64,000 nucleotides of DNA, from positions 3,952,175 to 4,016,174 of the forward strand of contig NZ_CP036425.1 in assembly GCF_007747445.1 (NCBI RefSeq). Direction: 5' to 3'. The notes under the pieces are model-generated. The model ran no database searches, was not told the DNA's origin, and saw only the letters and a program-made list of their open reading frames with translations. The stretch comes from Poriferisphaera corsica (GTDB lineage Bacteria > Planctomycetota > Phycisphaerae > Phycisphaerales > Phycisphaeraceae). This document shows, piece after piece, positions 1 to 64,000 of this stretch; the stretch's first letter is position 1, and every line of letters starts with the position of its first letter. A program made the position numbers and the translations under genes.

Positions 1-957
1 CGCCGGCAACGCAATCTCCTCATCGCCAAACTCACTAAAACCCTTCCGCGATTCCCAGACGCGCACCTTCGCAATCTTCTCTTCCGTTGAATGATCCCCA
101 ATATTCTCAATCCGCCCCTTTGTTCCGATCACCGTATAGTTCCGCACATCGTCCGGCGAATAATGACATTGCATATAACTCGCCTGCGCACCACTCGCCA
201 ACTGCATCATCACCATCGAATGATCCTCAACATCAATCACCGGCGATATCCCCGTCTGACTCAGCGGCGGCCAATTCGATTCATCAATCCGCGCATCACC
301 CGGTTCATCGGCACTGCGGCGATCCTCAACTTTGTCATACACCGACAACATCCCCATCCCCACCGTACGCACCGTATGACTGCCCGCTAAGTAATGAATC
401 ACATCAATATCATGCGCACCCTTCTGCAATAACAACCCCGTCGTGTGTTTACGCTCAGAATGCCAATCTTTGAAGTACGCATCCCCGCCATACGCAATGA
501 AGTGTCGACACCAAATCGCTTGCACCTCGCCAATCCGACCCGACTCAATAATCTCGCGCATCTTCTGCATCACAGGGAAGAAACGCATGTTATGCCCAAC
601 ATACAACTTCATGCCGGTGTCTTTCGCGGTCTGCAAAATCCGATCGCAACCTTCAATCGTGATCGCGAGCGGCTTCTCTAGATACACACCCTTCCCTGCC
701 TGCAATGCTGCAATCGCATGCTCCTCATGCAGATCGTCCGGCGTTGCGATGATTACCGCATCAATATCATCACGCTTTAACACCTCACGATAATCCGAGT
801 AGGTATCCACCTGATCGCCGAGCAATTCTGTGTAACAAGCAAACGCTTCTTCGCGCGTATCACAAAGCGCGATAAGTGATGAACCTTCGTCAGGTTTATG
901 AGCGAGTTTTGAGATTTCACCCCGGCCACCTGCACCTATGACTGCTAACTTCAACAT
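1..957 (-). CDS. Gfo/Idh/MocA family oxidoreductase (3' end outside window)
   Basis: The reverse strand from position 957 reads openly to the window edge, so the C-terminus is missing. The protein begins MLKLAVIGAGGRGE, a Rossmann nucleotide-binding loop. At about residue 95 it carries the EKPL motif typical of this family, and an HNMRFFP segment follows. These enzymes use NAD(P) to oxidise or reduce sugars, inositols and related polyols; the substrate cannot be told from sequence. The usual length is 330-400 residues and 319 are visible. The start was chosen because the glycine-rich loop follows immediately. Nearby sulfatase and sugar-porter genes fit a role in carbohydrate use, but no operon link is visible. 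Confidence 0.9.
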   Translation of the reverse strand, partial: MLKLAVIGAGGRGEISKLAHKPDEGSSLIALCDTREEAFACYTELLGDQVDTYSDYREVLKRDDIDAVIIATPDDLHEEHAIAALQAGKGVYLEKPLAITIEGCDRILQTAKDTGMKLYVGHNMRFFPVMQKMREIIESGRIGEVQAIWCRHFIAYGGDAYFKDWHSERKHTTGLLLQKGAHDIDVIHYLAGSHTVRTVGMGMLSVYDKVEDRRSADEPGDARIDESNWPPLSQTGISPVIDVEDHSMVMMQLASGAQASYMQCHYSPDDVRNYTVIGTKGRIENIGDHSTEEKIAKVRVWESRKGFSEFGDEEIALPA

Positions 958-1230
958 GTTTCAGTTTCCCAACGTTGCTCCCACTGCTTAATACAAATAA
1001 GGCAGCAGGCACAAACTCATTTCCTGATGAGGAGCAAGGTATTATCTGAGTGTGAGATCAGGCGACAAGCACATTTCCGACGCTCTGTTTATTTTTTTCA
1101 TTACATTTTCGCCAACCCAACAACACTTTTGATGACACCTGTCATGAGTGGCAATAAACATATCGCGTGGATGAGGTAAGCGAGGTGATTATGGCGATTG
1201 CAGGCGATTGAGCGGAGCTGAATGTTTCAC

Positions 1231-1258
1231 GCGCCGCGAAGTGTCGCGGCGGCTATTG
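1231..1258. repeat. Palindromic repeat R2, copy 1
   Basis: A 28-base segment with inverted arms GCCGCGA and TCGCGGC around a 4-base spacer. It is repeated identically at 62728-62755. In both places it is followed within a few bases by long runs of G. It resembles a REP-type intergenic palindrome; no transposase is nearby. Confidence 0.8.
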
Positions 1259-1264
1259 AGGAAA

Positions 1265-1306
1265 TGAGGGGGGGATGGGGGGGGATGGGGGGGGATGGGG
1301 GGGGAT
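1265..1306. repeat. G-run tandem array (ATGGGGGGGG units)
   Basis: About four consecutive units of AT followed by seven or eight G. Four or more G-runs with two-base spacers could form a G-quadruplex on the plus strand, or on the complementary strand an extremely C-rich RNA at the 3' end of the MtfA-type transcript. The run lengths would be prone to slippage. Confidence 0.75.
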
Positions 1307-1312
1307 GATTTA

Positions 1313-2107
1313 CTATTTTCGTTGACGGCGCATGCGTGTTGCCGGGTCTTGTTTATAGAACCCTTTGAGGACTTCGTAGAGATCGTTGTGTTCTGCTTCC
1401 ATGCGGACGGGTTGATCGAAGAAGAACTCGGTGGCGACGGCAAAAAATTCGCCGACATCTTTCCCGCCGTATTGATCGAGGAAGGTACGCTTGCCTGCTG
1501 CGGCGCGGCGGCGCAGGTCTTTGTATTCTCGTGTGCAGACTTCGTTCCACTGTTTGTATTGATCACGGGTTTCGAGGGGCGGCGTGCCGTTGATTTCGCC
1601 GTCGAGCATGTCGAGTTTGTGGGCAAACTCGTGATAAACAACGTTGTGCCCGTCTTCGGGATGGATGCCGCCGCGCCGGACGGCGTCCCAAACGAGAATG
1701 ATGGGGCCACCCATTGCGGCCTGGCCGAGGATGGGAACGCAGTGTTCATCTTGAATGATGCCGTGCTGGTCGCCGTAACCTGCGGGGTAGACGGGGACGA
1801 CGGTTGAGGGATAGACGAGCACGGTCATAACGTTTTTGTAGAGGATGTGATCGAGGCCGAGAATGAGCAGACATGCTTGGGCAGCGATGGTGACTTTGAT
1901 TTCATCGGTGAGTTCGAGTCCGCCACAACCTTCCCAGTCTTTTTCAGCAATGAAAACTTGTGTGAGATCACGGAGCTGTTTTTGCTCAGTGGTGTCTAAG
2001 TAATCGTAATGCCCCATATTTTTATGCAGATAGGCTTCCCATTCTGCGGAGAATGGGTCGTTGAGGATGTTGCGTCTGCGGCGTTCGGCTAACCAGTCGA
2101 AAATCAT
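1313..2107 (-). CDS. mtfA: MtfA-type zinc metallopeptidase
   Basis: The 264-residue protein matches the length of E. coli MtfA (about 265). It has the zinc-peptidase signature HEFAH at residues 159-163 followed by KLDMLDG, typical of the MtfA/DUF980 family. E. coli MtfA is a cytoplasmic aminopeptidase that binds the repressor Mlc and so affects glucose uptake; whether this homologue has an Mlc partner is unknown. The reading frame extends 26 codons upstream, but the MIFDWLAERRRR start at 2107 matches the family N-terminus. Its stop codon abuts the G-run array. Confidence 0.88.
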   Translation of the reverse strand: MIFDWLAERRRRNILNDPFSAEWEAYLHKNMGHYDYLDTTEQKQLRDLTQVFIAEKDWEGCGGLELTDEIKVTIAAQACLLILGLDHILYKNVMTVLVYPSTVVPVYPAGYGDQHGIIQDEHCVPILGQAAMGGPIILVWDAVRRGGIHPEDGHNVVYHEFAHKLDMLDGEINGTPPLETRDQYKQWNEVCTREYKDLRRRAAAGKRTFLDQYGGKDVGEFFAVATEFFFDQPVRMEAEHNDLYEVLKGFYKQDPATRMRRQRK

Positions 2108-2204
2108 GGCATGAATCCTTGTGCGATCAGGAGTGCGGATGCGTGATGATGTGCAACTGTAATGATAACAGAGCGTGGAAAGCATGGGGACACTGGTTGG
2201 GGGG

Positions 2205-2234
2205 ACACCCCGCCACCAGCGGTGGCGGGCTTGA
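2205..2234 (+). repeat. Palindromic repeat R1, copy 1
   Basis: Inverted arms CCCGCCACC (2209-2217) and GGTGGCGGG (2221-2229) surround the loop AGC, flanked by ACA on the left and CTTGA on the right. The same unit occurs inverted at 59181-59208 and directly at 62808-62837, with only the loop bases changed. Confidence 0.85.
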
Positions 2235-2247
2235 GAAAGAAAAAGAA

Positions 2248-2279
2248 GACCGGCGACCTGTCAGGTCGCGGCTACTTGA
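2248..2279 (+). repeat. Palindromic repeat R3, copy 1
   Basis: A 32-base unit beginning GACCGG and ending GCGGCTACTTGA, with a central hairpin whose loop-proximal bases are CTGTCAG. The second copy is at 62651-62682. Differences inside the stem are paired: A-T and C-G here become G-C and G-C there, so the hairpin is conserved. Confidence 0.8.
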
Positions 2280-2297
2280 AATGTGGATTTGTACGTT

Positions 2298-2411
2298 GGG
2301 TCAAGACGGCATTGGAAGTTGGATGACACGAACGGGGGGGATGGGGTTTTGCGCGCAGGGTCAAGGACGGGACTGGAAAATTGATGACACGAACAGGGGG
2401 GGGAATGGGGT
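2298..2411. repeat. Imperfect tandem duplication (about 60-base unit)
   Basis: Two successive units start GGGTCAAG and contain TGACACGAAC followed by a G-run and ATGGGGTT. The first runs from about 2298 and the second from about 2358. No coding frame is evident. Confidence 0.65.
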
Positions 2412-3100
2412 TAGATTGAAGAATGGGCGCGTGCGCGGCGAAGAGTTAAGGGGAGGAGGAGGATGGCGGCAGCGAGTGCGGAGGGGGTGGGTGATGAGTA
2501 GGGCTGATAAGCTTCGAAGCGATCGAGCGAGAAGTCGATCGCAACGGTTGGCGCGGAGCCGGATCCGGGGCTGTTGGCGGGTTGATCACCTTCGGCGTAG
2601 ACGACGATGTTGCCAAAGGTGATGTCGAATTCGTTGAAGTCGATGGTGTCGGAGAGGTCGGCGCGGGAGAGGGCGAGGCCGTCGAAGTCGTCGAGAACGA
2701 GGAGGATGGCCCAAGAAGCGAGTGAGTTGCCGTAGAGATTGTAGAGGAGGGAGTCAGCGGGTTGAGGTTGGCCGTCATCGTTGGTGACGGCAGCAAAATC
2801 GTATTGATGAAGGAATGAGCCGTAACGCGAGACGGTTTGTGAGCCGATGGAGACCGACCAGAAATCGAAGGGTTTATCGAACGTCGCGGTATGAGTGTTG
2901 GATGAGTAGAGATGCGATTGGTCGTAGGAGTAGTGAAAACTGATGGCATCACCGATTTTAGCGTTGGTGAATGCGGAGGTGTTGGCGGTTGTATCGACAG
3001 CGGTAACTGTGCCGAAGAAGGAGTGAGTGACCACGGCGGCATGGATGGACGAAGAACATGCGCCAATCATTGCGATGAGTAGGATGAATCGACGTATCAT
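2411..3100 (-). CDS. Secreted PEP-CTERM-like protein
   Basis: The 229-residue product starts MIRRFILLIAMIGACSS, a clear signal peptide with a likely cut after IHA. It ends with a PTPSALAAA-type segment, a hydrophobic stretch and an RRARA basic tail, a variant of the PEP-CTERM sorting tail. Proteins of this type are thought to be processed by an exosortase and placed at the cell surface or in the extracellular matrix. The body shows no recognised domain. The start at 3100 has a good ribosome site (AGAGGG) and is preferred over an upstream in-frame ATG at 3187. It is divergent from the IclR-type gene. Confidence 0.78.
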   Translation of the reverse strand: MIRRFILLIAMIGACSSSIHAAVVTHSFFGTVTAVDTTANTSAFTNAKIGDAISFHYSYDQSHLYSSNTHTATFDKPFDFWSVSIGSQTVSRYGSFLHQYDFAAVTNDDGQPQPADSLLYNLYGNSLASWAILLVLDDFDGLALSRADLSDTIDFNEFDITFGNIVVYAEGDQPANSPGSGSAPTVAIDFSLDRFEAYQPYSSPTPSALAAAILLLPLTLRRARAHSSI

Positions 3101-3479
3101 TTTACCCTCTTTCCCTTTCCCTCTCCCCTTGATCTCCAGCATCTGCCCTGCTCGCGGTGCGGTATGCTCCTGCATACATGCAGTCATGAAAACAGGCGTT
3201 TCATAAGATGAATTGTCACAAGCGATGGTTGCACTGTCATAGAAATTAGTTACTTAGATGGTGCTATTTTAGCAGTTAATAAGATGCGCGAAGCTAGGTG
3301 AAACCCGTTTGTTTGTGCTAAAAATTAGAACGATTGAACAATTTTTTCTCACGAATGTACATTAAAATCGGCGTTTTATTTCATATTTGAGTTATCCGTT
3401 TCGTATTTAGGACAATTCTGAGGCGAATAGTCATAATAACTGCGTTGTGACGTTTTATATGTTGTATTACCGTCTGAAT
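3101..3479. other. Divergent intergenic region
   Basis: AT-rich DNA between the PEP-CTERM-like gene (minus) and the IclR-type gene (plus). It must carry both promoters. No clear operator, RNA or repeat was recognised. Confidence 0.5.
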
Positions 3480-4259
3480 ATGGAACCTGTGATTGCAACA
3501 ATGAAATCGACGGACCCCGCACCGGCATTGACGCGGGGATTAAAGATCATTCACATTTTGGCGAATGATGGGATGTGTACGCTGGGTCAGCTGGCGGAGA
3601 CGACGGGTTGGCCGAAGTCTTCGGTGCTGAGGCTGCTGCGCTCTCTGGAGATGGGCGGGTATGTTGAGCGTGAGGAGGGGGGAAGACGATATCGAGGTCT
3701 GGTGAAATTGCAGACGGTGAATGGTGACGTTGCGGCGCTGAAGCGTTTGGCAGCAGGGGCGATGCAGAAGTTGTGCAAGGCGGCGGGTCACACGGTGGAG
3801 TTGCATCATTTCCGTCATGGTCGGGTGAGTTTGATTGAACGGATCGAGCCATTGGATACGGAGGTGACGGTGCGTATGCGGATTGGGTATGAGCGGGAGG
3901 TTGAAGAGATTGATGCGCTGATGCAGGTTGTGGCGGCGCATGAGCTTGGGATACATTTTCTGAATAATCAGCAGAGCTGGGTTTGGGCTGATGGGAAGCA
4001 GGTTGAGATCAGCAAGGAAAAGGCTGCGGGGCTGATTGAGCAGGCGGATATTAATGGGTATGGGATTGACAGCGGATATAACTATGGGGGCGTAATGCGG
4101 ATCGCTGTACCTATCTATCGATTAGACCAATCATTAATTGCGGTATTGGCGATTGCTCAGGTGTGTCATCCGACGATGCGGAATCTTGATCAGGCGATGA
4201 TCAGGTCGTTGAAGCGGATCGGGAATCAATTGTCAGATAAAGTGTCGCAGACTATGTGA
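3480..4259 (+). CDS. IclR family transcriptional regulator
   Basis: The N-terminus (about residues 10-75) is a winged helix-turn-helix of the IclR type, with the pattern ALTRGLKIIHIL, LGQLAETTGWPKSSVLRLLRSLEMGGYV. The remainder fits the IclR effector-binding domain, including a conserved IAVPIYR segment near the C-terminus. Such regulators sense small molecules, often carbon sources, and control adjacent catabolic genes. The sulfatase gene follows on the same strand after about 450 bases, then a convergent sugar porter, so these are plausible targets. Starts at GTG 3447, ATG 3459 or ATG 3501 are also possible because no strong ribosome site decides. Confidence 0.88.
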   Translation: MEPVIATMKSTDPAPALTRGLKIIHILANDGMCTLGQLAETTGWPKSSVLRLLRSLEMGGYVEREEGGRRYRGLVKLQTVNGDVAALKRLAAGAMQKLCKAAGHTVELHHFRHGRVSLIERIEPLDTEVTVRMRIGYEREVEEIDALMQVVAAHELGIHFLNNQQSWVWADGKQVEISKEKAAGLIEQADINGYGIDSGYNYGGVMRIAVPIYRLDQSLIAVLAIAQVCHPTMRNLDQAMIRSLKRIGNQLSDKVSQTM

Positions 4260-4706
4260 CATACGAGGAACAAGTGGGCGGGATATGAGAAACGCGAGGG
4301 GGAAGAGACTAGAGGATGCTAGGGGATGGCTCGGGGGGAGGGGATGATATGGGGGCCATCTGAAAACGATGGCGGGATAGATAAGGGGAGGGTATTCTGG
4401 GGGCTGAGAATCAAGAAGGGGAGGTAGGGTGGGGAGGTTGATTTTTCTACATTGGGAACGTGTTGTGGATGATACGGGGCGATTGATGAGCGTATCAGCC
4501 TATCGCAAATGCGATGAAGTATGACGTGGGTTGGGCTGATAAGGAAAATTAGGCATGTGTTAGAGCATCTTGCAATGTTATCTATTGCGTTGAGGAATTG
4601 GCCGAGTACGTTTTGGCCGCTTGTTTGATGCTTGTGTCACCTTATTAGAATTCGTCATCATGCCATGGACTATCACGTTACTTGTTCTACATAAGAAGTT
4701 AGATTC
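4260..4706. other. Intergenic, G-rich then AT-rich
   Basis: Strongly purine-rich, G-rich DNA from 4280 to 4440, then AT-rich DNA ahead of the sulfatase gene. No open reading frame, repeat or RNA structure was recognised. Confidence 0.5.
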
Positions 4707-6206
4707 ATGCGTTTAATCTATATTGATGTTGACTCGCTTAGGCCAGATCATTTGGGGTGCTATGGGTATCATCGTGAGACGAGCCCAAACATTGATCGAG
4801 TGGCGGAGCGAGGTATACGGTTTACGAATTGTTATGTGAGCGACGCGCCGTGCTTGCCTTCAAGGACTGCATTTTTTGCGGGGCGGCCGGGCGCTTTGAC
4901 GGGCGTTGTGAATCATGGTGGGGTTGCGTCACAGCCTTTTATCGAAGGGGTTGATCGCGGGTTTCGAGATCGTTTTTCGGAGACAGCCTTGCCGGCGGTG
5001 CTCAGGAGAGCGGGGCTGAATACGGTATTGGTATCATCGTTTGCGGAACGGCATTCTGCGTGGCACTGGTATGCGGGGTTTAATGAGATATTCCACACCG
5101 CAACTATGGGATTAGAGACCGCGGACGAAGTTGGGCCTAGAGCTATTCAGTGGTTAGATCAAAATGCTGAGAAGGATGACTGGTATCTGCATATTAATTT
5201 TTGGGATCCACACACACCGTACCGGACGCCGAAGGATTTCGAAGCTGATTATTCAAAAGAACCGTTGCCTGAGTGGTACAACGAGGAAGTGAGACGTCGG
5301 CACTGGGAGGGATATGGGCCACACTCGGCACATGAGGTTACGGGGTTTAATCATGAAGTTTATGATGCCAGAATCAAGGGAAAGTATCCGGATCAGCCCA
5401 AAGAGATTGATTCGATGAATGAGGCAAGGCGTGTTTTTGATGGTTATGATCGGGGCGTGAAGTATGTTGACCATCAGATTGGTTTGATCATGGACATGCT
5501 TGAAAAGCAGGGTGTATTGGACGACACGGCTGTGATCATTTCAGGGGATCATGGTGAAAATTTAGGGGAATTGAACATATATGGAGATCATCATACGGCG
5601 GACGAATTCACGACACATGTCCCTTTGATTGTGAGCTGGCCGGGCGTGACTCGGGAAGCGAGAGTAGATGAGTCGTTGCTTTACCATTTTGATATGGGAG
5701 CAACGATGGCGGAGCTGGCGGGAGGCGATCTGCCTAAGGAGTGGTTTGGAAAAAGCTTTGCGAAGCAGCTCCAAGAAGAAAAACTTGCAAATCCACGAGA
5801 CTATCTTGTGGTTAGCCAAGCGGCGTGGACATGTCAAAGAGGAGTACGGTTTGATTATGAAGAAAAACGATACATAGCGATCCGATCGTACCATGATGGA
5901 TACCATGATTTTCCTGACGTTATGTTATTCAATCTTACAGACGATCCGCATGAACAGCACAATATAGCTGAAAGTAAGGAGAATATCGTCAATATGGGGA
6001 TGCGGCATTTAACGGATTGGGAAAGCGGGATGATGCGGCTATCGAAGAGTGGTGTCGATCCGATGTGGACTGTCGTGCAAGAGGGTGGGCCGTTCCATAC
6101 GAGGGGCGAGCTAGGGGGGTATATCGTAAGGTTGCGTGAGACGGAACGATCGGGTTGCGCGGAGCGATTACGTTTGAAGCATTTAGACGAGTTGTACTCG
6201 AGTTAA
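4707..6206 (+). CDS. Sulfatase (type I, formylglycine-dependent), probably cytoplasmic
   Basis: The 499-residue protein has the sulfatase signature CLPSR at residues 49-53; Cys49 is the expected residue converted to formylglycine. Metal-binding acidic residues Asp7 and Asp9 lie in IDVDSLRPDH, and a second metal site is seen in SGDHGENLGE. A WDPHTPY segment also matches the family. It begins directly with the first catalytic strand and has no signal peptide, so it should act in the cytoplasm on substrates that have been imported. That fits the convergent sugar porter next door. The sulfated substrate is not known. An anaerobic or FGE-type maturase must be encoded elsewhere. Confidence 0.92.
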   Translation: MRLIYIDVDSLRPDHLGCYGYHRETSPNIDRVAERGIRFTNCYVSDAPCLPSRTAFFAGRPGALTGVVNHGGVASQPFIEGVDRGFRDRFSETALPAVLRRAGLNTVLVSSFAERHSAWHWYAGFNEIFHTATMGLETADEVGPRAIQWLDQNAEKDDWYLHINFWDPHTPYRTPKDFEADYSKEPLPEWYNEEVRRRHWEGYGPHSAHEVTGFNHEVYDARIKGKYPDQPKEIDSMNEARRVFDGYDRGVKYVDHQIGLIMDMLEKQGVLDDTAVIISGDHGENLGELNIYGDHHTADEFTTHVPLIVSWPGVTREARVDESLLYHFDMGATMAELAGGDLPKEWFGKSFAKQLQEEKLANPRDYLVVSQAAWTCQRGVRFDYEEKRYIAIRSYHDGYHDFPDVMLFNLTDDPHEQHNIAESKENIVNMGMRHLTDWESGMMRLSKSGVDPMWTVVQEGGPFHTRGELGGYIVRLRETERSGCAERLRLKHLDELYSS

Positions 6207-6221
6207 TTGTTGAATTCACTT

Positions 6222-7733
6222 TTATCTCATACGTTCAGTATTAACGATCCATCTGCGCTCGATTTCTTCGAGTGGATGGTTTTTCGTTTCTGGAATAACC
6301 CGGTAGATAAAGATGAAAGCTGCGACGTTAAAGAGTGCAAACATCCAGAAGGTGAATGATGCGCCGAGGGTATCGAGTAACGAGAGAGAAGTTTGAACAA
6401 CAATAAAGTTACTGAGCCAATTTGTGGTCAGCGCGAGGCCTATCGCTTTAGAGCGGATTTTATTGGGAAAAATTTCGGAGACAACAACGAAGCACATCGG
6501 GCCGAGAGAAAAGGCGAAGCTGCCGACGTAGAGCATCACGCCGGCGAGCGTGATGTAGCCTAGCCAATGCGATTCTGATGTTTGGGGATGCGATGGCATT
6601 GATCGCTGAATATCGACGGCATGAGCGAGATTTGCGCCTGCGGCGTGGCCGCTGATTGCTTGGGATTGAAGATGCTCAACAACATGGCTATCAATTAAGC
6701 TATCTTTAAGATAGAAGGTTGTCCCAATGATAAGAAGCGAGAGGACAATAAGGCTGAGCCCGCTTAAAAGTAGTGGTCGGCGTCCCCATCGATCGACAAA
6801 AATAACTGCAAATATGGTTAGAAGAAAATTCACGATGCCAACAGAAACAGTGGCAATCAAGGCGGATTGGTTGGATTGGAAACCAGCGGATTCGAAGATG
6901 AAAGGCGCATAGAAGAAGATGATGTTAACACCTGAAGCTTGCTGAAAAAACATGATGGCCATGCCGATGAGAGTGACCTTGAGAAGTTTTTTATCGAGGA
7001 AGGCTGACCACTTTGCGTGAGACATATCGGATTCTTCGCCGCGCATGCGATTTAGCTCAACTGAAACGTTTTGTTTGCCCTGAGTGTGCGTAAATATCTC
7101 TTGGGCTTCTTCGATGTGATTATGCGTGACAAGCCAACGCGGGGAGCGGGGGATAAAAAAGAGAAAAATGAATGCGATGACGGCGGGAATAAGATTGAGG
7201 GCGAACATCCAGCGCCAAGCGGCGTCACTAGAGAAATATGTATCTGCAACGTAGGCGATCATGATGCCGAGGGTTATGGCTAACTGAAAGACAGATACCA
7301 TAGCGCCTCGCATCCGAGCGGGGGCCAATTCAGCGGTGTACATGGGAGCAACAACGGTGATTGCGCCAACAGCAAGACCAAGGATGACCCGGCCAAGAAT
7401 GAGTATTGGGACACTATTTGCGATGACGGTGATGATGACGCCGGCGATGAGAAAGATGACAGAGAGGGAATTGGCGAAACGACGACCGCAATGATCGGCA
7501 ATGATACTGGCGAAGATCGCGCCGAGGACGCCGCCGAGGACAAGTGAGCTCGTGACGAAGCCAGCAAGAACGTCGGACATGTGGAATTGGTTTTTAAGAA
7601 AAAGAAGCGCGCCTGACATCACGGCGAGTGCGTAGCCGTAGGAGATGCCACCGAGTCCAGCGACGACAACGACGGAGCGGAGGACGTAAAGATATGCACG
7701 GCTATCAGGTTTGGGAGGGTCAGCGTCGTTCAT
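6222..7733 (-). CDS. MFS sugar porter (sugar:proton symporter family)
   Basis: The 503-residue membrane protein has about 12 hydrophobic segments and the marks of the sugar porter family: RGAMVSVFQLAITLGI in the first half, PRSPRWL after segment 6, DRWGRRPLL in the second half and PETKNHPLEEIE at the C-terminus. These proteins import hexoses, pentoses or inositols with protons. A longer loop of about 50 residues follows the DRWGRR motif region. The stop is 15 bases from the stop of the convergent sulfatase gene, suggesting a common task: import of a sugar or sulfated sugar followed by desulfation. Confidence 0.93.
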   Translation of the reverse strand: MNDADPPKPDSRAYLYVLRSVVVVAGLGGISYGYALAVMSGALLFLKNQFHMSDVLAGFVTSSLVLGGVLGAIFASIIADHCGRRFANSLSVIFLIAGVIITVIANSVPILILGRVILGLAVGAITVVAPMYTAELAPARMRGAMVSVFQLAITLGIMIAYVADTYFSSDAAWRWMFALNLIPAVIAFIFLFFIPRSPRWLVTHNHIEEAQEIFTHTQGKQNVSVELNRMRGEESDMSHAKWSAFLDKKLLKVTLIGMAIMFFQQASGVNIIFFYAPFIFESAGFQSNQSALIATVSVGIVNFLLTIFAVIFVDRWGRRPLLLSGLSLIVLSLLIIGTTFYLKDSLIDSHVVEHLQSQAISGHAAGANLAHAVDIQRSMPSHPQTSESHWLGYITLAGVMLYVGSFAFSLGPMCFVVVSEIFPNKIRSKAIGLALTTNWLSNFIVVQTSLSLLDTLGASFTFWMFALFNVAAFIFIYRVIPETKNHPLEEIERRWIVNTERMR

Positions 7734-7816
7734 GGTTGATCATGAATAACATCGACGGGGCGAGGAATTGGTGTTTATTTATATGCTTTAGATAAGGAAG
7801 TGTTGTGGATGGGCCA

Positions 7817-7846
7817 ATAAAAAAGTCTGCCGACAAGGGCAGACTT
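7817..7846 (-). terminator. Rho-independent terminator for the metal-dependent hydrolase gene
   Basis: Inverted arms AAGTCTGCC (7823-7831) and GGCAGACTT (7838-7846). On the minus strand the hairpin is followed by a run of six T. It lies 39 bases past the stop codon of the hydrolase gene. Confidence 0.85.
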
Positions 7847-7884
7847 GTATGGTTTGATGATGAGTGTGTTTGAGGTGTGGGGGA

Positions 7885-8559
7885 TTATCCGTCGAAGTGC
7901 CAGATATCGCCGGGGGCCATGTGTTTGACGTTGACGTCGGCGGGATGGAACTCGGAGAGATCGCTGGTAAGGAGAGGCCAAGTTGAATGGTGAACGGGGA
8001 TGGCGTATTTGGGTTTGATCATTTCAGCAGCCATTTTTGCGAGTCGTGGGCCCATGGTGAAACGGTCCCCGCACGGGAGCATGACGATATCAGGCTTGAC
8101 GACCTCGCCGATCATTTTCATGTCAGAGAAGAGGGCGGTATCCCCGGCGTGATAGATTTTGACGTCACCCATGCTAATGACGAGGCCTGCGGCGACGCCC
8201 ATGTATTGGCCTTGATAGCTGGATGAGTGGATGGCGGGTGTGAATGCGACGTAGCCGAAGTCAGTGTAGATGCGGCCGCCGGGATTGCCGGGTTCGGTTT
8301 TACGTACGCCTTGCGATTCGCAATAGGCGCAGATTTCAAAGTTCGCGATGACGGTTGCGTCATTGTTTGCGGCGATGGGAAGGGTGTCGCCGAAGTGATC
8401 TTCGTGGCCGTGCGTGAGTGCGATGTAGTCACAGTGTATTTCGGCTGGTTTATGAACAGCGACGGGGTTTTCGGTCAAGAATGGATCGACTGCGACCGTG
8501 TGCTTGCCGTCGTTGATGAGAAAACCGGAATGACCTAAGAAAGTGATGGTGAGGCTCAT
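7885..8559 (-). CDS. UlaG/UPF0173-type metal-dependent hydrolase
   Basis: The 224-residue protein has a metallo-beta-lactamase fold of the UPF0173/UlaG type: GHSGFLI near the N-terminus, the metal-binding motif THGHEDHFGDT, then HAGDTALF and a late VHHSTWPLL histidine. Relatives act on phosphodiester, lactone or other small substrates; the actual substrate is unknown. The start at 8559 is preceded by a strong ribosome site (AGAGGGAT), so the 16-codon extension to 8607 is unlikely. It stands alone between two terminators. Confidence 0.88.
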   Translation of the reverse strand: MSLTITFLGHSGFLINDGKHTVAVDPFLTENPVAVHKPAEIHCDYIALTHGHEDHFGDTLPIAANNDATVIANFEICAYCESQGVRKTEPGNPGGRIYTDFGYVAFTPAIHSSSYQGQYMGVAAGLVISMGDVKIYHAGDTALFSDMKMIGEVVKPDIVMLPCGDRFTMGPRLAKMAAEMIKPKYAIPVHHSTWPLLTSDLSEFHPADVNVKHMAPGDIWHFDG

Positions 8560-8731
8560 CTGTGATCCCTCTCTCTTTTTTTGAACATGATAAATTGAAG
8601 GCGACAATTATATGATACTGATTCAAGCGAAAGTGAACAGAAACAAATTGGTGCTAAGAGGTAAGCAATTATCCGGAGGTGGGCTGAATGAGCGGTTGCT
8701 TAAGAAGGTGTTAAGATGGGCGGGCTAACAC

Positions 8732-8757
8732 AAAACGGCTAACCGTAGGTTAGCCGT
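8732..8757 (-). terminator. Hairpin terminator after the ntrC-like gene
   Basis: Perfect 10-base arms ACGGCTAACC (8735-8744) and GGTTAGCCGT (8748-8757) with a 3-base loop. On the minus strand it is followed by TTTTG. It lies about 50 bases past the response-regulator stop. Confidence 0.78.
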
Positions 8758-8804
8758 CCTGTGATTCCTATATCCCTTATTCCCCTTTTCTCCCCCCCAT
8801 TATA

Positions 8805-10295
8805 TCAAGCAGCGGGCTGGTCTAAACCGTACTGTTTGATTTTCTTATAAAGTGTAGTGCGGTTGATATCGAGTTGCTTTGCGGTTTCTTGCCTGTTCCA
8901 GTTATTTGCTTCGAGTGCGGCAAGAAGAATGCGTTTTTCGGGTTCTTTGAGCGCTTCTGAGAGTGGAAGGCCGTCCCAAAGTGCTTGGGTTTGATGCTGG
9001 GTGTCAGAGGTTTCATTGCGCATGGCAATGGCGCGTTGGACGAGAACGTGAGCGTCTTTGCTGTGCAGCGTTTCGGGGAGATCATTAATACTGATGGTGA
9101 GTTGACGTGAAAGGACGACGGCACGCTCGATTGCATTTTCGAGTTCACGCACGTTGCCGGGCCATTCGTAACGTTGAAGTACATCGAGAACACCGTCACC
9201 GAAACGTCGTTCGCGGCTCATTTGCTTGCAATGTCTCTCAAGGAAGTGCTCGGCGAGGATGTTGATATCGCGAACACGTTCACTGAGGCGAGGAAGCTCG
9301 ATATTGACGACGTTGATTCGGTAGTAGAGGTCCTCGCGAAATTCACCTTTGGAGACGAGTTCATCTAACTTTTGATTCGTTGCTAGTACAAAACGAACAT
9401 CGGCCTGTTTGGTTTCTGTCGAGCCAACGGGCTCGTACATTTTTTCTTGTAAGACACGTAGTAATTTGAGCTGAAGCGCGGGTGTTGCGGAGTTGATTTC
9501 ATCGATAAAAAGCGTTCCACCTTCGGCGGCGGCGATTTTTCCGATCTTATCTGTATCGGCGCCGGTGAAAGCGCCCTTGACGTGGCCGAAGAGTTCGGAT
9601 TCGAGAAGTGTTTCCGGGATTGAGCCGCAGGCGAAGGTGACGAAGGGGCCACTGCGTCTGGAGCTGGTTTCGTGGATGGCGTGACCGACCATGCTTTTAC
9701 CTGTGCCGGACTCACCGGTGATGAGGACGGTTGTGTTTGATTCAGCGACAGCTTCAACGAGGTCGTAGACTTTTTGCATACGGTAGTCCGCGCCAACGAG
9801 GTTGCCGAGGCCGTAGCGTTCTGAGAGCTGGGCTTTCATGGTAACGTTCTCGGCAAGGAGAACGTGTTGGTTCATCGCTTTGTTAACTGCAAGACGGAGT
9901 TCTTCATCGACGACGGGTTTGGTGAGATAGTCGGCGGCACCGAGCTTGACGGCTTCGACTGCAGATTCGATTTTGCCGAAACCTGTGACGACGATGGGAA
10001 CGACTTCGCTGTGACGTTGTTTGAGTTCACGAAGCAGAGATACTCCGTCCATACGGGGCATGTTGAGGTCCGTGATGATAATGCCAAAGTGATGTTGCGG
10101 ATCACTATCTAATAGTGAGATAGCTTCGAGTCCATTACTGGCAGTGGCGACATCGTATCTGTCTTCACGAAGCATCTCGGCGAGAGAGTCGGCGACAATA
10201 GGGTCATCGTCAACGACAAGGATCCGTGCGCGTTTATTGTCGGCAGAAGATTGATTTTGGCCGACGAGTTTAAGATTTCCGTTATTGACGGTCAT
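8805..10295 (-). CDS. Sigma-54-dependent response regulator (NtrC family)
   Basis: About 496 residues in the classic three-part layout. A receiver domain comes first, with the phospho-acceptor Asp in ITDLNMPRMDG. The AAA+ domain follows, with Walker A GESGTGKS, the sigma-54-contacting loop GAFTGA and Walker B GGTLFIDEI. The C-terminus is a Fis-type helix-turn-helix (RQETAKQLDINRTTLYKKI). It should activate sigma-54 promoters when phosphorylated by the adjacent kinase. The ATG at 10295 overlaps the kinase stop in an ATGA arrangement, which supports this start over the in-frame ATG at 10313 and implies translational coupling. The stimulus and targets are unknown. Confidence 0.93.
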   Translation of the reverse strand: MTVNNGNLKLVGQNQSSADNKRARILVVDDDPIVADSLAEMLREDRYDVATASNGLEAISLLDSDPQHHFGIIITDLNMPRMDGVSLLRELKQRHSEVVPIVVTGFGKIESAVEAVKLGAADYLTKPVVDEELRLAVNKAMNQHVLLAENVTMKAQLSERYGLGNLVGADYRMQKVYDLVEAVAESNTTVLITGESGTGKSMVGHAIHETSSRRSGPFVTFACGSIPETLLESELFGHVKGAFTGADTDKIGKIAAAEGGTLFIDEINSATPALQLKLLRVLQEKMYEPVGSTETKQADVRFVLATNQKLDELVSKGEFREDLYYRINVVNIELPRLSERVRDINILAEHFLERHCKQMSRERRFGDGVLDVLQRYEWPGNVRELENAIERAVVLSRQLTISINDLPETLHSKDAHVLVQRAIAMRNETSDTQHQTQALWDGLPLSEALKEPEKRILLAALEANNWNRQETAKQLDINRTTLYKKIKQYGLDQPAA

Positions 10296-11113
10296 CCGTT
10301 GAGATCCTTCCATTGATCGGTGAGGCTGCTGACTGGTAGTTTGATGACGATGCGGAGGCCTTTAGAGCCATTGAGGAATTCGATGCTACCGCTCATGGCG
10401 ATGATGATATCGCGGCAGAGTGAGAGGCCGATGCCGTGGCCGTTTGGCTTGGTTGTGTGTCCAAGATTGATATTATCAGGGCTACCACCGGCGGTGTCTT
10501 CAATTGTTATGTGAAGCTCGCTTTGGCGATAGATGTCGCAGTTGATTTCGATGCGATGACGCGCATTGGGTTGCGGATCAGTGATCGCTTCGAGTGCATT
10601 TTTGATGAGGTTTTCGAGTACACCGAATAGCGGGCCAAACGGGAGTTGTGCGGCTTGCGGGTTAATGTGTGTGATGAGATCGCAATGAAGATCTTTCGCT
10701 TGCTGCTCATGAAGTTCGATGACAAGATTGAGTCCATGAGCAAGCGTTTGAGGGTTGCCGTTATGTGTTTCGGACAACGGGCAATGGGTTGGGTGATGTG
10801 AAGCGTTGGTGATCCAACTGAGACTTTTTCGCTGCGAAGCGGGGGTTTCCATCCATTCGTGGATTAAGGAAGCCATTTGTCGGAGTGCGGTATCTGCGGT
10901 TTGTATGCGTTTGATGGCCTTATCGGCTTGCTGATGTGGGGCGAGATCATGTGGATTTTCGGTGTCGAGTGACCGTATTGCGAGGCCTAATGACCGCATA
11001 GATCCATCGAGAAGATTGGCGAGCTCGTGAGCAAGACGTCGAGCGTCTTCGCTGACAGGATCGTTGGCTTGAGTCGGTTCAAGCGCATTGGGGTTGTTGC
11101 GTTCGGTTGGCAT
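10292..11113 (-). CDS. Sensor histidine kinase (NtrB-like), soluble
   Basis: The 273-residue protein has a phosphorylation-box helix with His29 (RRLAHELANLLDG) and a C-terminal GHKL ATPase domain: an N box around LIKNALEAI, a G1 box EDTAGGSPD and a G2 box NGHGIGLSLCRDII. No membrane segment or PAS domain is visible, and the histidine lies unusually close to the N-terminus. Input may therefore come from a partner protein. It is the first gene of a two-gene operon with the NtrC-like regulator and overlaps it by 4 bases. Confidence 0.88.
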   Translation of the reverse strand: MPTERNNPNALEPTQANDPVSEDARRLAHELANLLDGSMRSLGLAIRSLDTENPHDLAPHQQADKAIKRIQTADTALRQMASLIHEWMETPASQRKSLSWITNASHHPTHCPLSETHNGNPQTLAHGLNLVIELHEQQAKDLHCDLITHINPQAAQLPFGPLFGVLENLIKNALEAITDPQPNARHRIEINCDIYRQSELHITIEDTAGGSPDNINLGHTTKPNGHGIGLSLCRDIIIAMSGSIEFLNGSKGLRIVIKLPVSSLTDQWKDLNG

Positions 11114-11278
11114 ACATGATCATCATCGGTGAGGAAGCGGGATGATCACATGGCGATGTTGCTTTTTTGCAACATTAGTTTTATTGGGTCTGCGTTGATT
11201 TCACACAACACGCACAGTCGTTATAACCGTCAGAATCGGAGATGGCGACATGGTATGAAAGTATGACGGAGGAGGGAT

Positions 11279-11902
11279 TTAGTTGTTGCCGAATTTGAAA
11301 GATTGCCGAATTTTGAGGAGTTCGGGATTGGCCTGTTCGATGAGCCTGCCAACGGCGGTCCCGGGGGAAGGATCGTTGGGATTCATACATAGCGTTGCGA
11401 GGTGGTGAGCGTAGTGCAAGTGAAGGCATTTAACGGTAAGAAAGTTACTGATGCCGCCGATGCCGCGGGTACGGAGTGTTTCGAGCATGGCTGGAGATTT
11501 TTGTATTTTTTCCTGATCACCTTTGGTGAGTTGTTTCCATCGCTGCTCGATATAAGCGCGGTGGTCGTTGGCGACCTGGTGCTCTAACTGATGATTAGCA
11601 TTGATTTGATTTTGAATGTCGTCGATCACTCCAAGGCGTTCCATGTCTGCGAGGGTATTATTAAGACGTGGGTTGGTGAGCCAATAGAGTGTTGGGAAGG
11701 GGACGAGTCGTTCACCGCCTTCACCTTGTATGCCACCACCTTTTCCCTCGCCGCTATCTCGACCTTCACAGCAATGATGTAGCGGATAGTTCACGATAAC
11801 AACGGGCGCGTCTTCGGATGAGCGAACGATGACGGCAAGTACGCCGCGTGGGATGCGTCCGAGTTGTTGTTTGAGCATGTTTGTGTCTTGATCGCTGAGC
11901 AT
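11279..11902 (-). CDS. DUF501 domain protein
   Basis: The 207-residue protein begins with the pattern LGRIPRGVLAVIVRS, followed by PVVIVNYP and FPTLYWLTNPRLN, which match the DUF501 family. The family has no settled biochemical role; in actinobacteria it often sits beside exopolyphosphatase. A Gly/Glu-rich loop of about 20 residues precedes the FPTLYW motif. The C-terminal half has a cysteine-histidine segment (KCLHLHYAHHLATLCMN). Directly upstream on the same strand is the probable RNA ending near 11995, so this gene may also be reached by read-through. Confidence 0.78.
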   Translation of the reverse strand: MLSDQDTNMLKQQLGRIPRGVLAVIVRSSEDAPVVIVNYPLHHCCEGRDSGEGKGGGIQGEGGERLVPFPTLYWLTNPRLNNTLADMERLGVIDDIQNQINANHQLEHQVANDHRAYIEQRWKQLTKGDQEKIQKSPAMLETLRTRGIGGISNFLTVKCLHLHYAHHLATLCMNPNDPSPGTAVGRLIEQANPELLKIRQSFKFGNN

Positions 11903-11994
11903 TACCTATTTCCTATCGTCCAGTGCGGCGTGTGGCCACAGTGTTAATGATACTCAAGCGATTGAAGAAATGGTGTGTAGTAGTCATGCGCACG

Positions 11995-12026
11995 AAAAAG
12001 GCCAGAGCCCTCAAAGGACTCCAGCC
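11995..12026 (-). terminator. Strong intrinsic terminator of the 12.1 kb RNA
   Basis: On the minus strand an 11-base-pair stem (three G-U pairs) with a TTTGA loop occupies 12026-12000 and is followed immediately by five T. It lies about 90 bases before the DUF501 start codon. Confidence 0.82.
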
Positions 12027-12267
12027 TCGCCTGTGTTGTCTAGATTAAGGAGTTAGATGAATGAGCTCTAAGTGGTGAGGGACCAGGACAGGGAGGGTTT
12101 GGTGTTGTCGATTCACGAGGAACACGGGGAGAAACGCGAGAACCATGCCCTGATCCCAGCACGAGGAGATCACATCTAACAAATTTTTCCTCGCTTCGAT
12201 CAGGGTTTTGAGCCGCTTAAGTCACGGTTTAAACCTGAGAAGCGTAAGCTGTATGACCAGCTTTATG
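11995..12267 (-). ncRNA. Probable structured non-coding RNA or regulated leader
   Basis: A minus-strand transcript of about 270 bases is predicted between the promoter at 12274-12301 and a strong terminator (12000-12026). Internal pairings include AAGCTG with CAGCTT near the 5' end, CCCTGATC (12149-12156) with GATCAGGG (12218-12225), CGAGGA with TCCTCG nested inside it, and GTTAGATG (12051-12058) with CATCTAAC (12172-12179). The last helix crosses the other pairings, giving a pseudoknot or two alternative folds. It does not match tmRNA, RNase P RNA or SRP RNA signatures. It could be a free regulatory RNA or a leader controlling the DUF501 gene 90 bases downstream. Confidence 0.6.
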
Positions 12268-12270
12268 TTT

Positions 12271-12292
12271 AAAAGGATACCACTATCCTTTT
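12271..12292. promoter_or_regulatory. Perfect palindrome overlapping a promoter (likely operator)
   Basis: AAAAGGATA (12271-12279) and TATCCTTTT (12284-12292) are perfect inverted arms around CCAC. Because the site covers the -10 box and part of the spacer of the predicted promoter, a bound dimeric repressor would block transcription of the RNA. Confidence 0.6.
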
Positions 12293-12301
12293 ACTTGTCA
12301 A
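12274..12301 (-). promoter_or_regulatory. Sigma-70-type promoter of the 12.1 kb RNA
   Basis: On the minus strand a perfect -35 box TTGACA (12301-12296) is separated by 16 bases from TATCCT (12279-12274). Predicted transcription would begin near 12267. The -10 and spacer are covered by a palindrome. Confidence 0.65.
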
Positions 12302-12672
12302 GCTCTGATGGAATTTTTCCATTATTTTTCCATTCATTGCATTAGATCGAAATTGGGGTATAGCTTCACATCTTAAATCATTATTATTCAAATATTTACA
12401 ATTTGTATACTTTATCTAGCAGATTATTTTCCAATTTAAATTTGTGCAACATATGACATCATATGGGCTTTTGTACTAAAACCCCCATGCCATTCTTCGG
12501 GACGGGCAGCAGAGCTCTTTCGTGATTGTTTCATGACAGAGAGGGGTTAGATGCGAATACGTTATCGTCATTTGGACGAGCGAAAAAGCAAACTAAGCAG
12601 AGCGATGTGTTATCTATAAATATGGTAAACGTAAATATTAACCATAAATTAACAATCAAGATGGATGGTGGA

Positions 12673-13764
12673 TCACCACTTGAGGCTGGCGCGGTGGAGG
12701 CGATCATTGATGGCTCTGCCAAGCCCTGAATCGGGAACTCGAACCGCGATAATGGCATCTAATTTTTGAGCATCGAGGCGGCGCATGGCTCCGAAAAGAT
12801 TTGCAGCAGCTTCATTAAGATCTCCAGATTCCGAAAGAATCTCATGCGATTGAAAACCTTTGGCTTGTTTTGCTTGCAAGGTCATCAAGCCGAATGATTT
12901 AGGCGGCTGCATGCCTGGGTTACGATTGGTAAAAATTTGGGTGTATTGCTCTGTTGTTGACAGGTTATCCACTAATAACAAGCTGGTGGATGGTGCGTAA
13001 TGACGCTCAAGCATGCCGGGCGAGGCAATGCCTTTCTTGGCGTTTTCTTTGATCATGGCATCTTTGGTGTGAACGAGCTGGACACCGTTTTTGCCGAGGA
13101 TGCTTTGAAGAGATTCGAGTGAAGTACCGCCAAGACGAAGCACGGTTGGGATGTCGCTGACTACCGAGATAACGGTGCTTTCGAGACCAGTTTCGCATGG
13201 GCCGCCGTCAAGGATGAGGGGAAGATCATTGCCGAATTCGGCGTATACATCACGGGCGGAGGTGGGAGAGATTGAGGCAAATTTGTTTGCAGAAGGCGCG
13301 GCGATTGCCGTGGCAGAAAGCTCGATGAGCGTGCGTGCGACGGGATGTTTGGGCATTCTGAGGCCAACGGTTGGCAGACCAGAGGTCACGATGTCGGGGA
13401 TGATGTCTTTCTTTTTCACAACGAGTGTGAGAGGGCCGGGCCAGAAAGCGGCGGCGAGCTTAAGGGCGGCAGGAGGAAAGTCAGCGGCGATCTCTTTGGC
13501 GTCATCGATGGTGTTAATGTGGACGATGAGGGGGTCAAAGGCGGGGCGGGCTTTGTGAGCAAATACTTTAGCGACTGCTTTAGGGTCAAAAGCGTTGGCG
13601 CCGAGGCCGTAAACCGTTTCGGTGGCGAATGCGACAACGTCACCCGAACGGATCAGATCGGCGGCTTGCTGTAAAGCCTTTTGCTCGTAGCCGTTACGGA
13701 TATTCGAGGGGTTTGTGGGTTTAAACCCTTCTGGGGATGGGTTGTGTGGAGGCTGACTGCTCAT
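12673..13764 (-). CDS. tsaC: L-threonylcarbamoyladenylate synthase (Sua5/YrdC type)
   Basis: The 363-residue enzyme makes threonylcarbamoyl-AMP from threonine, bicarbonate and ATP, the first step of the t6A37 modification of ANN-decoding tRNAs. The YrdC domain spans about residues 30-215, with the motifs FATETVYGLGANA, KARPAFDPLIVH and PSANKFASISPTSA. The extra C-terminal part of about 140 residues is the Sua5 domain (SPGMLERHYAP, later VRVPDSGLGRAINDRLHRA), so this is the long Sua5 form. The N-terminal 25 residues look like a disordered extension. It stands alone, upstream of the 12.1 kb RNA on the same strand. Confidence 0.93.
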   Translation of the reverse strand: MSSQPPHNPSPEGFKPTNPSNIRNGYEQKALQQAADLIRSGDVVAFATETVYGLGANAFDPKAVAKVFAHKARPAFDPLIVHINTIDDAKEIAADFPPAALKLAAAFWPGPLTLVVKKKDIIPDIVTSGLPTVGLRMPKHPVARTLIELSATAIAAPSANKFASISPTSARDVYAEFGNDLPLILDGGPCETGLESTVISVVSDIPTVLRLGGTSLESLQSILGKNGVQLVHTKDAMIKENAKKGIASPGMLERHYAPSTSLLLVDNLSTTEQYTQIFTNRNPGMQPPKSFGLMTLQAKQAKGFQSHEILSESGDLNEAAANLFGAMRRLDAQKLDAIIAVRVPDSGLGRAINDRLHRASLKW

Positions 13765-14124
13765 ATCAGAACCGTATCAGCGTGCCCTGCCCTGCGTCAA
13801 ATCGGATTTATTGGATACGGACTGCTGGAAACTGATGTGCGTAATCCGGGGGCAATGAGATGCTTTGATCAACACTGACTACCTAACTAATGATTAGATT
13901 GTTACGGCACAAATGATGTGTGATATGCCCTTTTGCTCACAGTGGGTGGAAATTGTGAAAAGGTACGTTATGCGAATAAATTGCAAAACGAAATGATTGA
14001 GCTAAGGTGGGTTATTGGACAGAAGAAAAAGCACTAAAAAGTTGGGCGAACCTTTTCGAGGTGGCCGAGCTAAATATGGTGTGCGGTGATGGGGCTTGTG
14101 GGTGTGGTGTTGATAGATGGATGA
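13765..14124. other. Divergent intergenic region
   Basis: It separates the minus-strand Sua5-type gene from the plus-strand MFS gene. No repeat, RNA or clear promoter motif stood out. Confidence 0.45.
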
Positions 14125-15516
14125 ATGACTGTGATTACTCGGATGACACAACCGATGTCGCCTTCGGCGCAGCCTTATATGTCTAGGCAGAGTTATCGCC
14201 ACGAGTTGGTGACGGTAATGCTATTGCCGTTGGCAATCTCTTTGGTCGAAGGTTCGGTGATCACGGTGTTGGCGAAACGTGTGTTTGACGTTGGGCCGTT
14301 TGCGTTTGCGACAATGATGGCGGCGCCGATGTTTGCGAACCTGACCTCATTTATGTGGGCGTCGGCAGCAAAGGGAAAGCGGAAGGTACGTTTTATAGCG
14401 GGGTTGCAGGGACTGCTGCTGCTGTGCTTGGTTGGGATTGCATTTTTGCCAATTAGTGCGGGCGGAGCGTTTGCATTGGTCGGACTGACGGTTTTGTCTC
14501 GATGCTGTTTGGCGGGCGTGGCGACGTTGCGATCAACGGTATGGCGGCAGAACTACCCGAGGCGGTCGAGGGCGCGGATTACGTCAAAGCTGGTTTTGAT
14601 TACATCATTGGTTTTGGCGTTGGGGCCGCTGCCGGTGTATTACTTGTTAGATGGTAACCCAATGCGGTTTCGGTGGCTGTTTGTCGGGGTGGCTGTGATT
14701 GGGGGATTAGGCGTCTTGTCCTATTCGAGGATTAGACTGCGGACAGAACGGCAGTTGCTTGCTCAAGAGAGAAGGGGCCGAGATGAAGATGATGCGGATG
14801 GATTGCAGCGAACGGGGTTCGTGTCGGTGTTGCGGAACGATCGGTTTTTCAGACATTACATGACGTGGCAGTTTTGCGCGGGCGTGGGAAACATGGTGGG
14901 CGAGACAGCGATCATTGCGTTGATTATTAAATGGACGGTTGTGCAACCCACCTATGTGCCGATTTTACTGAATGCTACTGTGCCGATGCTGATGGCGACA
15001 CTGACGTTGCCGATGTGGGCAAAGTATATGGACCGGGTGCATATCACCACGTTCCGGACACGGCATGCGTTTACATGGATCTTGGCACAGTTTGGCTATT
15101 GGGTTGTCGGGGTAATGGTAGCGATGGGCAGTGGGATGTGGTGGCTAGTTGTGCTGCCAAGGATCATGCAGGGCTTAGCGAGATCGGGCGGGTTATTAGC
15201 ATGGAATTTGGGACACAACGATTTTGCGGATAAGCGGCTGGTGACTACATACATGGGAATCCATGTGACGTTAACTGGGGTGAGAGGATTCTTTGCGTCG
15301 TACTTGGCTATCTTGCTATTAGAGGGCTGGAATGATTTGCCGTGGGTATCTGGGTTACTGCCGAAGTTCGATGGGATTCACCATCATGTATTTCTAATTA
15401 CGACGGGGCTATGTATTGCGGCGCAGGCTGGGTTCTACTCTCTGCATCGGATGTATAAACGGCAGCAAGCCGAGGCTGACAAAGCAGAAGATCAGGTCTT
15501 CTCTGATGCTGTCTAG
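14125..15516 (+). CDS. MFS-type membrane transporter, unknown substrate
   Basis: The 463-residue protein has about 10-12 hydrophobic segments in two halves, joined by a charged loop around residues 205-230 (RLRTERQLLAQERRGRDEDD). The general form fits the major facilitator superfamily, without motifs that identify a substrate. The tail beyond residue 445 is charged. The first 25 residues contain several Met codons, so the true start may be at MSPSAQPYMS or MSRQSYRHE. No partner genes are close on the same strand. Confidence 0.72.
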   Translation: MTVITRMTQPMSPSAQPYMSRQSYRHELVTVMLLPLAISLVEGSVITVLAKRVFDVGPFAFATMMAAPMFANLTSFMWASAAKGKRKVRFIAGLQGLLLLCLVGIAFLPISAGGAFALVGLTVLSRCCLAGVATLRSTVWRQNYPRRSRARITSKLVLITSLVLALGPLPVYYLLDGNPMRFRWLFVGVAVIGGLGVLSYSRIRLRTERQLLAQERRGRDEDDADGLQRTGFVSVLRNDRFFRHYMTWQFCAGVGNMVGETAIIALIIKWTVVQPTYVPILLNATVPMLMATLTLPMWAKYMDRVHITTFRTRHAFTWILAQFGYWVVGVMVAMGSGMWWLVVLPRIMQGLARSGGLLAWNLGHNDFADKRLVTTYMGIHVTLTGVRGFFASYLAILLLEGWNDLPWVSGLLPKFDGIHHHVFLITTGLCIAAQAGFYSLHRMYKRQQAEADKAEDQVFSDAV

Positions 15517-16091
15517 ATGCATGAATAGACAATTGCGACTAAAGTATATTTAACATATCTGATGATTGATTGAAGTTTAAATTCTGTGCAAAACACCTAT
15601 TTTCACAGTGGAATACAAACAAAATACGGCATTGACTGACCAGACACTTTTAATGATTTGCGAAGATAGGCAAGAGGGTATCAAACTGTCGTCTAAGTCA
15701 TAGAATGGTGGTGAGGGCATTTCTTTAAATTTTAAACGAGTGCGGCGAAAGGCCTTGTTAGAAGGACAGAATCGGCACTTTAAGAATAATAGCGATTTTA
15801 TTGGCACATCGTGTTTGACTTTAGGGTCGGGTCAGACATTAAATTAGCCAGATGTCATTTAGATGACAGGTTTGTTTTCTGAATTGCATCTGTTGGTAAT
15901 AGTTCGTGACACTATTACTGAGATTATTAGTTAGTCATGTGATGTGAGCTTGGATGATCCGTGTTGTTACGGATGATCTTGGGTTGAGCGTCACGGGAAT
16001 GATTGGCTGATAAGAAATCATGGATGTTTGCGGGGCGTGAAGTTGAGCCTGCGGGGGCTGACTTTCCAGTTTTTTATAAAGGGGAAGAATT
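15517..16091. other. Intergenic region, no convincing gene
   Basis: AT-rich DNA of 575 bases. A 76-codon minus-strand frame at 15577-15807 has no recognisable homology or ribosome site and is not called. A perfect inverted repeat ATCCGT-N6-ACGGAT lies at 15957-15974, about 120 bases before the HTH-receiver gene. Confidence 0.5.
15957..15974. promoter_or_regulatory. Inverted repeat upstream of the HTH-receiver gene
   Basis: Arms ATCCGT and ACGGAT surround the spacer GTTGTT. The site could be an operator or a leader hairpin for the gene starting at 16092. Nothing else supports a function. Confidence 0.35.
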
Positions 16092-16679
16092 ATGACCGCA
16101 ACGCATCAAGTGACCAATTCATTAACAACGGGCCAAGTAGCGAAATACTGTGGCGTTAACTATCGAACCGTGATTCGTTGGATCGAACGTGGCGAGATGA
16201 AGGCGTACCAGTTGCCGGGCCGCGGCGACAACCGTATTGAGATCGAGGATCTGATTGCGTTCTTGCGCAAGAATCAGATGCCGATTCCGCTAGAGTTGTC
16301 GGGCGGGCTAAGCAGGGTGCTGGTTGTTGAGAGCGACAGGACGCAAGCCCAGAGCTTGTCGCAATCTTTGACATCGGGCGGGTATGAAGTTCAAGTGGCT
16401 CAGTTTGGTTTCCATGCTGGGGCACAGATCGATTCGTATCGGCCTGCGCTGATCATATTTGATCTGCAGACGCCTGGGCTTGGCGGGATTGAAGCAGTGC
16501 ATTATCTGCGAGGCAACTCGCGGACGAAGCATTTGAAGGTGCTGCTGATATCTGACAATGCGAATGAGGATCAGCATGCGTTGCTGGACGCTGGCGCGAA
16601 TGCTGTGATTCAGAAGCCGTTCCAACCGCATGATCTGCTTGCGAAGGTCGGTCAATTGGTTGGCAAGCCGAATGAGTAA
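16092..16679 (+). CDS. DNA-binding HTH (excisionase/MerR-like) fused to a receiver domain
   Basis: The 195-residue protein has a helix-turn-helix of the excisionase/MerR type at about residues 10-60 (LTTGQVAKYCGVNYRTVIRWIERG, then RIEIEDLIAFLRK). A response-regulator receiver follows from about residue 74 to the end. The receiver keeps its working residues: acidic pair Glu80/Asp82, phospho-acceptor Asp124 in FDLQTPG, Ser154 and Lys175 in QKPF. The order is the reverse of most response regulators, where the receiver comes first. No kinase gene is adjacent. A terminator follows the gene. Confidence 0.9.
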   Translation: MTATHQVTNSLTTGQVAKYCGVNYRTVIRWIERGEMKAYQLPGRGDNRIEIEDLIAFLRKNQMPIPLELSGGLSRVLVVESDRTQAQSLSQSLTSGGYEVQVAQFGFHAGAQIDSYRPALIIFDLQTPGLGGIEAVHYLRGNSRTKHLKVLLISDNANEDQHALLDAGANAVIQKPFQPHDLLAKVGQLVGKPNE

Positions 16680-16736
16680 TTCGTGAGCGAATCATTCGCA
16701 TGAGCTAATCGAGCAATAGAACGATGGGAGAGAACG

Positions 16737-16768
16737 AACCCGGCTTCGCGGTCGGGTTTTGTTTTTTT
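16737..16768 (+). terminator. Rho-independent terminator after the HTH-receiver gene
   Basis: Arms AACCCG (16737-16742) and CGGGTT (16753-16758), with additional inner pairing, are followed by TTTTGTTTTTTT. Confidence 0.85.
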
Positions 16769-16898
16769 GATGAGGATTGCGGGGTTATAATAGAAAGATC
16801 ATTACAGATGAATGATCTCACGGGTAGAACCTGTGGGCATGAATGATGAGGGAATAAGAAGTATTTGAGGGGATGATTATGGGGAGTACAATGGCGGC

Positions 16899-17744
16899 AT
16901 GCCACGGATAACGGATCAAGCGATATGTGTGAGGCATTTAGACTGGTCGGAGACGAGCCAGATCGTTGTGCTATTTACACGCGAGTTTGGCTTGGTTCGT
17001 GGGGTAGCGAAGGGTTCTAAGCGAATGTCGCCGTCGGCGGTTGCGCGGTTTTCGGGTGGGATTGAGCTGCTGACTCGGGGTGAGGTTGTGGCGATGGTGA
17101 AGCAGCAAGAATCTCTGGCGGCGATTACGGAATGGGATTTACAGGATGACTGCCATGTGTTCCGTAGGAAGCTGAAGCTGCAGCAGTTGGGGTTATATGC
17201 GGCGGATCTGGTGGGGCATTTGTTTGCAGAGCAAGATCCACACCCCCGAAGCTTTTTTGCACTACAACAGGTGCTGGAGAAGTTGTGTGAGATCTATCGG
17301 ATCGATAGATCATGCCCGGATACGATGTGCCAAGCGGCGGTACTTGGGTTTGTGTATTTATTGTTGCGAGATGTGGGATATGCGCCGAATGTGACGCATG
17401 ACGTACTGACTGGGGAAGAACTGACCCAGCAAAATAGTTTTCATTTTGATCCAATTGCAGGCGGGTTAACCATGGAGCCAACGCAGGATGATTGGCGGGT
17501 CAGGCTGTCAACTGTGAAAATATTGAGGCAAACGGCAGGACTAGTGCCTATGGGAAGCGGTGAAGAAGGGGAAGATATTGAAGCAAAGGTGGGTTATACA
17601 TTCGATCAGATCTATTCGATGCTTAGTAAGGTTGAGGGCGATACGTTAAAGCGGGCGAATCGTTTACTGTGCTCATATATACGGTCGCTGTTAGATAAGC
17701 AGCTGCCGACGATGGGGTATATCTTAAAACAGCATGCGAAGTGA
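16899..17744 (+). CDS. recO: DNA repair protein RecO
   Basis: The 281-residue protein opens with the RecO OB-fold: ICVRHLDWSETSQIVVLFTREFGLVRGVAKGSKR. The middle and C-terminal parts are the helical domain typical of the family, with a region near residues 125-150 rich in Cys and Leu. RecO works with RecR and RecF to load RecA onto SSB-coated single-stranded DNA during gap repair. The length is close to the usual 240-280 residues. It is a single gene between the 16.7 kb terminator and the convergent glycosyltransferase. Confidence 0.92.
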   Translation: MPRITDQAICVRHLDWSETSQIVVLFTREFGLVRGVAKGSKRMSPSAVARFSGGIELLTRGEVVAMVKQQESLAAITEWDLQDDCHVFRRKLKLQQLGLYAADLVGHLFAEQDPHPRSFFALQQVLEKLCEIYRIDRSCPDTMCQAAVLGFVYLLLRDVGYAPNVTHDVLTGEELTQQNSFHFDPIAGGLTMEPTQDDWRVRLSTVKILRQTAGLVPMGSGEEGEDIEAKVGYTFDQIYSMLSKVEGDTLKRANRLLCSYIRSLLDKQLPTMGYILKQHAK

Positions 17745-17807
17745 TTCGTTTGTTGCGTCTGCATGCAACCGGCATAAATAAAGAGGAAGAGTCTGTGCGA
17801 AGGGGGA

Positions 17808-19130
17808 TTAGCTGCGTTTCACGATTTCGATGTCGTGAGGCGCATTGATTTTGTATTGGATGCCGCCCCAAGTGAAATGGTTGCCGAAGATTGAGGCGAC
17901 GCAACAAAGCCAATGAACAAACATGTATAGCGGTGTGGCGAAGTATTCGTAGATCCATACGCCGGCAAGCTCTTCGAAGGCTTTGCGATCGAGAGAATGC
18001 TTGGCGATCTGTTTGCGGATACGTCCTCGGAAGAAGTCGGTGATAAAGACGCTGATGAGTGTGAGAACCGCGATCGGAAATACTGGTGAGTCGGTATAAA
18101 CAAAGAGGGCAATGACGGCGGAGAGGAAGCCGAGAAGATAGAGGGATGTGCCGAATGGGCCGACACTCCAAGAAGCGGGCTGGTAGACGCGTGCATGCAT
18201 ATATTGACGGCGGCCAAACTCGAGTAGTGAGAGCCAATTAAAGGTGACCGGGCCGCGTACAAGCATGTTGGGAACGAGGTAAACGCGTTTGTCGATGTTG
18301 TTGATGGCGTTGGAGAGATTTACATCGTCGTTGAAAGTACCACGCCAAGGTTTGGGCATGTCGATTTCGGTGAGTGTTGAACGAAGCACGGCCATTGAAC
18401 CACCCCAGGCACAGTTACGGCGATCGCGTCCCATGAGTGTGACGATGGATGAATTGATGATGCATGCAAGCTTGGTGGGCAGATTGGCTTTTGCACCTTT
18501 TTCAGGCACAAGCCATCGCCAAGCGGTGGTACAACCGATTTGTTCACTTGCGAGTGGGGCGATGATTCTTCTAAGCCAATCGGGCCCCATCACGGCATCG
18601 GCATCAGCGTAGACAACTGCTTCATCATGGTCGGTGAAGAGCTCCATTGCAGCAATCTGGTTGTGTACTTTTTGTGCTTCATTGCTGGCAAGGCCTGCGT
18701 CGACGAGATGGATAGATTGGAGGCCGGGCGTGCGGGTGAGGTTTTGAAGGTTGAGCCAGTGTAGGACTTGGCCATCGTGATCGGGAAGCTCGGATTCGGT
18801 TGCATCTGAACCGAGGTATTCTCTGATGGCAATGAAGGCTGGATCGTTGTGTGATTCGGTCGTGAAAATGATGCGGAAATCGGGGTAGTCTTGTTCGAGG
18901 AGTCCCTGCATGTGGGTGGCGAGCTGATCGTCGGAGCCTTTGACGGGAACGATGATCAGGGCTGGCGGAGTGTGGTCTGCAAACTTAGGATTGTTTTGTT
19001 CTTGATGTTGTTTTTTACGTTCGCGGCGGAGGAACATGTGAACGTTCCTCAGGCCAAAGATGGCTTGACCAATCCAGACGAGCCAGATGAGCATGAGTAG
19101 GTATTCGAGGATAGTGGTTGGGATACTCAT
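17808..19130 (-). CDS. Membrane glycosyltransferase, family 2/21-like
   Basis: The 440-residue protein has an N-terminal membrane segment (LLMLIWLVWIGQAIFGL). A GT-A domain follows, with IIVPVKG, the metal-binding DAD (VVYADADAV), FNDDV as likely catalytic acidic residues, and a Q/R-rich motif FGRRQYMHAR. Two or three C-terminal membrane helices complete it. The layout resembles ceramide glucosyltransferase and HpnI-type enzymes, which move a sugar onto a lipid acceptor. The lipid and sugar are not known. It is transcribed toward recO and lies after the adenylate kinase on the same strand, separated by a terminator. Confidence 0.88.
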   Translation of the reverse strand: MSIPTTILEYLLMLIWLVWIGQAIFGLRNVHMFLRRERKKQHQEQNNPKFADHTPPALIIVPVKGSDDQLATHMQGLLEQDYPDFRIIFTTESHNDPAFIAIREYLGSDATESELPDHDGQVLHWLNLQNLTRTPGLQSIHLVDAGLASNEAQKVHNQIAAMELFTDHDEAVVYADADAVMGPDWLRRIIAPLASEQIGCTTAWRWLVPEKGAKANLPTKLACIINSSIVTLMGRDRRNCAWGGSMAVLRSTLTEIDMPKPWRGTFNDDVNLSNAINNIDKRVYLVPNMLVRGPVTFNWLSLLEFGRRQYMHARVYQPASWSVGPFGTSLYLLGFLSAVIALFVYTDSPVFPIAVLTLISVFITDFFRGRIRKQIAKHSLDRKAFEELAGVWIYEYFATPLYMFVHWLCCVASIFGNHFTWGGIQYKINAPHDIEIVKRS

Positions 19131-19188
19131 AAGTGGGGCATTCTAACCGATTGGTGTTGGACTCGCCTGAGATTTGCGAAGGGTATAT

Positions 19189-19216
19189 AAAAAGGCTCAT
19201 AGATTGTATGAGCCTT
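19189..19216 (-). terminator. Terminator after the adenylate kinase gene
   Basis: Perfect arms AAGGCTCAT (19192-19200) and ATGAGCCTT (19208-19216). On the minus strand a T-run follows. It lies about 30 bases past the kinase stop. Confidence 0.85.
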
Positions 19217-19248
19217 GGGTATTGATTGTTTTATATGAGAAACTGAAT

Positions 19249-19866
19249 TTATGCACCATCAAATTCAGCGAATTTAGCGTCCTGGATCGGGACGACTTGC
19301 TTGAGGACTTCGTCGAGGACGCGGGCAGGTGAGCCGATGGCGTCGACTTCGGAGATGACGCTATCGGAATAGAAATCGAGAACAGGCTTGGTTTCCTGCT
19401 CGTAAACTTCCCAGCGTTGACGGATTACTTTTTCATCTGCGTCATCAAAACGATTTTGCTTGAGAGCACGACGGCGAAGGCGTTCGATCATGGCTTCCTG
19501 GTCACGACAGACGAGGTGAACAACTTTCAAGACGTCGATGTGCTCTCTCATCAGCTCGGCTTGTTCGATTGTGCGTGGGATGCCGTCAAGGATGAGGAGG
19601 TCGAAGTGCGGCTTGAATTCGCCGAGCGTGTGACGGGCGGAGATGTTTTTGGCCCACATTTTGACGGTCACGTCATCGGGGACAAGCTCACCACGAGACG
19701 AGTACTCGTAGAAGACTTTGCCGAGGTCGGAGTGGATGTCGAGGTTGCGGAAGACGTCACCACAGGACATATGGTAGTAACCGGGGATGCGGCCGAGGAC
19801 GGCACCTTGCGTGCCTTTACCGGAGCCGGGGGCGCCAAACAATAGGACGGTCTTGTAACGATTCAT
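19249..19866 (-). CDS. adk: Adenylate kinase family nucleoside monophosphate kinase
   Basis: The 205-residue enzyme has the P-loop GAPGSGKGTQ at residues 11-20, the NMP-binding segment YHMSCGDVFR, the DGIPRTIEQAEL motif (usually DGFPRT) and a short-LID arginine pattern RRRALKQNRFDD...RQRWEVYEQET. It should transfer phosphate between ATP and AMP or a similar NMP in the cytoplasm. Because of the Ile for Phe change and the unusual lid, a different nucleotide preference is possible. In many bacteria adk sits in a ribosomal protein operon; here it is isolated and may be a second copy. Confidence 0.85.
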   Translation of the reverse strand: MNRYKTVLLFGAPGSGKGTQGAVLGRIPGYYHMSCGDVFRNLDIHSDLGKVFYEYSSRGELVPDDVTVKMWAKNISARHTLGEFKPHFDLLILDGIPRTIEQAELMREHIDVLKVVHLVCRDQEAMIERLRRRALKQNRFDDADEKVIRQRWEVYEQETKPVLDFYSDSVISEVDAIGSPARVLDEVLKQVVPIQDAKFAEFDGA

Positions 19867-20332
19867 ACGTGTGACCCAAAAGAAGGAATTAACAAAAAAC
19901 TAGTATGGATTGCGTCGTGATGCGCGCGTCGATCAGTGGCTCGTTCATTGAAGAATTTTTCACCTTAATCTACTGCCGATTGTTCGAATCGGTCACACGG
20001 GCTGTCACCATGCAATTGCTCTGGCGTGATAACCACATGGACGAGATTATAACCTGTAGGCAAGTCTTTTGATCGGCGATCTTCGCTGTATGAGGGGAAA
20101 TCTGTGTGATCTCTGTATGCAGAATGTGCATGTACGGTGCATCCCGCATAAAGAGAAGCATGGGGAGTTATCCCCCAGAAGTCCCCATCGTTACAGTAGA
20201 TACATAACGAAAAAAAGGATTGACAGATTTCATAAAAATGTGAATATGACATTCATGACAAGCTGTTTTCCGGATATGAAACGTCAAAGGCAAGAGAATA
20301 TAGAACAACTAGCAAAAAAGGGGCGGGTACTG
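19867..20332. other. Divergent intergenic region
   Basis: It lies between the adenylate kinase (minus) and the pseudopilin (plus). The pseudopilin frame is open back to 20069, but the upstream residues do not look like pilin and precede the normal leader. No RNA or repeat was recognised. Confidence 0.45.
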
Positions 20333-21205
20333 ATGAGATCTAATCACATGATTCAGCGAGGTGGTTTTACGTTAATTGAGCTTCTCGTCGTGATTTCAAT
20401 TATTGCACTTTTAATTGGCGTGCTATTGCCAGCGCTTGGAGCGGCAAAGAAGGCTGCAGAGCGAGCATCGTGCTTATCGAATATCCGGCAACTCAGTATT
20501 GCTGCGAATGCGTACTCGGCAACGAATCGTGATCTTGCAATTCCGTCGTACAACATGGTCGGGAACGGTGCGAGCGACACGTTGATTGATGGATGGGGGC
20601 CAATTTTGGATAAAGGGGGATATGTACCGGGGAGCAACGAACTGTATACGACAGCATTTACGTGCCCAAGTGCATTAGATGTAGCTGGAATGGTAAGCGG
20701 GCAAACGACGAATACGGATGACCCGATGGGCTGGATGGCGTGGCCGAACCGGCGAAGCGGCAGCGGGAGTGGCAACGTTGCGATGACAATTCCTGCGAAG
20801 GGATATCACAAGATTATCAAGGTGGCATACTGGATCAATGGTGATAATCCGATCGGAAAAGACAAGATCTTTGAACAATCGCAGTACTACACATGCAGTG
20901 TGGGTTATACGAATCAGTCCACAGGCGAAACGATGATGCCAGTTCCGCTAGTGACATACCGGAGGCCATCGGATTTAGTGATGCTGGCTGATGGGGTGTA
21001 TTCGGGGAAACATTCAAAAGCGCGAATCGGTACGGAAAAAAGTCGCATTGGGTATCGCCATAACGGTGATCCAGCGAGCGCAAATGCTGCCTTTGCTGAT
21101 GGACACGCGGAATCGATCAATGGGGATGTGTTCCCAACAGGTGTGAGGTCACTGGATGAGGCAACGGGTGCGAATTACACCATCTTTGCAAAGCCAAAGT
21201 GGTAG
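20333..21205 (+). CDS. Type II secretion / type IV pilin-like prepilin with planctomycete C-terminus
   Basis: About 290 residues. The N-terminus carries the prepilin peptidase site [18 protein letters not shown], with cleavage expected between Gly and Phe. A hydrophobic helix then leads into [15 protein letters not shown], the pattern of the large family of planctomycete pseudopilins. The C-terminal end has [13 protein letters not shown], matching the DGHV-type motif of that family. Such proteins are inserted in the inner membrane and assembled into a pseudopilus; individual roles are mostly unknown. ATG 20333 places a short basic leader before the cut site; ATG 20348 is an alternative, and the longer frame back to 20069 is unlikely. 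Confidence 0.87.
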
Positions 21206-21755
21206 TGTGCGTGATTTTGGGGGCAATTTGGCTATCGATCTCAATAATATGTTTATATTTCTCTATTTAATCAACATATCTTAAGTTATATACCAGTCAT
21301 CAACTGCCGAATGCCGTGCTGCGAATCAGTCGCATAATTTTGATACAATGAGTGTACGCCTGTCAGAACACCCTGCCTGTGCTGCAGCCTGTACGAGGTC
21401 TGTGTGAAAAGCCTGTACGAATGCCTATGCATAGGTGCCTGTGAGCGTGTTGTGAAGCTGAAGCTGGGCGAAAATCCCCGCTGAGGTTCCACGTTGAGAC
21501 TCCAAAGCAGCTGCGTGATTCTGGGAGATTTGCATCGAAGGCGATTTCTATTTTAGAATTAATCCAACTAAACACGATTAATCGGTTGATAGGGTACTGA
21601 TTTAGTACTACTATTGACAAGGAAGTCAAATTCGATACACACTTTCGGTACATTTCGGCAACGAAATGGAGCTGAGTCGAGTCTGGATGTGGGACAAAGC
21701 AATGCCTGAGCGAACAACGAACAGGAAGTGAAGTCCTCACAAAGGGAATCTGACG
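21206..21755. other. Regulatory intergenic region before the isc-like cluster
   Basis: It contains a stretch at 21357-21445 in which GCCTGT or close variants recur about five times, including two copies of GCCTGTACGA. The likely promoter/operator of the Rrf2 gene is at 21614-21641. No open reading frame is supported. Confidence 0.5.
21614..21641 (+). promoter_or_regulatory. Promoter with overlapping inverted repeat before the Rrf2 gene
   Basis: TTGACA (21614-21619) is followed after 16 bases by TACACA (21636-21641). The -35 box is half of a perfect inverted repeat TTGAC-N6-GTCAA (21614-21629). This fits autoregulation by the Rrf2 protein, as IscR does in other bacteria. Confidence 0.5.
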
Positions 21756-22283
21756 ATGTTGAGTTTGACAAGAAAAACGGACTACGCGTTAGTGGCGTTA
21801 TCATTTTTGGGTCATCGCCACGAAACGGAAGGCGGGCCGGCGTCGGCTAGGTTTATTGCTGACACGTATCATTTGCCTTTGCCGCTCTTGATGAACATTT
21901 TGAAAGAACTGTCATCAGCGGGTTTGCTGACAAGTACACGAGGAGCAACGGGTGGATACCGATTAGCCAAAGAACCGGCTGAAATCTCGGTACTGAACGT
22001 TGTTGAAGCCATCGAAGGGCCGTTACGCGTGACGCTGTGTGCGGATGAAAATGCTCCGGCGGTGTGTAACTGCAACATCCTTGAAGAGTGTCCGATCCGG
22101 AAACCGATCCGTGGGTTGCACTTTCGGATTGCTGAATTTTTTGGAAAAACATCGCTGGCTGACGTGATCGCTGAGAGTGCTTTTGAGTGCTGCGAAGAGA
22201 CAAACACACATCAGGTTAGCGTAAGTGCGGCGAATGGTAGTGGTTACGGTGAGGCGAACGGTAGCTGCAAAGTTAACGAGTGA
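21756..22283 (+). CDS. Rrf2 family (IscR-like) transcriptional regulator
   Basis: The 175-residue protein starts MLSLTRKTDYALVAL, the standard Rrf2 opening, with a winged helix continuing to TRGATGGYRLAKEP at about residue 72. Cysteines at 95, 104, 106 and 112 (CNCNILEEC) occupy the region that binds a 2Fe-2S cluster in IscR. Its position directly ahead of iscS, iscU and iscA strongly suggests that it senses iron-sulfur status and controls these genes. The cysteine spacing differs from E. coli IscR (92, 98, 104), so the ligands are uncertain. The last 30 residues are Ser/Asn/Gly-rich and look disordered. Confidence 0.9.
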   Translation: MLSLTRKTDYALVALSFLGHRHETEGGPASARFIADTYHLPLPLLMNILKELSSAGLLTSTRGATGGYRLAKEPAEISVLNVVEAIEGPLRVTLCADENAPAVCNCNILEECPIRKPIRGLHFRIAEFFGKTSLADVIAESAFECCEETNTHQVSVSAANGSGYGEANGSCKVNE

Positions 22284-22459
22284 TTTTGAAATAAAAGGTT
22301 GTGGTGGATGATTGGGTTGATGAATGGTGCATTACGCTGAAGCGTGAGCACTTGGAGATACTTGGGATTGGCAATGATCTTGCCATGTAACACCGGGACA
22401 AATGCTGAGTACAACGGTATTACCGAATGGGAACCGAAGTGCTGCAAGGAGTATGAATA

Positions 22460-23698
22460 ATGGCATTGGAACTGCCCATTTATATGGATAACAACGCAAC
22501 GACGCCACTAGATCCTCGTGTGCTCGATGCGATGATGCCGTACCTAACTAGCAAGTATGGCAACGCGGCGTCACGTTCACACACCTTTGGCTGGGAGGCT
22601 GAAGATGCGGTGTCGAAGGCGCGTAAACAGGTTGCGAAACTGATTGGTGCTTCACCGAAAGAGATTATTTGGACGAGTGGCTCAACAGAGGGTTGCAACC
22701 TAGCGATTAAGGGCGTGGCTGAAATGTACGGGCCTCGGAAGGAAGATGGTAGTTGCCGCGGGCATATCATCACAACTTCTTACGAGCACAAAGCTGTACT
22801 CGACCCATGCAAACGGCTTCAACGTGAAGGATTTGATGTCACGTTTATTGACCCACATGAAGACGGTGTGATCACGGCGGCTCAGGTTGCTGAGGCGATC
22901 CGCGAAGACACGATTCTTGTGACGATCATGTGGGCTAACAATGAGATAGGCACAATAAACGAGGTTGATGAGATCGGGAAGCTGTGCAAGGAAAAAGGAA
23001 TTCTTTTCCATACAGATGCGACACAGGCTGTCGGCAAGATTCCGATTGACGTGGAGCGTGACGGTGTGGATCTGCTTTGCGGTTCGGGCCATAAGATATA
23101 TGGGCCGAAGGGAGTTGGGTTCTTGTATGTGAGAAGAAGAAAACCGCGTGTACGCTTGAGTCCAATGATTGATGGCGGGGGTCACGAGCGTGGCATGCGA
23201 AGCGGTACGCTGAACGTCCCGGGAATCGTTGGAATGGGCGAATCGTGCGAACTTGCTGGTAAAGAAATGAACGCGGATGCGGAACGTCTCAGCAAGCTTA
23301 GAGATCGCTTAATCGACGGGGTTCTGAGCCAACTAGATATGGCTGTGTTGAATGGGGACAAGGAAAAACGCTTGCCACAAACCGCAAACATCAGCTTCCC
23401 TTATGTTGAGGGCGAATCGCTGATGATGGCGATGAAGGATATCGCTGTAAGTTCAGGCTCTGCGTGCACGAGCGCATCGCTTGAGCCAAGCTATGTGCTG
23501 AAGTCATTGGGGCTGGGTGATGAATTAGCGCATAGTTCGATTCGCTTCGGGCTTAGCCGATGGTCAACTGAAGAAGAAGTGGACTATACGGTTGAGAAGG
23601 TTGTTAGTGCAGTCAATCACTTACTTGAGATGAGCCCGCTGTACGACATGGTCAAAGAAGGAATTGATCTGTCGACGGTCGAATGGGGCGGCCATTAA
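22460..23698 (+). CDS. iscS: Cysteine desulfurase IscS/NifS
   Basis: The 412-residue PLP enzyme removes sulfur from cysteine to form alanine and an enzyme persulfide, the sulfur source for Fe-S assembly. It opens [13 protein letters not shown]. The PLP lysine is Lys212 in [11 protein letters not shown], and the catalytic cysteine is Cys336 in [10 protein letters not shown], whose long loop marks the group I (IscS/NifS) type. WANNEIGT and [10 protein letters not shown] supply PLP contacts. It lies between the Rrf2 regulator and iscU on the same strand, with gaps of 176 and 101 bases. Confidence 0.97.
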
Positions 23699-23799
23699 TA
23701 CCGTGGCAATAAGTAACGTGATTTAGTTCGCTAACGAAATAGGATCCGTTGAAAATTAGAATAGGCGGGGATAGAAAATTGAACGTAAGGAGATAGGCA

Positions 23800-24186
23800 A
23801 TGGCTTACTCAGAAAAAGTAATTGATCATTATGAGAATCCACGAAACGTAGGTGCGCTGGACAAAGGCTCTAAACAAGTTGGCACAGGCGTGGTTGGTGC
23901 GCCTGAGTGTGGCGACGTGATGAAACTCCAGATTCAAGTGAATGAAGAGACGGGCGTAATTGAAGATGCCAAATTCAAGACGTTTGGCTGCGGCAGTGCG
24001 ATTGCATCGAGTTCGCTGGCGACGGAATGGCTGAAAGGTCGAACGATTGAGCAGGCGAAAGAGATCAAGAACACAGAGATTGTGAACGAGCTGTCATTAC
24101 CGCCCGTGAAGATCCACTGCTCGGTTTTGGCCGAAGATGCGATCCGTCACGCAATCAGCGATTATGAAGAAAAGAACGAGAAATAA
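23800..24186 (+). CDS. iscU: Iron-sulfur cluster scaffold IscU
   Basis: The 128-residue protein has the three scaffold cysteines at 37 (APECGD), 64 (GCGSAI) and 107 (KIHCSVL), plus Asp39, in the spacing of E. coli IscU. It would accept sulfur from IscS and iron to build 2Fe-2S clusters. The HscA-binding site is usually LPPVK, and LPPVK is present here just before Cys107, although no hscA is seen in this cluster. A clear ribosome site (AAGGAGA) precedes the start. Confidence 0.97.
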   Translation: MAYSEKVIDHYENPRNVGALDKGSKQVGTGVVGAPECGDVMKLQIQVNEETGVIEDAKFKTFGCGSAIASSSLATEWLKGRTIEQAKEIKNTEIVNELSLPPVKIHCSVLAEDAIRHAISDYEEKNEK

Positions 24187-24356
24187 ACGATAGGTTTGAG
24201 GAGGCGGACTGCCGTGACTATTGCGTCACGGGAACCGGAGCGTGCTTCGGTGCGTATTGGTGATACAATAAAAAAGAACCTCCCGGAGCCTGAATGTTGC
24301 CGTGCTTGTTTGGTGGGCACGCTTTACAGGGGGAGATGACACGACGGAGTAATACA

Positions 24357-24689
24357 ATGGCAATTGAATTAACAGAATCAGCAGCACGTGAGATCAAGAC
24401 TATTGTAGATCAGCAAGAGCTGGATACTGAGAAAGTCAGGTTACGTGTAGGCGTTAAAGGTGGGGGCTGCAGTGGGTTTTCATACCTTCTGGATTTGACT
24501 GAGCAAGAACGTGACACGGATGAGCTATTCGAACAGCACGAAGTGAAAATCGTTTGCGATCCGAAGTCATACCTATACCTGAACGGTACGACGATTGATT
24601 TCAAAGATGAAATCATGCAGCGTGGGTTTGTGTTCAACAATCCGAACGCAAACAGCACCTGTGGTTGCGGCAGCAGCTTCAGCGCATAA
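24357..24689 (+). CDS. iscA: HesB/IscA family iron-sulfur assembly protein
   Basis: The 110-residue A-type carrier has Cys38 in GGGCSGFSY and the C-terminal pair Cys102/Cys104 in TCGCGSSF, the three conserved cluster ligands. It should carry or deliver Fe-S clusters from IscU to target enzymes; the sequence alone does not separate IscA from ErpA or SufA. The frame is open back to 24294, but the start at 24357 (MAIELTESAAREI) is standard for the family. It closes the Rrf2-iscS-iscU-iscA set and is followed by a terminator. Confidence 0.93.
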   Translation: MAIELTESAAREIKTIVDQQELDTEKVRLRVGVKGGGCSGFSYLLDLTEQERDTDELFEQHEVKIVCDPKSYLYLNGTTIDFKDEIMQRGFVFNNPNANSTCGCGSSFSA

Positions 24690-24714
24690 TGCCGATTAGC
24701 TAACCGATTAATAG

Positions 24715-24744
24715 AAGCCTGCGGATTAATCCGTGGGCTTTTTT
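24715..24744 (+). terminator. Terminator of the isc-like cluster
   Basis: Arms AAGCC and GGCTT with inner pairing CGGA/TCCG form a 10-base-pair stem (24715-24740) ending in TTTTTT. Confidence 0.82.
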
Positions 24745-24783
24745 CATAGTGTGGCAAATAACTGAAAGTTGTATAATCCCGAC

Positions 24784-25437
24784 ATGGATGAACAGAAGGA
24801 TTTTGAATTCGTAAGCCGGGGTGGATTGAAGCTTTGGGAAGCGATCGGTGCGTTTAAGCTAAATGCCGAAGGGAAAGTGTGTTGCGATTTAGGCTGTAGT
24901 GTTGGCGGGTTTGTTGAGGCTTGGCTGAGAGCGGGCGCAAAAAAGGTGTATGCGGTAGACACGGCTTATGGCCAACTTGCATGGAAGCTGCGACAGGACG
25001 AACGCGTGATTGTTTTGGAACGTAAAAATGCACTACATGTCGAAGTTGGGGAGCCTTGCGATTTTGTAAGTGTGGATCTTGGATGGACGAAGCAAGATAG
25101 AGCTGTGCCGGCAGCATTGCGGTGGCTAAAGAATGACGATCAGGAAGCTCGTGTTGTTTCGCTTATTAAGCCGCATTACGAAATGACATTTGAGGAACGT
25201 GGTTTAGATGATTCAACTGAAAACACCAAATATCGTGGCAAAAAAGGTAAAAAGAAAGCGAAAGCAAAACGCCTGACTGACGATGAAGCGGCACAAGTGA
25301 ACGATCGGGTACTGAAAGAGATCATGCCTGGGCTGGAGGTCAAGGTAGAGGCTTGCATCGAATCGCCAATCCGAGGTGCCAAAGGGGGCAATGTTGAGTA
25401 TCTGGCTGAACTGAAACGCTTACATCGATCGTCTTAA
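24784..25437 (+). CDS. TlyA/FtsJ-type RNA methyltransferase lacking the S4 domain
   Basis: The 217-residue protein contains the TlyA opening FVSRGGLKLWEAIGAF, the SAM-binding CDLGCSVGGFVE, and VDTAYGQLAWKLRQDERV, which matches VDVGYGQL-type segments of TlyA. A catalytic lysine is likely in SLIKPHYE. TlyA enzymes 2'-O-methylate cytidines in 16S and 23S rRNA. Typical TlyA has an N-terminal S4 RNA-binding domain of about 60 residues, which is absent. A Lys/Arg-rich insertion (RGKKGKKKAKAKRL) near residue 155 may serve RNA binding instead. The start at ATG 24784 is chosen because the preceding five codons overlap the terminator region. Confidence 0.82.
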   Translation: MDEQKDFEFVSRGGLKLWEAIGAFKLNAEGKVCCDLGCSVGGFVEAWLRAGAKKVYAVDTAYGQLAWKLRQDERVIVLERKNALHVEVGEPCDFVSVDLGWTKQDRAVPAALRWLKNDDQEARVVSLIKPHYEMTFEERGLDDSTENTKYRGKKGKKKAKAKRLTDDEAAQVNDRVLKEIMPGLEVKVEACIESPIRGAKGGNVEYLAELKRLHRSS

Positions 25438-25551
25438 GCGATAAGCCCTCAATGGAAGGCTTAAATTACACCTGAAAATATCATGGACGGGTTGTATGTG
25501 ATATATTGTGGCGGTATTAAGATTTACTGAATTCACCGAGGGAGTGTGAAG

Positions 25552-26088
25552 ATGAGAATTAAACAATCTGCTGTTATGGGCTTTATGTTGTTGTTGGTTA
25601 TGATCCTAAGCGGCTGCGCATTATTTAAAGCTGAAGACAAATGGCTTCGTGAAGATAAGCCGATGGAACGACAAGCTATCGCTGAACGTGTCGCGCCAAT
25701 GGGGCGAGAATACCGCAGTATGATTGAGACATGGCTTGGTTTTAGATTGCCGAAGAAAACGATAGCTCAGTATGCGTCTCAATCGGGATCATACGAACAA
25801 CATATGTACATGCGATTTGAAAGTACTGATGCTGGGCTGCTTGCGATCCTAAGTAAGATGAGTATTGACATAAACGAATTCGTTACTGATGAATTCACAA
25901 AAGGCGCATTAGAAAGTTATATTGACGAAGGCTTATTTGGGGCGGCACCACTTATTGATGATGACAAGAAGGTCTTCTTGAAGGATGTTGTCATGAGCCG
26001 TAATTCTGTGCCTGCTCGCGCTGAGGTTTATTTAGTAAGACTGGAAAGTGATAAGAATATAGCCATGATTCATATCAGTATGTATTAA
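25552..26088 (+). CDS. Lipoprotein of unknown function
   Basis: The 178-residue protein begins with a short basic stretch and a hydrophobic segment ending in the lipobox LSGC at about residue 22, so it should be lipid-anchored after Lgt processing. The mature part is charged, without a recognised domain; residues 65-85 contain MIETWLGFRLPKKTIAQY. ATG 25552 has a ribosome site (GAGGGAG) at suitable spacing; GTG 25546 is an alternative. It is a single gene that converges on the aldolase gene and shares a bidirectional terminator with it. Confidence 0.75.
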   Translation: MRIKQSAVMGFMLLLVMILSGCALFKAEDKWLREDKPMERQAIAERVAPMGREYRSMIETWLGFRLPKKTIAQYASQSGSYEQHMYMRFESTDAGLLAILSKMSIDINEFVTDEFTKGALESYIDEGLFGAAPLIDDDKKVFLKDVVMSRNSVPARAEVYLVRLESDKNIAMIHISMY

Positions 26089-26112
26089 GCCATGACGAAT
26101 AAAAGTATAAAT

Positions 26113-26146
26113 AAAACAAGCCACCGTATCGGTGGCTTGTTTTATT
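26113..26146. terminator. Bidirectional terminator
   Basis: Perfect 13-base arms (26113-26125 and 26131-26143) begin AAAACAAGCC and are separated by GTATC. T-rich ends occur on both strands, between the convergent lipoprotein and aldolase genes. Confidence 0.92.
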
Positions 26147-26165
26147 TATACTTAATCCATTTTCA

Positions 26166-27251
26166 TCATGCGATCGTAATGTTGCTATCAAGATACACAT
26201 CTTGAATTGTATGTAACAAATTGATGCCATCGTTCATTGGACGCTGGAAAGCTTTACGACCTGAAATCAATCCCATACCTCCAGCTCTCTTATTAATAAC
26301 GGCTGTCCTCACTGCGTCTGCAAGATCTGATTCACCAGCTGAAGCTCCGCCTGAATTAATAAGCGGAGATCTGCCCATATAACAATTCGCGATCTGATAA
26401 CGTGTTAACTCGATAGGATGTCCGACAGATTTTTCATTGGGCGTAAGTTGCGTATAAACACGATCATCTGTTTTGCCAAACTGCAGAGCCGTAAAGCCAC
26501 CATTGGTTGTTGGCAATTTTTGCTTGATAATATCTGCTTTGATTGTCACGCCAAGGTGATTGGCTTGTCCTGTCAGATCAGCGGCGGAGTGATAGTCGAC
26601 ACCACCCTTCTTGAAGGCGTTATTGCGCAGATAACACCAGAGAATGGTTACCATGCCGAGTGAATGTGCATGATGAAAAGCTTCTGAAACTTCAACAATC
26701 TGTCGATCTGAATCTTCAGAGCCAAAGTAAATTGTAGCGCCCACCGCTGTCGCCCCAAGATCGTATGCTTGAGATACCGAGGCGAACATAATTTGTTCAA
26801 AATGATTGGGATATGTCAAAAGCTCATTGTGATTAAGTTTGCAAATGAATGGGATCTTATGCGCATATTTTCGTGACACTGAAGCAAGGGCTCCAAGTGT
26901 TGTAGCGACTGCATTACAACCGCCATCCATTGCGAGCTTAATAATATTTTCGGGATCAAAATATAGTGGGTTAGCGGCAAACGATGCGCCCGCAGAATGC
27001 TCAATGCCTTGATCGACAGGGAGAACAGAAACGAAACCGGTATTGCGTAGACGACCGTGCGAAAGTATGGATTGAAAATTTCGTAACACTTGCGGACTTC
27101 GATCAGAGTTCAATAAAACTCGATCTACAAACGCTGGGCCCGGAAGATGTAAATGTTCTTTCACAAATCCTTGAGCGGAATAAGTCAACAGCTCTTGAGC
27201 CTCGGATCCGAGCAATTGAACAATACGTGGATCAATATCGGACATGGTCAT
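26166..27251 (-). CDS. fbaB: Class I fructose-bisphosphate aldolase (FbaB/DhnA type)
   Basis: The 361-residue enzyme fits the bacterial FbaB/archaeal class I aldolase family, which cleaves fructose 1,6-bisphosphate to triose phosphates through a lysine Schiff base. Visible family segments are [43 protein letters not shown] (probable Schiff-base lysine) and INSGGAS with SGRKAFQRP for phosphate binding. The frame extends to 27449, but the start at 27251 has an AAGG ribosome site and matches the family N-terminus. It is divergent from the histidine phosphatase gene. Confidence 0.9.
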
Positions 27252-27401
27252 ATGCCTTAATCTTTTATATCTAATTGTGAAACAGCATGGTTCACAAACA
27301 CCACACGTAAATGAATAATCGACGCGATACCACCCAACGACTACGCGGGGATTACCATTACATTGATCTATAAACGAATCCAATAAGTCGATAACAATTC
27401 T

Positions 27402-27983
27402 ATGAGTAATCATTACAGCCAAAAGATTTTTCTTGTTAGACATGGCCAAACAGCGTGGTCATTATCTGGCAAGCATACGGGGCGTAGTAATATCCCACTA
27501 ACTGAGGCTGGCAAACGAAATGCGACAAAACTGCGACCAGTATTAGCACATCTCAATTTCGAAATGGCGTTGACTTCACCACTACAACGTGCACGTGAAA
27601 CGGCACATCTCGCTGGCTTTGACGAAGCAATTGAAGATCCCGATTTAATGGAATGGGACTATGGGCAGTACGAGGGGATCACGACTGCAGAAATACGTAA
27701 AACTGCGCCAAATTGGACGGTATTTACCCAGCCTTGTCCCGGTGGCGAAAGCGGCAGAAGTGTTGGCAAGCGCGTCGATCGTGTTATCGATCGTGTAAAA
27801 GGTTGCCGCGGAGATGCTATACTTTTTGCGCATGGGCATGTACTACGTGTACTGTGCGCGCGTTGGCTAGACATGAATCCAGCTCAAGGAATGCACTTTG
27901 TACTAGGAACTGGCAATCTCAATATTTTGGGGTATGAACATGAAACACCTGCCATTGAGGTTTGGAATGAACATATTCATTAG
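27402..27983 (+). CDS. Histidine phosphatase (phosphoglycerate mutase-like)
   Basis: The 193-residue protein has the catalytic LVRHGQTAW motif near residue 12, [22 protein letters not shown] and the second histidine in AHGHVLRVL. This is the branch-2 histidine phosphatase layout shared by cofactor-dependent phosphoglycerate mutase and many small-molecule phosphatases. The length is shorter than true GpmA (about 250), so a GpmB/CobC-like phosphatase is more likely than a glycolytic mutase. It is divergent from the aldolase and overlaps the stop codon of the convergent thpR gene by 4 bases. Confidence 0.88.
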
Positions 27984-28573
27984 GAACGATGTGGTGACAC
28001 CAACTCAATTTCATGTTTTGTCGTATAGAACGCGCCAGCACCTGTGAGCGAAGAAGCAATCAGTTCAATACGGTTTGCTTGCACTTCGCCAAGATCACGA
28101 TCACTAAATCGATGTATAATTTCTTCGACCTTTTTCTCCGCTTTGTGTTGATCTTTAATGCGAGCAAGTGTGAGATGAGGAACAACGTTCCGATCTAGCC
28201 GTTCGATTGATGGCGACATTTCTTCAAGCGCTGATGTGATCTTCTCTGAGACCTCTAAGATATAATGCTCTGACGCCTCGTCTAGCGTTAAAAAAACTAC
28301 ACGCGCGGGTTTACGCCTTGATGTAGGAAATCGTGATACCGATTCGAATTGCATACATCTTGATGGGAAACGATATTCATCATGCAACTCAGCAAGCGTA
28401 TCACCAATCGGTTCAATTAGTGCATTTGGCACTTCACCAATAAACCGTAATGTTAAGTGTAAATTTTCAAGCGAGGGCATTCTGACCATTAAATCTAAAG
28501 CTGCAAGACTGCTGTATACTTCTCGGGCTTCCGCAGATAATTCAATTGGTATTGCAATAAATAGACGTGTCAT
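27980..28573 (-). CDS. thpR: RNA 2',3'-cyclic phosphodiesterase
   Basis: The 197-residue protein belongs to the 2H phosphoesterase (LigT) group. The two catalytic motifs are HLTL in LENLHLTLRFIGEV and HLTL in VVPHLTLARIKD. The start MTRLFIAIPI is standard. Such enzymes hydrolyse 2',3'-cyclic phosphate ends of RNA to 2'-phosphates and can ligate tRNA halves in vitro. The cellular role is uncertain. It overlaps the convergent phosphatase gene by 4 bases. Confidence 0.92.
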   Translation of the reverse strand: MTRLFIAIPIELSAEAREVYSSLAALDLMVRMPSLENLHLTLRFIGEVPNALIEPIGDTLAELHDEYRFPSRCMQFESVSRFPTSRRKPARVVFLTLDEASEHYILEVSEKITSALEEMSPSIERLDRNVVPHLTLARIKDQHKAEKKVEEIIHRFSDRDLGEVQANRIELIASSLTGAGAFYTTKHEIELVSPHRS

Positions 28574-28676
28574 GATCTGTGGATTAATTTTATATTTTTA
28601 CGCTTAGTATGTATTGCGATCAATTTGTATATATCTATATACGACATCACTTATAGATCTTTATGTTCATCTCGTC

Positions 28677-28973
28677 TTATTTCTTGGTCATCTGCAGAAG
28701 CTCGAAATCAGCAATTTTCCCTTCGGATATCGCTCGCCAATGCTTGAGATGTGGCGTTTCCATATGAGCTTCCCAGAGAGGTTTACTTTCCCATGTTTCA
28801 TAAAAAAGAAACAGGTTTGGGTCTTCATCTGATTGATGTAAATCATAAAGCACACAACCAGGATCTTTACGTGATGGTTCAAGCAATGCAAAAAGCTCTG
28901 ATTCGAGCTCTTCACGAGATTCTGATTTGACAATGACCTTCGCAATGATTGTTAGTGGCGATGTACTCATCAC
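28677..28973 (-). CDS. ABM-domain protein, putative quinol monooxygenase
   Basis: The 98-residue protein has the dimeric alpha-beta barrel pattern of the antibiotic biosynthesis monooxygenase family: TIIAKVIVK, EELESELFALLEPSRKDPGC, YDLHQSDEDPNLFLFYETWES and LWEAHMETPHLKHW. Relatives such as YgiN act on quinols, others are heme-degrading or of unknown role. The substrate is not evident. A second ABM gene lies 230 bases upstream on the same strand, but the two share only the fold pattern. Confidence 0.88.
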   Translation of the reverse strand: MMSTSPLTIIAKVIVKSESREELESELFALLEPSRKDPGCVLYDLHQSDEDPNLFLFYETWESKPLWEAHMETPHLKHWRAISEGKIADFELLQMTKK

Positions 28974-29201
28974 AGACTCCTCAACATTTTACATAAACCT
29001 TCTAGCACAACATTTAACTATCATAACCACCTCCATTGTTAGTTGCGAAATACTATCGTTGCTTTACTTTTTGTAACTCCACATCTACATGCTTATCCTA
29101 TATGAATCTCATTTACCTAGTATAGGGGAAAGAGGAAAATAGAATCTCATAGAGCGATCAAGGGATTCATACCGCTTATCACATGAGCCCTAGATTTTCA
29201 T

Positions 29202-29522
29202 TCAAACAAACGTATCTGGTGTTTCTGAAGCTTCGATCAATTCTACTTTATCAACAATGTGGTTGATCGCATTTATGAACTCCGCTGTGTATTTCATATT
29301 CAAATGTTCTTCCCAAACTTTCGCAGACTCCCATTTGTGATAAATAATGAAACAAGTGGAGCACGTGTGGGATTGAAATAACTCGAAGTGAATACAACCA
29401 CTCTCTGTACGCGTTTGCTTCATGAATGCCTGGCAATGAAAAAGAAACGTCTCACCTGTACCGGGCTTTGTGGTGTAATGCGTAAAGCCAGTAATAACGT
29501 TTTTAGCTTCTTTCTTTTTCAT
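29202..29522 (-). CDS. ABM-domain protein
   Basis: The 106-residue protein shows the same ABM pattern: GFTHYTTKPGTGETFLFHCQAFMKQTRTESGC, HFELFQSHTCSTCFIIYHKWES and VWEEHLNMKYTAEF. It is Cys-rich for its size (four cysteines, three in HTCSTC and ESGC). Its start lies about 145 bases downstream, on the same strand, of the terminator-like hairpin at 29667-29705. Function is unknown. Confidence 0.82.
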   Translation of the reverse strand: MKKKEAKNVITGFTHYTTKPGTGETFLFHCQAFMKQTRTESGCIHFELFQSHTCSTCFIIYHKWESAKVWEEHLNMKYTAEFINAINHIVDKVELIEASETPDTFV

Positions 29523-30002
29523 AGGTACCCAATTTGTTAAGTGCGTAGATCGTAGTATTACTGAATCGTAGCGTGCAACAATAATGAATTGATAAACGGC
29601 AGCTTTATGGGTATCGGTTGAGCTAAATGGACGTGATCAAAAACTATTTATGACAAGTCGACCTATAAAAAACCATGCCACCGGTAGGGAGTCCGTATGG
29701 CATGGCGGAGGAGAAAGATCATATTTAGATGCCCAAATATCTAGGCATATCTGCAAAGCAGGATTGCATGACACTCTATTTTACGCGTTGCAATCGCAGC
29801 AAGTTCGCAGGAAACGGTATCAACTTAGTCATATTTTAACCAAAAATTACCTATTTTAAACAATCGATTCTGGGAAAGATCGACAAAAATGGGCAGTTTT
29901 TGTTAACACCGCCATAGGCAACCCAGTAATGACATTTATATGACATTACGAAGACAAACGGGGGTATACCGCATAATTACCACAAATGGGCAAGAGGAAT
30001 GA
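29523..30002. other. Intergenic region with a minus-strand terminator hairpin
   Basis: AT-rich DNA. A 69-codon plus-strand frame at 29650 is not credible because it runs through the terminator hairpin. No repeat was seen. Confidence 0.5.
29667..29705 (-). terminator. Terminator-like hairpin with an ACGGA loop
   Basis: Perfect arms CCATGCCA (29673-29680) and TGGCATGG (29698-29705) enclose a 17-base loop. On the minus strand it is followed by six T, and the loop contains UACGGAC. It may end read-through transcription from the 30 kb RNA. Confidence 0.65.
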
Positions 30003-30390
30003 TAAAAAAAATCAGCGAAGGGCCAGAGCCGTAGGGCAACGTGCCAGAGAAGATGACTGAATGCTAGAAGGCACCCGATCACTGATGCGACTGGCTTGAC
30101 ACACTAGAGTCCTTCGTCCGTGAAGCGACCGTTAGGCTGCCTGCGTTGAGGTTCCTGGGTTCTGGTGAAGAATCCGTTCCACCTTCGCTGAGCAATTCCA
30201 TAGCAGATAGAGCGTCCGATCTCTGTCTGCAGTTATTTCGTGCTACCTAGCGAAATCCGTTTTCGCAGGGGAGCTATATCGCTGTGGAGCGGTCCTTGCT
30301 CTACAGATGAAATAGGTCGCCTCGTCCGTGAGGCTCATGAATCGATAGATTGGAGATTGAAATGAATTGTCGGGATGCTGTCATCACGCC
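30003..30390 (-). ncRNA. Candidate CsrA/RsmA-sequestering RNA (CsrB/RsmZ-like)
   Basis: On the minus strand six hairpins follow one another, each with GGA in the loop: 30334-30319 (loop ACGGAC), 30303-30285 (AAGGACC), 30266-30250 (ACGGA), 30230-30203 (AUCGGACG, 10-pair stem), 30183-30164 (CGGA) and 30125-30112 (ACGGAC). Ten GGA triplets lie between 30327 and 30110. The 3' end is a U8 run (30011-30004); a 10-base stretch just before it (30012-30021) can pair perfectly with 30182-30191. ANGGA in apical loops is the recognition element of CsrA, and arrays of them define CsrB/RsmZ-type RNAs. It may be made with mraZ or from a promoter inside mraZ. No csrA gene is in the window. Confidence 0.6.
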
Positions 30391-30870
30391 CTAGCGACGC
30401 ATCATGCGTCTTGGGTTGGTGAGCAACGCAGGGTTCTGAGCAAGCCTTTCTTCAAGGCGTTTGAGCCATGCTTCACGACTGTGTACTTCGAGGTGATCCT
30501 TCACGCCGAGGAGTACGATGTCTGAAGGCAAGTTAGCTCGCTTGATCAGCGACTCTGGAAGCCTGACACGTCCCTGTTTGTCGATTTCCACACGGGTTGC
30601 AAGAGAAAAGAGAATACGTTCGTATTCGAGCAATTGATCCGCGTCGAGTTCTGAATCGTCGAGCTGTTGAGCTCGTTTTTCAAAATCCGACTCTGTGTAG
30701 ATGCTAAGTGATCCGCCTTCCGGGTCTAACTCGCCTGGTATGACGAATAGAGCGATAGCGTCGCCTTCTCCTGCGCCAGCGGCCCGTTGTATCTGGGCTC
30801 GGATTGGTGCTGGAATTGCAAGGCGATTTTTTGCATCAATTGAGTGCTCGTAGGTGCCGGTGAAAACCAA
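30391..30870 (-). CDS. mraZ: Transcriptional regulator MraZ (outside a dcw cluster)
   Basis: The 159-residue protein has two AbrB-like SpoVT folds: TGTYEHSIDAKNRLAIP at the N-terminus and VEIDKQGRVRLPESL in the middle. MraZ forms a ring and binds TGGGN repeats upstream of its own operon. The start is TTG at 30870, fixed by the conserved opening. mraZ normally heads the division and cell-wall cluster and is followed by rsmH; here a non-coding RNA region follows. An insertion (residues 30-60) is longer than in E. coli MraZ. Confidence 0.93.
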   Translation of the reverse strand: MVFTGTYEHSIDAKNRLAIPAPIRAQIQRAAGAGEGDAIALFVIPGELDPEGGSLSIYTESDFEKRAQQLDDSELDADQLLEYERILFSLATRVEIDKQGRVRLPESLIKRANLPSDIVLLGVKDHLEVHSREAWLKRLEERLAQNPALLTNPRRMMRR

Positions 30871-31409
30871 TATTTCAATCTTTCACACACAAAGGTGATA
30901 CGTGGGATATTACCCCACTACTCCCCACTCAGCAACACTTTTTCCCCCCAAACCCCCATTTTTTCTCAAGTTACGGAAGTAACCTTACCGATTGACCACC
31001 GTTCAATTAGTTGCGACACTCATGCCTTTCGATATAAATGCTGATATATCTTGATTTAACTTTATCCAGACACTTACTAAGTGCTCATACCTATATCAGT
31101 GGCCCACATATTCTCGGACTATGTATTTTCGATTAATGCATGGCATCACAAAGAAATGTAAATAGATGAAGTGGATAACCTGTCGGTTACTGGACCTTTG
31201 CATCGCTAAGCTGACATTGTCTAGGCAACGGATCTAAACCAGGCAAGTTAACTGAACTACATGTTCGTTTTTTATCAGATACAAATTGCCAGATGATAAA
31301 AGTTAAATGGACCAACATAACAATTGGGTCGATAACTGAATAGATTGAGGATACCAAGGCTGTAAGTCTCACCGCACAGGACGACAAGGGAAGAGGATCG
31401 CAGGAGTTG
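30871..31409. other. Divergent regulatory region between mraZ and the GGDEF gene
   Basis: It contains the MraZ-box-like repeats (30913-30958) near mraZ. The rest, up to the GGDEF start, is AT-rich without a recognised gene. Confidence 0.55.
30913..30958 (-). promoter_or_regulatory. MraZ-box-like TGGGG direct repeats
   Basis: Read on the minus strand, TGGGG occurs at 30917-30913 and 30927-30923, exactly 10 bases apart as in known MraZ operators. Two more TGGGG lie at 30950-30946 and 30958-30954, 8 bases apart. The sites are 43-88 bases upstream of the mraZ start, fitting autoregulation. Confidence 0.55.
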
Positions 31410-32414
31410 ATGAACCCAAAGATTCTAATCATTGAGGAAGAAGCACGCTTATTAGATCAGATGCGTGACGCACTCGAGCAACATTTTGGCTCGAGTTGTG
31501 TGCAATACTGCTGCAGTGTTTTTGAAGCCAAAGAACAGGATCTCCTTCACGTGGATCTTGTTCTCACAAGTATGGATTTGCCGGATGGCTCTGCACTTGA
31601 TGTCGTCGAAAATCTTCTTGTTAAACGAAACGATCTTCCTATCGTCGTCATGGCTGACGAAAGCATCATTGAGTTGGCCATACAAGCAATTAAACAGGGC
31701 GCTTACGATTGCATTATCCGTGGTGGCGATTGGCTAACAGGGCTACCATTCATTGTCGAAAAAAATCTCGCAGTCTACATCGTCAAGATGGAAAATGAAC
31801 AGTTACGAAAACGATTAGAGCGAACTCTCGATCAACTCCGTGTGAAAAATGAACAATTGGAGATGGTGGTTGAGAAACTAGAAGATATTGCAGCCACCGA
31901 TCCCTTAACGGGATTAGCGAACAGGCGTGCGTTTGCCAGAGCGCTAGGGCGTTACTTCGCTGCCTCAACGCGTGACGACACCGATCTTGCATGTATTATG
32001 ATTGATCTTGATGGATTTAAGGCGCTCAATGACACGCTGGGCCATCAGAATGGTGACAAGCTCTTACAACACACATCACGTGTTTTGCAGCAATTCCTAC
32101 GACGCTCCGACTTGGCCGGTCGATTCGGTGGTGATGAATTTGTTCTGCTTCTACCTAATACCAATCAACAACGAGCCATTCAGGTTGCAGAACGCATACA
32201 AGATGAATTCCGCAAAGAAATATCACGGCAAATCATGGATGAACATGATCAAATCAAGCTGTCCATGAGTATGGGTTTAGCGACTCTTCGTGTGTCAGAA
32301 GCAAAGTCCCCGCAAGCACTCATTGAATGTGCCGACAAAACACTCTATGCTGCAAAACGCTCAGGCAAAGATCAGTTACTCGTATATCAGCCGAAGCGTA
32401 CTGCGAAGGTATAA
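31410..32414 (+). CDS. GGDEF diguanylate cyclase with degenerate receiver domain
   Basis: 334 residues. Residues 1-120 form a receiver fold, but the phospho-acceptor position is Ser54 (VLTSMDLPDG) instead of Asp, and the conserved Lys is Arg104, so it probably cannot be phosphorylated. A coiled-coil linker (about 125-158) leads to a GGDEF domain with an intact active site at 240-244 and an inhibitory RxxD site (Arg231, Asp234) for c-di-GMP feedback. It should make c-di-GMP in the cytoplasm. ATG 31410 follows AGGAG closely. It is divergent from mraZ and the GGA-hairpin RNA. Confidence 0.92.
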   Translation: MNPKILIIEEEARLLDQMRDALEQHFGSSCVQYCCSVFEAKEQDLLHVDLVLTSMDLPDGSALDVVENLLVKRNDLPIVVMADESIIELAIQAIKQGAYDCIIRGGDWLTGLPFIVEKNLAVYIVKMENEQLRKRLERTLDQLRVKNEQLEMVVEKLEDIAATDPLTGLANRRAFARALGRYFAASTRDDTDLACIMIDLDGFKALNDTLGHQNGDKLLQHTSRVLQQFLRRSDLAGRFGGDEFVLLLPNTNQQRAIQVAERIQDEFRKEISRQIMDEHDQIKLSMSMGLATLRVSEAKSPQALIECADKTLYAAKRSGKDQLLVYQPKRTAKV

Positions 32415-32427
32415 CCATCAGATAAAG

Positions 32428-33462
32428 CTATTGCTGCATCGCTTCGGCATCTAATTCCGGTAATTTTTGCCAACCACCCAATGCTTCGACATTTCTACTT
32501 TTAGCCCAAAGAATCCCCACGATACCCACCGCAATCACAGGCACAGACAACCACTGACCGCGTGTTAAGCCGAATGCTTCATAACCAATCTGAACATCCG
32601 GGTTTCTATAAAATTCAGCCAAAATCCTAAATATTGCATAGAAAATAAAGAAGCTGAATGTCACAATACCTGGCTTACGTGGCTTGCGATAAATCACAAA
32701 CATAATGACAAACAGCGCCAGTCCTTCCAATAATGCTTGATAAATCTGTGAAGGATGACGCGTTGTAAGCAATGGCGCGATTGCATCAATAATGACTTGA
32801 TTGTGTTTTTGCGTCTGCTCAATAATACGATCCGGCGTCCAGTATTCCTGGATATAACCAAACTTTGTGGGCGATGGGAGCTTGGCAATTAGCGCTTCAT
32901 ATTTTTCTGGCTGCGAGTAATACCAATTGGTTATTTCCGTTGGAAATTTCACGCCTAATGCAAAATTAGGATCCTTCACAGCTCGGCCATACAACTCACC
33001 ATTAATAAAATTAGCAATACGCCCAAAAAAGATCCCGATCGGTCCAGACACAGCCAACAGATCTACTAAAAACAACAACGGTTGTTGATGCTTTCGGCCA
33101 TACCACCACGCACCAATAATCGCACCCACGATCCCTCCATGCGAAGCCATCCCTCCGTTATTGATCGCAAGCACCCCCCAATATGGAAACTCCTCCGTGA
33201 ACCCCCATAAACTACGATCATAAAAAATGCAGTATCCTAAACGCCCACCAATCATCATCCCAAGCGCAACAAAAACGATAAAATCCGTGACCGCCTCAGG
33301 CTTCATCGTTCCTTTGCCGACTTTACAGATGCGCCTGATTAATAGCCATGCTGCAAAAATTCCCGCCAGATAAGATAAGCCATACCAACGAATCGGATAC
33401 ACGAGGAATGGCGATATCTGGTGTACATACGGACTTGTTTGTGCGAGTAATATAGAGACCAT
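32428..33462 (-). CDS. lgt: Prolipoprotein diacylglyceryl transferase
   Basis: The 344-residue inner-membrane enzyme transfers diacylglycerol from phosphatidylglycerol to the lipobox cysteine of prolipoproteins. Family motifs are VYPIRWYGLSYLAG near the N-terminus, GGRLGYCIFYD, GGMASHGGIVGAI and the Lgt signature FFGRIANFINGELYGR; HPSQIYQALLEG is also conserved. Compared with E. coli Lgt (291 residues) there is an insertion of about 50 residues before HPSQ. It starts 27 bases after the rnr stop and is likely cotranscribed with it. Confidence 0.97.
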   Translation of the reverse strand: MVSILLAQTSPYVHQISPFLVYPIRWYGLSYLAGIFAAWLLIRRICKVGKGTMKPEAVTDFIVFVALGMMIGGRLGYCIFYDRSLWGFTEEFPYWGVLAINNGGMASHGGIVGAIIGAWWYGRKHQQPLLFLVDLLAVSGPIGIFFGRIANFINGELYGRAVKDPNFALGVKFPTEITNWYYSQPEKYEALIAKLPSPTKFGYIQEYWTPDRIIEQTQKHNQVIIDAIAPLLTTRHPSQIYQALLEGLALFVIMFVIYRKPRKPGIVTFSFFIFYAIFRILAEFYRNPDVQIGYEAFGLTRGQWLSVPVIAVGIVGILWAKSRNVEALGGWQKLPELDAEAMQQ

Positions 33463-33488
33463 ATCTAACCAACAATTTGTCTAGCGAA

Positions 33489-35891
33489 TTATCGACGACG
33501 AGCGGATCGTTTACGTGCTGCCTTAAGCTTGCTTTTCTGCTTTGCTGCATTTTTGGGCTTTACCCCGCGAGCCGACTTCTTTTTCGAACCTTGTTTGTGT
33601 GACTTGTCCGAACGTTTCGTTTTTTTATCAAACGCTTTTTGCTGCGTTTTTGAACTTTTGCGACCAGATTGTTGATCAACGATAACCAAATCCATTTGCC
33701 TTCGCGAAAGGTCCACGTTCGCAATGCGAATGACAAATTGATCACCAATCGTTATTGATTTACCTGATCGTTGAGCAACCAGCGCCCCAGTATTTGCATT
33801 CAGCTTCCACCGTTCGCCTGCAGGCGGCAATTCATTCACATGGACAAACCCATCAATCACAAACTTATCAACCTGCACGTAAATGCCCGATGAAGTCACA
33901 CCTGTAACCGTACCGCTAAAATCTTCGCCCAGATGTTCCGCAAGCAATTCAAGAATCAAATATGAACGCAACTCACGTTCCGCTGTTTCCGAGTTTCGCT
34001 CCGTATGTGAACAACCTCGAGAGATCTCATGCATCTGCTCTTCGTCTGGTACGCGTGCGTCCTCTACCACCTTCTTCGCGATCTTCTTCTTGTTACGTGA
34101 ATTGATTGCCTTTCCATCAGCCGCATCAATCACTGCATCAATCCCGCGATGCACCACAAAATCCGGATACCGCCTAATTGGCGAAGTAAAGTGCGTGTAA
34201 TGCTCACTGGCAAGCGCAAAGTGCCCAATCATCGACGGTGAATACTCCGCCTTGTTGAGCGTTTTCAAGACCGCCATATGAACTGCCTGCTGTGCCGGCT
34301 TACCTCGCACCGATTCAAGCAATGCCTGCAAAGAATGTCGATCTGGCCGCTGCGGGATGTTATACCCTGAGACCCTAGCAAACGAGTGCAATTCACCCAA
34401 ATCATAAGTATCAGGATCAGGGTGCGTACGCCTGATCATCGGAATATTCAAGATGTCGAATAAGCGAGCCGCAGCCTCGTTGGCTTCGACCATAAACATC
34501 TCAATAATCGTATGGGTAAACGCGTCATCCTCAGGCTGCGCATCAACCACACGCCCCGAATCGTCAAACACCAGTTCAACATCCGGCAAACCCAGCACAA
34601 TCATCCCCTGCTTCATACGCCGACCACGAATCACCTTCGCCAATTCGTCCATCAGCTTCAGTGCAGTAATCAACTCTCTTGAATACTTAGGAGTGGATTT
34701 TGTATGCTTCATCGCCTCACGAACATCATCACCGATCAAGGCTTGCGCTTCGAGGTAGGTCAATCGCTTTGCAGAACAGATCACCGTTCTCGCAAACCGC
34801 TCTGACACTACCTGCCCCGTTTCGTCATACCGCAAAAAGCATGACTTCGCATATCGGTTCACACCTTCTTGAAGCGAACACACACCATTCGACAAAACCT
34901 CTGGCAGCATCGGAATCACTTTACGAGGCAAATAGGTCGAGTTCCCTCGCCTGATTGCTTCCTTATCCAACGCACCGCCCGATTTCACAAAATGAGCAAC
35001 ATCTGCAATATGCACACCTAATTCATAACAAGCCCCATCCTTCTGCACCTCATCAAACCGCGTGATTGAGATCGCATCATCGTAATCCTTCGCATCTGGT
35101 GGGTCGATTGTGCAGATAAACGTTTTCGTCAGATCTTCACGATCTTCAGGAATCGTATTATCAATCTTCTTCGATGCTAATCTGGCTTCCTCTAACACAT
35201 CGTTAGGAAATTTTTCTTCCAATCCAAACGCACGCATAATCGCCATCGTCTCAACGTTCGGCTCACCAGCCTCCCCTAAAACCTCGGTAATCACACCCTC
35301 CGGCAAATTGCCAAAATCGTCCGGGTAAGACACCAAATCGATCGCAACCTTCGAACCAACCTTCGCATTCTTAGCATGAGGATCTCGAATGATCACAGGC
35401 TCATGAAGCGATCGGCCATCAACATTCACCACATACATATTCCCACGCTTGGTAAGCGTACCGACATAACCACGAGCAGAACGCTCAAGGACTTCGATAA
35501 TTCGGCCAATATATGGCGACTTGCCCATCGTCGCACGACGTTTCTGCGAAATGACTTTCGCTCGAACGCGATCACCCGTCAGCGCATCTATACCATTACC
35601 CGGTGGGATAAATAAATCGCCATGAGCCGTCAGCGAGTCCGGCACAATAAAGCCAAACCCACGTTCGTGACGCCGGTAAACCCCAATCATCTCCTTACCC
35701 GGAGGTGGCAATGTCACAGCATCTGACGAGCCCAGTATGACCTGCCCCTCCGATAACAACTGCTCTGCCGCTTCGTAAAATGCGGTCTTCTCCTCTCCCT
35801 CAATATTGAGCTCTTCTGCTAACTCCCGCAGTGTCTGCGGCTCATACCTTCGATCTGAAATGTAATCTAATATGCGATTCTGATACATCAA
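33489..35891 (-). CDS. rnr: Ribonuclease R
   Basis: The 800-residue exoribonuclease degrades RNA from the 3' end, including structured RNA, in the cytoplasm. Domain order: N-terminal winged helix (about 1-65), cold-shock domains (about 65-220), the RNB catalytic domain with CTIDPPDAKDYDDAIS carrying the metal-binding aspartates, the FTSPIRRYPDFVVHR motif, an S1 domain (about 665-745) and a Lys/Arg-rich tail of about 50 residues. The tail is typical of RNase R and helps unwind RNA. It is likely the first gene of an rnr-lgt operon. Confidence 0.96.
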   Translation of the reverse strand: MMYQNRILDYISDRRYEPQTLRELAEELNIEGEEKTAFYEAAEQLLSEGQVILGSSDAVTLPPPGKEMIGVYRRHERGFGFIVPDSLTAHGDLFIPPGNGIDALTGDRVRAKVISQKRRATMGKSPYIGRIIEVLERSARGYVGTLTKRGNMYVVNVDGRSLHEPVIIRDPHAKNAKVGSKVAIDLVSYPDDFGNLPEGVITEVLGEAGEPNVETMAIMRAFGLEEKFPNDVLEEARLASKKIDNTIPEDREDLTKTFICTIDPPDAKDYDDAISITRFDEVQKDGACYELGVHIADVAHFVKSGGALDKEAIRRGNSTYLPRKVIPMLPEVLSNGVCSLQEGVNRYAKSCFLRYDETGQVVSERFARTVICSAKRLTYLEAQALIGDDVREAMKHTKSTPKYSRELITALKLMDELAKVIRGRRMKQGMIVLGLPDVELVFDDSGRVVDAQPEDDAFTHTIIEMFMVEANEAAARLFDILNIPMIRRTHPDPDTYDLGELHSFARVSGYNIPQRPDRHSLQALLESVRGKPAQQAVHMAVLKTLNKAEYSPSMIGHFALASEHYTHFTSPIRRYPDFVVHRGIDAVIDAADGKAINSRNKKKIAKKVVEDARVPDEEQMHEISRGCSHTERNSETAERELRSYLILELLAEHLGEDFSGTVTGVTSSGIYVQVDKFVIDGFVHVNELPPAGERWKLNANTGALVAQRSGKSITIGDQFVIRIANVDLSRRQMDLVIVDQQSGRKSSKTQQKAFDKKTKRSDKSHKQGSKKKSARGVKPKNAAKQKSKLKAARKRSARRR

Positions 35892-36132
35892 TGTGGATGT
35901 TATCCCGTTATAGTATTTTGATAATACAAAGCTGAGTGTACGGGGTGGTGCGTCCGTCCAATCCCCTCAACCCTGTTTATCGGCTATCCACCCGCAACAT
36001 AATTCATATTGCAATAAACCCGCCGATGCGGATATTGTACGTTACGGATTGTTCCTGTGGTTCATTTTTCATGAACCCACAACAATCTCAGCAATAATAG
36101 TGTACCCGCTTACACAATGACAGGAGGTAATC

Positions 36133-36537
36133 ATGACCAAAACCGATGAGATACTGGCTGACGCCAAAAAACTAGGCAAAAAAATAAAAGACCATGAAAT
36201 CGCCCAAAAACTTGAAAACGCAATCCACGCACTCGAACAAGACATCGACGCCCAACGACTCATGACCGACTACAACCGCCTAACGACGGAAATCGCCGAA
36301 AAAGAGCACAAGGGGCAACCTGTTGAAGTCGACGAAAAGCACAAGATAGCCGAGCTTCACAAACAGATCGTCATGAATCAAGTGCTTCAAGATCTTCAAA
36401 TGACCCAGATGGATTACTCCGATTTAATGCGCCAAGTCGATCAAGCTATCTCCAGTGAAATTGCACCACCACAACCAAATCCCGAATCCAAACCCAAGCC
36501 CGATGAGCCAAAAGGCGAATCACCAATTATTCAATAA
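36133..36537 (+). CDS. YlbF/YmcA family protein
   Basis: The 134-residue, largely helical protein matches the YlbF/YmcA (DUF964) family: DEILADAKKLGKKIKDHEIAQKLENAI, QRLMTDYNRL and LQDLQMTQMDYSDLMRQVDQAI. In Bacillus the relatives form a complex with YaaT that adjusts RNase Y activity and thereby competence and sporulation. A role in RNA turnover would suit the divergent rnr gene, but this is inference. The C-terminal 25 residues are Pro/Lys-rich. A strong ribosome site (AGGAGG) sets the start, and a terminator follows. Confidence 0.85.
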   Translation: MTKTDEILADAKKLGKKIKDHEIAQKLENAIHALEQDIDAQRLMTDYNRLTTEIAEKEHKGQPVEVDEKHKIAELHKQIVMNQVLQDLQMTQMDYSDLMRQVDQAISSEIAPPQPNPESKPKPDEPKGESPIIQ

Positions 36538-36561
36538 ACCTAAATACCAGCCTCATCATCT

Positions 36562-36589
36562 AAGCCGCATTTTCAAATGCGGTTTTTTT
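36562..36589 (+). terminator. Terminator after the YlbF-family gene
   Basis: Perfect arms CCGCATTT (36565-36572) and AAATGCGG (36575-36582) with a TC loop are followed by seven T. Confidence 0.9.
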
Positions 36590-36594
36590 ATTCT

Positions 36595-37359
36595 TTAATG
36601 CAAAAACGGAATCACAATACTAATCAAACCAAGCAAAATTAAAAACATATACATCACCACACGCAATCGCTCCGTTCCTAACCATTGCCCAAGTCTGTTC
36701 CCTACCCGCGCACCAATAAACGATACCGGAAAAAAAAGCACACCAAGAAATGTCGCCACCATAATCTCACGCCCAAACACATACCACAGCATCAAAAGCA
36801 ATGGCGCAATATCCGCCAGAAAAATCAACCATATAAACGTGCGCATACGATGCATCCCCCATCGATGCGCCATCATATATAAAATCAAAGGCGGCGAACC
36901 CATCCCTACTAACCCCTCAATGTAACCACTCGAACCTCCCGCCGCATATGCCCAATTTCGCCCCAACTTATCTTGTGGCTCAACACGCAACATCGTCTGC
37001 ATCGCCACTGCCAACAGCACCACCACACCCACCATCGCCTTCGCGATATCCGGATTAAATGTGTCCAATAAATATAACGTCGCAACACCGATCGGCAACG
37101 CAATCAAATGCGACACAAGCACCGGGCAGATTGACGGCCAATGAATATGGCCTCGGTAGTAATAGCAACTTACACCATTCACAAACAACATCGTCATCAG
37201 CATAATTGTAATCGCCGACGGCAATGACACGCCGCCCAATACCAACAGTGGTATACATATCAATCCAACACCAAAGCCCACTGCTCCGCTGGAAACACTG
37301 CCTACAAAGAGCACGCACCCGATCCAAATTGTTTCGTTCAAGTCGAGCATACTCATCAA
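36595..37359 (-). CDS. TauE/SafE family membrane transporter (copy 2)
   Basis: The 254-residue protein has about eight hydrophobic segments and the family patterns GAVGFGVGLICIPLLVLGG near the start and SGYIEGLVGMGSPPLILYMM in the middle. TauE/SafE proteins move sulfite, sulfoacetate or other small organic anions out of the cell. It is a close paralogue of the next gene upstream (37375-38181), from which it is separated by only 15 bases, so the two probably come from a tandem duplication and may form one complex or have related substrates. Confidence 0.9.
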   Translation of the reverse strand: MMSMLDLNETIWIGCVLFVGSVSSGAVGFGVGLICIPLLVLGGVSLPSAITIMLMTMLFVNGVSCYYYRGHIHWPSICPVLVSHLIALPIGVATLYLLDTFNPDIAKAMVGVVVLLAVAMQTMLRVEPQDKLGRNWAYAAGGSSGYIEGLVGMGSPPLILYMMAHRWGMHRMRTFIWLIFLADIAPLLLMLWYVFGREIMVATFLGVLFFPVSFIGARVGNRLGQWLGTERLRVVMYMFLILLGLISIVIPFLH

Positions 37360-37374
37360 TTCAAAAACACAACT

Positions 37375-38181
37375 TTAATACTTCCCTGCTAGTAACGCGT
37401 GATGCGTCCACTTAGCTAATGGCAAACATACACTCACCATTCCCAACAGCACCAAGATCATATAAGCAACCCATCGCAACTTCTCCACCCCTAACCAATG
37501 CCCAGCCTTATTCCCCAGCAACGTACCGCACACGCTAACCGGGAACAAAAAAACACCCAAATACACCGCATAAACAATCTCCCCTTTAAATTCATAACTC
37601 AATAGCAATAGCAACGGTATCACATCCGACAGGAACACCACCCATATCGTCGTACGGATCCGATCCAAATCCCACTTCTGCATCATCACATACAACACCA
37701 GTGGCGGCGACCCCATCCCAACCAATCCCTCAATGTACCCACTCCCCAAGCCCGCACCCCAACCCCACACCGCATTCACATGATCCCGTGGCTTCACCTT
37801 CAAGGCCCACTGTGCAAACACCGCAATCAATACCATGATCCCAACAACCGCCTTCGCCACTGATGGATTAAACCCTTCAATATACACCAACGTCAACACA
37901 CCAAACGGCAATCCAATCAGATGCATCGACACGAGCGGCCACACCGTTTTCCAATGAATTGACCCTCGGTATTTCAAGCAGCTCGTACTGTTCGTGAACA
38001 GCATCGTAACAAGCATGACTGCAATCGCCGTCGGCAAGGGTATTTCACCCAACACCAACAAAGGTATTGCCACCAAGCCTAAACCAAAACCCACCGCACC
38101 CTGTGTAAACGCGCCCAAAAACAATACAAAACCAATCCATACCGTCATCTCAAAGTGATTCATTAATACCAACCTGCCCAA
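37375..38181 (-). CDS. TauE/SafE family membrane transporter (copy 1)
   Basis: The 268-residue protein carries the same patterns as its neighbour: GAVGFGLGLVAIPLLVLGE and SGYIEGLVGMGSPPLVLYVM, with eight predicted membrane segments. It is first of the tandem pair. Substrate is unknown; sulfite or small organic acids are usual for the family. The CoA transferase gene lies 325 bases upstream on the same strand, but a terminator separates them. The frame's alternative start MNHFEMTVW, four codons downstream, is possible. Confidence 0.9.
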   Translation of the reverse strand: MGRLVLMNHFEMTVWIGFVLFLGAFTQGAVGFGLGLVAIPLLVLGEIPLPTAIAVMLVTMLFTNSTSCLKYRGSIHWKTVWPLVSMHLIGLPFGVLTLVYIEGFNPSVAKAVVGIMVLIAVFAQWALKVKPRDHVNAVWGWGAGLGSGYIEGLVGMGSPPLVLYVMMQKWDLDRIRTTIWVVFLSDVIPLLLLLSYEFKGEIVYAVYLGVFLFPVSVCGTLLGNKAGHWLGVEKLRWVAYMILVLLGMVSVCLPLAKWTHHALLAGKY

Positions 38182-38507
38182 TCATTGCACTGCTTGCACG
38201 CACAAACAATAGGCAACAAATCGGCTATCAATCATCTCATCTGATCAGGGAATTTCCTGTATGACGCTATCCAAACCAACCACTCAATTAATTACCGGAT
38301 CGAAAATTTCTCAAGAAAAACTGAAACAGATTACAACGTTATATGCCGCGTAAGTAAAACCATCATCAACAGCAGGTTCACTGAATAAGCATTCAATACA
38401 TAACGACCCACGAGGCAACAAGTATGTTTTAAAAGAAGCGCATTAAAAAAGGCCGCAACAAATTGTCACGGCCTCTAATCGACTGTTTGATTTTATTACA
38501 TCATCAC
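38182..38507. other. Intergenic region between CoA transferase and TauE/SafE genes
   Basis: It holds the CoA-transferase terminator and presumably the promoter of the TauE/SafE pair. No other structure was recognised. Confidence 0.45.
38445..38474 (-). terminator. Terminator after the CoA transferase gene
   Basis: Arms AGGCCG (38450-38455) and CGGCCT (38469-38474), with further inner pairing, are followed on the minus strand by six T. Confidence 0.85.
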
Positions 38508-40004
38508 TTACTCAGGTAACATCTCACCTGTTTCGATGAAGTTGCGGTGCAACTCGAAGCATTTCGTGAGGTCGTGATGGAGGTGACCACCCGGAGATTC
38601 GTTGACATACTTGCGAAGATAGTCTTTGTATCGTGGATGAGCACAATTTTCGATGATCGCGTTTGCACGTTCAATTGGGCCCAAACCACGCAGGTCCGCA
38701 AGGCCTTGTTCCGTAACAAAAACATTCACAGAGTGCTCAGAGTGGTCAACGTGTGACGCCATTGGGACGACAGCAGAAATCTTGCCAGCCTTCGCAACAG
38801 AAGGAGCCACAAAGATAGACAGGTATGCGTTACGAATAAAGTCACCCGATCCGCCAATACCATTCATCAACTGCGTACCACAAATATGTGTCGAGTTCAC
38901 ATGACCATAAATATCAGCTTCGATCGCCGTATTAATCGCGATCACACCCAAGCGACGAACAACCCCTGGATTGTTCGAGAGTTCCTGAGGACGCAAGACC
39001 ACACGTGAGCCGTAGAAGTCCATGTTGTCGTACACACTCTTGATTTTCGGATCAGAGAGCGTAAGTGAAGTTGTTGAAGCGCCGAGGAGCTTGCCCGATT
39101 CCATCAAGTCAACAAGCGCATCTTGGAAAACTTCGGAATACATATAGAAAGGCGGGATATCGTCAGCGGTACCCAGACCTGCCATAACAGCATTGGCGAC
39201 GTTACCGACACCCGACTGTAGTGGGAGGAATTCTGGTGGGATACGGCCAGCCTTCAGTTCAGCGACCAAGAACTTCACAACGTGATCAGCAATCCTGTTG
39301 CTGACTTCGTCCGGAGCGGCAAACGGCGCAACACCATCACTCTGATTATTTTCTACAACCGCAACAATCTTCTTAGGATCAACCGTTGCAAACGGTGTAC
39401 CCATCTTTGAGAGCGGGTGGAAAATGGGGATCGGGTTACGATGCGGCGGCTTCGGCAAAATCACCACGTCATGCATCTCTGCCAGTCGTGTTGAGTGTGC
39501 ACGGTTCACCTCAATGATGACCTTCTTCGCATAACGAAGTGCAGCCGCTGAAATACCACCACTCGTCGTTAGATAAACGCGACCGTCCGGCGTCACATCG
39601 GTTGCTTCAACAACCGCAAAGTCTGGCTGGTCAATAAAACCAAAACCCAACATCTGTGGCACGTGCGACAAGTGCATATCCAAAAACTCTGTCTTTTGGC
39701 TATTGATACACCCACGTAATGATTTTGATGATTGGTACGGTGCACGCCATGCAATCGCATCCGCTGCCGCTAAAGCTTCGTCCAAATCCTTACCAGTTGA
39801 CGCTCCGGTCAACACACGCACGCGATACTCTTCACCTTTTTCGTGAAGCGCCTTCGCACGCTCCGCCAACGCTGAAGGCACAACTTTCGCTGCACCCGCT
39901 GGGGTAAATCCAGAAAAAGCAATCATCGCATTATTCGGAATCAATTCCGCTGCTTCTTCCGCTGTCATCCGGGGAAAGGTGAGTCCCTGTTTGTCACTAA
40001 CCAT
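38508..40004 (-). CDS. Succinyl-CoA:acetate CoA transferase (acetyl-CoA hydrolase/transferase family)
   Basis: The 498-residue protein belongs to the family of Ach1, Cat1 and AarC. Key segments are FSGFTPAGAAKVVPSAL, the probable catalytic glutamate in MYSEVFQDALVDL, and GIGGSGDFIRNAYLSIFV forming the CoA oxyanion region. It would exchange CoA between succinate and acetate or propionate. Next to a methylmalonyl-CoA module, this enzyme would regenerate succinyl-CoA from succinate using propionyl-CoA or acetyl-CoA, closing the propionate fermentation cycle. Choice of carboxylate partners cannot be read from sequence. Confidence 0.92.
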   Translation of the reverse strand: MVSDKQGLTFPRMTAEEAAELIPNNAMIAFSGFTPAGAAKVVPSALAERAKALHEKGEEYRVRVLTGASTGKDLDEALAAADAIAWRAPYQSSKSLRGCINSQKTEFLDMHLSHVPQMLGFGFIDQPDFAVVEATDVTPDGRVYLTTSGGISAAALRYAKKVIIEVNRAHSTRLAEMHDVVILPKPPHRNPIPIFHPLSKMGTPFATVDPKKIVAVVENNQSDGVAPFAAPDEVSNRIADHVVKFLVAELKAGRIPPEFLPLQSGVGNVANAVMAGLGTADDIPPFYMYSEVFQDALVDLMESGKLLGASTTSLTLSDPKIKSVYDNMDFYGSRVVLRPQELSNNPGVVRRLGVIAINTAIEADIYGHVNSTHICGTQLMNGIGGSGDFIRNAYLSIFVAPSVAKAGKISAVVPMASHVDHSEHSVNVFVTEQGLADLRGLGPIERANAIIENCAHPRYKDYLRKYVNESPGGHLHHDLTKCFELHRNFIETGEMLPE

Positions 40005-40149
40005 CGTGAGGCTCCAGGCTGTGGGTACTAAACAATCGATTTATACATAGTTCCTATCGGAACAATTCAACTCTATATTAGGTGATGCCCGTGTTTTGTT
40101 TGGTGTTACCGGCAAAAACCTTTCTATTCACGCACTTCTAACACGTGAT

Positions 40150-40926
40150 TCATCCACTTCCCCGCATTTTCGTTATCTCACCAGATTCCAGCCTGATGCG
40201 ACTCTTCCCCCCAACCTCCACAAGCAATCCACCACCATCATCAACCCCAACCAAGACCCCCATCTGTTCTTTTCCACCCATCTCATACCTCACCTCCTCA
40301 CCCACCCACGCCAAGCTCCCCTCAATCCGCGCCCTCGCCTCCTCATTCAAACCACCACACACTTCTAACTCCCGCATAGCCCCCGTAATTGCCACCCCAC
40401 AATCCCCGATTAATTTCGTGATATTCACCTCGCATCCCAACTCGTCTTTCAGCGACGTTGGCCGTGTCCTCAAATCTTCTCCCAACCCCGACACATCCAC
40501 GTTCGCATTAATCCCGACCCCCAATATCATGCTCCCTCCAATCCCCTCCTCAACACCCTGCCCTGCAACCAACACCTGCTCACACAGTATCCCGACCAAT
40601 TTTCGCTCACCCACCAATACATCGTTCGGCCACTTAATCCGCAATCGATCCCTCAACCCTGCTTCCCCCATCCCCGCAATCACTTCACGCACCGCCATCC
40701 CCACAGCTAACGGTGCCGCCCCCATCTCTTCCGGCCCTCGATTGCTCGGCCACACCACACTAAACCAAGCACCACCCGCAGGCGATTCCCACTTTCTCCC
40801 CATTCTCCCCCGCCCCATCGTTTGCTTCCCCGCACTCACCACGATCACTTCACCAACATGCTCACGCGCCAATTCCGCAGCACGCGTATTTGTCGAATCA
40901 GTCTCGTCGTAATGATAGACAAGCAT
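40150..40926 (-). CDS. birA: Biotin--protein ligase BirA (class I, no DNA-binding domain)
   Basis: The 258-residue enzyme attaches biotin through biotinyl-AMP to the lysine of carrier proteins. It has the biotin-binding GRGRMGRKW loop, GAWFSVVW, and KWPNDVLVGERKLVGIL, then a short C-terminal domain. The N-terminal winged helix of bifunctional BirA is missing, so it should not act as a repressor. ATG 40926 has an AAGGG ribosome site. It lies just downstream of the biotin-dependent decarboxylase genes on the same strand, behind a terminator, and would modify the carrier at 42969-43364. Confidence 0.93.
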   Translation of the reverse strand: MLVYHYDETDSTNTRAAELAREHVGEVIVVSAGKQTMGRGRMGRKWESPAGGAWFSVVWPSNRGPEEMGAAPLAVGMAVREVIAGMGEAGLRDRLRIKWPNDVLVGERKLVGILCEQVLVAGQGVEEGIGGSMILGVGINANVDVSGLGEDLRTRPTSLKDELGCEVNITKLIGDCGVAITGAMRELEVCGGLNEEARARIEGSLAWVGEEVRYEMGGKEQMGVLVGVDDGGGLLVEVGGKSRIRLESGEITKMRGSG

Positions 40927-41100
40927 CAACGCTTCCCTTTACCCATTCGTTTCAATACGTTCACACCCATCCCGTTATGCATTTCGTGCGTTACTGCTAC
41001 AGACATAAATCAAATCCATGAGCAGTAAACCAACTTGATTCACTTCGCATTCACGCAACGACCATTGGAGCAACGCATACAAATTGTCACAGAACGCATT

Positions 41101-41132
41101 AAAACACCTCTTCACTTTTCAGCAAAGAGGTG
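41101..41132 (-). terminator. Terminator of the methylmalonyl-CoA operon
   Basis: Perfect arms CACCTCTT (41105-41112) and AAGAGGTG (41125-41132) are followed on the minus strand by TTTT. It lies 10 bases past the stop of the decarboxylase beta subunit. Confidence 0.82.
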
Positions 41133-41141
41133 CAATTTTTA

Positions 41142-42800
41142 TTATCCGAGACTGCTAAGCAGCACACCCGCCGCAACAGCCGATCCAATCACCCCCGCAA
41201 CATTCGGCCCCATCGCGTGCATCAAAAGGAAGTTTTGCGGATCCTCATCCGTACCAACCTTGTGCACAACACGAGCAGCCATTGGAACAGCCGAAACACC
41301 AGCCGCACCAATCAGCGGATTGATCTTTTCTTTCAGGAAAAGATTCATCACCTTAGCAAAAAGTAGACCCGACATCGTAGCCACAGCAAAAGCTGTAATA
41401 CCAAGCACGAAGATGTAAATCGTCTGCATTGTCAGGAAGTTTGCAGCAGAAGTTTTTGCACCAACAGTGACACCAAGAAGAATGGTGACGATATCGATGA
41501 AGGTTGTCTGTGCAGTCTTAGCTAAACGGTCTGTAACCAAAGACTCACGAAGAAGGTTACCGAAGAAAAGCATGCCGAGCAGTGCAAGACCGCCAGGAGC
41601 AATCATGGCTGTCATCAAGAAGCCAACGATTGGGAACATGACTTTCGCTGTGCGTGAGACTTCCGTCTTAGGCATCGGCATCCGACGCAAGCGTTCTTCC
41701 CTCGTCGTGAGCAACTTCATAATCGGTGGCTGAATGATCGGAACCATCGCCATGTAGGAATAAGCCGCCAATGCAATCGCACCTAATAGTGGTGGAGCAA
41801 GCTGCGAAGCTGTAAAGATCGCCGTTGGGCCATCCGCACCACCAATGATGCCAATCGCACCCGCTTGAGCATCTGTGAAACCCAAGAAGATCGCACCAAG
41901 AAATGCGCCAAAGATGCCGAACTGTGCAGCAGCACCAAGCAACAATGTCTTTGGGTTGCTCAGCATCGGGCCAAAGTCCGTCAAAGCACCAATACCAAGG
42001 AAGATCAATGGTGGATAGAAGCCAGCCAAACCAACACCCGCAAACAGCCACCAGAACACAGATGCGTTATGGATATTCTGTTTGTCGACTGACCAAACCT
42101 GTGGGTATTGTGGGAACTGACCTTCACGGTCAATCTGCTTCGCAAAAACATATCGGCCTTGACCAAGATTAATGAAGCCTGGCTTTGTAATCTCTTTCTC
42201 GCCAGCGACTTCTTCAACACCAAAATCTTTTGAAAGCTTACTTGTGCTCCAAGGATAAAGGTTGTGACCATTAACCATCACAGCCTTGCCTTCAAACGCA
42301 AGGTTTTTGCCTTCTTGTGGATTTTCGATAGCTTTAATATCTGACACCGACTCGAAATTCGCGACATCAGAAGCATACAACGCCGTCAGGAATTTCTCCC
42401 CGCCAGACATCGTCTCAAGCTCTGATTCAAAGCCCGCCTTCTGCGTCTCAGACTTCAACTCTTTAATGCGATCCAAAGCCGCAGCAACGCCAACGACGTC
42501 CTTGCCTTCAATCTCAAAAGTCAGCTTGTCTGTTTCAATCTCGTAGTAATGAAGATCGTGCGGATTCACCGGCCCGTCATACACCCCAAGCGCGACCTCG
42601 TTTGAATTGTATGGAATATTACCGATCAAAACACCGAAACCAATCGGTACCAGAAGCAGTGGCTCGAAACCCTTCTTAATCGCAAGGTATATGAAGAGTA
42701 GACCAATACCGATCATCACCACATTGGGCCACATATACTCCCACTGCCCGAATCCCGAGCCAGCGAGGTACTGTGAAATTGTATCTATTAATTGTTGCAT
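41142..42800 (-). CDS. mmdB: Sodium-pumping decarboxylase beta subunit (OadB/MmdB/GcdB) with a large insertion
   Basis: About 552 residues. The integral-membrane subunit couples decarboxylation of the carboxybiotin carrier to sodium export. The core is clear: [15 protein letters not shown], then [20 protein letters not shown] and the sodium-site motif [10 protein letters not shown], with further helices to the C-terminus. Between these first two segments is a hydrophilic insertion of about 175 residues (about 66-243), absent from the usual 370-430-residue proteins. Its operon partners include methylmalonyl-CoA mutase and epimerase, so methylmalonyl-CoA is the likely substrate. GTG 42812 is an alternative start. 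Confidence 0.92.
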
Positions 42801-42968
42801 TATGCCAAACACTCTATTCGGTAGTTAGGCTTTCTCATAACGCCTCTCGCAGCTCTCGCCGCATCAGCGCCTACGGGCAAATGACTTCTCAGCCAGTCCG
42901 CCCAACAATGAGTCCGCTCTAATTCAAAGATCCACGATCCTCAAACAGCAAACCCAATACGACTGAGA

Positions 42969-43364
42969 TTAGAACTTAACCAGCACCTGGCCAGCCTGAA
43001 CCGCATCACCTGCTCCACAAGTGATCGCTGAAACCGTACCCGCAACCGGAGATGCGACCACTGATTCCATCTTCATCGCTTCGAGCGTCAGCAGTGGATC
43101 ATTTACAGCAACCGTGTCGCCGACTTTGACCTTAATTTCAAGAATGCTGCCAGCAATCGGGGCCGTTGCGTCACCACCTGCGCCGCCTGCCGCTGGGGCC
43201 GGAGCTGCCGCTGGTGCGGGTGCTGGAGCCGGAGCCGCTGCTGGTGCGGGCGCTGCGACTGGAGCCGGAGCTGCCGCCGCGACCGGTGCCGCGCCGCCAT
43301 TTTCATCTAAAACGTCTACATCAACGTCGTACTGTTTACCTTGAACCGTAATGCGTAATTTCAT
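42969..43364 (-). CDS. mmdC: Biotin carrier subunit of the sodium-pumping decarboxylase
   Basis: The 131-residue protein has a short N-terminal strand region (KLRITVQGKQYDVDVDVLDE), a flexible Ala/Pro linker (about 24-60) and a C-terminal biotinyl domain with the biotin site Lys98 in EAMKMES. The carrier moves CO2 from the carboxyltransferase (44008-45579) to the membrane subunit (41142-42800). The linker is made of repeated AP and AAP units, as in other gamma-type carriers. It is inside the minus-strand operon between the delta and beta subunits. Confidence 0.94.
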   Translation of the reverse strand: MKLRITVQGKQYDVDVDVLDENGGAAPVAAAAPAPVAAPAPAAAPAPAPAPAAAPAPAAGGAGGDATAPIAGSILEIKVKVGDTVAVNDPLLTLEAMKMESVVASPVAGTVSAITCGAGDAVQAGQVLVKF

Positions 43365-43479
43365 GGGAATCGTACCTTGCGTTTTTGGTTTTGATTGACC
43401 AATTATTTGTTATCTCAGGCTCAGCATCGCTGGCCGTAATTTTTCACGAATTAACCAACACACCTTCACACCCATCAGC

Positions 43480-43863
43480 CTACCGGCGTGTCGGACGGTG
43501 ACTCGTCATGATCGCACGACGACCGTGTCTCGCCCAATTGCTACCTGCCTGCTGTGCCGTCAGTGAATCCACACGACGAATCCGATGAGGCTTACGAACA
43601 ATCGCAGCAACCGCAGCAGCAATCACAACTAATGTTTCAGGCTCAATCTCATCACTCGCAGCCTTCGCTGACGCCACTGGAACGCTCGCAGCCGCTACCG
43701 CAGGTGCTGGTGCAGGCTTATTCAGCATCGCATGCATCAACTTGATCGCCCATAAGAGCAAAATCAAAGCCGAAAACACAACGCCCATACCCACGATCAT
43801 CAGCACAATACCACCCGTAAGCTGCTCCGACGTCAGTGCAAGTGTGGTCAGGTTAGTGAGCAT
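43480..43863 (-). CDS. mmdD: OadG-like small membrane subunit of the decarboxylase
   Basis: The 127-residue protein has one N-terminal membrane helix (GGIVLMIVGMGVVFSALILLL), an Ala/Pro linker and a basic C-terminus (SNWARHGRRAIMTSHRPTRR) that fits the OadG/MmdD group. These subunits hold the membrane pump and the soluble carboxyltransferase together. The assignment depends on this pattern and on its position between the carboxyltransferase and biotin carrier genes. Confidence 0.87.
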   Translation of the reverse strand: MLTNLTTLALTSEQLTGGIVLMIVGMGVVFSALILLLWAIKLMHAMLNKPAPAPAVAAASVPVASAKAASDEIEPETLVVIAAAVAAIVRKPHRIRRVDSLTAQQAGSNWARHGRRAIMTSHRPTRR

Positions 43864-44007
43864 ATATATCTCTTCCTGTTAGAAATCTATCTTCAAAAGC
43901 ACCATCCTACAGACAATGCCCGCTTTCGTCTTCACAGACCCACTCAGACCCTCCGTCTGAGCATGCCCATTTCAACAAAACAATGATTTTAACTCAAACC
44001 GCCCGCT

Positions 44008-45579
44008 TTACAGAGGGATCAAGCCATGCTTCTTCTCAGGACGCACATCACGCTTCGATGACAACGCATCCAACGCCATCGCCACATAGCGACGTGTCTC
44101 AGATGGCTCAATGATATCGTCTACCAACTGACGTTGCCCAGCAATGTAAGGCGTCGAGAATTTCTCACGATACGCTTCGATCAATTCTTCACGTTTCGCA
44201 GCTTGATCGTCCGCCGCAGCAATTTCTTTACGGAACACGATACCCGCGGCGCCTTCAGCACCCATCACTGCAATCTCAGCACTTGGCCAAGCTGCAACAC
44301 GGTCAGCACCCAACTGCTTGGATGACATCGCAAGGTATGCACCGCCATATGCCTTACGCAGCATGATCGAGATCTTCGGAACCGTTGCCGCTGAATAAGC
44401 AAACAACATCTTCGCTCCGTGACGGATAATCCCACCATATTCCTGCTGAACGCCCGGCATGAAACCCGGAACGTCAACCAATGTCACCAGTGGAATATTA
44501 AACGCGTTACAGAAACGGATAAACCGTGATGACTTGTCAGAAGCATCGATATCAAGGCAACCCGCCTTGACCATCGGCTGGTTCGCAATGATACCAACCG
44601 AACGACCATTGATACGAGCAAAGCAAGTAATCATGTTCTGAGCGAATGTCTGCTGTGATTCAAGGAAATCGCCATCATCAACGATCTTCGAAATCACATC
44701 ACGCATATCGTAACCCTGACGTGGATTGTCCGGGATAATGCTATTCAATGATTCTTCGACTTCCATCGTTTCAACACGTGGACCCATTGGCGGATCTTCC
44801 ATGTTGTTCGCAGGAAGGAAGGAGAGAAGCTTCTTACAGATTTCCATCGCGTGTTTATCATCGTCAGCAACGAAGTGAACAACACCCGAATAAGTCATCT
44901 GAGCTTCAGGGCCACCAAGCTGTTCAGCAGTGACCTCTTCACCAGTCACCTGCTTGATAACAGCAGGACCCGTGATAAACATCTGTGCCTGGCGCGTCTG
45001 AATGATGAAGTCCGTCAGAGCCGGTGCGTAAGCAGCACCACCCGCACAAGGACCACAAATCAGTGAGATCTGAGGAACAACACCTGAAAGCAGCGTGTTA
45101 TGGTAGAACGTGCGGCCATAACCCGACAACGCGTCAATACCTTCCTGAATACGAGCACCACCTGAGTCATTAATAAACACAAACGGGCTACCTGTCTTCA
45201 AGGAAGCCTTCATCATGTTCACCACTTTTTCCGAGTGAATCTCACCCGCAGCACCACCAACAGACGTAAAGTCCTGTGACGCAAAGTGAACCAGTCGGCC
45301 ATCTACAGCACCACAACCCGTGATGACACCGTCAGCAGGAACAAACTTGCCTTCCATGCCAAAGTTCACACAGCGGTGTGCCGCAAAAGCATTCTGCTCT
45401 TGCATGGAATCCGGATCCAAAAGCACATCAACACGCTCACGAGCGGTCAGCTTGCCTTGAGAATGCTGCTTATCAATGCGCTTCTCACCGCCCATTCCGC
45501 GGATCGTCTTCTTCTTCTCGCGCAATTCGGCGATACGATCAGCCATCGTCATCTGACTGCGAGTCTTGCTCTCTGGCAT
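44008..45579 (-). CDS. mmdA: Methylmalonyl-CoA decarboxylase / propionyl-CoA carboxylase carboxyltransferase subunit
   Basis: The 523-residue carboxyltransferase has the two crotonase-like halves of the family, with GVITGCGAVDGRLVHFASQDFTSVGGA, FINDSGGARIQEGIDALSGYG, GPCAGGAAYAPALTDF and LVDVPGFMPGVQQEYGGIIRHGAKML. It moves the carboxyl group between methylmalonyl-CoA and biotin. Because no biotin carboxylase gene is in the operon and the membrane decarboxylase parts are present, decarboxylation (MmdA) is favoured over ATP-driven carboxylation. The first gene product of the same strand upstream is the epimerase. Confidence 0.93.
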   Translation of the reverse strand: MPESKTRSQMTMADRIAELREKKKTIRGMGGEKRIDKQHSQGKLTARERVDVLLDPDSMQEQNAFAAHRCVNFGMEGKFVPADGVITGCGAVDGRLVHFASQDFTSVGGAAGEIHSEKVVNMMKASLKTGSPFVFINDSGGARIQEGIDALSGYGRTFYHNTLLSGVVPQISLICGPCAGGAAYAPALTDFIIQTRQAQMFITGPAVIKQVTGEEVTAEQLGGPEAQMTYSGVVHFVADDDKHAMEICKKLLSFLPANNMEDPPMGPRVETMEVEESLNSIIPDNPRQGYDMRDVISKIVDDGDFLESQQTFAQNMITCFARINGRSVGIIANQPMVKAGCLDIDASDKSSRFIRFCNAFNIPLVTLVDVPGFMPGVQQEYGGIIRHGAKMLFAYSAATVPKISIMLRKAYGGAYLAMSSKQLGADRVAAWPSAEIAVMGAEGAAGIVFRKEIAAADDQAAKREELIEAYREKFSTPYIAGQRQLVDDIIEPSETRRYVAMALDALSSKRDVRPEKKHGLIPL

Positions 45580-45722
45580 GGCTTACATTCCTCACTGATA
45601 AAAGTGGGTTGACTAATAATTCTTTCCTGGATCCCACCCCAAAAACTCATCCGCCGCCTTTCAGCGACAAACGAGTCTATTCAATCACTGCATCAAACTG
45701 ACTACAGCATTTCAATAACTAT

Positions 45723-46133
45723 TTAGTGGCCTGGCTCACAGAGTTCCGTGAGAATGCCGCGTGAAGATTTTGGATGCATGAATGCAATCTTCGTACCGTG
45801 AGCACCATTACGTGGCTTCTCATCGATCATACGAAGGCCGCCTTCTTTGATCTCATCAATACGATCCTGAATGTTCTCAACAGTGTAAGCAACATGATGG
45901 ATGCCTTCGCCGCGCTTTTCCAAGAACTTACTGATCGGTGAATCTTCGCTGGTTGGCTCAAGCAACTCGATACGAACATCACCAACAAGGTAGAACGCAA
46001 CCTTAACCTTCTGCTCTACAACTTCTTCGACACCTTCAAATTTGCCGCCGAGAACGTTTTCGTAGTATTCGCGTGCTTCGTCCAGTGACTTAACCGCAAC
46101 ACCGAGGTGATTGATTGCTTTAGCCTTAATCAT
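45723..46133 (-). CDS. mce: Methylmalonyl-CoA epimerase
   Basis: The 136-residue protein is a vicinal-oxygen-chelate enzyme with the epimerase pattern [59 protein letters not shown] and a final GILTELCE. His11, His and Glu residues in these segments bind the metal. It converts (R)- and (S)-methylmalonyl-CoA, linking the mutase product to the decarboxylase. It lies between the mutase large subunit and the carboxyltransferase. Confidence 0.96.
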
Positions 46134-46201
46134 TGCTCCAGCCTTTCTGTTCTTTAAACAGTCTGCATCTTAACGATGCAAAATTATCTTTGCGTTAAAT
46201 A

Positions 46202-46229
46202 AAGCTCACCGGATTCCTCCGATGAGCTT
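46202..46229 (-). terminator. Hairpin between mutase and epimerase genes
   Basis: Arms 46202-46212 and 46219-46229 (AAGCTCACCGG and CCGATGAGCTT) form an 11-pair stem with one G-T pair. On the minus strand only a weak T-rich tail follows. It may be an RNA-stabilising or partial terminator that sets expression ratios. Confidence 0.6.
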
Positions 46230-46240
46230 CTAATTTTCGA

Positions 46241-47923
46241 TTAGTTAAAGGTCTCAGTGTATTGTCCAAAGACACCTTCCATAGCGTTACAAATTTCGCC
46301 AATCGTCGCGTACTCGCGAACCGCATCCAGAATGAACGGCATCAGGTTCTCATCACCCTTTGATGCCTCAGTCAACGCAGCAAGCTTCGTCTTAACAACT
46401 TCCTCGTTACGATCCGCCTTGACCTTCGCAATCTTATCAGATTGCAATTTGCCGACAGACTCGTCAACTTTGAACAGTGGAATCGTATTCTCTTCTTCCA
46501 CCTGGAACTTGTTCACACCGACGACAATACGGTCGTTGCTTTCGATGGACTGACCGTAATTGTAAGCCGATTGCTCGATCTCTTTTTGCACGTAACCCTG
46601 CTCGATGGCGGGCACCATGCCACCCAGCTCATCGATTTTCTCGATATAGGCAAGGGCTTCGGCTTCGATCTTATCTGTGAGCTGTTCAACATAGAAGCTG
46701 CCTCCTAATGGGTCAATCGTGCTAGTTACACCTGACTCCTCAGCCACAATCTGCTGCGTACGAAGCGCAACTCGCACACTGTCTTCCGTCGGAAGCGCCA
46801 GCGCCTCGTCCTTCGAGTTCGTGTGCAATGACTGAGTCCCACCCAATACCGCTGCCAGCGTCTGAATCGCAACACGTACGATGTTGTTGTCAGGTTGCTG
46901 AGCAGTCAACGTCACGCCACCAGTCTGCGTATGGAAACGAAGCATCCATGATTTAGGATTTTCAGCTTTGAAGCGATCCTTCATGATCTTCGCATAGAGA
47001 CGACGTGCTGCACGGAACTTCGCAACTTCTTCAAGAAGGTCCGTATGAGCCGCAAAGAAGAACGCCAAACGTGGTGCAAAATCGTCAACCTTCAGGCCAG
47101 CCTTCATCGCTGTTTCAACATAGCAGATTGCGTCTGCAATCGTGAAACCAACTTCCTGTGCAGCAGTCGAACCCGCTTCACGGATGTGGTAGCCTGAGAT
47201 TGAGATCGTATTCCAGCGTGGAACGCTCTTCGTGCAATACTCAAAAATATTCGAGATCAATCGCAGTGATGGCTTCGGTGGGAACCGGTACGTGCCACGT
47301 GCGATGTATTCTTTCAAAATGTCGTTCTGAATCGTACCCGTCAGCTTGTCTGCTGGAACGCCCTGCTTCTCACCAACAGCGATGTACATCGCCAGGAGAA
47401 TTGCAGCACTCGAGTTGATCGTCATCGAAGTCGAAACCTTGTCCAGCGGGATGCCGTCAAACAAAACTTCCATGTCTGCCAGTGAGTCGATCGCAACGCC
47501 GACCTTACCCACTTCGCCAACTGACATCGAGTCATCAGAGTCGTAACCGATCTGTGTTGGCAAGTCGAACGCAACCGACAACCCAGTCGAACCCTGTTCG
47601 AGCAGGTAACGGTAACGCTTGTTCGATTCCTCAGCAGTCGAGAAACCAGCATACATACGCATCGTCCACAAACGACCGCGGTACATCGTTGGCTGCACAC
47701 CACGTGTAAACGGATACTGTCCCGGGAAGCCGAGCTTCTCGTTGTATTCCTTCATCACACTAGGTTCTGGTGTGTAAAGACGTTCCACCGGCTCATCCGA
47801 AACCGTTACAAACTCTTCTTTACGCTCAGGAAAACGACCACATGTCTTCGCGACCGGACCCTCGTCCCATTTCTTCTTTGCTTCTGCAATTTTTTCCAGA
47901 TTCGAGCACTTATCGTCAGCCAT
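46241..47923 (-). CDS. mcmA1: Methylmalonyl-CoA mutase large (catalytic) subunit
   Basis: The 560-residue subunit is the TIM-barrel substrate-binding half, without the cobalamin domain. Motifs: [64 protein letters not shown] and [16 protein letters not shown]. It converts succinyl-CoA and (R)-methylmalonyl-CoA with adenosylcobalamin held by the small subunit at 49151-49564. The two-subunit split is common in archaea and many bacteria. MeaB is encoded between the two subunits. Confidence 0.97.
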
Positions 47924-48103
47924 CTTTTTTCATCTCCCGTTAGGGTCTTTAGCCTTCCCTCACTATTGGGTCAGCTTCCGATGATTATGTCATTGTTAAT
48001 GGGCGATCGCTCGCCCCTTTTCCCTATCCAGCGATTAGCACATCTAATCACCAGTTAGCTCCCATCCCTTATAAAAACCAAGCCCGCTTCCGACTCCAAT
48101 CAC

Positions 48104-49126
48104 TCATTTCTTCAATGAGCAATCTTCCGAGGGCGAGCAGGCTTCTTTCAAAAGCACATGGGCCACATCCTTGACCGTCACCGTGCCATCAATAATCTTT
48201 GCCGTCATCTCAGGTTTCGATCTCAGCACTCCCGCCAAACGCATCCGCGCCTGATCCAGCACCGACTCACTCACATCCGCATGCATCCGCTTCTCGCGAA
48301 GCTCCGGCCAAGCCTCACACTGCTCGCTCGTACGCTTATCCAAAAGCTCCACCAGCACATCAATGTTCACCTTGTCCGTCGCACTCACCAGCTGCACATC
48401 CGTCACCGCCTTCTTATCGAAGCTCAGATTCAGACTGCTCAATAACTGCGTATGTAACTGCGCCGATCCTTCGCGGTCCATCTTGTTGATCACGAACAAG
48501 TCCGCAATCTCCATCAAGCCCGCCTTCAGCATCTGGATCGAATCGCCCTGCCCCGGTGCCAGCACAACCGCCACCAGGTCTGCTACCTGCGTCACTTCCA
48601 CCTCGCTCTGCCCAACGCCCACAGTCTCAATGATCACGACATCGCAACCAATCAAGCCCATGATCCGAGCAACGCCCTTAACACCAAGTGTCAGGCCGCC
48701 AAGATGCCCACGTGCAGACAACGAACGAATAAAAACCTTTGAATCTGTCGCGTGACGCATCATCCGAACACGGTCACCCAATACCGACCCGCCTGTAAAC
48801 GGGCTACTCGGGTCAACCGCAATCACACCCACCTTCTTGTCCGGATACTTCTCGCGATATTCACCAACCAAAGCGTCCGTCATCGTCGACTTACCGCTAC
48901 CCGGCGCACCTGTTATACCCAGGAACAACCGTGGCATCGGGATCTGCTCACTCAACTCATCTTCACGACCCTGACGGATCGCCGCCCACGCATGAAACAG
49001 CTCTGGCAACCGCCAAGGCTGATCCTCCATGAGGCTCATCAATCGACCCGCAGCACGAATCCCGACAGGACCGTCCTCCAAAGCCTTCTCTACAAGTTGA
49101 TTCAGATCATTTGTCATATCAGACAA
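48104..49126 (-). CDS. meaB: Methylmalonyl-CoA mutase-associated GTPase MeaB
   Basis: The 340-residue G-protein chaperone gates cofactor loading and release of damaged cobalamin from the mutase. Walker A is GITGAPGSGKSTMTDAL; further GTPase motifs are VIAVDPSSPFTGGSVLGDRVRM, ETVGVGQSEVEVTQVADL and FVINKMDREG. The gene follows the small subunit by 24 bases, in line with operon expression. The last 20 residues are charged and probably disordered. Confidence 0.96.
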   Translation of the reverse strand: MSDMTNDLNQLVEKALEDGPVGIRAAGRLMSLMEDQPWRLPELFHAWAAIRQGREDELSEQIPMPRLFLGITGAPGSGKSTMTDALVGEYREKYPDKKVGVIAVDPSSPFTGGSVLGDRVRMMRHATDSKVFIRSLSARGHLGGLTLGVKGVARIMGLIGCDVVIIETVGVGQSEVEVTQVADLVAVVLAPGQGDSIQMLKAGLMEIADLFVINKMDREGSAQLHTQLLSSLNLSFDKKAVTDVQLVSATDKVNIDVLVELLDKRTSEQCEAWPELREKRMHADVSESVLDQARMRLAGVLRSKPEMTAKIIDGTVTVKDVAHVLLKEACSPSEDCSLKK

Positions 49127-49150
49127 CCGAACTCTCTGCCTGTAAATCTC

Positions 49151-49564
49151 TTACTTAGCCAAACATGCGTTCAGCGTATCCACAATCTCTTTCGCAGGTG
49201 TACCCGGGCCGAACACAGCCTTGATACCCATCGCTTCCAGACCCGGAACATCGTCCGGCGGAATCGTCCCGCCACCGAACACAATAATGTCCGCAGCGTC
49301 CTTCTCCTTCAGAAGATCCAACACACGCTTAAATAACGTGTTATGCGCTCCTGAAAGCAAACTCAGGCCAATCATCTTCACGTCTTCCTGAATCGCTGCA
49401 TCAACGATCTGCTCAGGCGTACGACGAATACCCGTATAAATCACTTCGAATCCAGCATCACGAAGAATGTGCGCAACATACTTGGCGCCACGGTCATGAC
49501 CATCAAGACCTGGCTTACCAATCAGCACACGTACCTTCGCACCTGTCGCGGTACTATCGCTCAT
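49151..49564 (-). CDS. mcmA2: Methylmalonyl-CoA mutase small (cobalamin-binding) subunit
   Basis: The 137-residue protein is the B12-binding domain as a free subunit. Asp21-Gly-His23-Asp-Arg-Gly26 is the base-off, His-on motif; the lower-axial partners appear in LSLLSGAH and [11 protein letters not shown]. Together with the 560-residue subunit it forms the mutase. ATG 49564 has an AGGGA ribosome site about 10 bases upstream, so the 9-base extension to ATG 49573 is unlikely. It appears to be the first gene of the operon and has a structured leader upstream. Confidence 0.95.
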
Positions 49565-49589
49565 AGCAAACATTCCCTTTTCAAATTTT

Positions 49590-49720
49590 CAGCTTTACCA
49601 TGCTCACCGGGTGGGTCCGGGTACCGTCAAATCAACCCAGGACCTCCGGGTTCATCTCACAGTCTGGCAAAAGGCGGGCACAGGCGTCCCACAAGTCCTC
49701 AAGAATAGAATCTTTCCTAC
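49590..49720 (-). promoter_or_regulatory. Structured leader of the methylmalonyl-CoA operon
   Basis: On the minus strand the segment can form several hairpins, including AACCC-(9)-GGGTT at about 49651-49633 and GC-rich pairings around 49600-49625 and 49670-49692. Its composition differs sharply from the AT-rich DNA upstream. It does not show the conserved B12-box pattern of cobalamin riboswitches. A conserved leader or small RNA is possible. Confidence 0.4.
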
Positions 49721-50265
49721 CCTTTATCAAGTTAACCAGTACCTTTTATCTTTTTATGAACCCGTTCCCAGCTAAGGATATGTCCTATCGACGTAAACCT
49801 CCACTCAACTGAGACTTAAAGCAAATTTTCCCCTCACGACCCCTTTACGCCCCCCTTTATCGGCCCACCTATTTACACCAGTGAAATAACACTCGAAATC
49901 GCGTTCCAAATAGCAGAATACACGATTCCACAGTCTTATTTACACTTAAGAATATCAATTTTTCGCCCCTACTCAACAGCAGACACTAACCAAAAACTTT
50001 TACAATTTTCAATTTTCTCCACCAACCATCCACCGATCCCCTAATTCCTATAACCTATTTCATCATTTCATGACACGACCCTCAGCCCATCATCTTCCCA
50101 TGTAATTCTGTCGCAAATTATTACAAACCTACAAAAGACATTTGCTCCTTTAAATGATAGCAATATACTCCCATTTAACGCTGTCGCAATTCGAGGGGAT
50201 ATAGGGATTTCGAGGCGGAGAGAGCCGACTTGCACCAATCATCTCGATCATGCGATTTAATCCAA

Positions 50266-50298
50266 CCCAAGCCTCCTACCAACGCTTGGGCTTATTTT
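50266..50298 (+). terminator. Terminator-like hairpin before the first PEP-CTERM gene
   Basis: Arms CCCAAGC (50266-50272) and GCTTGGG (50284-50290) are followed by CTTATTTT. Lying 32 bases ahead of the start codon at 50330, it may attenuate transcription. Confidence 0.55.
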
Positions 50299-50329
50299 GC
50301 TTATATCTATTAGATTGAAAGACAACTAC

Positions 50330-51091
50330 ATGAATCGCCTGTGCCTATCTGTCATCCGACCGATGACCCTATCCATCCTTCTTTTGCTCACCCTCCTCAC
50401 CACCACAACCCACGCCAACCCCATCCTCGTCCAAGGCATCGCCACCAACGAACAATTCTCCCAAAGCCTCTTCGGCGTCACCGCTCAAGTCCAAGGCAAC
50501 TACATGCACACGCCACTCACCACAGACTTCTCATCCATTAATTCCGACACCGATCTCCAATTCACCATATCAGCACCCACGGGCAAGCAATTCGTCGTCG
50601 ATTTCACCGCGGCAGGCGATCTTGATTTCAACATCGATCACAACGCACACTTCCCCCACGACTTTGTCGCTGTCGATGAAAAATACTCCGTCACAAGTTT
50701 CACACTGAACAATCTCCAAGGCAACGCTCACCCCATCTTCAGGACAGGCGTCGTCCTAAATCCTAAAAACAATCAATCTGATTCTGTCTTCACCATCCCC
50801 GGCGGACAAAATATCAATCTCAGTGCAAAAACCACACTCGCCGCCAACACATCCTTCACCTTCACATCCTTCACCTTCAACCTCAACATCCCCGCAAGTT
50901 CTCAAGCAATATTCCAAAACCCATACTTCCACAGCAGCGACTTCTCCGTTCGCGGCTTCATGAACTTCGTCAACGTACCACAACACTTCGGCCCCTTCGT
51001 TCGTCTCGGCGACATCATCCACACGCCCGAACCAGCATCTATCTCCTTCTTAGCCCTCGGCGCATTCGCCCTCATTCGCCGTAAACGATAA
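50330..51091 (+). CDS. PEP-CTERM sorting domain protein (tandem paralogue 1)
   Basis: 253 residues. It begins MNRLCLSVIRPMTLSILLLLTLLTTT, a signal peptide, and ends TPEPASISFLALGAFALIRRKR, a full PEP-CTERM tail: motif, membrane helix and basic end. The body shares the pattern of an S/APTGKQFVVDFTAAGDLDFNI segment with the next two genes, marking all three as paralogues. Exosortase-processed surface proteins of this kind are thought to take part in biofilm or matrix formation. The frame opens earlier at 50297, but the signal peptide starts at 50330. Three genes stand in a row on the plus strand. Confidence 0.85.
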   Translation: MNRLCLSVIRPMTLSILLLLTLLTTTTHANPILVQGIATNEQFSQSLFGVTAQVQGNYMHTPLTTDFSSINSDTDLQFTISAPTGKQFVVDFTAAGDLDFNIDHNAHFPHDFVAVDEKYSVTSFTLNNLQGNAHPIFRTGVVLNPKNNQSDSVFTIPGGQNINLSAKTTLAANTSFTFTSFTFNLNIPASSQAIFQNPYFHSSDFSVRGFMNFVNVPQHFGPFVRLGDIIHTPEPASISFLALGAFALIRRKR

Positions 51092-51157
51092 ACACACGCA
51101 TCATCTAATCGCTTAACAAACTTCCTCATAATGCCCAACCATTAGAAAGACTTCACC

Positions 51158-51862
51158 ATGCTCAAGCCATTCAAAACAATCGCCTTCCTTCTGCTTACTA
51201 CCGCCATCACCGCCACCACACACGCATCCATCACTAACCTCAACTACGAAGTCACTTTTGATAGTGAGTCCTTCTTCTTTGACACCCACGTATACCAAGG
51301 CACCAACGCCAACCTCCACACATCTGCACCCGTCCCCATCAACCCCGACTTCAGCACACTTGGAGATACGACCCTCTCACTCAACCTCAAATCATCCACC
51401 GGCCGGTTCTACGCCAACTTCCCCAAAGCCGGAAAATTAGTCCTTAGCTTCTGGACCGGCAACGACATCAGCCATCTAGACGGCGCATTCACCGACAACA
51501 ACCCCCTTATCACTTTCAACGATCTCCAAGCCGCCTTCACACCCACCATTAAGGACCCCACCACCAACGTTGTCTTCACAGGCAACAGCGGTGACGGCAA
51601 CCGCTTCGGATTCGAAATTGAAATACCCGAAAACCAACCCTTCTCGTTCGAATCCATCACCTTCACAACAACCGTCCCCGCTGCCTACAACAAAAACTTC
51701 TCCAGCATCATCACTGGCAGCGACCCGTTATTCCACGGCTACATTAACGACACCACAACAGAACACGGCCAGTTCCTCTCTCTCACACCAATCCCCGAAC
51801 CCGCATCTATCTCACTATTAGCCATCGCTTCACTCGCCCTCACCACCCGCCGCAGCAAATAA
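51158..51862 (+). CDS. PEP-CTERM sorting domain protein (tandem paralogue 2)
   Basis: 234 residues, with a signal peptide MLKPFKTIAFLLLTTAITATTHA and the tail IPEPASISLLAIASLALTTRRSK. The middle contains SLNLKSSTGRFYANFPKAGKLVLSF, matching its neighbours, and a Thr/Ser/Asn-rich beta-type sequence without known domain. It follows paralogue 1 by 66 bases and is followed by a strong terminator, so the two may form an operon. Confidence 0.85.
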   Translation: MLKPFKTIAFLLLTTAITATTHASITNLNYEVTFDSESFFFDTHVYQGTNANLHTSAPVPINPDFSTLGDTTLSLNLKSSTGRFYANFPKAGKLVLSFWTGNDISHLDGAFTDNNPLITFNDLQAAFTPTIKDPTTNVVFTGNSGDGNRFGFEIEIPENQPFSFESITFTTTVPAAYNKNFSSIITGSDPLFHGYINDTTTEHGQFLSLTPIPEPASISLLAIASLALTTRRSK

Positions 51863-52244
51863 GGCCAATCTTTATTAAGCAATCAGCAACACACCAAGTA
51901 AGCCCGTTTTATTTCGGTTTTTTACTCGATCAACGACGATCAATATTTGACTCTAAACAAATTCAACTACACGTCAAACTACCAAATTTAGCATAAACCC
52001 TAGCACAGCTCTAACTCCAGAGCTGTGCTTTTTTTATACCATTCGCAACGCCCCCCATCATCTCTCTTTAGCCAAGCCCTTCAAGAATCTATTGCCCTCG
52101 TAATATATTGAGCTATATTCGCTCGTACTGTCTGTATCATTTTCTGAATCTTTTCATACCTCTACAAAACACGATTCATTCCAACATATTTAAAACCAAA
52201 AAAGCGTTTCGCTTTGCACATCTATTCTAAATAGGAGGATAAAG
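51863..52244. other. Intergenic region with terminator between PEP-CTERM paralogues
   Basis: It holds the terminator at 52002-52035 and presumably a separate promoter for paralogue 3. Nothing else was recognised. Confidence 0.5.
52002..52035 (+). terminator. Terminator after PEP-CTERM paralogue 2
   Basis: Perfect 11-base arms AGCACAGCTCT (52002-52012) and AGAGCTGTGCT (52019-52029) are followed by a run of seven T. Confidence 0.92.
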
Positions 52245-52961
52245 ATGGCTAGCAGATATCTTCGCACATTTTTACATGCATCAATACTCGCTTCATGCGC
52301 TCTCATTTCATTACCCCTCACCGCCAACATCGATCTGGACACCACACTCGACCAGGAATCGCACATCTTCACCCCAGCCATACCCGAGTTCGGCATCCCC
52401 TCAGCTTCCAGAACAACCATCACCACTGACACCAACAACATCTCTCGTTTCGCTCACGACTTCTCATCCGCAGGCCAAACCACGCTCTCATATACCATCA
52501 ATTCCTCAACCGGAGGCTTCTACGCCCACTTCGAGCACGCTGGCAGCCTAACATTCGCATTCAGAGATGGTGGTACCTTTGGCGGCATCGAATCCTTCTC
52601 ACCAACAACCACCATCACAGTTGCCGACGAAAGCGGATCACCGCCTCAGCAACTCACCTTCAGCTCAAGTATCCGCGGCACCAACGACACCAATGCCTCT
52701 TTCGCAATGGTCGCCAACATGGATTTCGCCGCCGGCTCCAGCTACTCATTCTCCTCAATCACCTTCAACATCACTTTCCCCGCCTCATACGACGGCGTCC
52801 TCCCCACTTTACCCGGCTCCCCTACCCTCGAAATCTTGGGCACAATCAATGATGCCCCCCAAGACCTCGGCCAATTCGTCTCAATCAACCCCATCCCCGA
52901 ACCCGCATCTATCTCACTATTAGCCATCACCACACTCACCCTCCTCCGTCGACGTAAATAA
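52245..52961 (+). CDS. PEP-CTERM sorting domain protein (tandem paralogue 3)
   Basis: 238 residues. Signal peptide MASRYLRTFLHASILASCALISLPLTA, tail PIPEPASISLLAITTLTLLRRRK. The central SYTINSSTGGFYAHFEHAGSLTFAF segment aligns with paralogues 1 and 2. An excellent ribosome site (AGGAGG) precedes the start. It has its own terminator on each side, so it is probably a separate transcript. The domain body is unrecognised. Confidence 0.85.
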   Translation: MASRYLRTFLHASILASCALISLPLTANIDLDTTLDQESHIFTPAIPEFGIPSASRTTITTDTNNISRFAHDFSSAGQTTLSYTINSSTGGFYAHFEHAGSLTFAFRDGGTFGGIESFSPTTTITVADESGSPPQQLTFSSSIRGTNDTNASFAMVANMDFAAGSSYSFSSITFNITFPASYDGVLPTLPGSPTLEILGTINDAPQDLGQFVSINPIPEPASISLLAITTLTLLRRRK

Positions 52962-52989
52962 CCCCCCTCCCCTCTCAAAACTAATCAAA

Positions 52990-53020
52990 AAAAAACCAGC
53001 CCCTCATCGGCTGGTTTTTT
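52990..53020. terminator. Bidirectional terminator
   Basis: Arms AAAACCAGCC (52992-53001) and GGCTGGTTTT (53009-53018) with A/T runs on both sides serve PEP-CTERM paralogue 3 on the plus strand, and possibly back up the autotransporter terminator on the minus strand. Confidence 0.88.
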
Positions 53021-53034
53021 GATTGCCATATATT

Positions 53035-53066
53035 AAAACGATCAGGACATTTTACTGCCCTGATCG
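53035..53066 (-). terminator. Terminator after the autotransporter gene
   Basis: Perfect arms CGATCAGG (53039-53046) and CCTGATCG (53059-53066) are followed on the minus strand by TTTTAAT. Confidence 0.75.
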
Positions 53067-53110
53067 CGGTCTTCAGAAAGACGTTTCATCTTTAATGATC
53101 TATTCTCAGA

Positions 53111-56100
53111 TTAGAACAGAAGGTTAAAACCAACAGTCAAACTCTGAGTATCAGCACTGTCACGGTGCTCATAGGTGTAGTCACAAGAAGCCTTCATCTT
53201 ATCATTCAGCTTCCAGTCAAAACCGCCGCCCAGCTCGATCGCTGTTTTGTCGGTTTCAATACCCTTTGAGCTGAAGGAAGTCGCGCCCGGTGCCAGCAAT
53301 ACTGCATCAACCTCAGCCGCTTCATTGACAAAGTCATACTTCAAAGCAACAAGACCGTTGAGTGTCAGCTGATCGTCAACCTTGTAAGCACTGCTCATGC
53401 CCACAATACCTGTCACAACGTCCTTACCAAACGAATCAACATTCAAGCCAAAGCCGCCAGCACCCTTTTCTTTATAACCATCTTGGTTGAAGTAGGTGTA
53501 AGAAAGCTTCGCACTTGGTGACAATGTCAACTTGCCATCTTGAGCAACAAAATCGTAGCTCGCACCAGCATATGATGTCAGTGAGTATGATTCCACACTG
53601 TCAGCCTTAGCCGTACCGCCAAGCGTCGTTCGCTCAAGGTCAGCCTCGCCGTATGAGTAAACCATGCCGCCTTCGATCTTCCACTCCGATGGAGCGTAAG
53701 CGAAGTAAGCACCCAATGACAACGCATCAAGCTCGCTCGAGCCAAGACCGCCGTTCGTATCAACATCAGCTGTTGCAAAACCAAGTGCAACACCCGCCAA
53801 CACGTTCTCGTTCATACGGTCAATACCGATCACAGAACCATAAACATCAGCGTCAAAGCCAGCCATGCCGTCATTGTCATCCTGCTCGGTTTTTGAACCA
53901 AACGCGGTTGTCCATGCTTCATAACCGTTTTCATCACGCAGTGATGGGCCCGCAAACATCAGAGGATACGCATTCTCGCTACCAGCAGCAGCCATGCTCG
54001 TACCGCCAACTGCAGCCGAACGTGATGACATCTGATTCGAGAAGCCAGCAGCCGCTGCCGAGGAAGCCTCAGCCACAACCAATGAACCCTCAGGACTAAG
54101 CTTCTTCACGGCAGCCTTCAGGTCTTTCGAGTTCATACCCTGCAGCATGATCATCGCGTCTGTAATTTCCTGTGCAACACCCGCGTCACCCACAGCATTT
54201 TCAAAGCTCTTGAATGCCGCCACATTGTTGCCGCCGCCGACCACTTCAGCACTACCACCTTGGTATGTACCCTTGATCGCGATCTTCTTCGCAGGATCTG
54301 TATCCGCAGCCACGACTTCATAGTCAACCAATGCCGTATCTTCAATCGCAAACACCGCACCGTTGTCGACAATATCCTGAGTTGAAACAACAACCTCATA
54401 AGTCTTGTCGCCGGTCAGCACTTCGCCCTGCTTCGCAACAACAAACGCGTCCTGTGCCAATGTCACTGAGTCAGCCGTGATCTTCACGCCGTCCTTCAGT
54501 TCAAACACAACACCCGCATTCGCGTCGATCTCAACAGCGCCAGTCGCTGCAACCGTGCCGTCAACCTTCACAAAACCAGAATTCACATCCAGCTTCGTCA
54601 GGTTCACGCCCTTAGCCAGCTTCCAAGTGTTACCGTCAACAGCCGCAGCCAAAACCGCTGCCTGTTTTTCTTCAGCCGTCATCGTTGCATAATCTGCAAT
54701 CACGACTGCTTCACCGTCAACCGCTAAGTTCTCAACGTCAAGCATCTCATCGCTGTATGAACCATAACCCTTTAAGGTCACCGTATCATCACCAAGGCCC
54801 AAACGGATGTCGCCCTTGACCACTGCACCAGCGTTCAAAACAACAACATCATCGTTCGCGCCTGAGTTCGCGGTATCCCAACCCATGGTTCCGCCGCCAA
54901 GATCTTTGTACTCAACCGTCGAGATCGCTGCAACGCCGCCGTCAGCCTCGGATACCGTTGCCGATACCTCACCGCTGATCGTTACGTCCAACGCGCCTTC
55001 TGACATGATGCCGACCGCATAGCTTTCGCCTTCAGCCTTCACCGCACCGGTAATATCACCGGTCGTCACAGCACCCGCTGCGTAAATACCTTCTGCCTTG
55101 GCACCCTTCGCAGAGATCGTGCCAGCAACATCACCAACCGTCACGCCGCCTTCACTGCTGATACCCGCCGCTTCGCCAGCAGCCGTCGCAGAAATCTCAC
55201 CAGCAACAGCACCAACTGTCACCAAAGCATTACCTTCAGTCACAATCGCTGCAGCTTTGCCGGTCGCGTCCGTTGATACAGCCGTGATCTTTGCAGTTTC
55301 CGCAATATCGCCAACTGTGATCGCAGCATCGCCCGCAACAGCCTTCGCAACTTTCACAGCTTCCGCTGTAATCTTGCCTTCGCCTGTCAGGTTGCCAACG
55401 ACAATTGCCTCAGCGCCATAAATCGCTTCAGCGCCATCATTCGCAAGGTCAGCATCCGCAGTCGTCACCGCACTGATCGTGCCGCTCACTTCACCGACTT
55501 CAACTTCGCCTTCGCTGCTAATGCCAGCCGCAATCGTCACGCCTTCACCAGCAATCGTGCCAGCCACTGCGCCAACGGTGACCTTCTTGCTCGCGCCTTC
55601 GCCAGCAATACCGGCTCCAACACCAGCCGCGCCAGTTGCCGTACCTTTAACCACTGCATCCGCAGCAACATCACCCACCGTGATCGCATCGTCAGCCTGG
55701 ATCGCAACCGCAGCATCTTCTGCAACAGCAAGCACGCTGCCGCCAATGTTACCCGTTGAAATCGTTCCAACTGCCTTCAACGCAACCGCTTCAGCCGCGC
55801 CAGTCGCGGAAATCGTACCGCTGATACCTGTTGCAGAGCTGTCAATATTCTGACCACTCACAACAGCGTAAGCCTTACCTGTTGTTGCGCTAACAAAAAT
55901 CGAGGAGCCATCGCCAAGTGCCAAAACAACACCCGCATCACCTGCAGCCACAACCTTCGCTTCGCCGGTCGTGCCGTTCGCGGTATATGTCACTGTCTTA
56001 CCAGCAGCCAGATCTAGCGTGAAACCCGTATTACCAGCAACACTCGAATCATAAAGCACAACATCACCGCTCGTCGCCGTGTTGTTGAACGTCAAACTGT

Positions 56101-56359
56101 CATTCTGATCAATCGTAATACCTGTCGCAGCAGTCGGCCCAGTCGGATCGCCCACCTGAATCAACGGCGTCAAAACCGCATCCGTAATCGTCACGTCCCC
56201 TGATCCACCCACTGTGATCGTGTCAGCTGTTGCAACATTCACTGTCGCATTCGTTGAACTATCAACCGTCAAATCCGCTGCCTGCGCACCCGGAACAGCA
56301 ACCATAGCTGTATATGCAGCAAGCAATGCCGCTGTAGAATAGTGCTTGTGAGATAGCAT
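53111..56359 (-). CDS. Autotransporter with repetitive passenger domain
   Basis: 1082 residues. A signal peptide (about 1-27, AAYTAMVAVPGAQA) leads to a passenger rich in Ala, Val, Gly and Thr. Between about residues 150 and 450 a motif of the type VTVGxVAGTISA recurs about ten times, alternating with Ala/Glu-rich stretches, as expected for a beta-helix. The last 270 residues fit the autotransporter beta-barrel domain: alternating strands such as AWTTAFGSK, SLTSYAGASYDF, and a terminal aromatic (GFNLLF) as seen in outer-membrane proteins. It would carry its own passenger to the cell surface. Only one cysteine is present, near the C-terminus. Confidence 0.87.
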   Translation of the reverse strand: MLSHKHYSTAALLAAYTAMVAVPGAQAADLTVDSSTNATVNVATADTITVGGSGDVTITDAVLTPLIQVGDPTGPTAATGITIDQNDSLTFNNTATSGDVVLYDSSVAGNTGFTLDLAAGKTVTYTANGTTGEAKVVAAGDAGVVLALGDGSSIFVSATTGKAYAVVSGQNIDSSATGISGTISATGAAEAVALKAVGTISTGNIGGSVLAVAEDAAVAIQADDAITVGDVAADAVVKGTATGAAGVGAGIAGEGASKKVTVGAVAGTIAGEGVTIAAGISSEGEVEVGEVSGTISAVTTADADLANDGAEAIYGAEAIVVGNLTGEGKITAEAVKVAKAVAGDAAITVGDIAETAKITAVSTDATGKAAAIVTEGNALVTVGAVAGEISATAAGEAAGISSEGGVTVGDVAGTISAKGAKAEGIYAAGAVTTGDITGAVKAEGESYAVGIMSEGALDVTISGEVSATVSEADGGVAAISTVEYKDLGGGTMGWDTANSGANDDVVVLNAGAVVKGDIRLGLGDDTVTLKGYGSYSDEMLDVENLAVDGEAVVIADYATMTAEEKQAAVLAAAVDGNTWKLAKGVNLTKLDVNSGFVKVDGTVAATGAVEIDANAGVVFELKDGVKITADSVTLAQDAFVVAKQGEVLTGDKTYEVVVSTQDIVDNGAVFAIEDTALVDYEVVAADTDPAKKIAIKGTYQGGSAEVVGGGNNVAAFKSFENAVGDAGVAQEITDAMIMLQGMNSKDLKAAVKKLSPEGSLVVAEASSAAAAGFSNQMSSRSAAVGGTSMAAAGSENAYPLMFAGPSLRDENGYEAWTTAFGSKTEQDDNDGMAGFDADVYGSVIGIDRMNENVLAGVALGFATADVDTNGGLGSSELDALSLGAYFAYAPSEWKIEGGMVYSYGEADLERTTLGGTAKADSVESYSLTSYAGASYDFVAQDGKLTLSPSAKLSYTYFNQDGYKEKGAGGFGLNVDSFGKDVVTGIVGMSSAYKVDDQLTLNGLVALKYDFVNEAAEVDAVLLAPGATSFSSKGIETDKTAIELGGGFDWKLNDKMKASCDYTYEHRDSADTQSLTVGFNLLF

Positions 56360-56790
56360 GTTCGGCGTCTCCTATAAAGACCGAATAAATAAATTAGTCA
56401 ACATTTGATGTGAATCCCCGAAACCACGAAAGAACGAACACTTCACGTCCATTCACAACCCGAAAGCGACAAATCGTCACACAATTCCCTCATCCAGCCC
56501 GCACCCCTTATTCTCAAAACCGTGTTTTTGACGATTACATCCCAATATCTAGGTATAGGCTCACATACTTAAGCGTATATATCGACTGTTGTACGTATTC
56601 ACACGTACTTTTTTCGGCATCCGATAAAAAAATCTTTTTATACACCCGTTCAGGCTACCCTTCCCCTCAATCCATTTATTATCGCCCCAATGAACACCGT
56701 TCCGCTTACTGGTATTAATATCCACCACATACGCTCAACACCAGCTGCCACAAAACAATCCGATTCCTCCAGCTCAAATAACCGCCTGGA
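56360..56790. other. Intergenic region upstream of the autotransporter
   Basis: It carries the promoter region of the autotransporter on the minus strand. A 102-codon plus-strand frame is not supported by codon use or homology. No repeat was recognised. Confidence 0.45.
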
Positions 56791-59031
56791 TCACTCTAAC
56801 CCCTCCCCGATCTCCTTCGGCAGCCGCATCTCTCCCTCATTCGCTCTCAAATACGCATACAACTTCAACGCCACCGACTCCTCCAGCCCATCTACCTTCT
56901 CATGAAACTCAGCCAACATCTTTATGTCCTCATCACGCAATTGACTGAGAATCCCTGTCCCAAAACCCAATTTTGGCTCCGCCTCAAACTTCGCCATCGC
57001 TTCCCGCAATACCTTCGCATGCTCCACTGCCCCGATCCGCTCAAGCGCCGCCGCCCCCATCTCTCGGCTCCCCTCCGACGTATCATCAAAATACCCAACA
57101 AAATCAATCACACGCAAATACCCCAAAAACTGATACACACACTCAACCGTCTGCTCCGCTTCGCCCTGAGGTTCATCCTCGACATACCAAATCCAATCCG
57201 AATCCAAAACCGACTGCAACACATCCATCACCTTCTCATCAACATCCTCCGTCCGAAGCTTTCGTGCCTCCTCACGCTCCAGCTTCCCCCGAAGCTCCGG
57301 CTTCACCAACAAAAACCCATGATCATCACACGTAGACAACCACGACTTCATCCCAAATTCACTTTCCTCAGACGCTTCATACATCCGCTCAATCGCTTCA
57401 TGCATCGGATCCTCAAACCCATAAGGCTCCAAATTCTCCAACGGGCTATACCCATAACTCGACAGCCCATACTGCGTCTGCCCATCCTTCCCATCCGTAT
57501 ACACAAGCAAGCCCACCGGCAACTCCCGCATCTTCACCGCCGCACCCGTAAACGGACACACCGGCATCCCCCCCGCTCCCCCAAACTCTCCCAACTCTAA
57601 TACATCCTTAGGATACCGCCCATACTTCAAATAAAATCGCTCCGCCCTGATCGCAGTAATCGCCACCACCTGATCCGACCAACCCTGCAACATCGACTGC
57701 ATGATTCTCTCTAGCCAACGAAACGGATGCTCATCCTTCATCACCTGATTTTTGTTAATTGCCCGCGCCGCCTCAAACGCTTCCCGGTAAACGCCCCTAT
57801 CTTCCACCCCCTTTTCGATCAACCGGATCACCTCAACAGCATCCCCATAAAAACCCGCCAGCCTTACATCATCCTCCCTAGGCTGAAGGTTTTCCGCACG
57901 ATCAAAATCAATCACACTCTCAACCAAATAATATGGCCCAAACGCCTTCTCATATCCATCCAAAAACCCATTAAACGTAAAACCCGCTTTCCCATTCCCC
58001 GCTGACCCCCTCAAATCATCTCCCCAATAACGACGCGTTTCGAACGCATCTTCAATCTGGTCAATCCCATTTATACATGCCCAACGATACGCCTTGCTCA
58101 TCAATTCGTACTGCCTGTCCAACCGGCTCAGCGGATACAACTGAAACCGCTCATTGTCCAGCGCCAACTCCGTCTTCAAATGCCACGCCAAAGTTTCCCC
58201 CGTCGGCAACCCCATCACCGCTCGTTCAATCGCCTCCAATTCCTGCTCATCAAACGAGAGCACCGACATTGCATACCGAAGATCATTCAGCGCACCCGCA
58301 CCTCTTGACACCATGACCAGAGAAGCAATCAATCCATTGGCAGACCGAAAACTATTAATCAGTCGAAAATGCTCAACAAGACTCTCCGCCGCCGCCGACT
58401 TCTCCCCCGCCATCGTATGCATCAGCGTCCGCGCACTGACCGCATACAAAGTTCGGGCCAGCCCCCCAATCATTGGATTGCCTGCCTCATCAAACTCGCT
58501 CATCGTCCGATGCCCAAGCTGATAAACCGCCTCATCTTCCAACCCCATCAGCACCCCCAGATCCGCAAACATCGGTTCATTAAACTTCACCGCCGCCGCG
58601 ATCCGCTCAAACATTTCCTCTGGATACTTCTCGCCTATCACAAACTCCGGCGCCCCAATCACAACCTTTGGCGCCTCAAAATACTCCAGCCGTTTCGGCC
58701 GAAGCAACACCGACTCATACATCGCCTGCCACCCATCCAAACGCATCCCCGCATAAACATCTCTCATCCCCCCCGTTTTCTTTTCATCATCAATTTTCCA
58801 CGGCTTCAAAAACGGATTCTTCAAATCCAATTCCCATCGCACCACCGGATACCCCAGCGACTCCAGCTTTTCATTCAGCGCATACCGCGCCGCTTTCCCC
58901 TCAACATCCCCGCTCTCGACCTCATCCGCTCGCACCTGCCCACCACACAAAACAAAGCTTATTGCCGCTCCACCGAAAACAAACCTCGCAGTACGTCTCA
59001 TACCCGATTTTTTTTGCAGAACACCCATCAT
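56791..59031 (-). CDS. Large secreted protein of unknown function
   Basis: About 746 residues. The start at 59031 has a GGGAG ribosome site; a signal peptide follows (FVFGGAAISFVLCGGQVRA). The mature protein is helical and charged. In the last third there is the pattern VVAITAIRAERFYLKYGRYPKDVLEL ... CPFTG ... LLVYTDGKDGQTQYG, which is common in planctomycete secreted proteins of unknown role and recalls the end of pseudopilins. No catalytic motif was recognised. The gene is alone, upstream of the autotransporter on the same strand but with a 430-base gap. Confidence 0.72.
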   Translation of the reverse strand: MMGVLQKKSGMRRTARFVFGGAAISFVLCGGQVRADEVESGDVEGKAARYALNEKLESLGYPVVRWELDLKNPFLKPWKIDDEKKTGGMRDVYAGMRLDGWQAMYESVLLRPKRLEYFEAPKVVIGAPEFVIGEKYPEEMFERIAAAVKFNEPMFADLGVLMGLEDEAVYQLGHRTMSEFDEAGNPMIGGLARTLYAVSARTLMHTMAGEKSAAAESLVEHFRLINSFRSANGLIASLVMVSRGAGALNDLRYAMSVLSFDEQELEAIERAVMGLPTGETLAWHLKTELALDNERFQLYPLSRLDRQYELMSKAYRWACINGIDQIEDAFETRRYWGDDLRGSAGNGKAGFTFNGFLDGYEKAFGPYYLVESVIDFDRAENLQPREDDVRLAGFYGDAVEVIRLIEKGVEDRGVYREAFEAARAINKNQVMKDEHPFRWLERIMQSMLQGWSDQVVAITAIRAERFYLKYGRYPKDVLELGEFGGAGGMPVCPFTGAAVKMRELPVGLLVYTDGKDGQTQYGLSSYGYSPLENLEPYGFEDPMHEAIERMYEASEESEFGMKSWLSTCDDHGFLLVKPELRGKLEREEARKLRTEDVDEKVMDVLQSVLDSDWIWYVEDEPQGEAEQTVECVYQFLGYLRVIDFVGYFDDTSEGSREMGAAALERIGAVEHAKVLREAMAKFEAEPKLGFGTGILSQLRDEDIKMLAEFHEKVDGLEESVALKLYAYLRANEGEMRLPKEIGEGLE

Positions 59032-59813
59032 CACAATGCTCCCATGAAATGATTTGTTTTCATCCAATATCCCCATCATTGTACCTAAACAAGCGGATCA
59101 TCAACGCCTCTCCGATCTCCCGCTAATTCCCCCTTCCCCCCCACTCACCCCTCAACCCCCTTCATCCTTTCCCTCTTCCCAAGCCCGCCACCACTGGTGG
59201 CGGGGTGTTTGAAACAATACCACCAACTTTCCCTCCCCCCACTCCCCCCCCCACCCTTCTCACCCTTCTCCTACTCCTACTCCACTCCTATTCTCCAACC
59301 ATCTATCGCTATCAACCGCAAACGATTGAAATTGCATCTCACTCACTCTCGCTGCAGCCATACCACCTTTCCGATCGCAACCCTCTCGCCATCAAAAATA
59401 AACCTACCCATCATGTTCATCTCCCACACAATCCGCGCGCACAAAAACGCGCCTCCTACTGAATCACCGCTCAAAACCAAATCATTTCCGCCTAAAACCC
59501 ACCTAAAACAAATCAAAACGCGCGTTTTCTGAGTGATTTCCAACCCACTTCAACCGCCACAACCCCAAAATCCCTCTAACCGCGCGCACAAAACCGTTGC
59601 CATCCTTACCACACAACTCCCATAACGCACGTAACCTCAGCATTCACAAATTCAATTTCACTTTTTCAACCCACCACTTAACCAAATCGCACATCCGCCA
59701 TTTCTAAAATCCACCCCAAAATCGCCCCTCCATTTTCACCTCCCAAACATTTTGTGCGCCCTCACCCCCCACCTATATATCTCCTCGGCATTCCAACCTC
59801 CTATCCAAAAACC
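59032..59813. other. C-rich intergenic region with repeat R1
   Basis: About 780 bases without a credible gene. The plus strand is C-rich (59125-59275) and holds an inverted copy of R1 (59181-59208). Further right it is A/C-rich. Several frames are open here simply because the composition is biased. Confidence 0.55.
59181..59208 (-). repeat. Palindromic repeat R1, inverted copy
   Basis: Arms CCCGCCACC (59184-59192) and GGTGGCGGG (59196-59204) with loop ACT; the outer flanks AAG and GTGT show the element is reversed relative to copies at 2205 and 62808. The copies at 59.2 and 62.8 kb also share GTTTCARAC next to the element. Confidence 0.85.
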
Positions 59814-61547
59814 TCAAACCTTAACCTTCTGCCAGTATCCCATCTGGAACCAGCCGAAGAATACGCAACCGCGCACAACCAATTCAAGACTCAACGCAAC
59901 CCAGATTCCCGTCAACCCATAACCCAGCATCACCCCAATTACATACGCCGCCGGCAGACGAATGAAAAACGTACTCGCATACGTCAAAATCATCGGCCCC
60001 ACCGTCTCCCCTGCACCGCGCAAACTCTGACTGATCACGATATACGTCCCGAAGAAAAACTGCGCAAACCCAACCACCACCAACAATGGCACAGCCTTCT
60101 CACGCATCATCACCGAGGCCGCATCCTTACCCCCCACCAACAGCGACACATACACATTCGGCATTAAGATAAAACTCAAACCCATCAGTCCCATCAAACC
60201 TGCGCCGATCGCCCACGATGTCATCGCAGCCTTCTTTGCCCGCTTCACATCCCCCAAACCCAGATACTGGCCCACCAGCGTTGCCGACGCGATTCCGATC
60301 GCCATGCCCGGCAAGAAACTCAAACTCTCGATCCGGATTCCAACAACGTGTGCACCCATCACCCCGCCTTCAACACCATCCACCACTTCCTCCATATGCC
60401 AAACCGCCAAGCCGCCCACCATCCACGCGACCGCTAAGTTCCCCAGCCACATGCCGCTGCTTTCGATCAATGACGGGATCCCAATCCGGACAATCCGCCA
60501 TGAGAGCGGCAAATCAAATTTCATCCACCGTTTACGCAACCGCAACGGTAAATTCATTAACCGCATCCGCACAGGCAGCACACCTGCATAATCGATCGGG
60601 CCGCCACCTCGGATTGAGATCGGATGTCTTGCACTCAATGCTCGCAGATCACCGCCTGCATAGTTTCGCCATCTCGCGAGCGAGATGAAATCCGGCCCCT
60701 TCCCCTTGACCAACGTCACCAAAATAATCAGACCGCCTGCCAACCATGCCATCGCCGTTCCGCCCGCGATGCCCCCGACACCATATCCACCCAGCGGCGC
60801 CGGGCCGAATGTGAGAGCGAGAGATGCGATCACATTCACGATGCTGATAACAACGACGACCAAAAACGGTGTACGTGTATCACCTGCAGATCGTAAGGAC
60901 GCACATCCGAGCATAACGACGGCGCAGAGCGGCGATGCGATTGCGAGAATGCGGAGGTATAAGGTGCAAAGGTCGAGTGTTTCACCTTCGAGGTTGAAGA
61001 GGACGCCGAATATGGGTGCGGAGCTATATAGGAGTATGCCAACAAATGCGCCCCAGATGGAACCGAGGAGGATAGCTTGGCCGAGAACCTGATTGGCTTT
61101 GAGTTTTTCACGTGCGCCGATGTGTCTTGCGACGAGCGCGCCTGTGCCGACACCGACTGCGGCGAAGAGCATGTTGATGAGCCAGGTGACATAAGCGGCG
61201 ACGCCAACGGAGTCGAGTGCTCGAATGGTTTGTTCGCCGCCGAGCCTGCCAGCGATGGCGATGTCGACGAGGCCGACGAAACTGGTTCCGAGAAGTTCGA
61301 GGAAGGGCCAGATCGCGAGGATGTAGATTTGGCTGAGAATTGACCTGCCTGCAAGGTTGCCGGCAAGTTCTTTTTGTTTTGTTTCGGAACCGGCTTTGAT
61401 GCCTTCAATCACGTCACTGGGGATTTCGCTGGCATCACTGGCGCGAGCGATGGCCAAGTCATCTGGGCAAACGGGATCAACCGCATCAACGACATCCTCG
61501 CGATCTTGCGGATTGCATGATGAGGATGGTTGTTCCTGTGATGACAT
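59814..61547 (-). CDS. MATE family efflux transporter
   Basis: 577 residues with about 12 membrane helices in the MATE layout: LFLL-type opening LAIWPFLELLGTSFVGLVDIAIAGRLGG, VGTGALVARHIGAREKLKANQVLGQA, and in the second half GIPSLIESSGMWLGNLAVAWMVG and GIASATLVGQYLGLGDVKRAKKA. Such proteins export drugs or metabolites using sodium or protons. A basic hydrophilic linker of about 65 residues joins the halves. The N-terminal 60 residues are acidic and unusual. GC skew of the DNA changes sign inside this gene at about 60.85 kb. Confidence 0.93.
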   Translation of the reverse strand: MSSQEQPSSSCNPQDREDVVDAVDPVCPDDLAIARASDASEIPSDVIEGIKAGSETKQKELAGNLAGRSILSQIYILAIWPFLELLGTSFVGLVDIAIAGRLGGEQTIRALDSVGVAAYVTWLINMLFAAVGVGTGALVARHIGAREKLKANQVLGQAILLGSIWGAFVGILLYSSAPIFGVLFNLEGETLDLCTLYLRILAIASPLCAVVMLGCASLRSAGDTRTPFLVVVVISIVNVIASLALTFGPAPLGGYGVGGIAGGTAMAWLAGGLIILVTLVKGKGPDFISLARWRNYAGGDLRALSARHPISIRGGGPIDYAGVLPVRMRLMNLPLRLRKRWMKFDLPLSWRIVRIGIPSLIESSGMWLGNLAVAWMVGGLAVWHMEEVVDGVEGGVMGAHVVGIRIESLSFLPGMAIGIASATLVGQYLGLGDVKRAKKAAMTSWAIGAGLMGLMGLSFILMPNVYVSLLVGGKDAASVMMREKAVPLLVVVGFAQFFFGTYIVISQSLRGAGETVGPMILTYASTFFIRLPAAYVIGVMLGYGLTGIWVALSLELVVRGCVFFGWFQMGYWQKVKV

Positions 61548-61843
61548 GGGAGCCTTTCAGGCGTGTTTTAAAACGGATGGCGCGTAAGCACGGATGGTCA
61601 CAATAACACAGAAGTCACGTATGGCAACCCGCGTTTTGTATCGGCTAATACATGACTGTATGCCTAGTCTCTTGAATGACATTGTGCAGAACATATCGCG
61701 GGCTGATTTATTCCGTTGTTACTTAGAAAGTTTGCCTTTTGAATTGGTACGCCTACTGTTGGTCGGTCGGCGCTATCAGTGCCAGCGTACTAGGCACATC
61801 CTGCTGCTGAAGTGAAGCAGAGATGCATCGGAAAAGGAAAACA
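61548..61843. other. Divergent intergenic region
   Basis: Between the MATE gene (minus) and the PEP-CTERM-like gene (plus). No clear operator, repeat or RNA was recognised. Confidence 0.4.
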
Positions 61844-62563
61844 ATGAGACGTTTGAATTTTTATCAGTTGGTTGTGACTTCTACGTTGATCGTGTCGGTT
61901 GCGGGCGTGTCACAGGCTTCGCTGGTTACAGCGGATGGTGTGGCGGTGGAATCTGGCTCAGAATTCTTCACGGCACAGAACCTGATCAATACGAACGGCC
62001 TGAATTTAGGCGAAGACAACACGTTAACCGTGAATGACTTTTATACAGAAAGTTTTAATGAAGATCATTCGTGGGTGACAAACAATAACGGGGCTTCGGA
62101 TTATTACAGTGCTTTTGCTGAGCCGGTGCTGACGTTCACATTTGACGAAGCGCAGGATATCAACCAGATTGCGGTATGGGGATATGCGGTTGAGAATACT
62201 TTAGCCAACGGTATTGGTAACTCGGCACGTACAGGTACGGTTGAATTTTCAACGGACGGCATTAACTATGGTGATGCGATTGCGTTCAACGTTGACTTGA
62301 CTTTTCAGGGTGATGGAGCCACGGTTACAGAATTTGACACACAGAATGGTGTGGTCGCGGCAAGGATTACGTTCACCGACAACTATGCGAACCTGAACGG
62401 TGGTGACCGTGTTGGTGCAAACCTGGTTGCGTTTAATACGGTTGATGATCCTGCGATTGCCGTGCCGACGCCGACGGCGGCGAGCTTGGCGCTGGCGGGT
62501 TTGGCGGCGATGTTCTGTGTGAGAAAACGTCGTGTGTATGCACCAATGCGTGTGCGATCGTAG
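61844..62563 (+). CDS. Secreted PEP-CTERM-like protein
   Basis: 239 residues. Signal peptide MRRLNFYQLVVTSTLIVSVAGVSQA; the end is VPTPTAASLALAGLAAMFCVRKRR, the PT variant of the PEP-CTERM tail, as in the protein at 2411-3100. The body has a beta-sandwich character (VLTFTFDEAQDINQIAVWGY, GTVEFSTDGINYGDAIAFN) that resembles discoidin/F5-F8-like domains, suggesting binding of a carbohydrate or surface polymer. The frame opens at 61823, but the signal peptide and an AAGGAAAA ribosome site support 61844. Function is unknown. Confidence 0.78.
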   Translation: MRRLNFYQLVVTSTLIVSVAGVSQASLVTADGVAVESGSEFFTAQNLINTNGLNLGEDNTLTVNDFYTESFNEDHSWVTNNNGASDYYSAFAEPVLTFTFDEAQDINQIAVWGYAVENTLANGIGNSARTGTVEFSTDGINYGDAIAFNVDLTFQGDGATVTEFDTQNGVVAARITFTDNYANLNGGDRVGANLVAFNTVDDPAIAVPTPTAASLALAGLAAMFCVRKRRVYAPMRVRS

Positions 62564-62650
62564 GGATTAAAATTAAAAACGAATAATTAAACGCTGTACT
62601 GAAAGGTGCGGCGTTTTTTTTATGAGGGGGGGGGGAGATGGGGATGCTAA

Positions 62651-62682
62651 GACCGGTGGGCTGTCAGCCTGCGGCTACTTGA
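62651..62682 (+). repeat. Palindromic repeat R3, copy 2
   Basis: It has the same frame as the copy at 2248-2279 (GACCGG ... GCGGCTACTTGA). Stem positions changed in pairs, preserving the hairpin around CTGTCAG. Confidence 0.8.
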
Positions 62683-62727
62683 GTTGTAGGTGATAGGTAT
62701 CAGGTTTCAATTTGATGACGGCATGGC

Positions 62728-62755
62728 GCGCCGCGAAGTGTCGCGGCGGCTATTG
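62728..62755 (+). repeat. Palindromic repeat R2, copy 2
   Basis: Identical over 28 bases to 1231-1258 and in the same orientation, followed at once by a G-run. Confidence 0.8.
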
Positions 62756-62807
62756 GGGGGGGGGTATTTTTGAGAGGATGAGAGGCGATTGATTGAGGTT
62801 GTTTCAG

Positions 62808-62837
62808 ACACCCCGCCACCGGTGGTGGCGGGCTTGA
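62808..62837 (+). repeat. Palindromic repeat R1, copy 3
   Basis: Same orientation as copy 1 at 2205-2234; arms CCCGCCACC (62812-62820) and GGTGGCGGG (62824-62832), loop GGT. Confidence 0.85.
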
Positions 62838-62941
62838 AAAAAAATGAGGGGGAAAGGGAGGAAAAAAGGGGGGGGGGGAAGAGGGGGGAGGAGCGATTTG
62901 TGTGAGTGGTTGGCGAAGCGGGATGCATTTATAATTGGGGG

Positions 62942-63853
62942 ATGACTGAAGCAAAGAATCAATCATGTGTGAAGGTGGGGCTGCTGCAGTATGCGATGGG
63001 TGAGGTGTGTGATCGGGATGGGGTACTGGAAAAAGTGTGTGGGATGATTCGGGAAGCGGCGGGGATGGGAGCAGAGGTGGTGGTGTTGCCGGAGCTGTGC
63101 TTGTGGCCGTACTTTTGCCGAGAGCAAGATCCGCAATATTTTGATTGGGCTGAAGAAGTGCCGGGGGCAACGACGAAGGTGCTGCAGGGGTTGGCGGATG
63201 AGCTTGGGGTGGTGATCCATGTGGCAGTGTTTGAGAAAAGAGCAGCGGGGCTGTATCACAATACATCGGTGACGTTGGAGCCGGGAGGTAGGGAGTTACA
63301 ACTGTATCGGAAGATGCATATCCCGCATGATCCGTCGTTTGAGGAGAAGTATTACTTCACGCCGGGGGGTGAGGGAGAAGGTGAGCAAGAATCGTTTGTC
63401 GTACATAAGGCATCTAATTTAAAGATAGGCCCGCTTATCTGTTGGGATCAATGGTACCCGGAGGCGGCGAGGATTGTGGCGATGAAGGGGGCGGAGCTAT
63501 TGGTGTATCCGACGGCGATTGGGTATTTGGATGGCGAGCGTGCGGCGGATCAGAAGGCACAGCGTGAGGCGTGGATGACGATGCAGAAGTCGCATGCGAT
63601 TGCGAATAATGTGTATGTGGCGGGATGCAATCGTGTGGGGAGAGAGGGTGAATTGGTATTTTGGGGAAGTTCGTTTGTGGTCGGGCCTGACGGGGTGGTG
63701 ATTGGGGAGATGGGTGAAGAGGAGGAGGGTGTGTTGATTGTGGAGGTAGATAAGGGGAAGATTGAGGAGCAGAGGCGATGGTGGCCGTTCTTTCGGGATC
63801 GGCGTGTGGATCAATATCAAACGATCTTGAAGCGGTGGGCCGATGAGAAGTGA
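62942..63853 (+). CDS. aguB: Carbon-nitrogen hydrolase, probably N-carbamoylputrescine amidase
   Basis: The 303-residue nitrilase-family enzyme has the catalytic triad Glu51 (LPELCLWPYF), Lys124 (YRKMHIP) and Cys167 (ICWDQWYPE). The combination of WPYFCREQ, HIPHDPSFEEKYYFTPG and CWDQWYPEAAR is characteristic of N-carbamoylputrescine amidase, which releases putrescine, CO2 and ammonia in the agmatine route to polyamines. A partner agmatine deiminase gene would be expected nearby but is not in the visible 150 bases downstream. The frame is open from 62906, but the family start is at 62942. Confidence 0.9.
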   Translation: MTEAKNQSCVKVGLLQYAMGEVCDRDGVLEKVCGMIREAAGMGAEVVVLPELCLWPYFCREQDPQYFDWAEEVPGATTKVLQGLADELGVVIHVAVFEKRAAGLYHNTSVTLEPGGRELQLYRKMHIPHDPSFEEKYYFTPGGEGEGEQESFVVHKASNLKIGPLICWDQWYPEAARIVAMKGAELLVYPTAIGYLDGERAADQKAQREAWMTMQKSHAIANNVYVAGCNRVGREGELVFWGSSFVVGPDGVVIGEMGEEEEGVLIVEVDKGKIEEQRRWWPFFRDRRVDQYQTILKRWADEK

Positions 63854-64000
63854 GGTGGATCGGGAGGAAATGAGGGAATATGGGGAAAATGGGGCGATTG
63901 TGTGGCTGGGAGAGGGACGATTTACAGCGGGAGAGGGTGTGAGTGTTGTCCGGATAACATGAGTTTAGATGTTGAGATATAATGGTATGGATACTTTGCA

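Follow-up and report, generated by a model that had tools for sequence, protein, structure and literature searches.

The window analysed here, a stretch of 64,000 nucleotides, belongs to the genome of Poriferisphaera corsica, a single contig of 4,291,168 bases. On its minus strand, a row of six GGA-loop hairpins lies between the mraZ stop codon and a U8 tract (30390 to 30004, Table 1), and ten GGA triplets fall within about 220 nt of this array region. Six GGA-loop hairpins, ten GGA in about 220 bases and a terminal U8 had been claimed in a preliminary description made from the sequence alone; the claim held, and all of these features are present where they had been placed. In a fold of the full 388 nt, five of the six hairpins had an open GGA and stem pairing probabilities of at least about 0.95. 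Hairpin 5 was weak, with a value of 0.16 for its stem, which competes with an enclosing stem, and its GGA was still 0.84 unpaired. Exact C-ANGGAN-G hexaloops are formed by two of the six hairpins; the other four depart from this form in the closing pair or the length of the loop.

Table 1 Features at the mraZ locus of P. corsica (positions in the window).
Feature	Position	Strand	Description
mraZ	30391..30870	-	Gene directly upstream of the array; Pfam MraZ 73.6 bits; 89% identity in congener ZRK32
Putative mraZ 3' RNA with GGA hairpins, U8 at end	30003..30390	-	Motif and folding analysis
Hairpin 1	30319..30334	-	gcctc-ACGGAC-gaggc; C-ACGGAC-G hexaloop; AUGGAU in ZRK32
Hairpin 2	30287..30301	-	gagc-AAGGACC-gctc; AAGGACC loop; AUGGAUC in ZRK32, stem altered with compensation
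Hairpin 3	30250..30266	-	gcgaaa-ACGGA-tttcgc; ACGGA loop
Hairpin 4	30203..30230	-	28-nt hairpin including agag-ATCGGACG-ctct at 30224-30209; loop AUCGGACG, CUAGGACG in ZRK32
Core, about 190 nt	30004..30193	-	Model R1: single strong match in most mraZ-bearing genomes of the host's family
5' strand of core-enclosing stem (UCAGCGAAGG)	30182..30191	-	Core alignment
Hairpin 5	30164..30183	-	ggtgga-ACGGATTC-ttcacc; GA-ACGGA(C/U)-UC, best-conserved loop of the core
Hairpin 6	30112..30125	-	cttc-ACGGAC-gaag; C-ACGGAC-G hexaloop; stem covaries in relatives
3' strand of core-enclosing stem (CCUUCGCUGA)	30012..30021	-	Core alignment
U8 tract	30004..30011	-	Candidate transcript end

A promoter-like site was not recognised on the minus strand near the array, nor was a classical close-range terminator recognised at the U8 tract on this strand; the U8 end is atypical. 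The position of the array behind mraZ is constant in relatives, which supports the earlier suggestion that it may be made together with mraZ; this remains an inference without transcript data. The further suggestion of a link to c-di-GMP is unsupported, as it rests solely on the adjacency of a divergent REC-GGDEF gene (31407-32414) in one genome.

A second element was noticed on the minus strand at 29665-29717, where the CU-rich CUUUCUCCUCCGCC is followed by a GC hairpin and a U tract; it resembles an independent small RNA that has an anti-Shine-Dalgarno motif. The element is also present at L006, L008, L010, L011, L015, L019, L023, L025 and L058, usually at most 0.4 kb behind the core. Of 61 genomes, 18 have exact matches to CUUUCUCCUCCGCC, most of them a single one, and some of these genomes are without mraZ.

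Enrichment over chance

Strict hairpins were defined as those with ANGGA in a loop of 5-8 and a stem of 4 or more. Five were observed in the P. corsica region compared to a mean of 0.08 in dinucleotide shuffles, and none of 300 shuffles reached five. The reverse strand of the array region contained no strict hairpin, and a scan of 1.66 Mb of the genome on both strands revealed the array as the sole cluster with more than three hairpins in 300 nt. The total folding energy of the region is ordinary (z -0.71) and, therefore, the signal is the motif array and not overall stability.

Conservation in relatives

The nearest relative among the compared genomes is Planctomycetota bacterium ZRK32 (CP066225.1; for mraZ see Table 1), whose array region is 84% identical to that of P. 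corsica. All six GGA are retained, with the loop changes ACGGAC to AUGGAU, AAGGAC to AUGGAU and AUCGGAC to CUAGGAC. A DNA search with the whole region matched only this congener and a 31-nt piece in G042, which led to the core described below.

Behind mraZ at 37 loci of the same order, 75 strict hairpins were found where 5.7 were expected (sd 2.5, maximum 16 in 300 sets), and the reverse strand of these loci contained 4. In 20 further genomes, 50 were found (3.9 expected), with 1 on the reverse strand. The 56 loci of the order combined have 126 ANGGA hairpins behind mraZ compared to 10.2 in shuffles, and these hairpins share a closing C-G pair (83%, shuffles 31%), the exact hexaloop (76%, shuffles 32%) and C or U as sixth loop base (88%, shuffles 45%). 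Any other loop triplet reached at most 26 in the 56 loci; the runners-up were GAU, GAC and CGG, some of which might be the same loops read in a shifted register. The GGA of the hairpins is 0.87 unpaired, compared to 0.40 for other GGA of the same sequences. The longest arrays comprise eleven (L024) and seven (L059) hairpins; many genomes have just one or two strict hairpins in the scanned stretch, which is few for a sponge. Owing to shared ancestry, the loci are less independent than the numbers suggest.

Across the order the stems differ while the loop is conserved far above chance, in the form of a C[ANGGA(C/U)]G hexaloop. This loop grammar equals the published CANGGANG hexaloop, stated to be a high-affinity CsrA/RsmE site (PMC4894983). 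The check on loops and stems in relatives that had been proposed with the preliminary description thus gave six GGA kept in ZRK32 and, across the order, a conserved loop on differing stems.

The neighbouring gene differs between groups. Beyond the class, 18 of 20 genomes have rsmH next after mraZ and there is no array; 9 hairpins were counted, 2 of them strict (3.9 expected). In other families of the class, rsmH lies within 700 nt in 31 of 40, with 43 hairpins in the stretch (17 strict). In f1-f5 of the order, rsmH was within 700 nt at none of the 51 loci, which have 121 hairpins (83 strict). It should be noted that rsmH was recognised solely by short protein motifs. In P. corsica, rsmH is far off (C1:1385226); the possibility that the array is an rsmH leader was rejected for this genome, there is no such hairpin around rsmH.

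A conserved core and a small gene in its place

The 3' half of the region contains a core that is conserved in the host's family. An enclosing stem, CAGCGAAGG/CCUUCGCUG, surrounds the hairpins GA-ACGGA(C/U)-UC and A(A/C)GGA(C/U), the latter with a covarying stem, and the block GCAUCAGUGAUCGG(A/G)UGC is nearly invariant. RNAalifold found only 14 pairs in the core and, therefore, covariation there is modest.

In family f6 (L013, L016, L031, L037), a conserved protein of about 70-78 aa with the pattern DWxPxxISDRxLxEL..RLGGxFAxI is encoded downstream of mraZ at the place of the core, and model R1 also matches these loci. Convincing relatives of the small protein were not found in Pfam or NCBIfam. 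The core RNA and the f6 gene stretches look homologous, and it is likely that one became the other. The spacing of the two conserved blocks is 61-69 nt in the host's family compared to a constant 64 nt in f6, and a shared reading frame was found neither within f1 nor between f1 and f6. Since the spacing takes all frames in the host's family, the core is non-coding there. In family f5 (L028, L029, L030), a different strongly conserved stretch, around GGGAGGGATCGCCCGTCGGAGCATGGTCGATGATCACGCCGCC, lies behind mraZ and is possibly another structured RNA.

csrA genes

Whether csrA is present had been named as a check of the preliminary description; indeed, P. corsica has two csrA genes. The gene for CsrA1 (C1:875360) is located after fliW (C1:874663) and before a flagellin gene (ATG at 875788). 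The leader of this flagellin gene contains the hexaloops gtttcATGGAAgaagc and gacaatcAAGGAGgattgtc, the second of which covers the ribosome-binding site. The hag leader of Bacillus subtilis similarly has a hairpin over the ribosome-binding site. Thus, at a classical site of CsrA control P. corsica has loops that follow the same grammar, which serves as an internal positive control. As a separate observation, the leader of a flgA-like gene (L145, C1:866723-866900) has several more GGA hairpins (ttcggcACGGATgccgaa and others) and is a likely CsrA target.

CsrA2 (C1:732996, about 65 aa) is divergent and matches solved CsrA/RsmE chains. Its N-terminal LTRR and its second conserved arginine region are retained, and the long C-terminal extension of CsrA1 is missing. 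The RNA-binding stretches read LTRR and NRRE in CsrA2, LTRR and HREE in E. coli CsrA, and LSRQ and HRKE in CsrA1. A csrA gene is present in 61 of 61 genomes, mostly in both kinds, and fliW in 59 of the 61, including P. corsica.

In the sister family f3, csrA2 is located directly behind the array in ten of eleven genomes (L042-L048, L050, L027, L033; absent at L049), mostly in convergent orientation and codirectional in three. The same neighbourhood was seen in three named MAGs (L038-L040). In G192 and G215, the sole csrA match is weak and of the CsrA2 type, the array is still present, and a strong intrinsic terminator lies between the array and the csrA2 leader. The reduced f3 genomes L044 (G192), L046 (G215) and L049 (G178) each have only one csrA match, a weak one resembling the CsrA2 type; the CsrA1 type thus seems to have been lost from them, which suggests that the function of CsrA2 does not depend on flagella.

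A strict association of arrays with CsrA2 was considered but not adopted. Strict hairpins persist in family f6 at about one per genome though four of five searched genomes have one csrA, and the value is 0.4 in other families of the class, where a single csrA predominates. Family f6 is without CsrA2, yet part of the region is kept there as the small coding gene.

Discussion

The motif, its enrichment, conservation and position, the presence of csrA and the neighbourhood of csrA2 are shown. We propose that the 3' part of the mraZ transcription unit encodes a CsrB/RsmZ-like RNA of independent origin that titrates CsrA, and consider this likely, with a probability of roughly 0.7. No transcripts, binding assays or knock-outs stand behind this reading, in which co-transcription with mraZ, binding by CsrA, titration in trans and the preference for CsrA2 are all inferred. 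In this model, transcription of mraZ would run into the array, and the RNA behind the stop codon would display several C[ANGGAY]G-type loops. These would be bound by CsrA dimers, most likely of CsrA2, the paralog without a FliW-type tail, and binding would lower free CsrA and relieve its mRNA targets. That some CsrA binds the hairpins is very likely, as inferred from the motif without binding data; titration in trans and the identity of the CsrA partner, also inferred, are less certain than binding itself. The preliminary description had called the region an analogue of a CsrA sponge, and the motif, its conservation and the presence of csrA support this, with binding and sequestration remaining inferred.

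The simplest account of its history, inferred and confounded by relatedness, starts from the mraZ-rsmH spacer. CsrA sites would have arisen early in the class within this spacer; rsmH would then have moved away in this order, and the hairpins would have stayed and multiplied as a constant partner of mraZ. A bolder reading, which we consider as likely to be wrong as right, is that the mraZ-rsmH spacer gave rise, independently and within Phycisphaerae, to a sponge class that operates alongside FliW: FliW would handle CsrA1 and flagellin, and the mraZ-linked RNA would handle the tail-less CsrA2, coupling the expression of a cell-division gene to a global regulator.

The main rival explanation is that CsrA binds the array but acts in cis only, on stability, folding or termination of the mraZ message, or on the csrA2 message where the two are codirectional, with no titration in trans. 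In its favour, the array is always behind mraZ, csrA2 is codirectional behind it in three f3 genomes, action in cis on mRNAs is the normal mode of CsrA, and the few sites seen in other families of the class are placed between mraZ and rsmH. However, the sites lie after the stop codon and away from any ribosome-binding site, up to 7-11 of them exceed the needs of cis control, and the strong terminator parts the array from csrA2 in G192 and G215. We regard a pure cis function as unlikely.

It is less likely still that the GGA loops are recognised by another RNA-binding protein, or by a UCC-bearing RNA, and resemble CsrA sites by convergence. CsrA binding of the array is indeed inferred without binding data, and many relatives have the conserved CU-rich element CUUUCUCCUCCGCC downstream; but loop, closing pair and sixth base all fit the CsrA site, csrA2 neighbours the array in f3 and the flagellin leader has the same loops. 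We give even less credit to the view that the core is coding, or once was, and the hairpins incidental. It is favoured by the homologous f6 stretch, which encodes a protein and is matched by R1, but the block spacing in all frames in the host's family and the lack of a frame shared between f1 and f6 argue against it, and hairpins 1-4 are outside the core. Chance or base composition, for which the ordinary folding energy might speak, is all but excluded, since the shuffle, reverse-strand, other-triplet, genome-wide and outside-class controls do not reproduce the array.

If the titration model is true, CsrA RNA sponges have more than one evolutionary origin, and the locus suggests that such a sponge can arise from an operon spacer after the downstream gene has left. 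The array is also a conserved and defined entry point to post-transcriptional regulation in Planctomycetota. In a review, joint action of FliW and an sRNA on CsrA in any species was stated to remain to be determined (PMC7652899), and the mraZ array makes this question directly testable.

Comparison with known systems

CsrA-soaking RNAs have so far been described almost only in gammaproteobacteria, and no CsrA-antagonising RNA of planctomycetes was found in the open-access literature searched. In an earlier survey (PMC4682653), planctomycetes were counted among probable users of FliW, and sRNA antagonists driven by BarA-UvrY were linked to gammaproteobacteria. Rfam models (CsrB, CsrC, RsmY, RsmZ and others) gave no match at the gathering score in the window or in 11 relatives; matches at a loose threshold were at chance level, all on the opposite strand, and were discarded.

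Like CsrB/CsrC of Escherichia coli, the array combines several GGA-loop hairpins in one putative RNA, with CAGGA(U/A/C)G-like loops on variable stems. Unlike them, it has no Rfam match and 6 instead of about 20 sites, is attached to mraZ, and occurs together with FliW and a second csrA paralog. With RsmY/RsmZ/RsmX of Pseudomonas it shares a similar site number and size and ANGGA in apical loops, but it is found in a different phylum and locus, and no independent promoter was recognised near it. Absence of fliW, a criterion for the BarA-UvrY-controlled Csr sRNAs of Gammaproteobacteria, does not hold here: fliW is present in nearly all genomes, the host included.

In the flaA leader of Campylobacter jejuni and the fimAICDHF leader of Salmonella, part of an mRNA titrates CsrA, as proposed here; the flaA leader also has GGA hexaloops, and FliW is present in Campylobacter. 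The array differs from both in its location in the mraZ 3' region rather than a leader and in its larger number of sites. P. corsica has an equivalent of the FliW-CsrA-hag system of B. subtilis, with fliW, csrA1 and flagellin in a row and GGA hairpins in the flagellin leader. There, however, the antagonist is a protein, whereas the array is located elsewhere and CsrA2 lacks the long tail. If confirmed, the array would be of the CsrB/RsmZ type by function, which is inferred, and separate from these RNAs by locus and, as far as can be judged from sequence, by descent.
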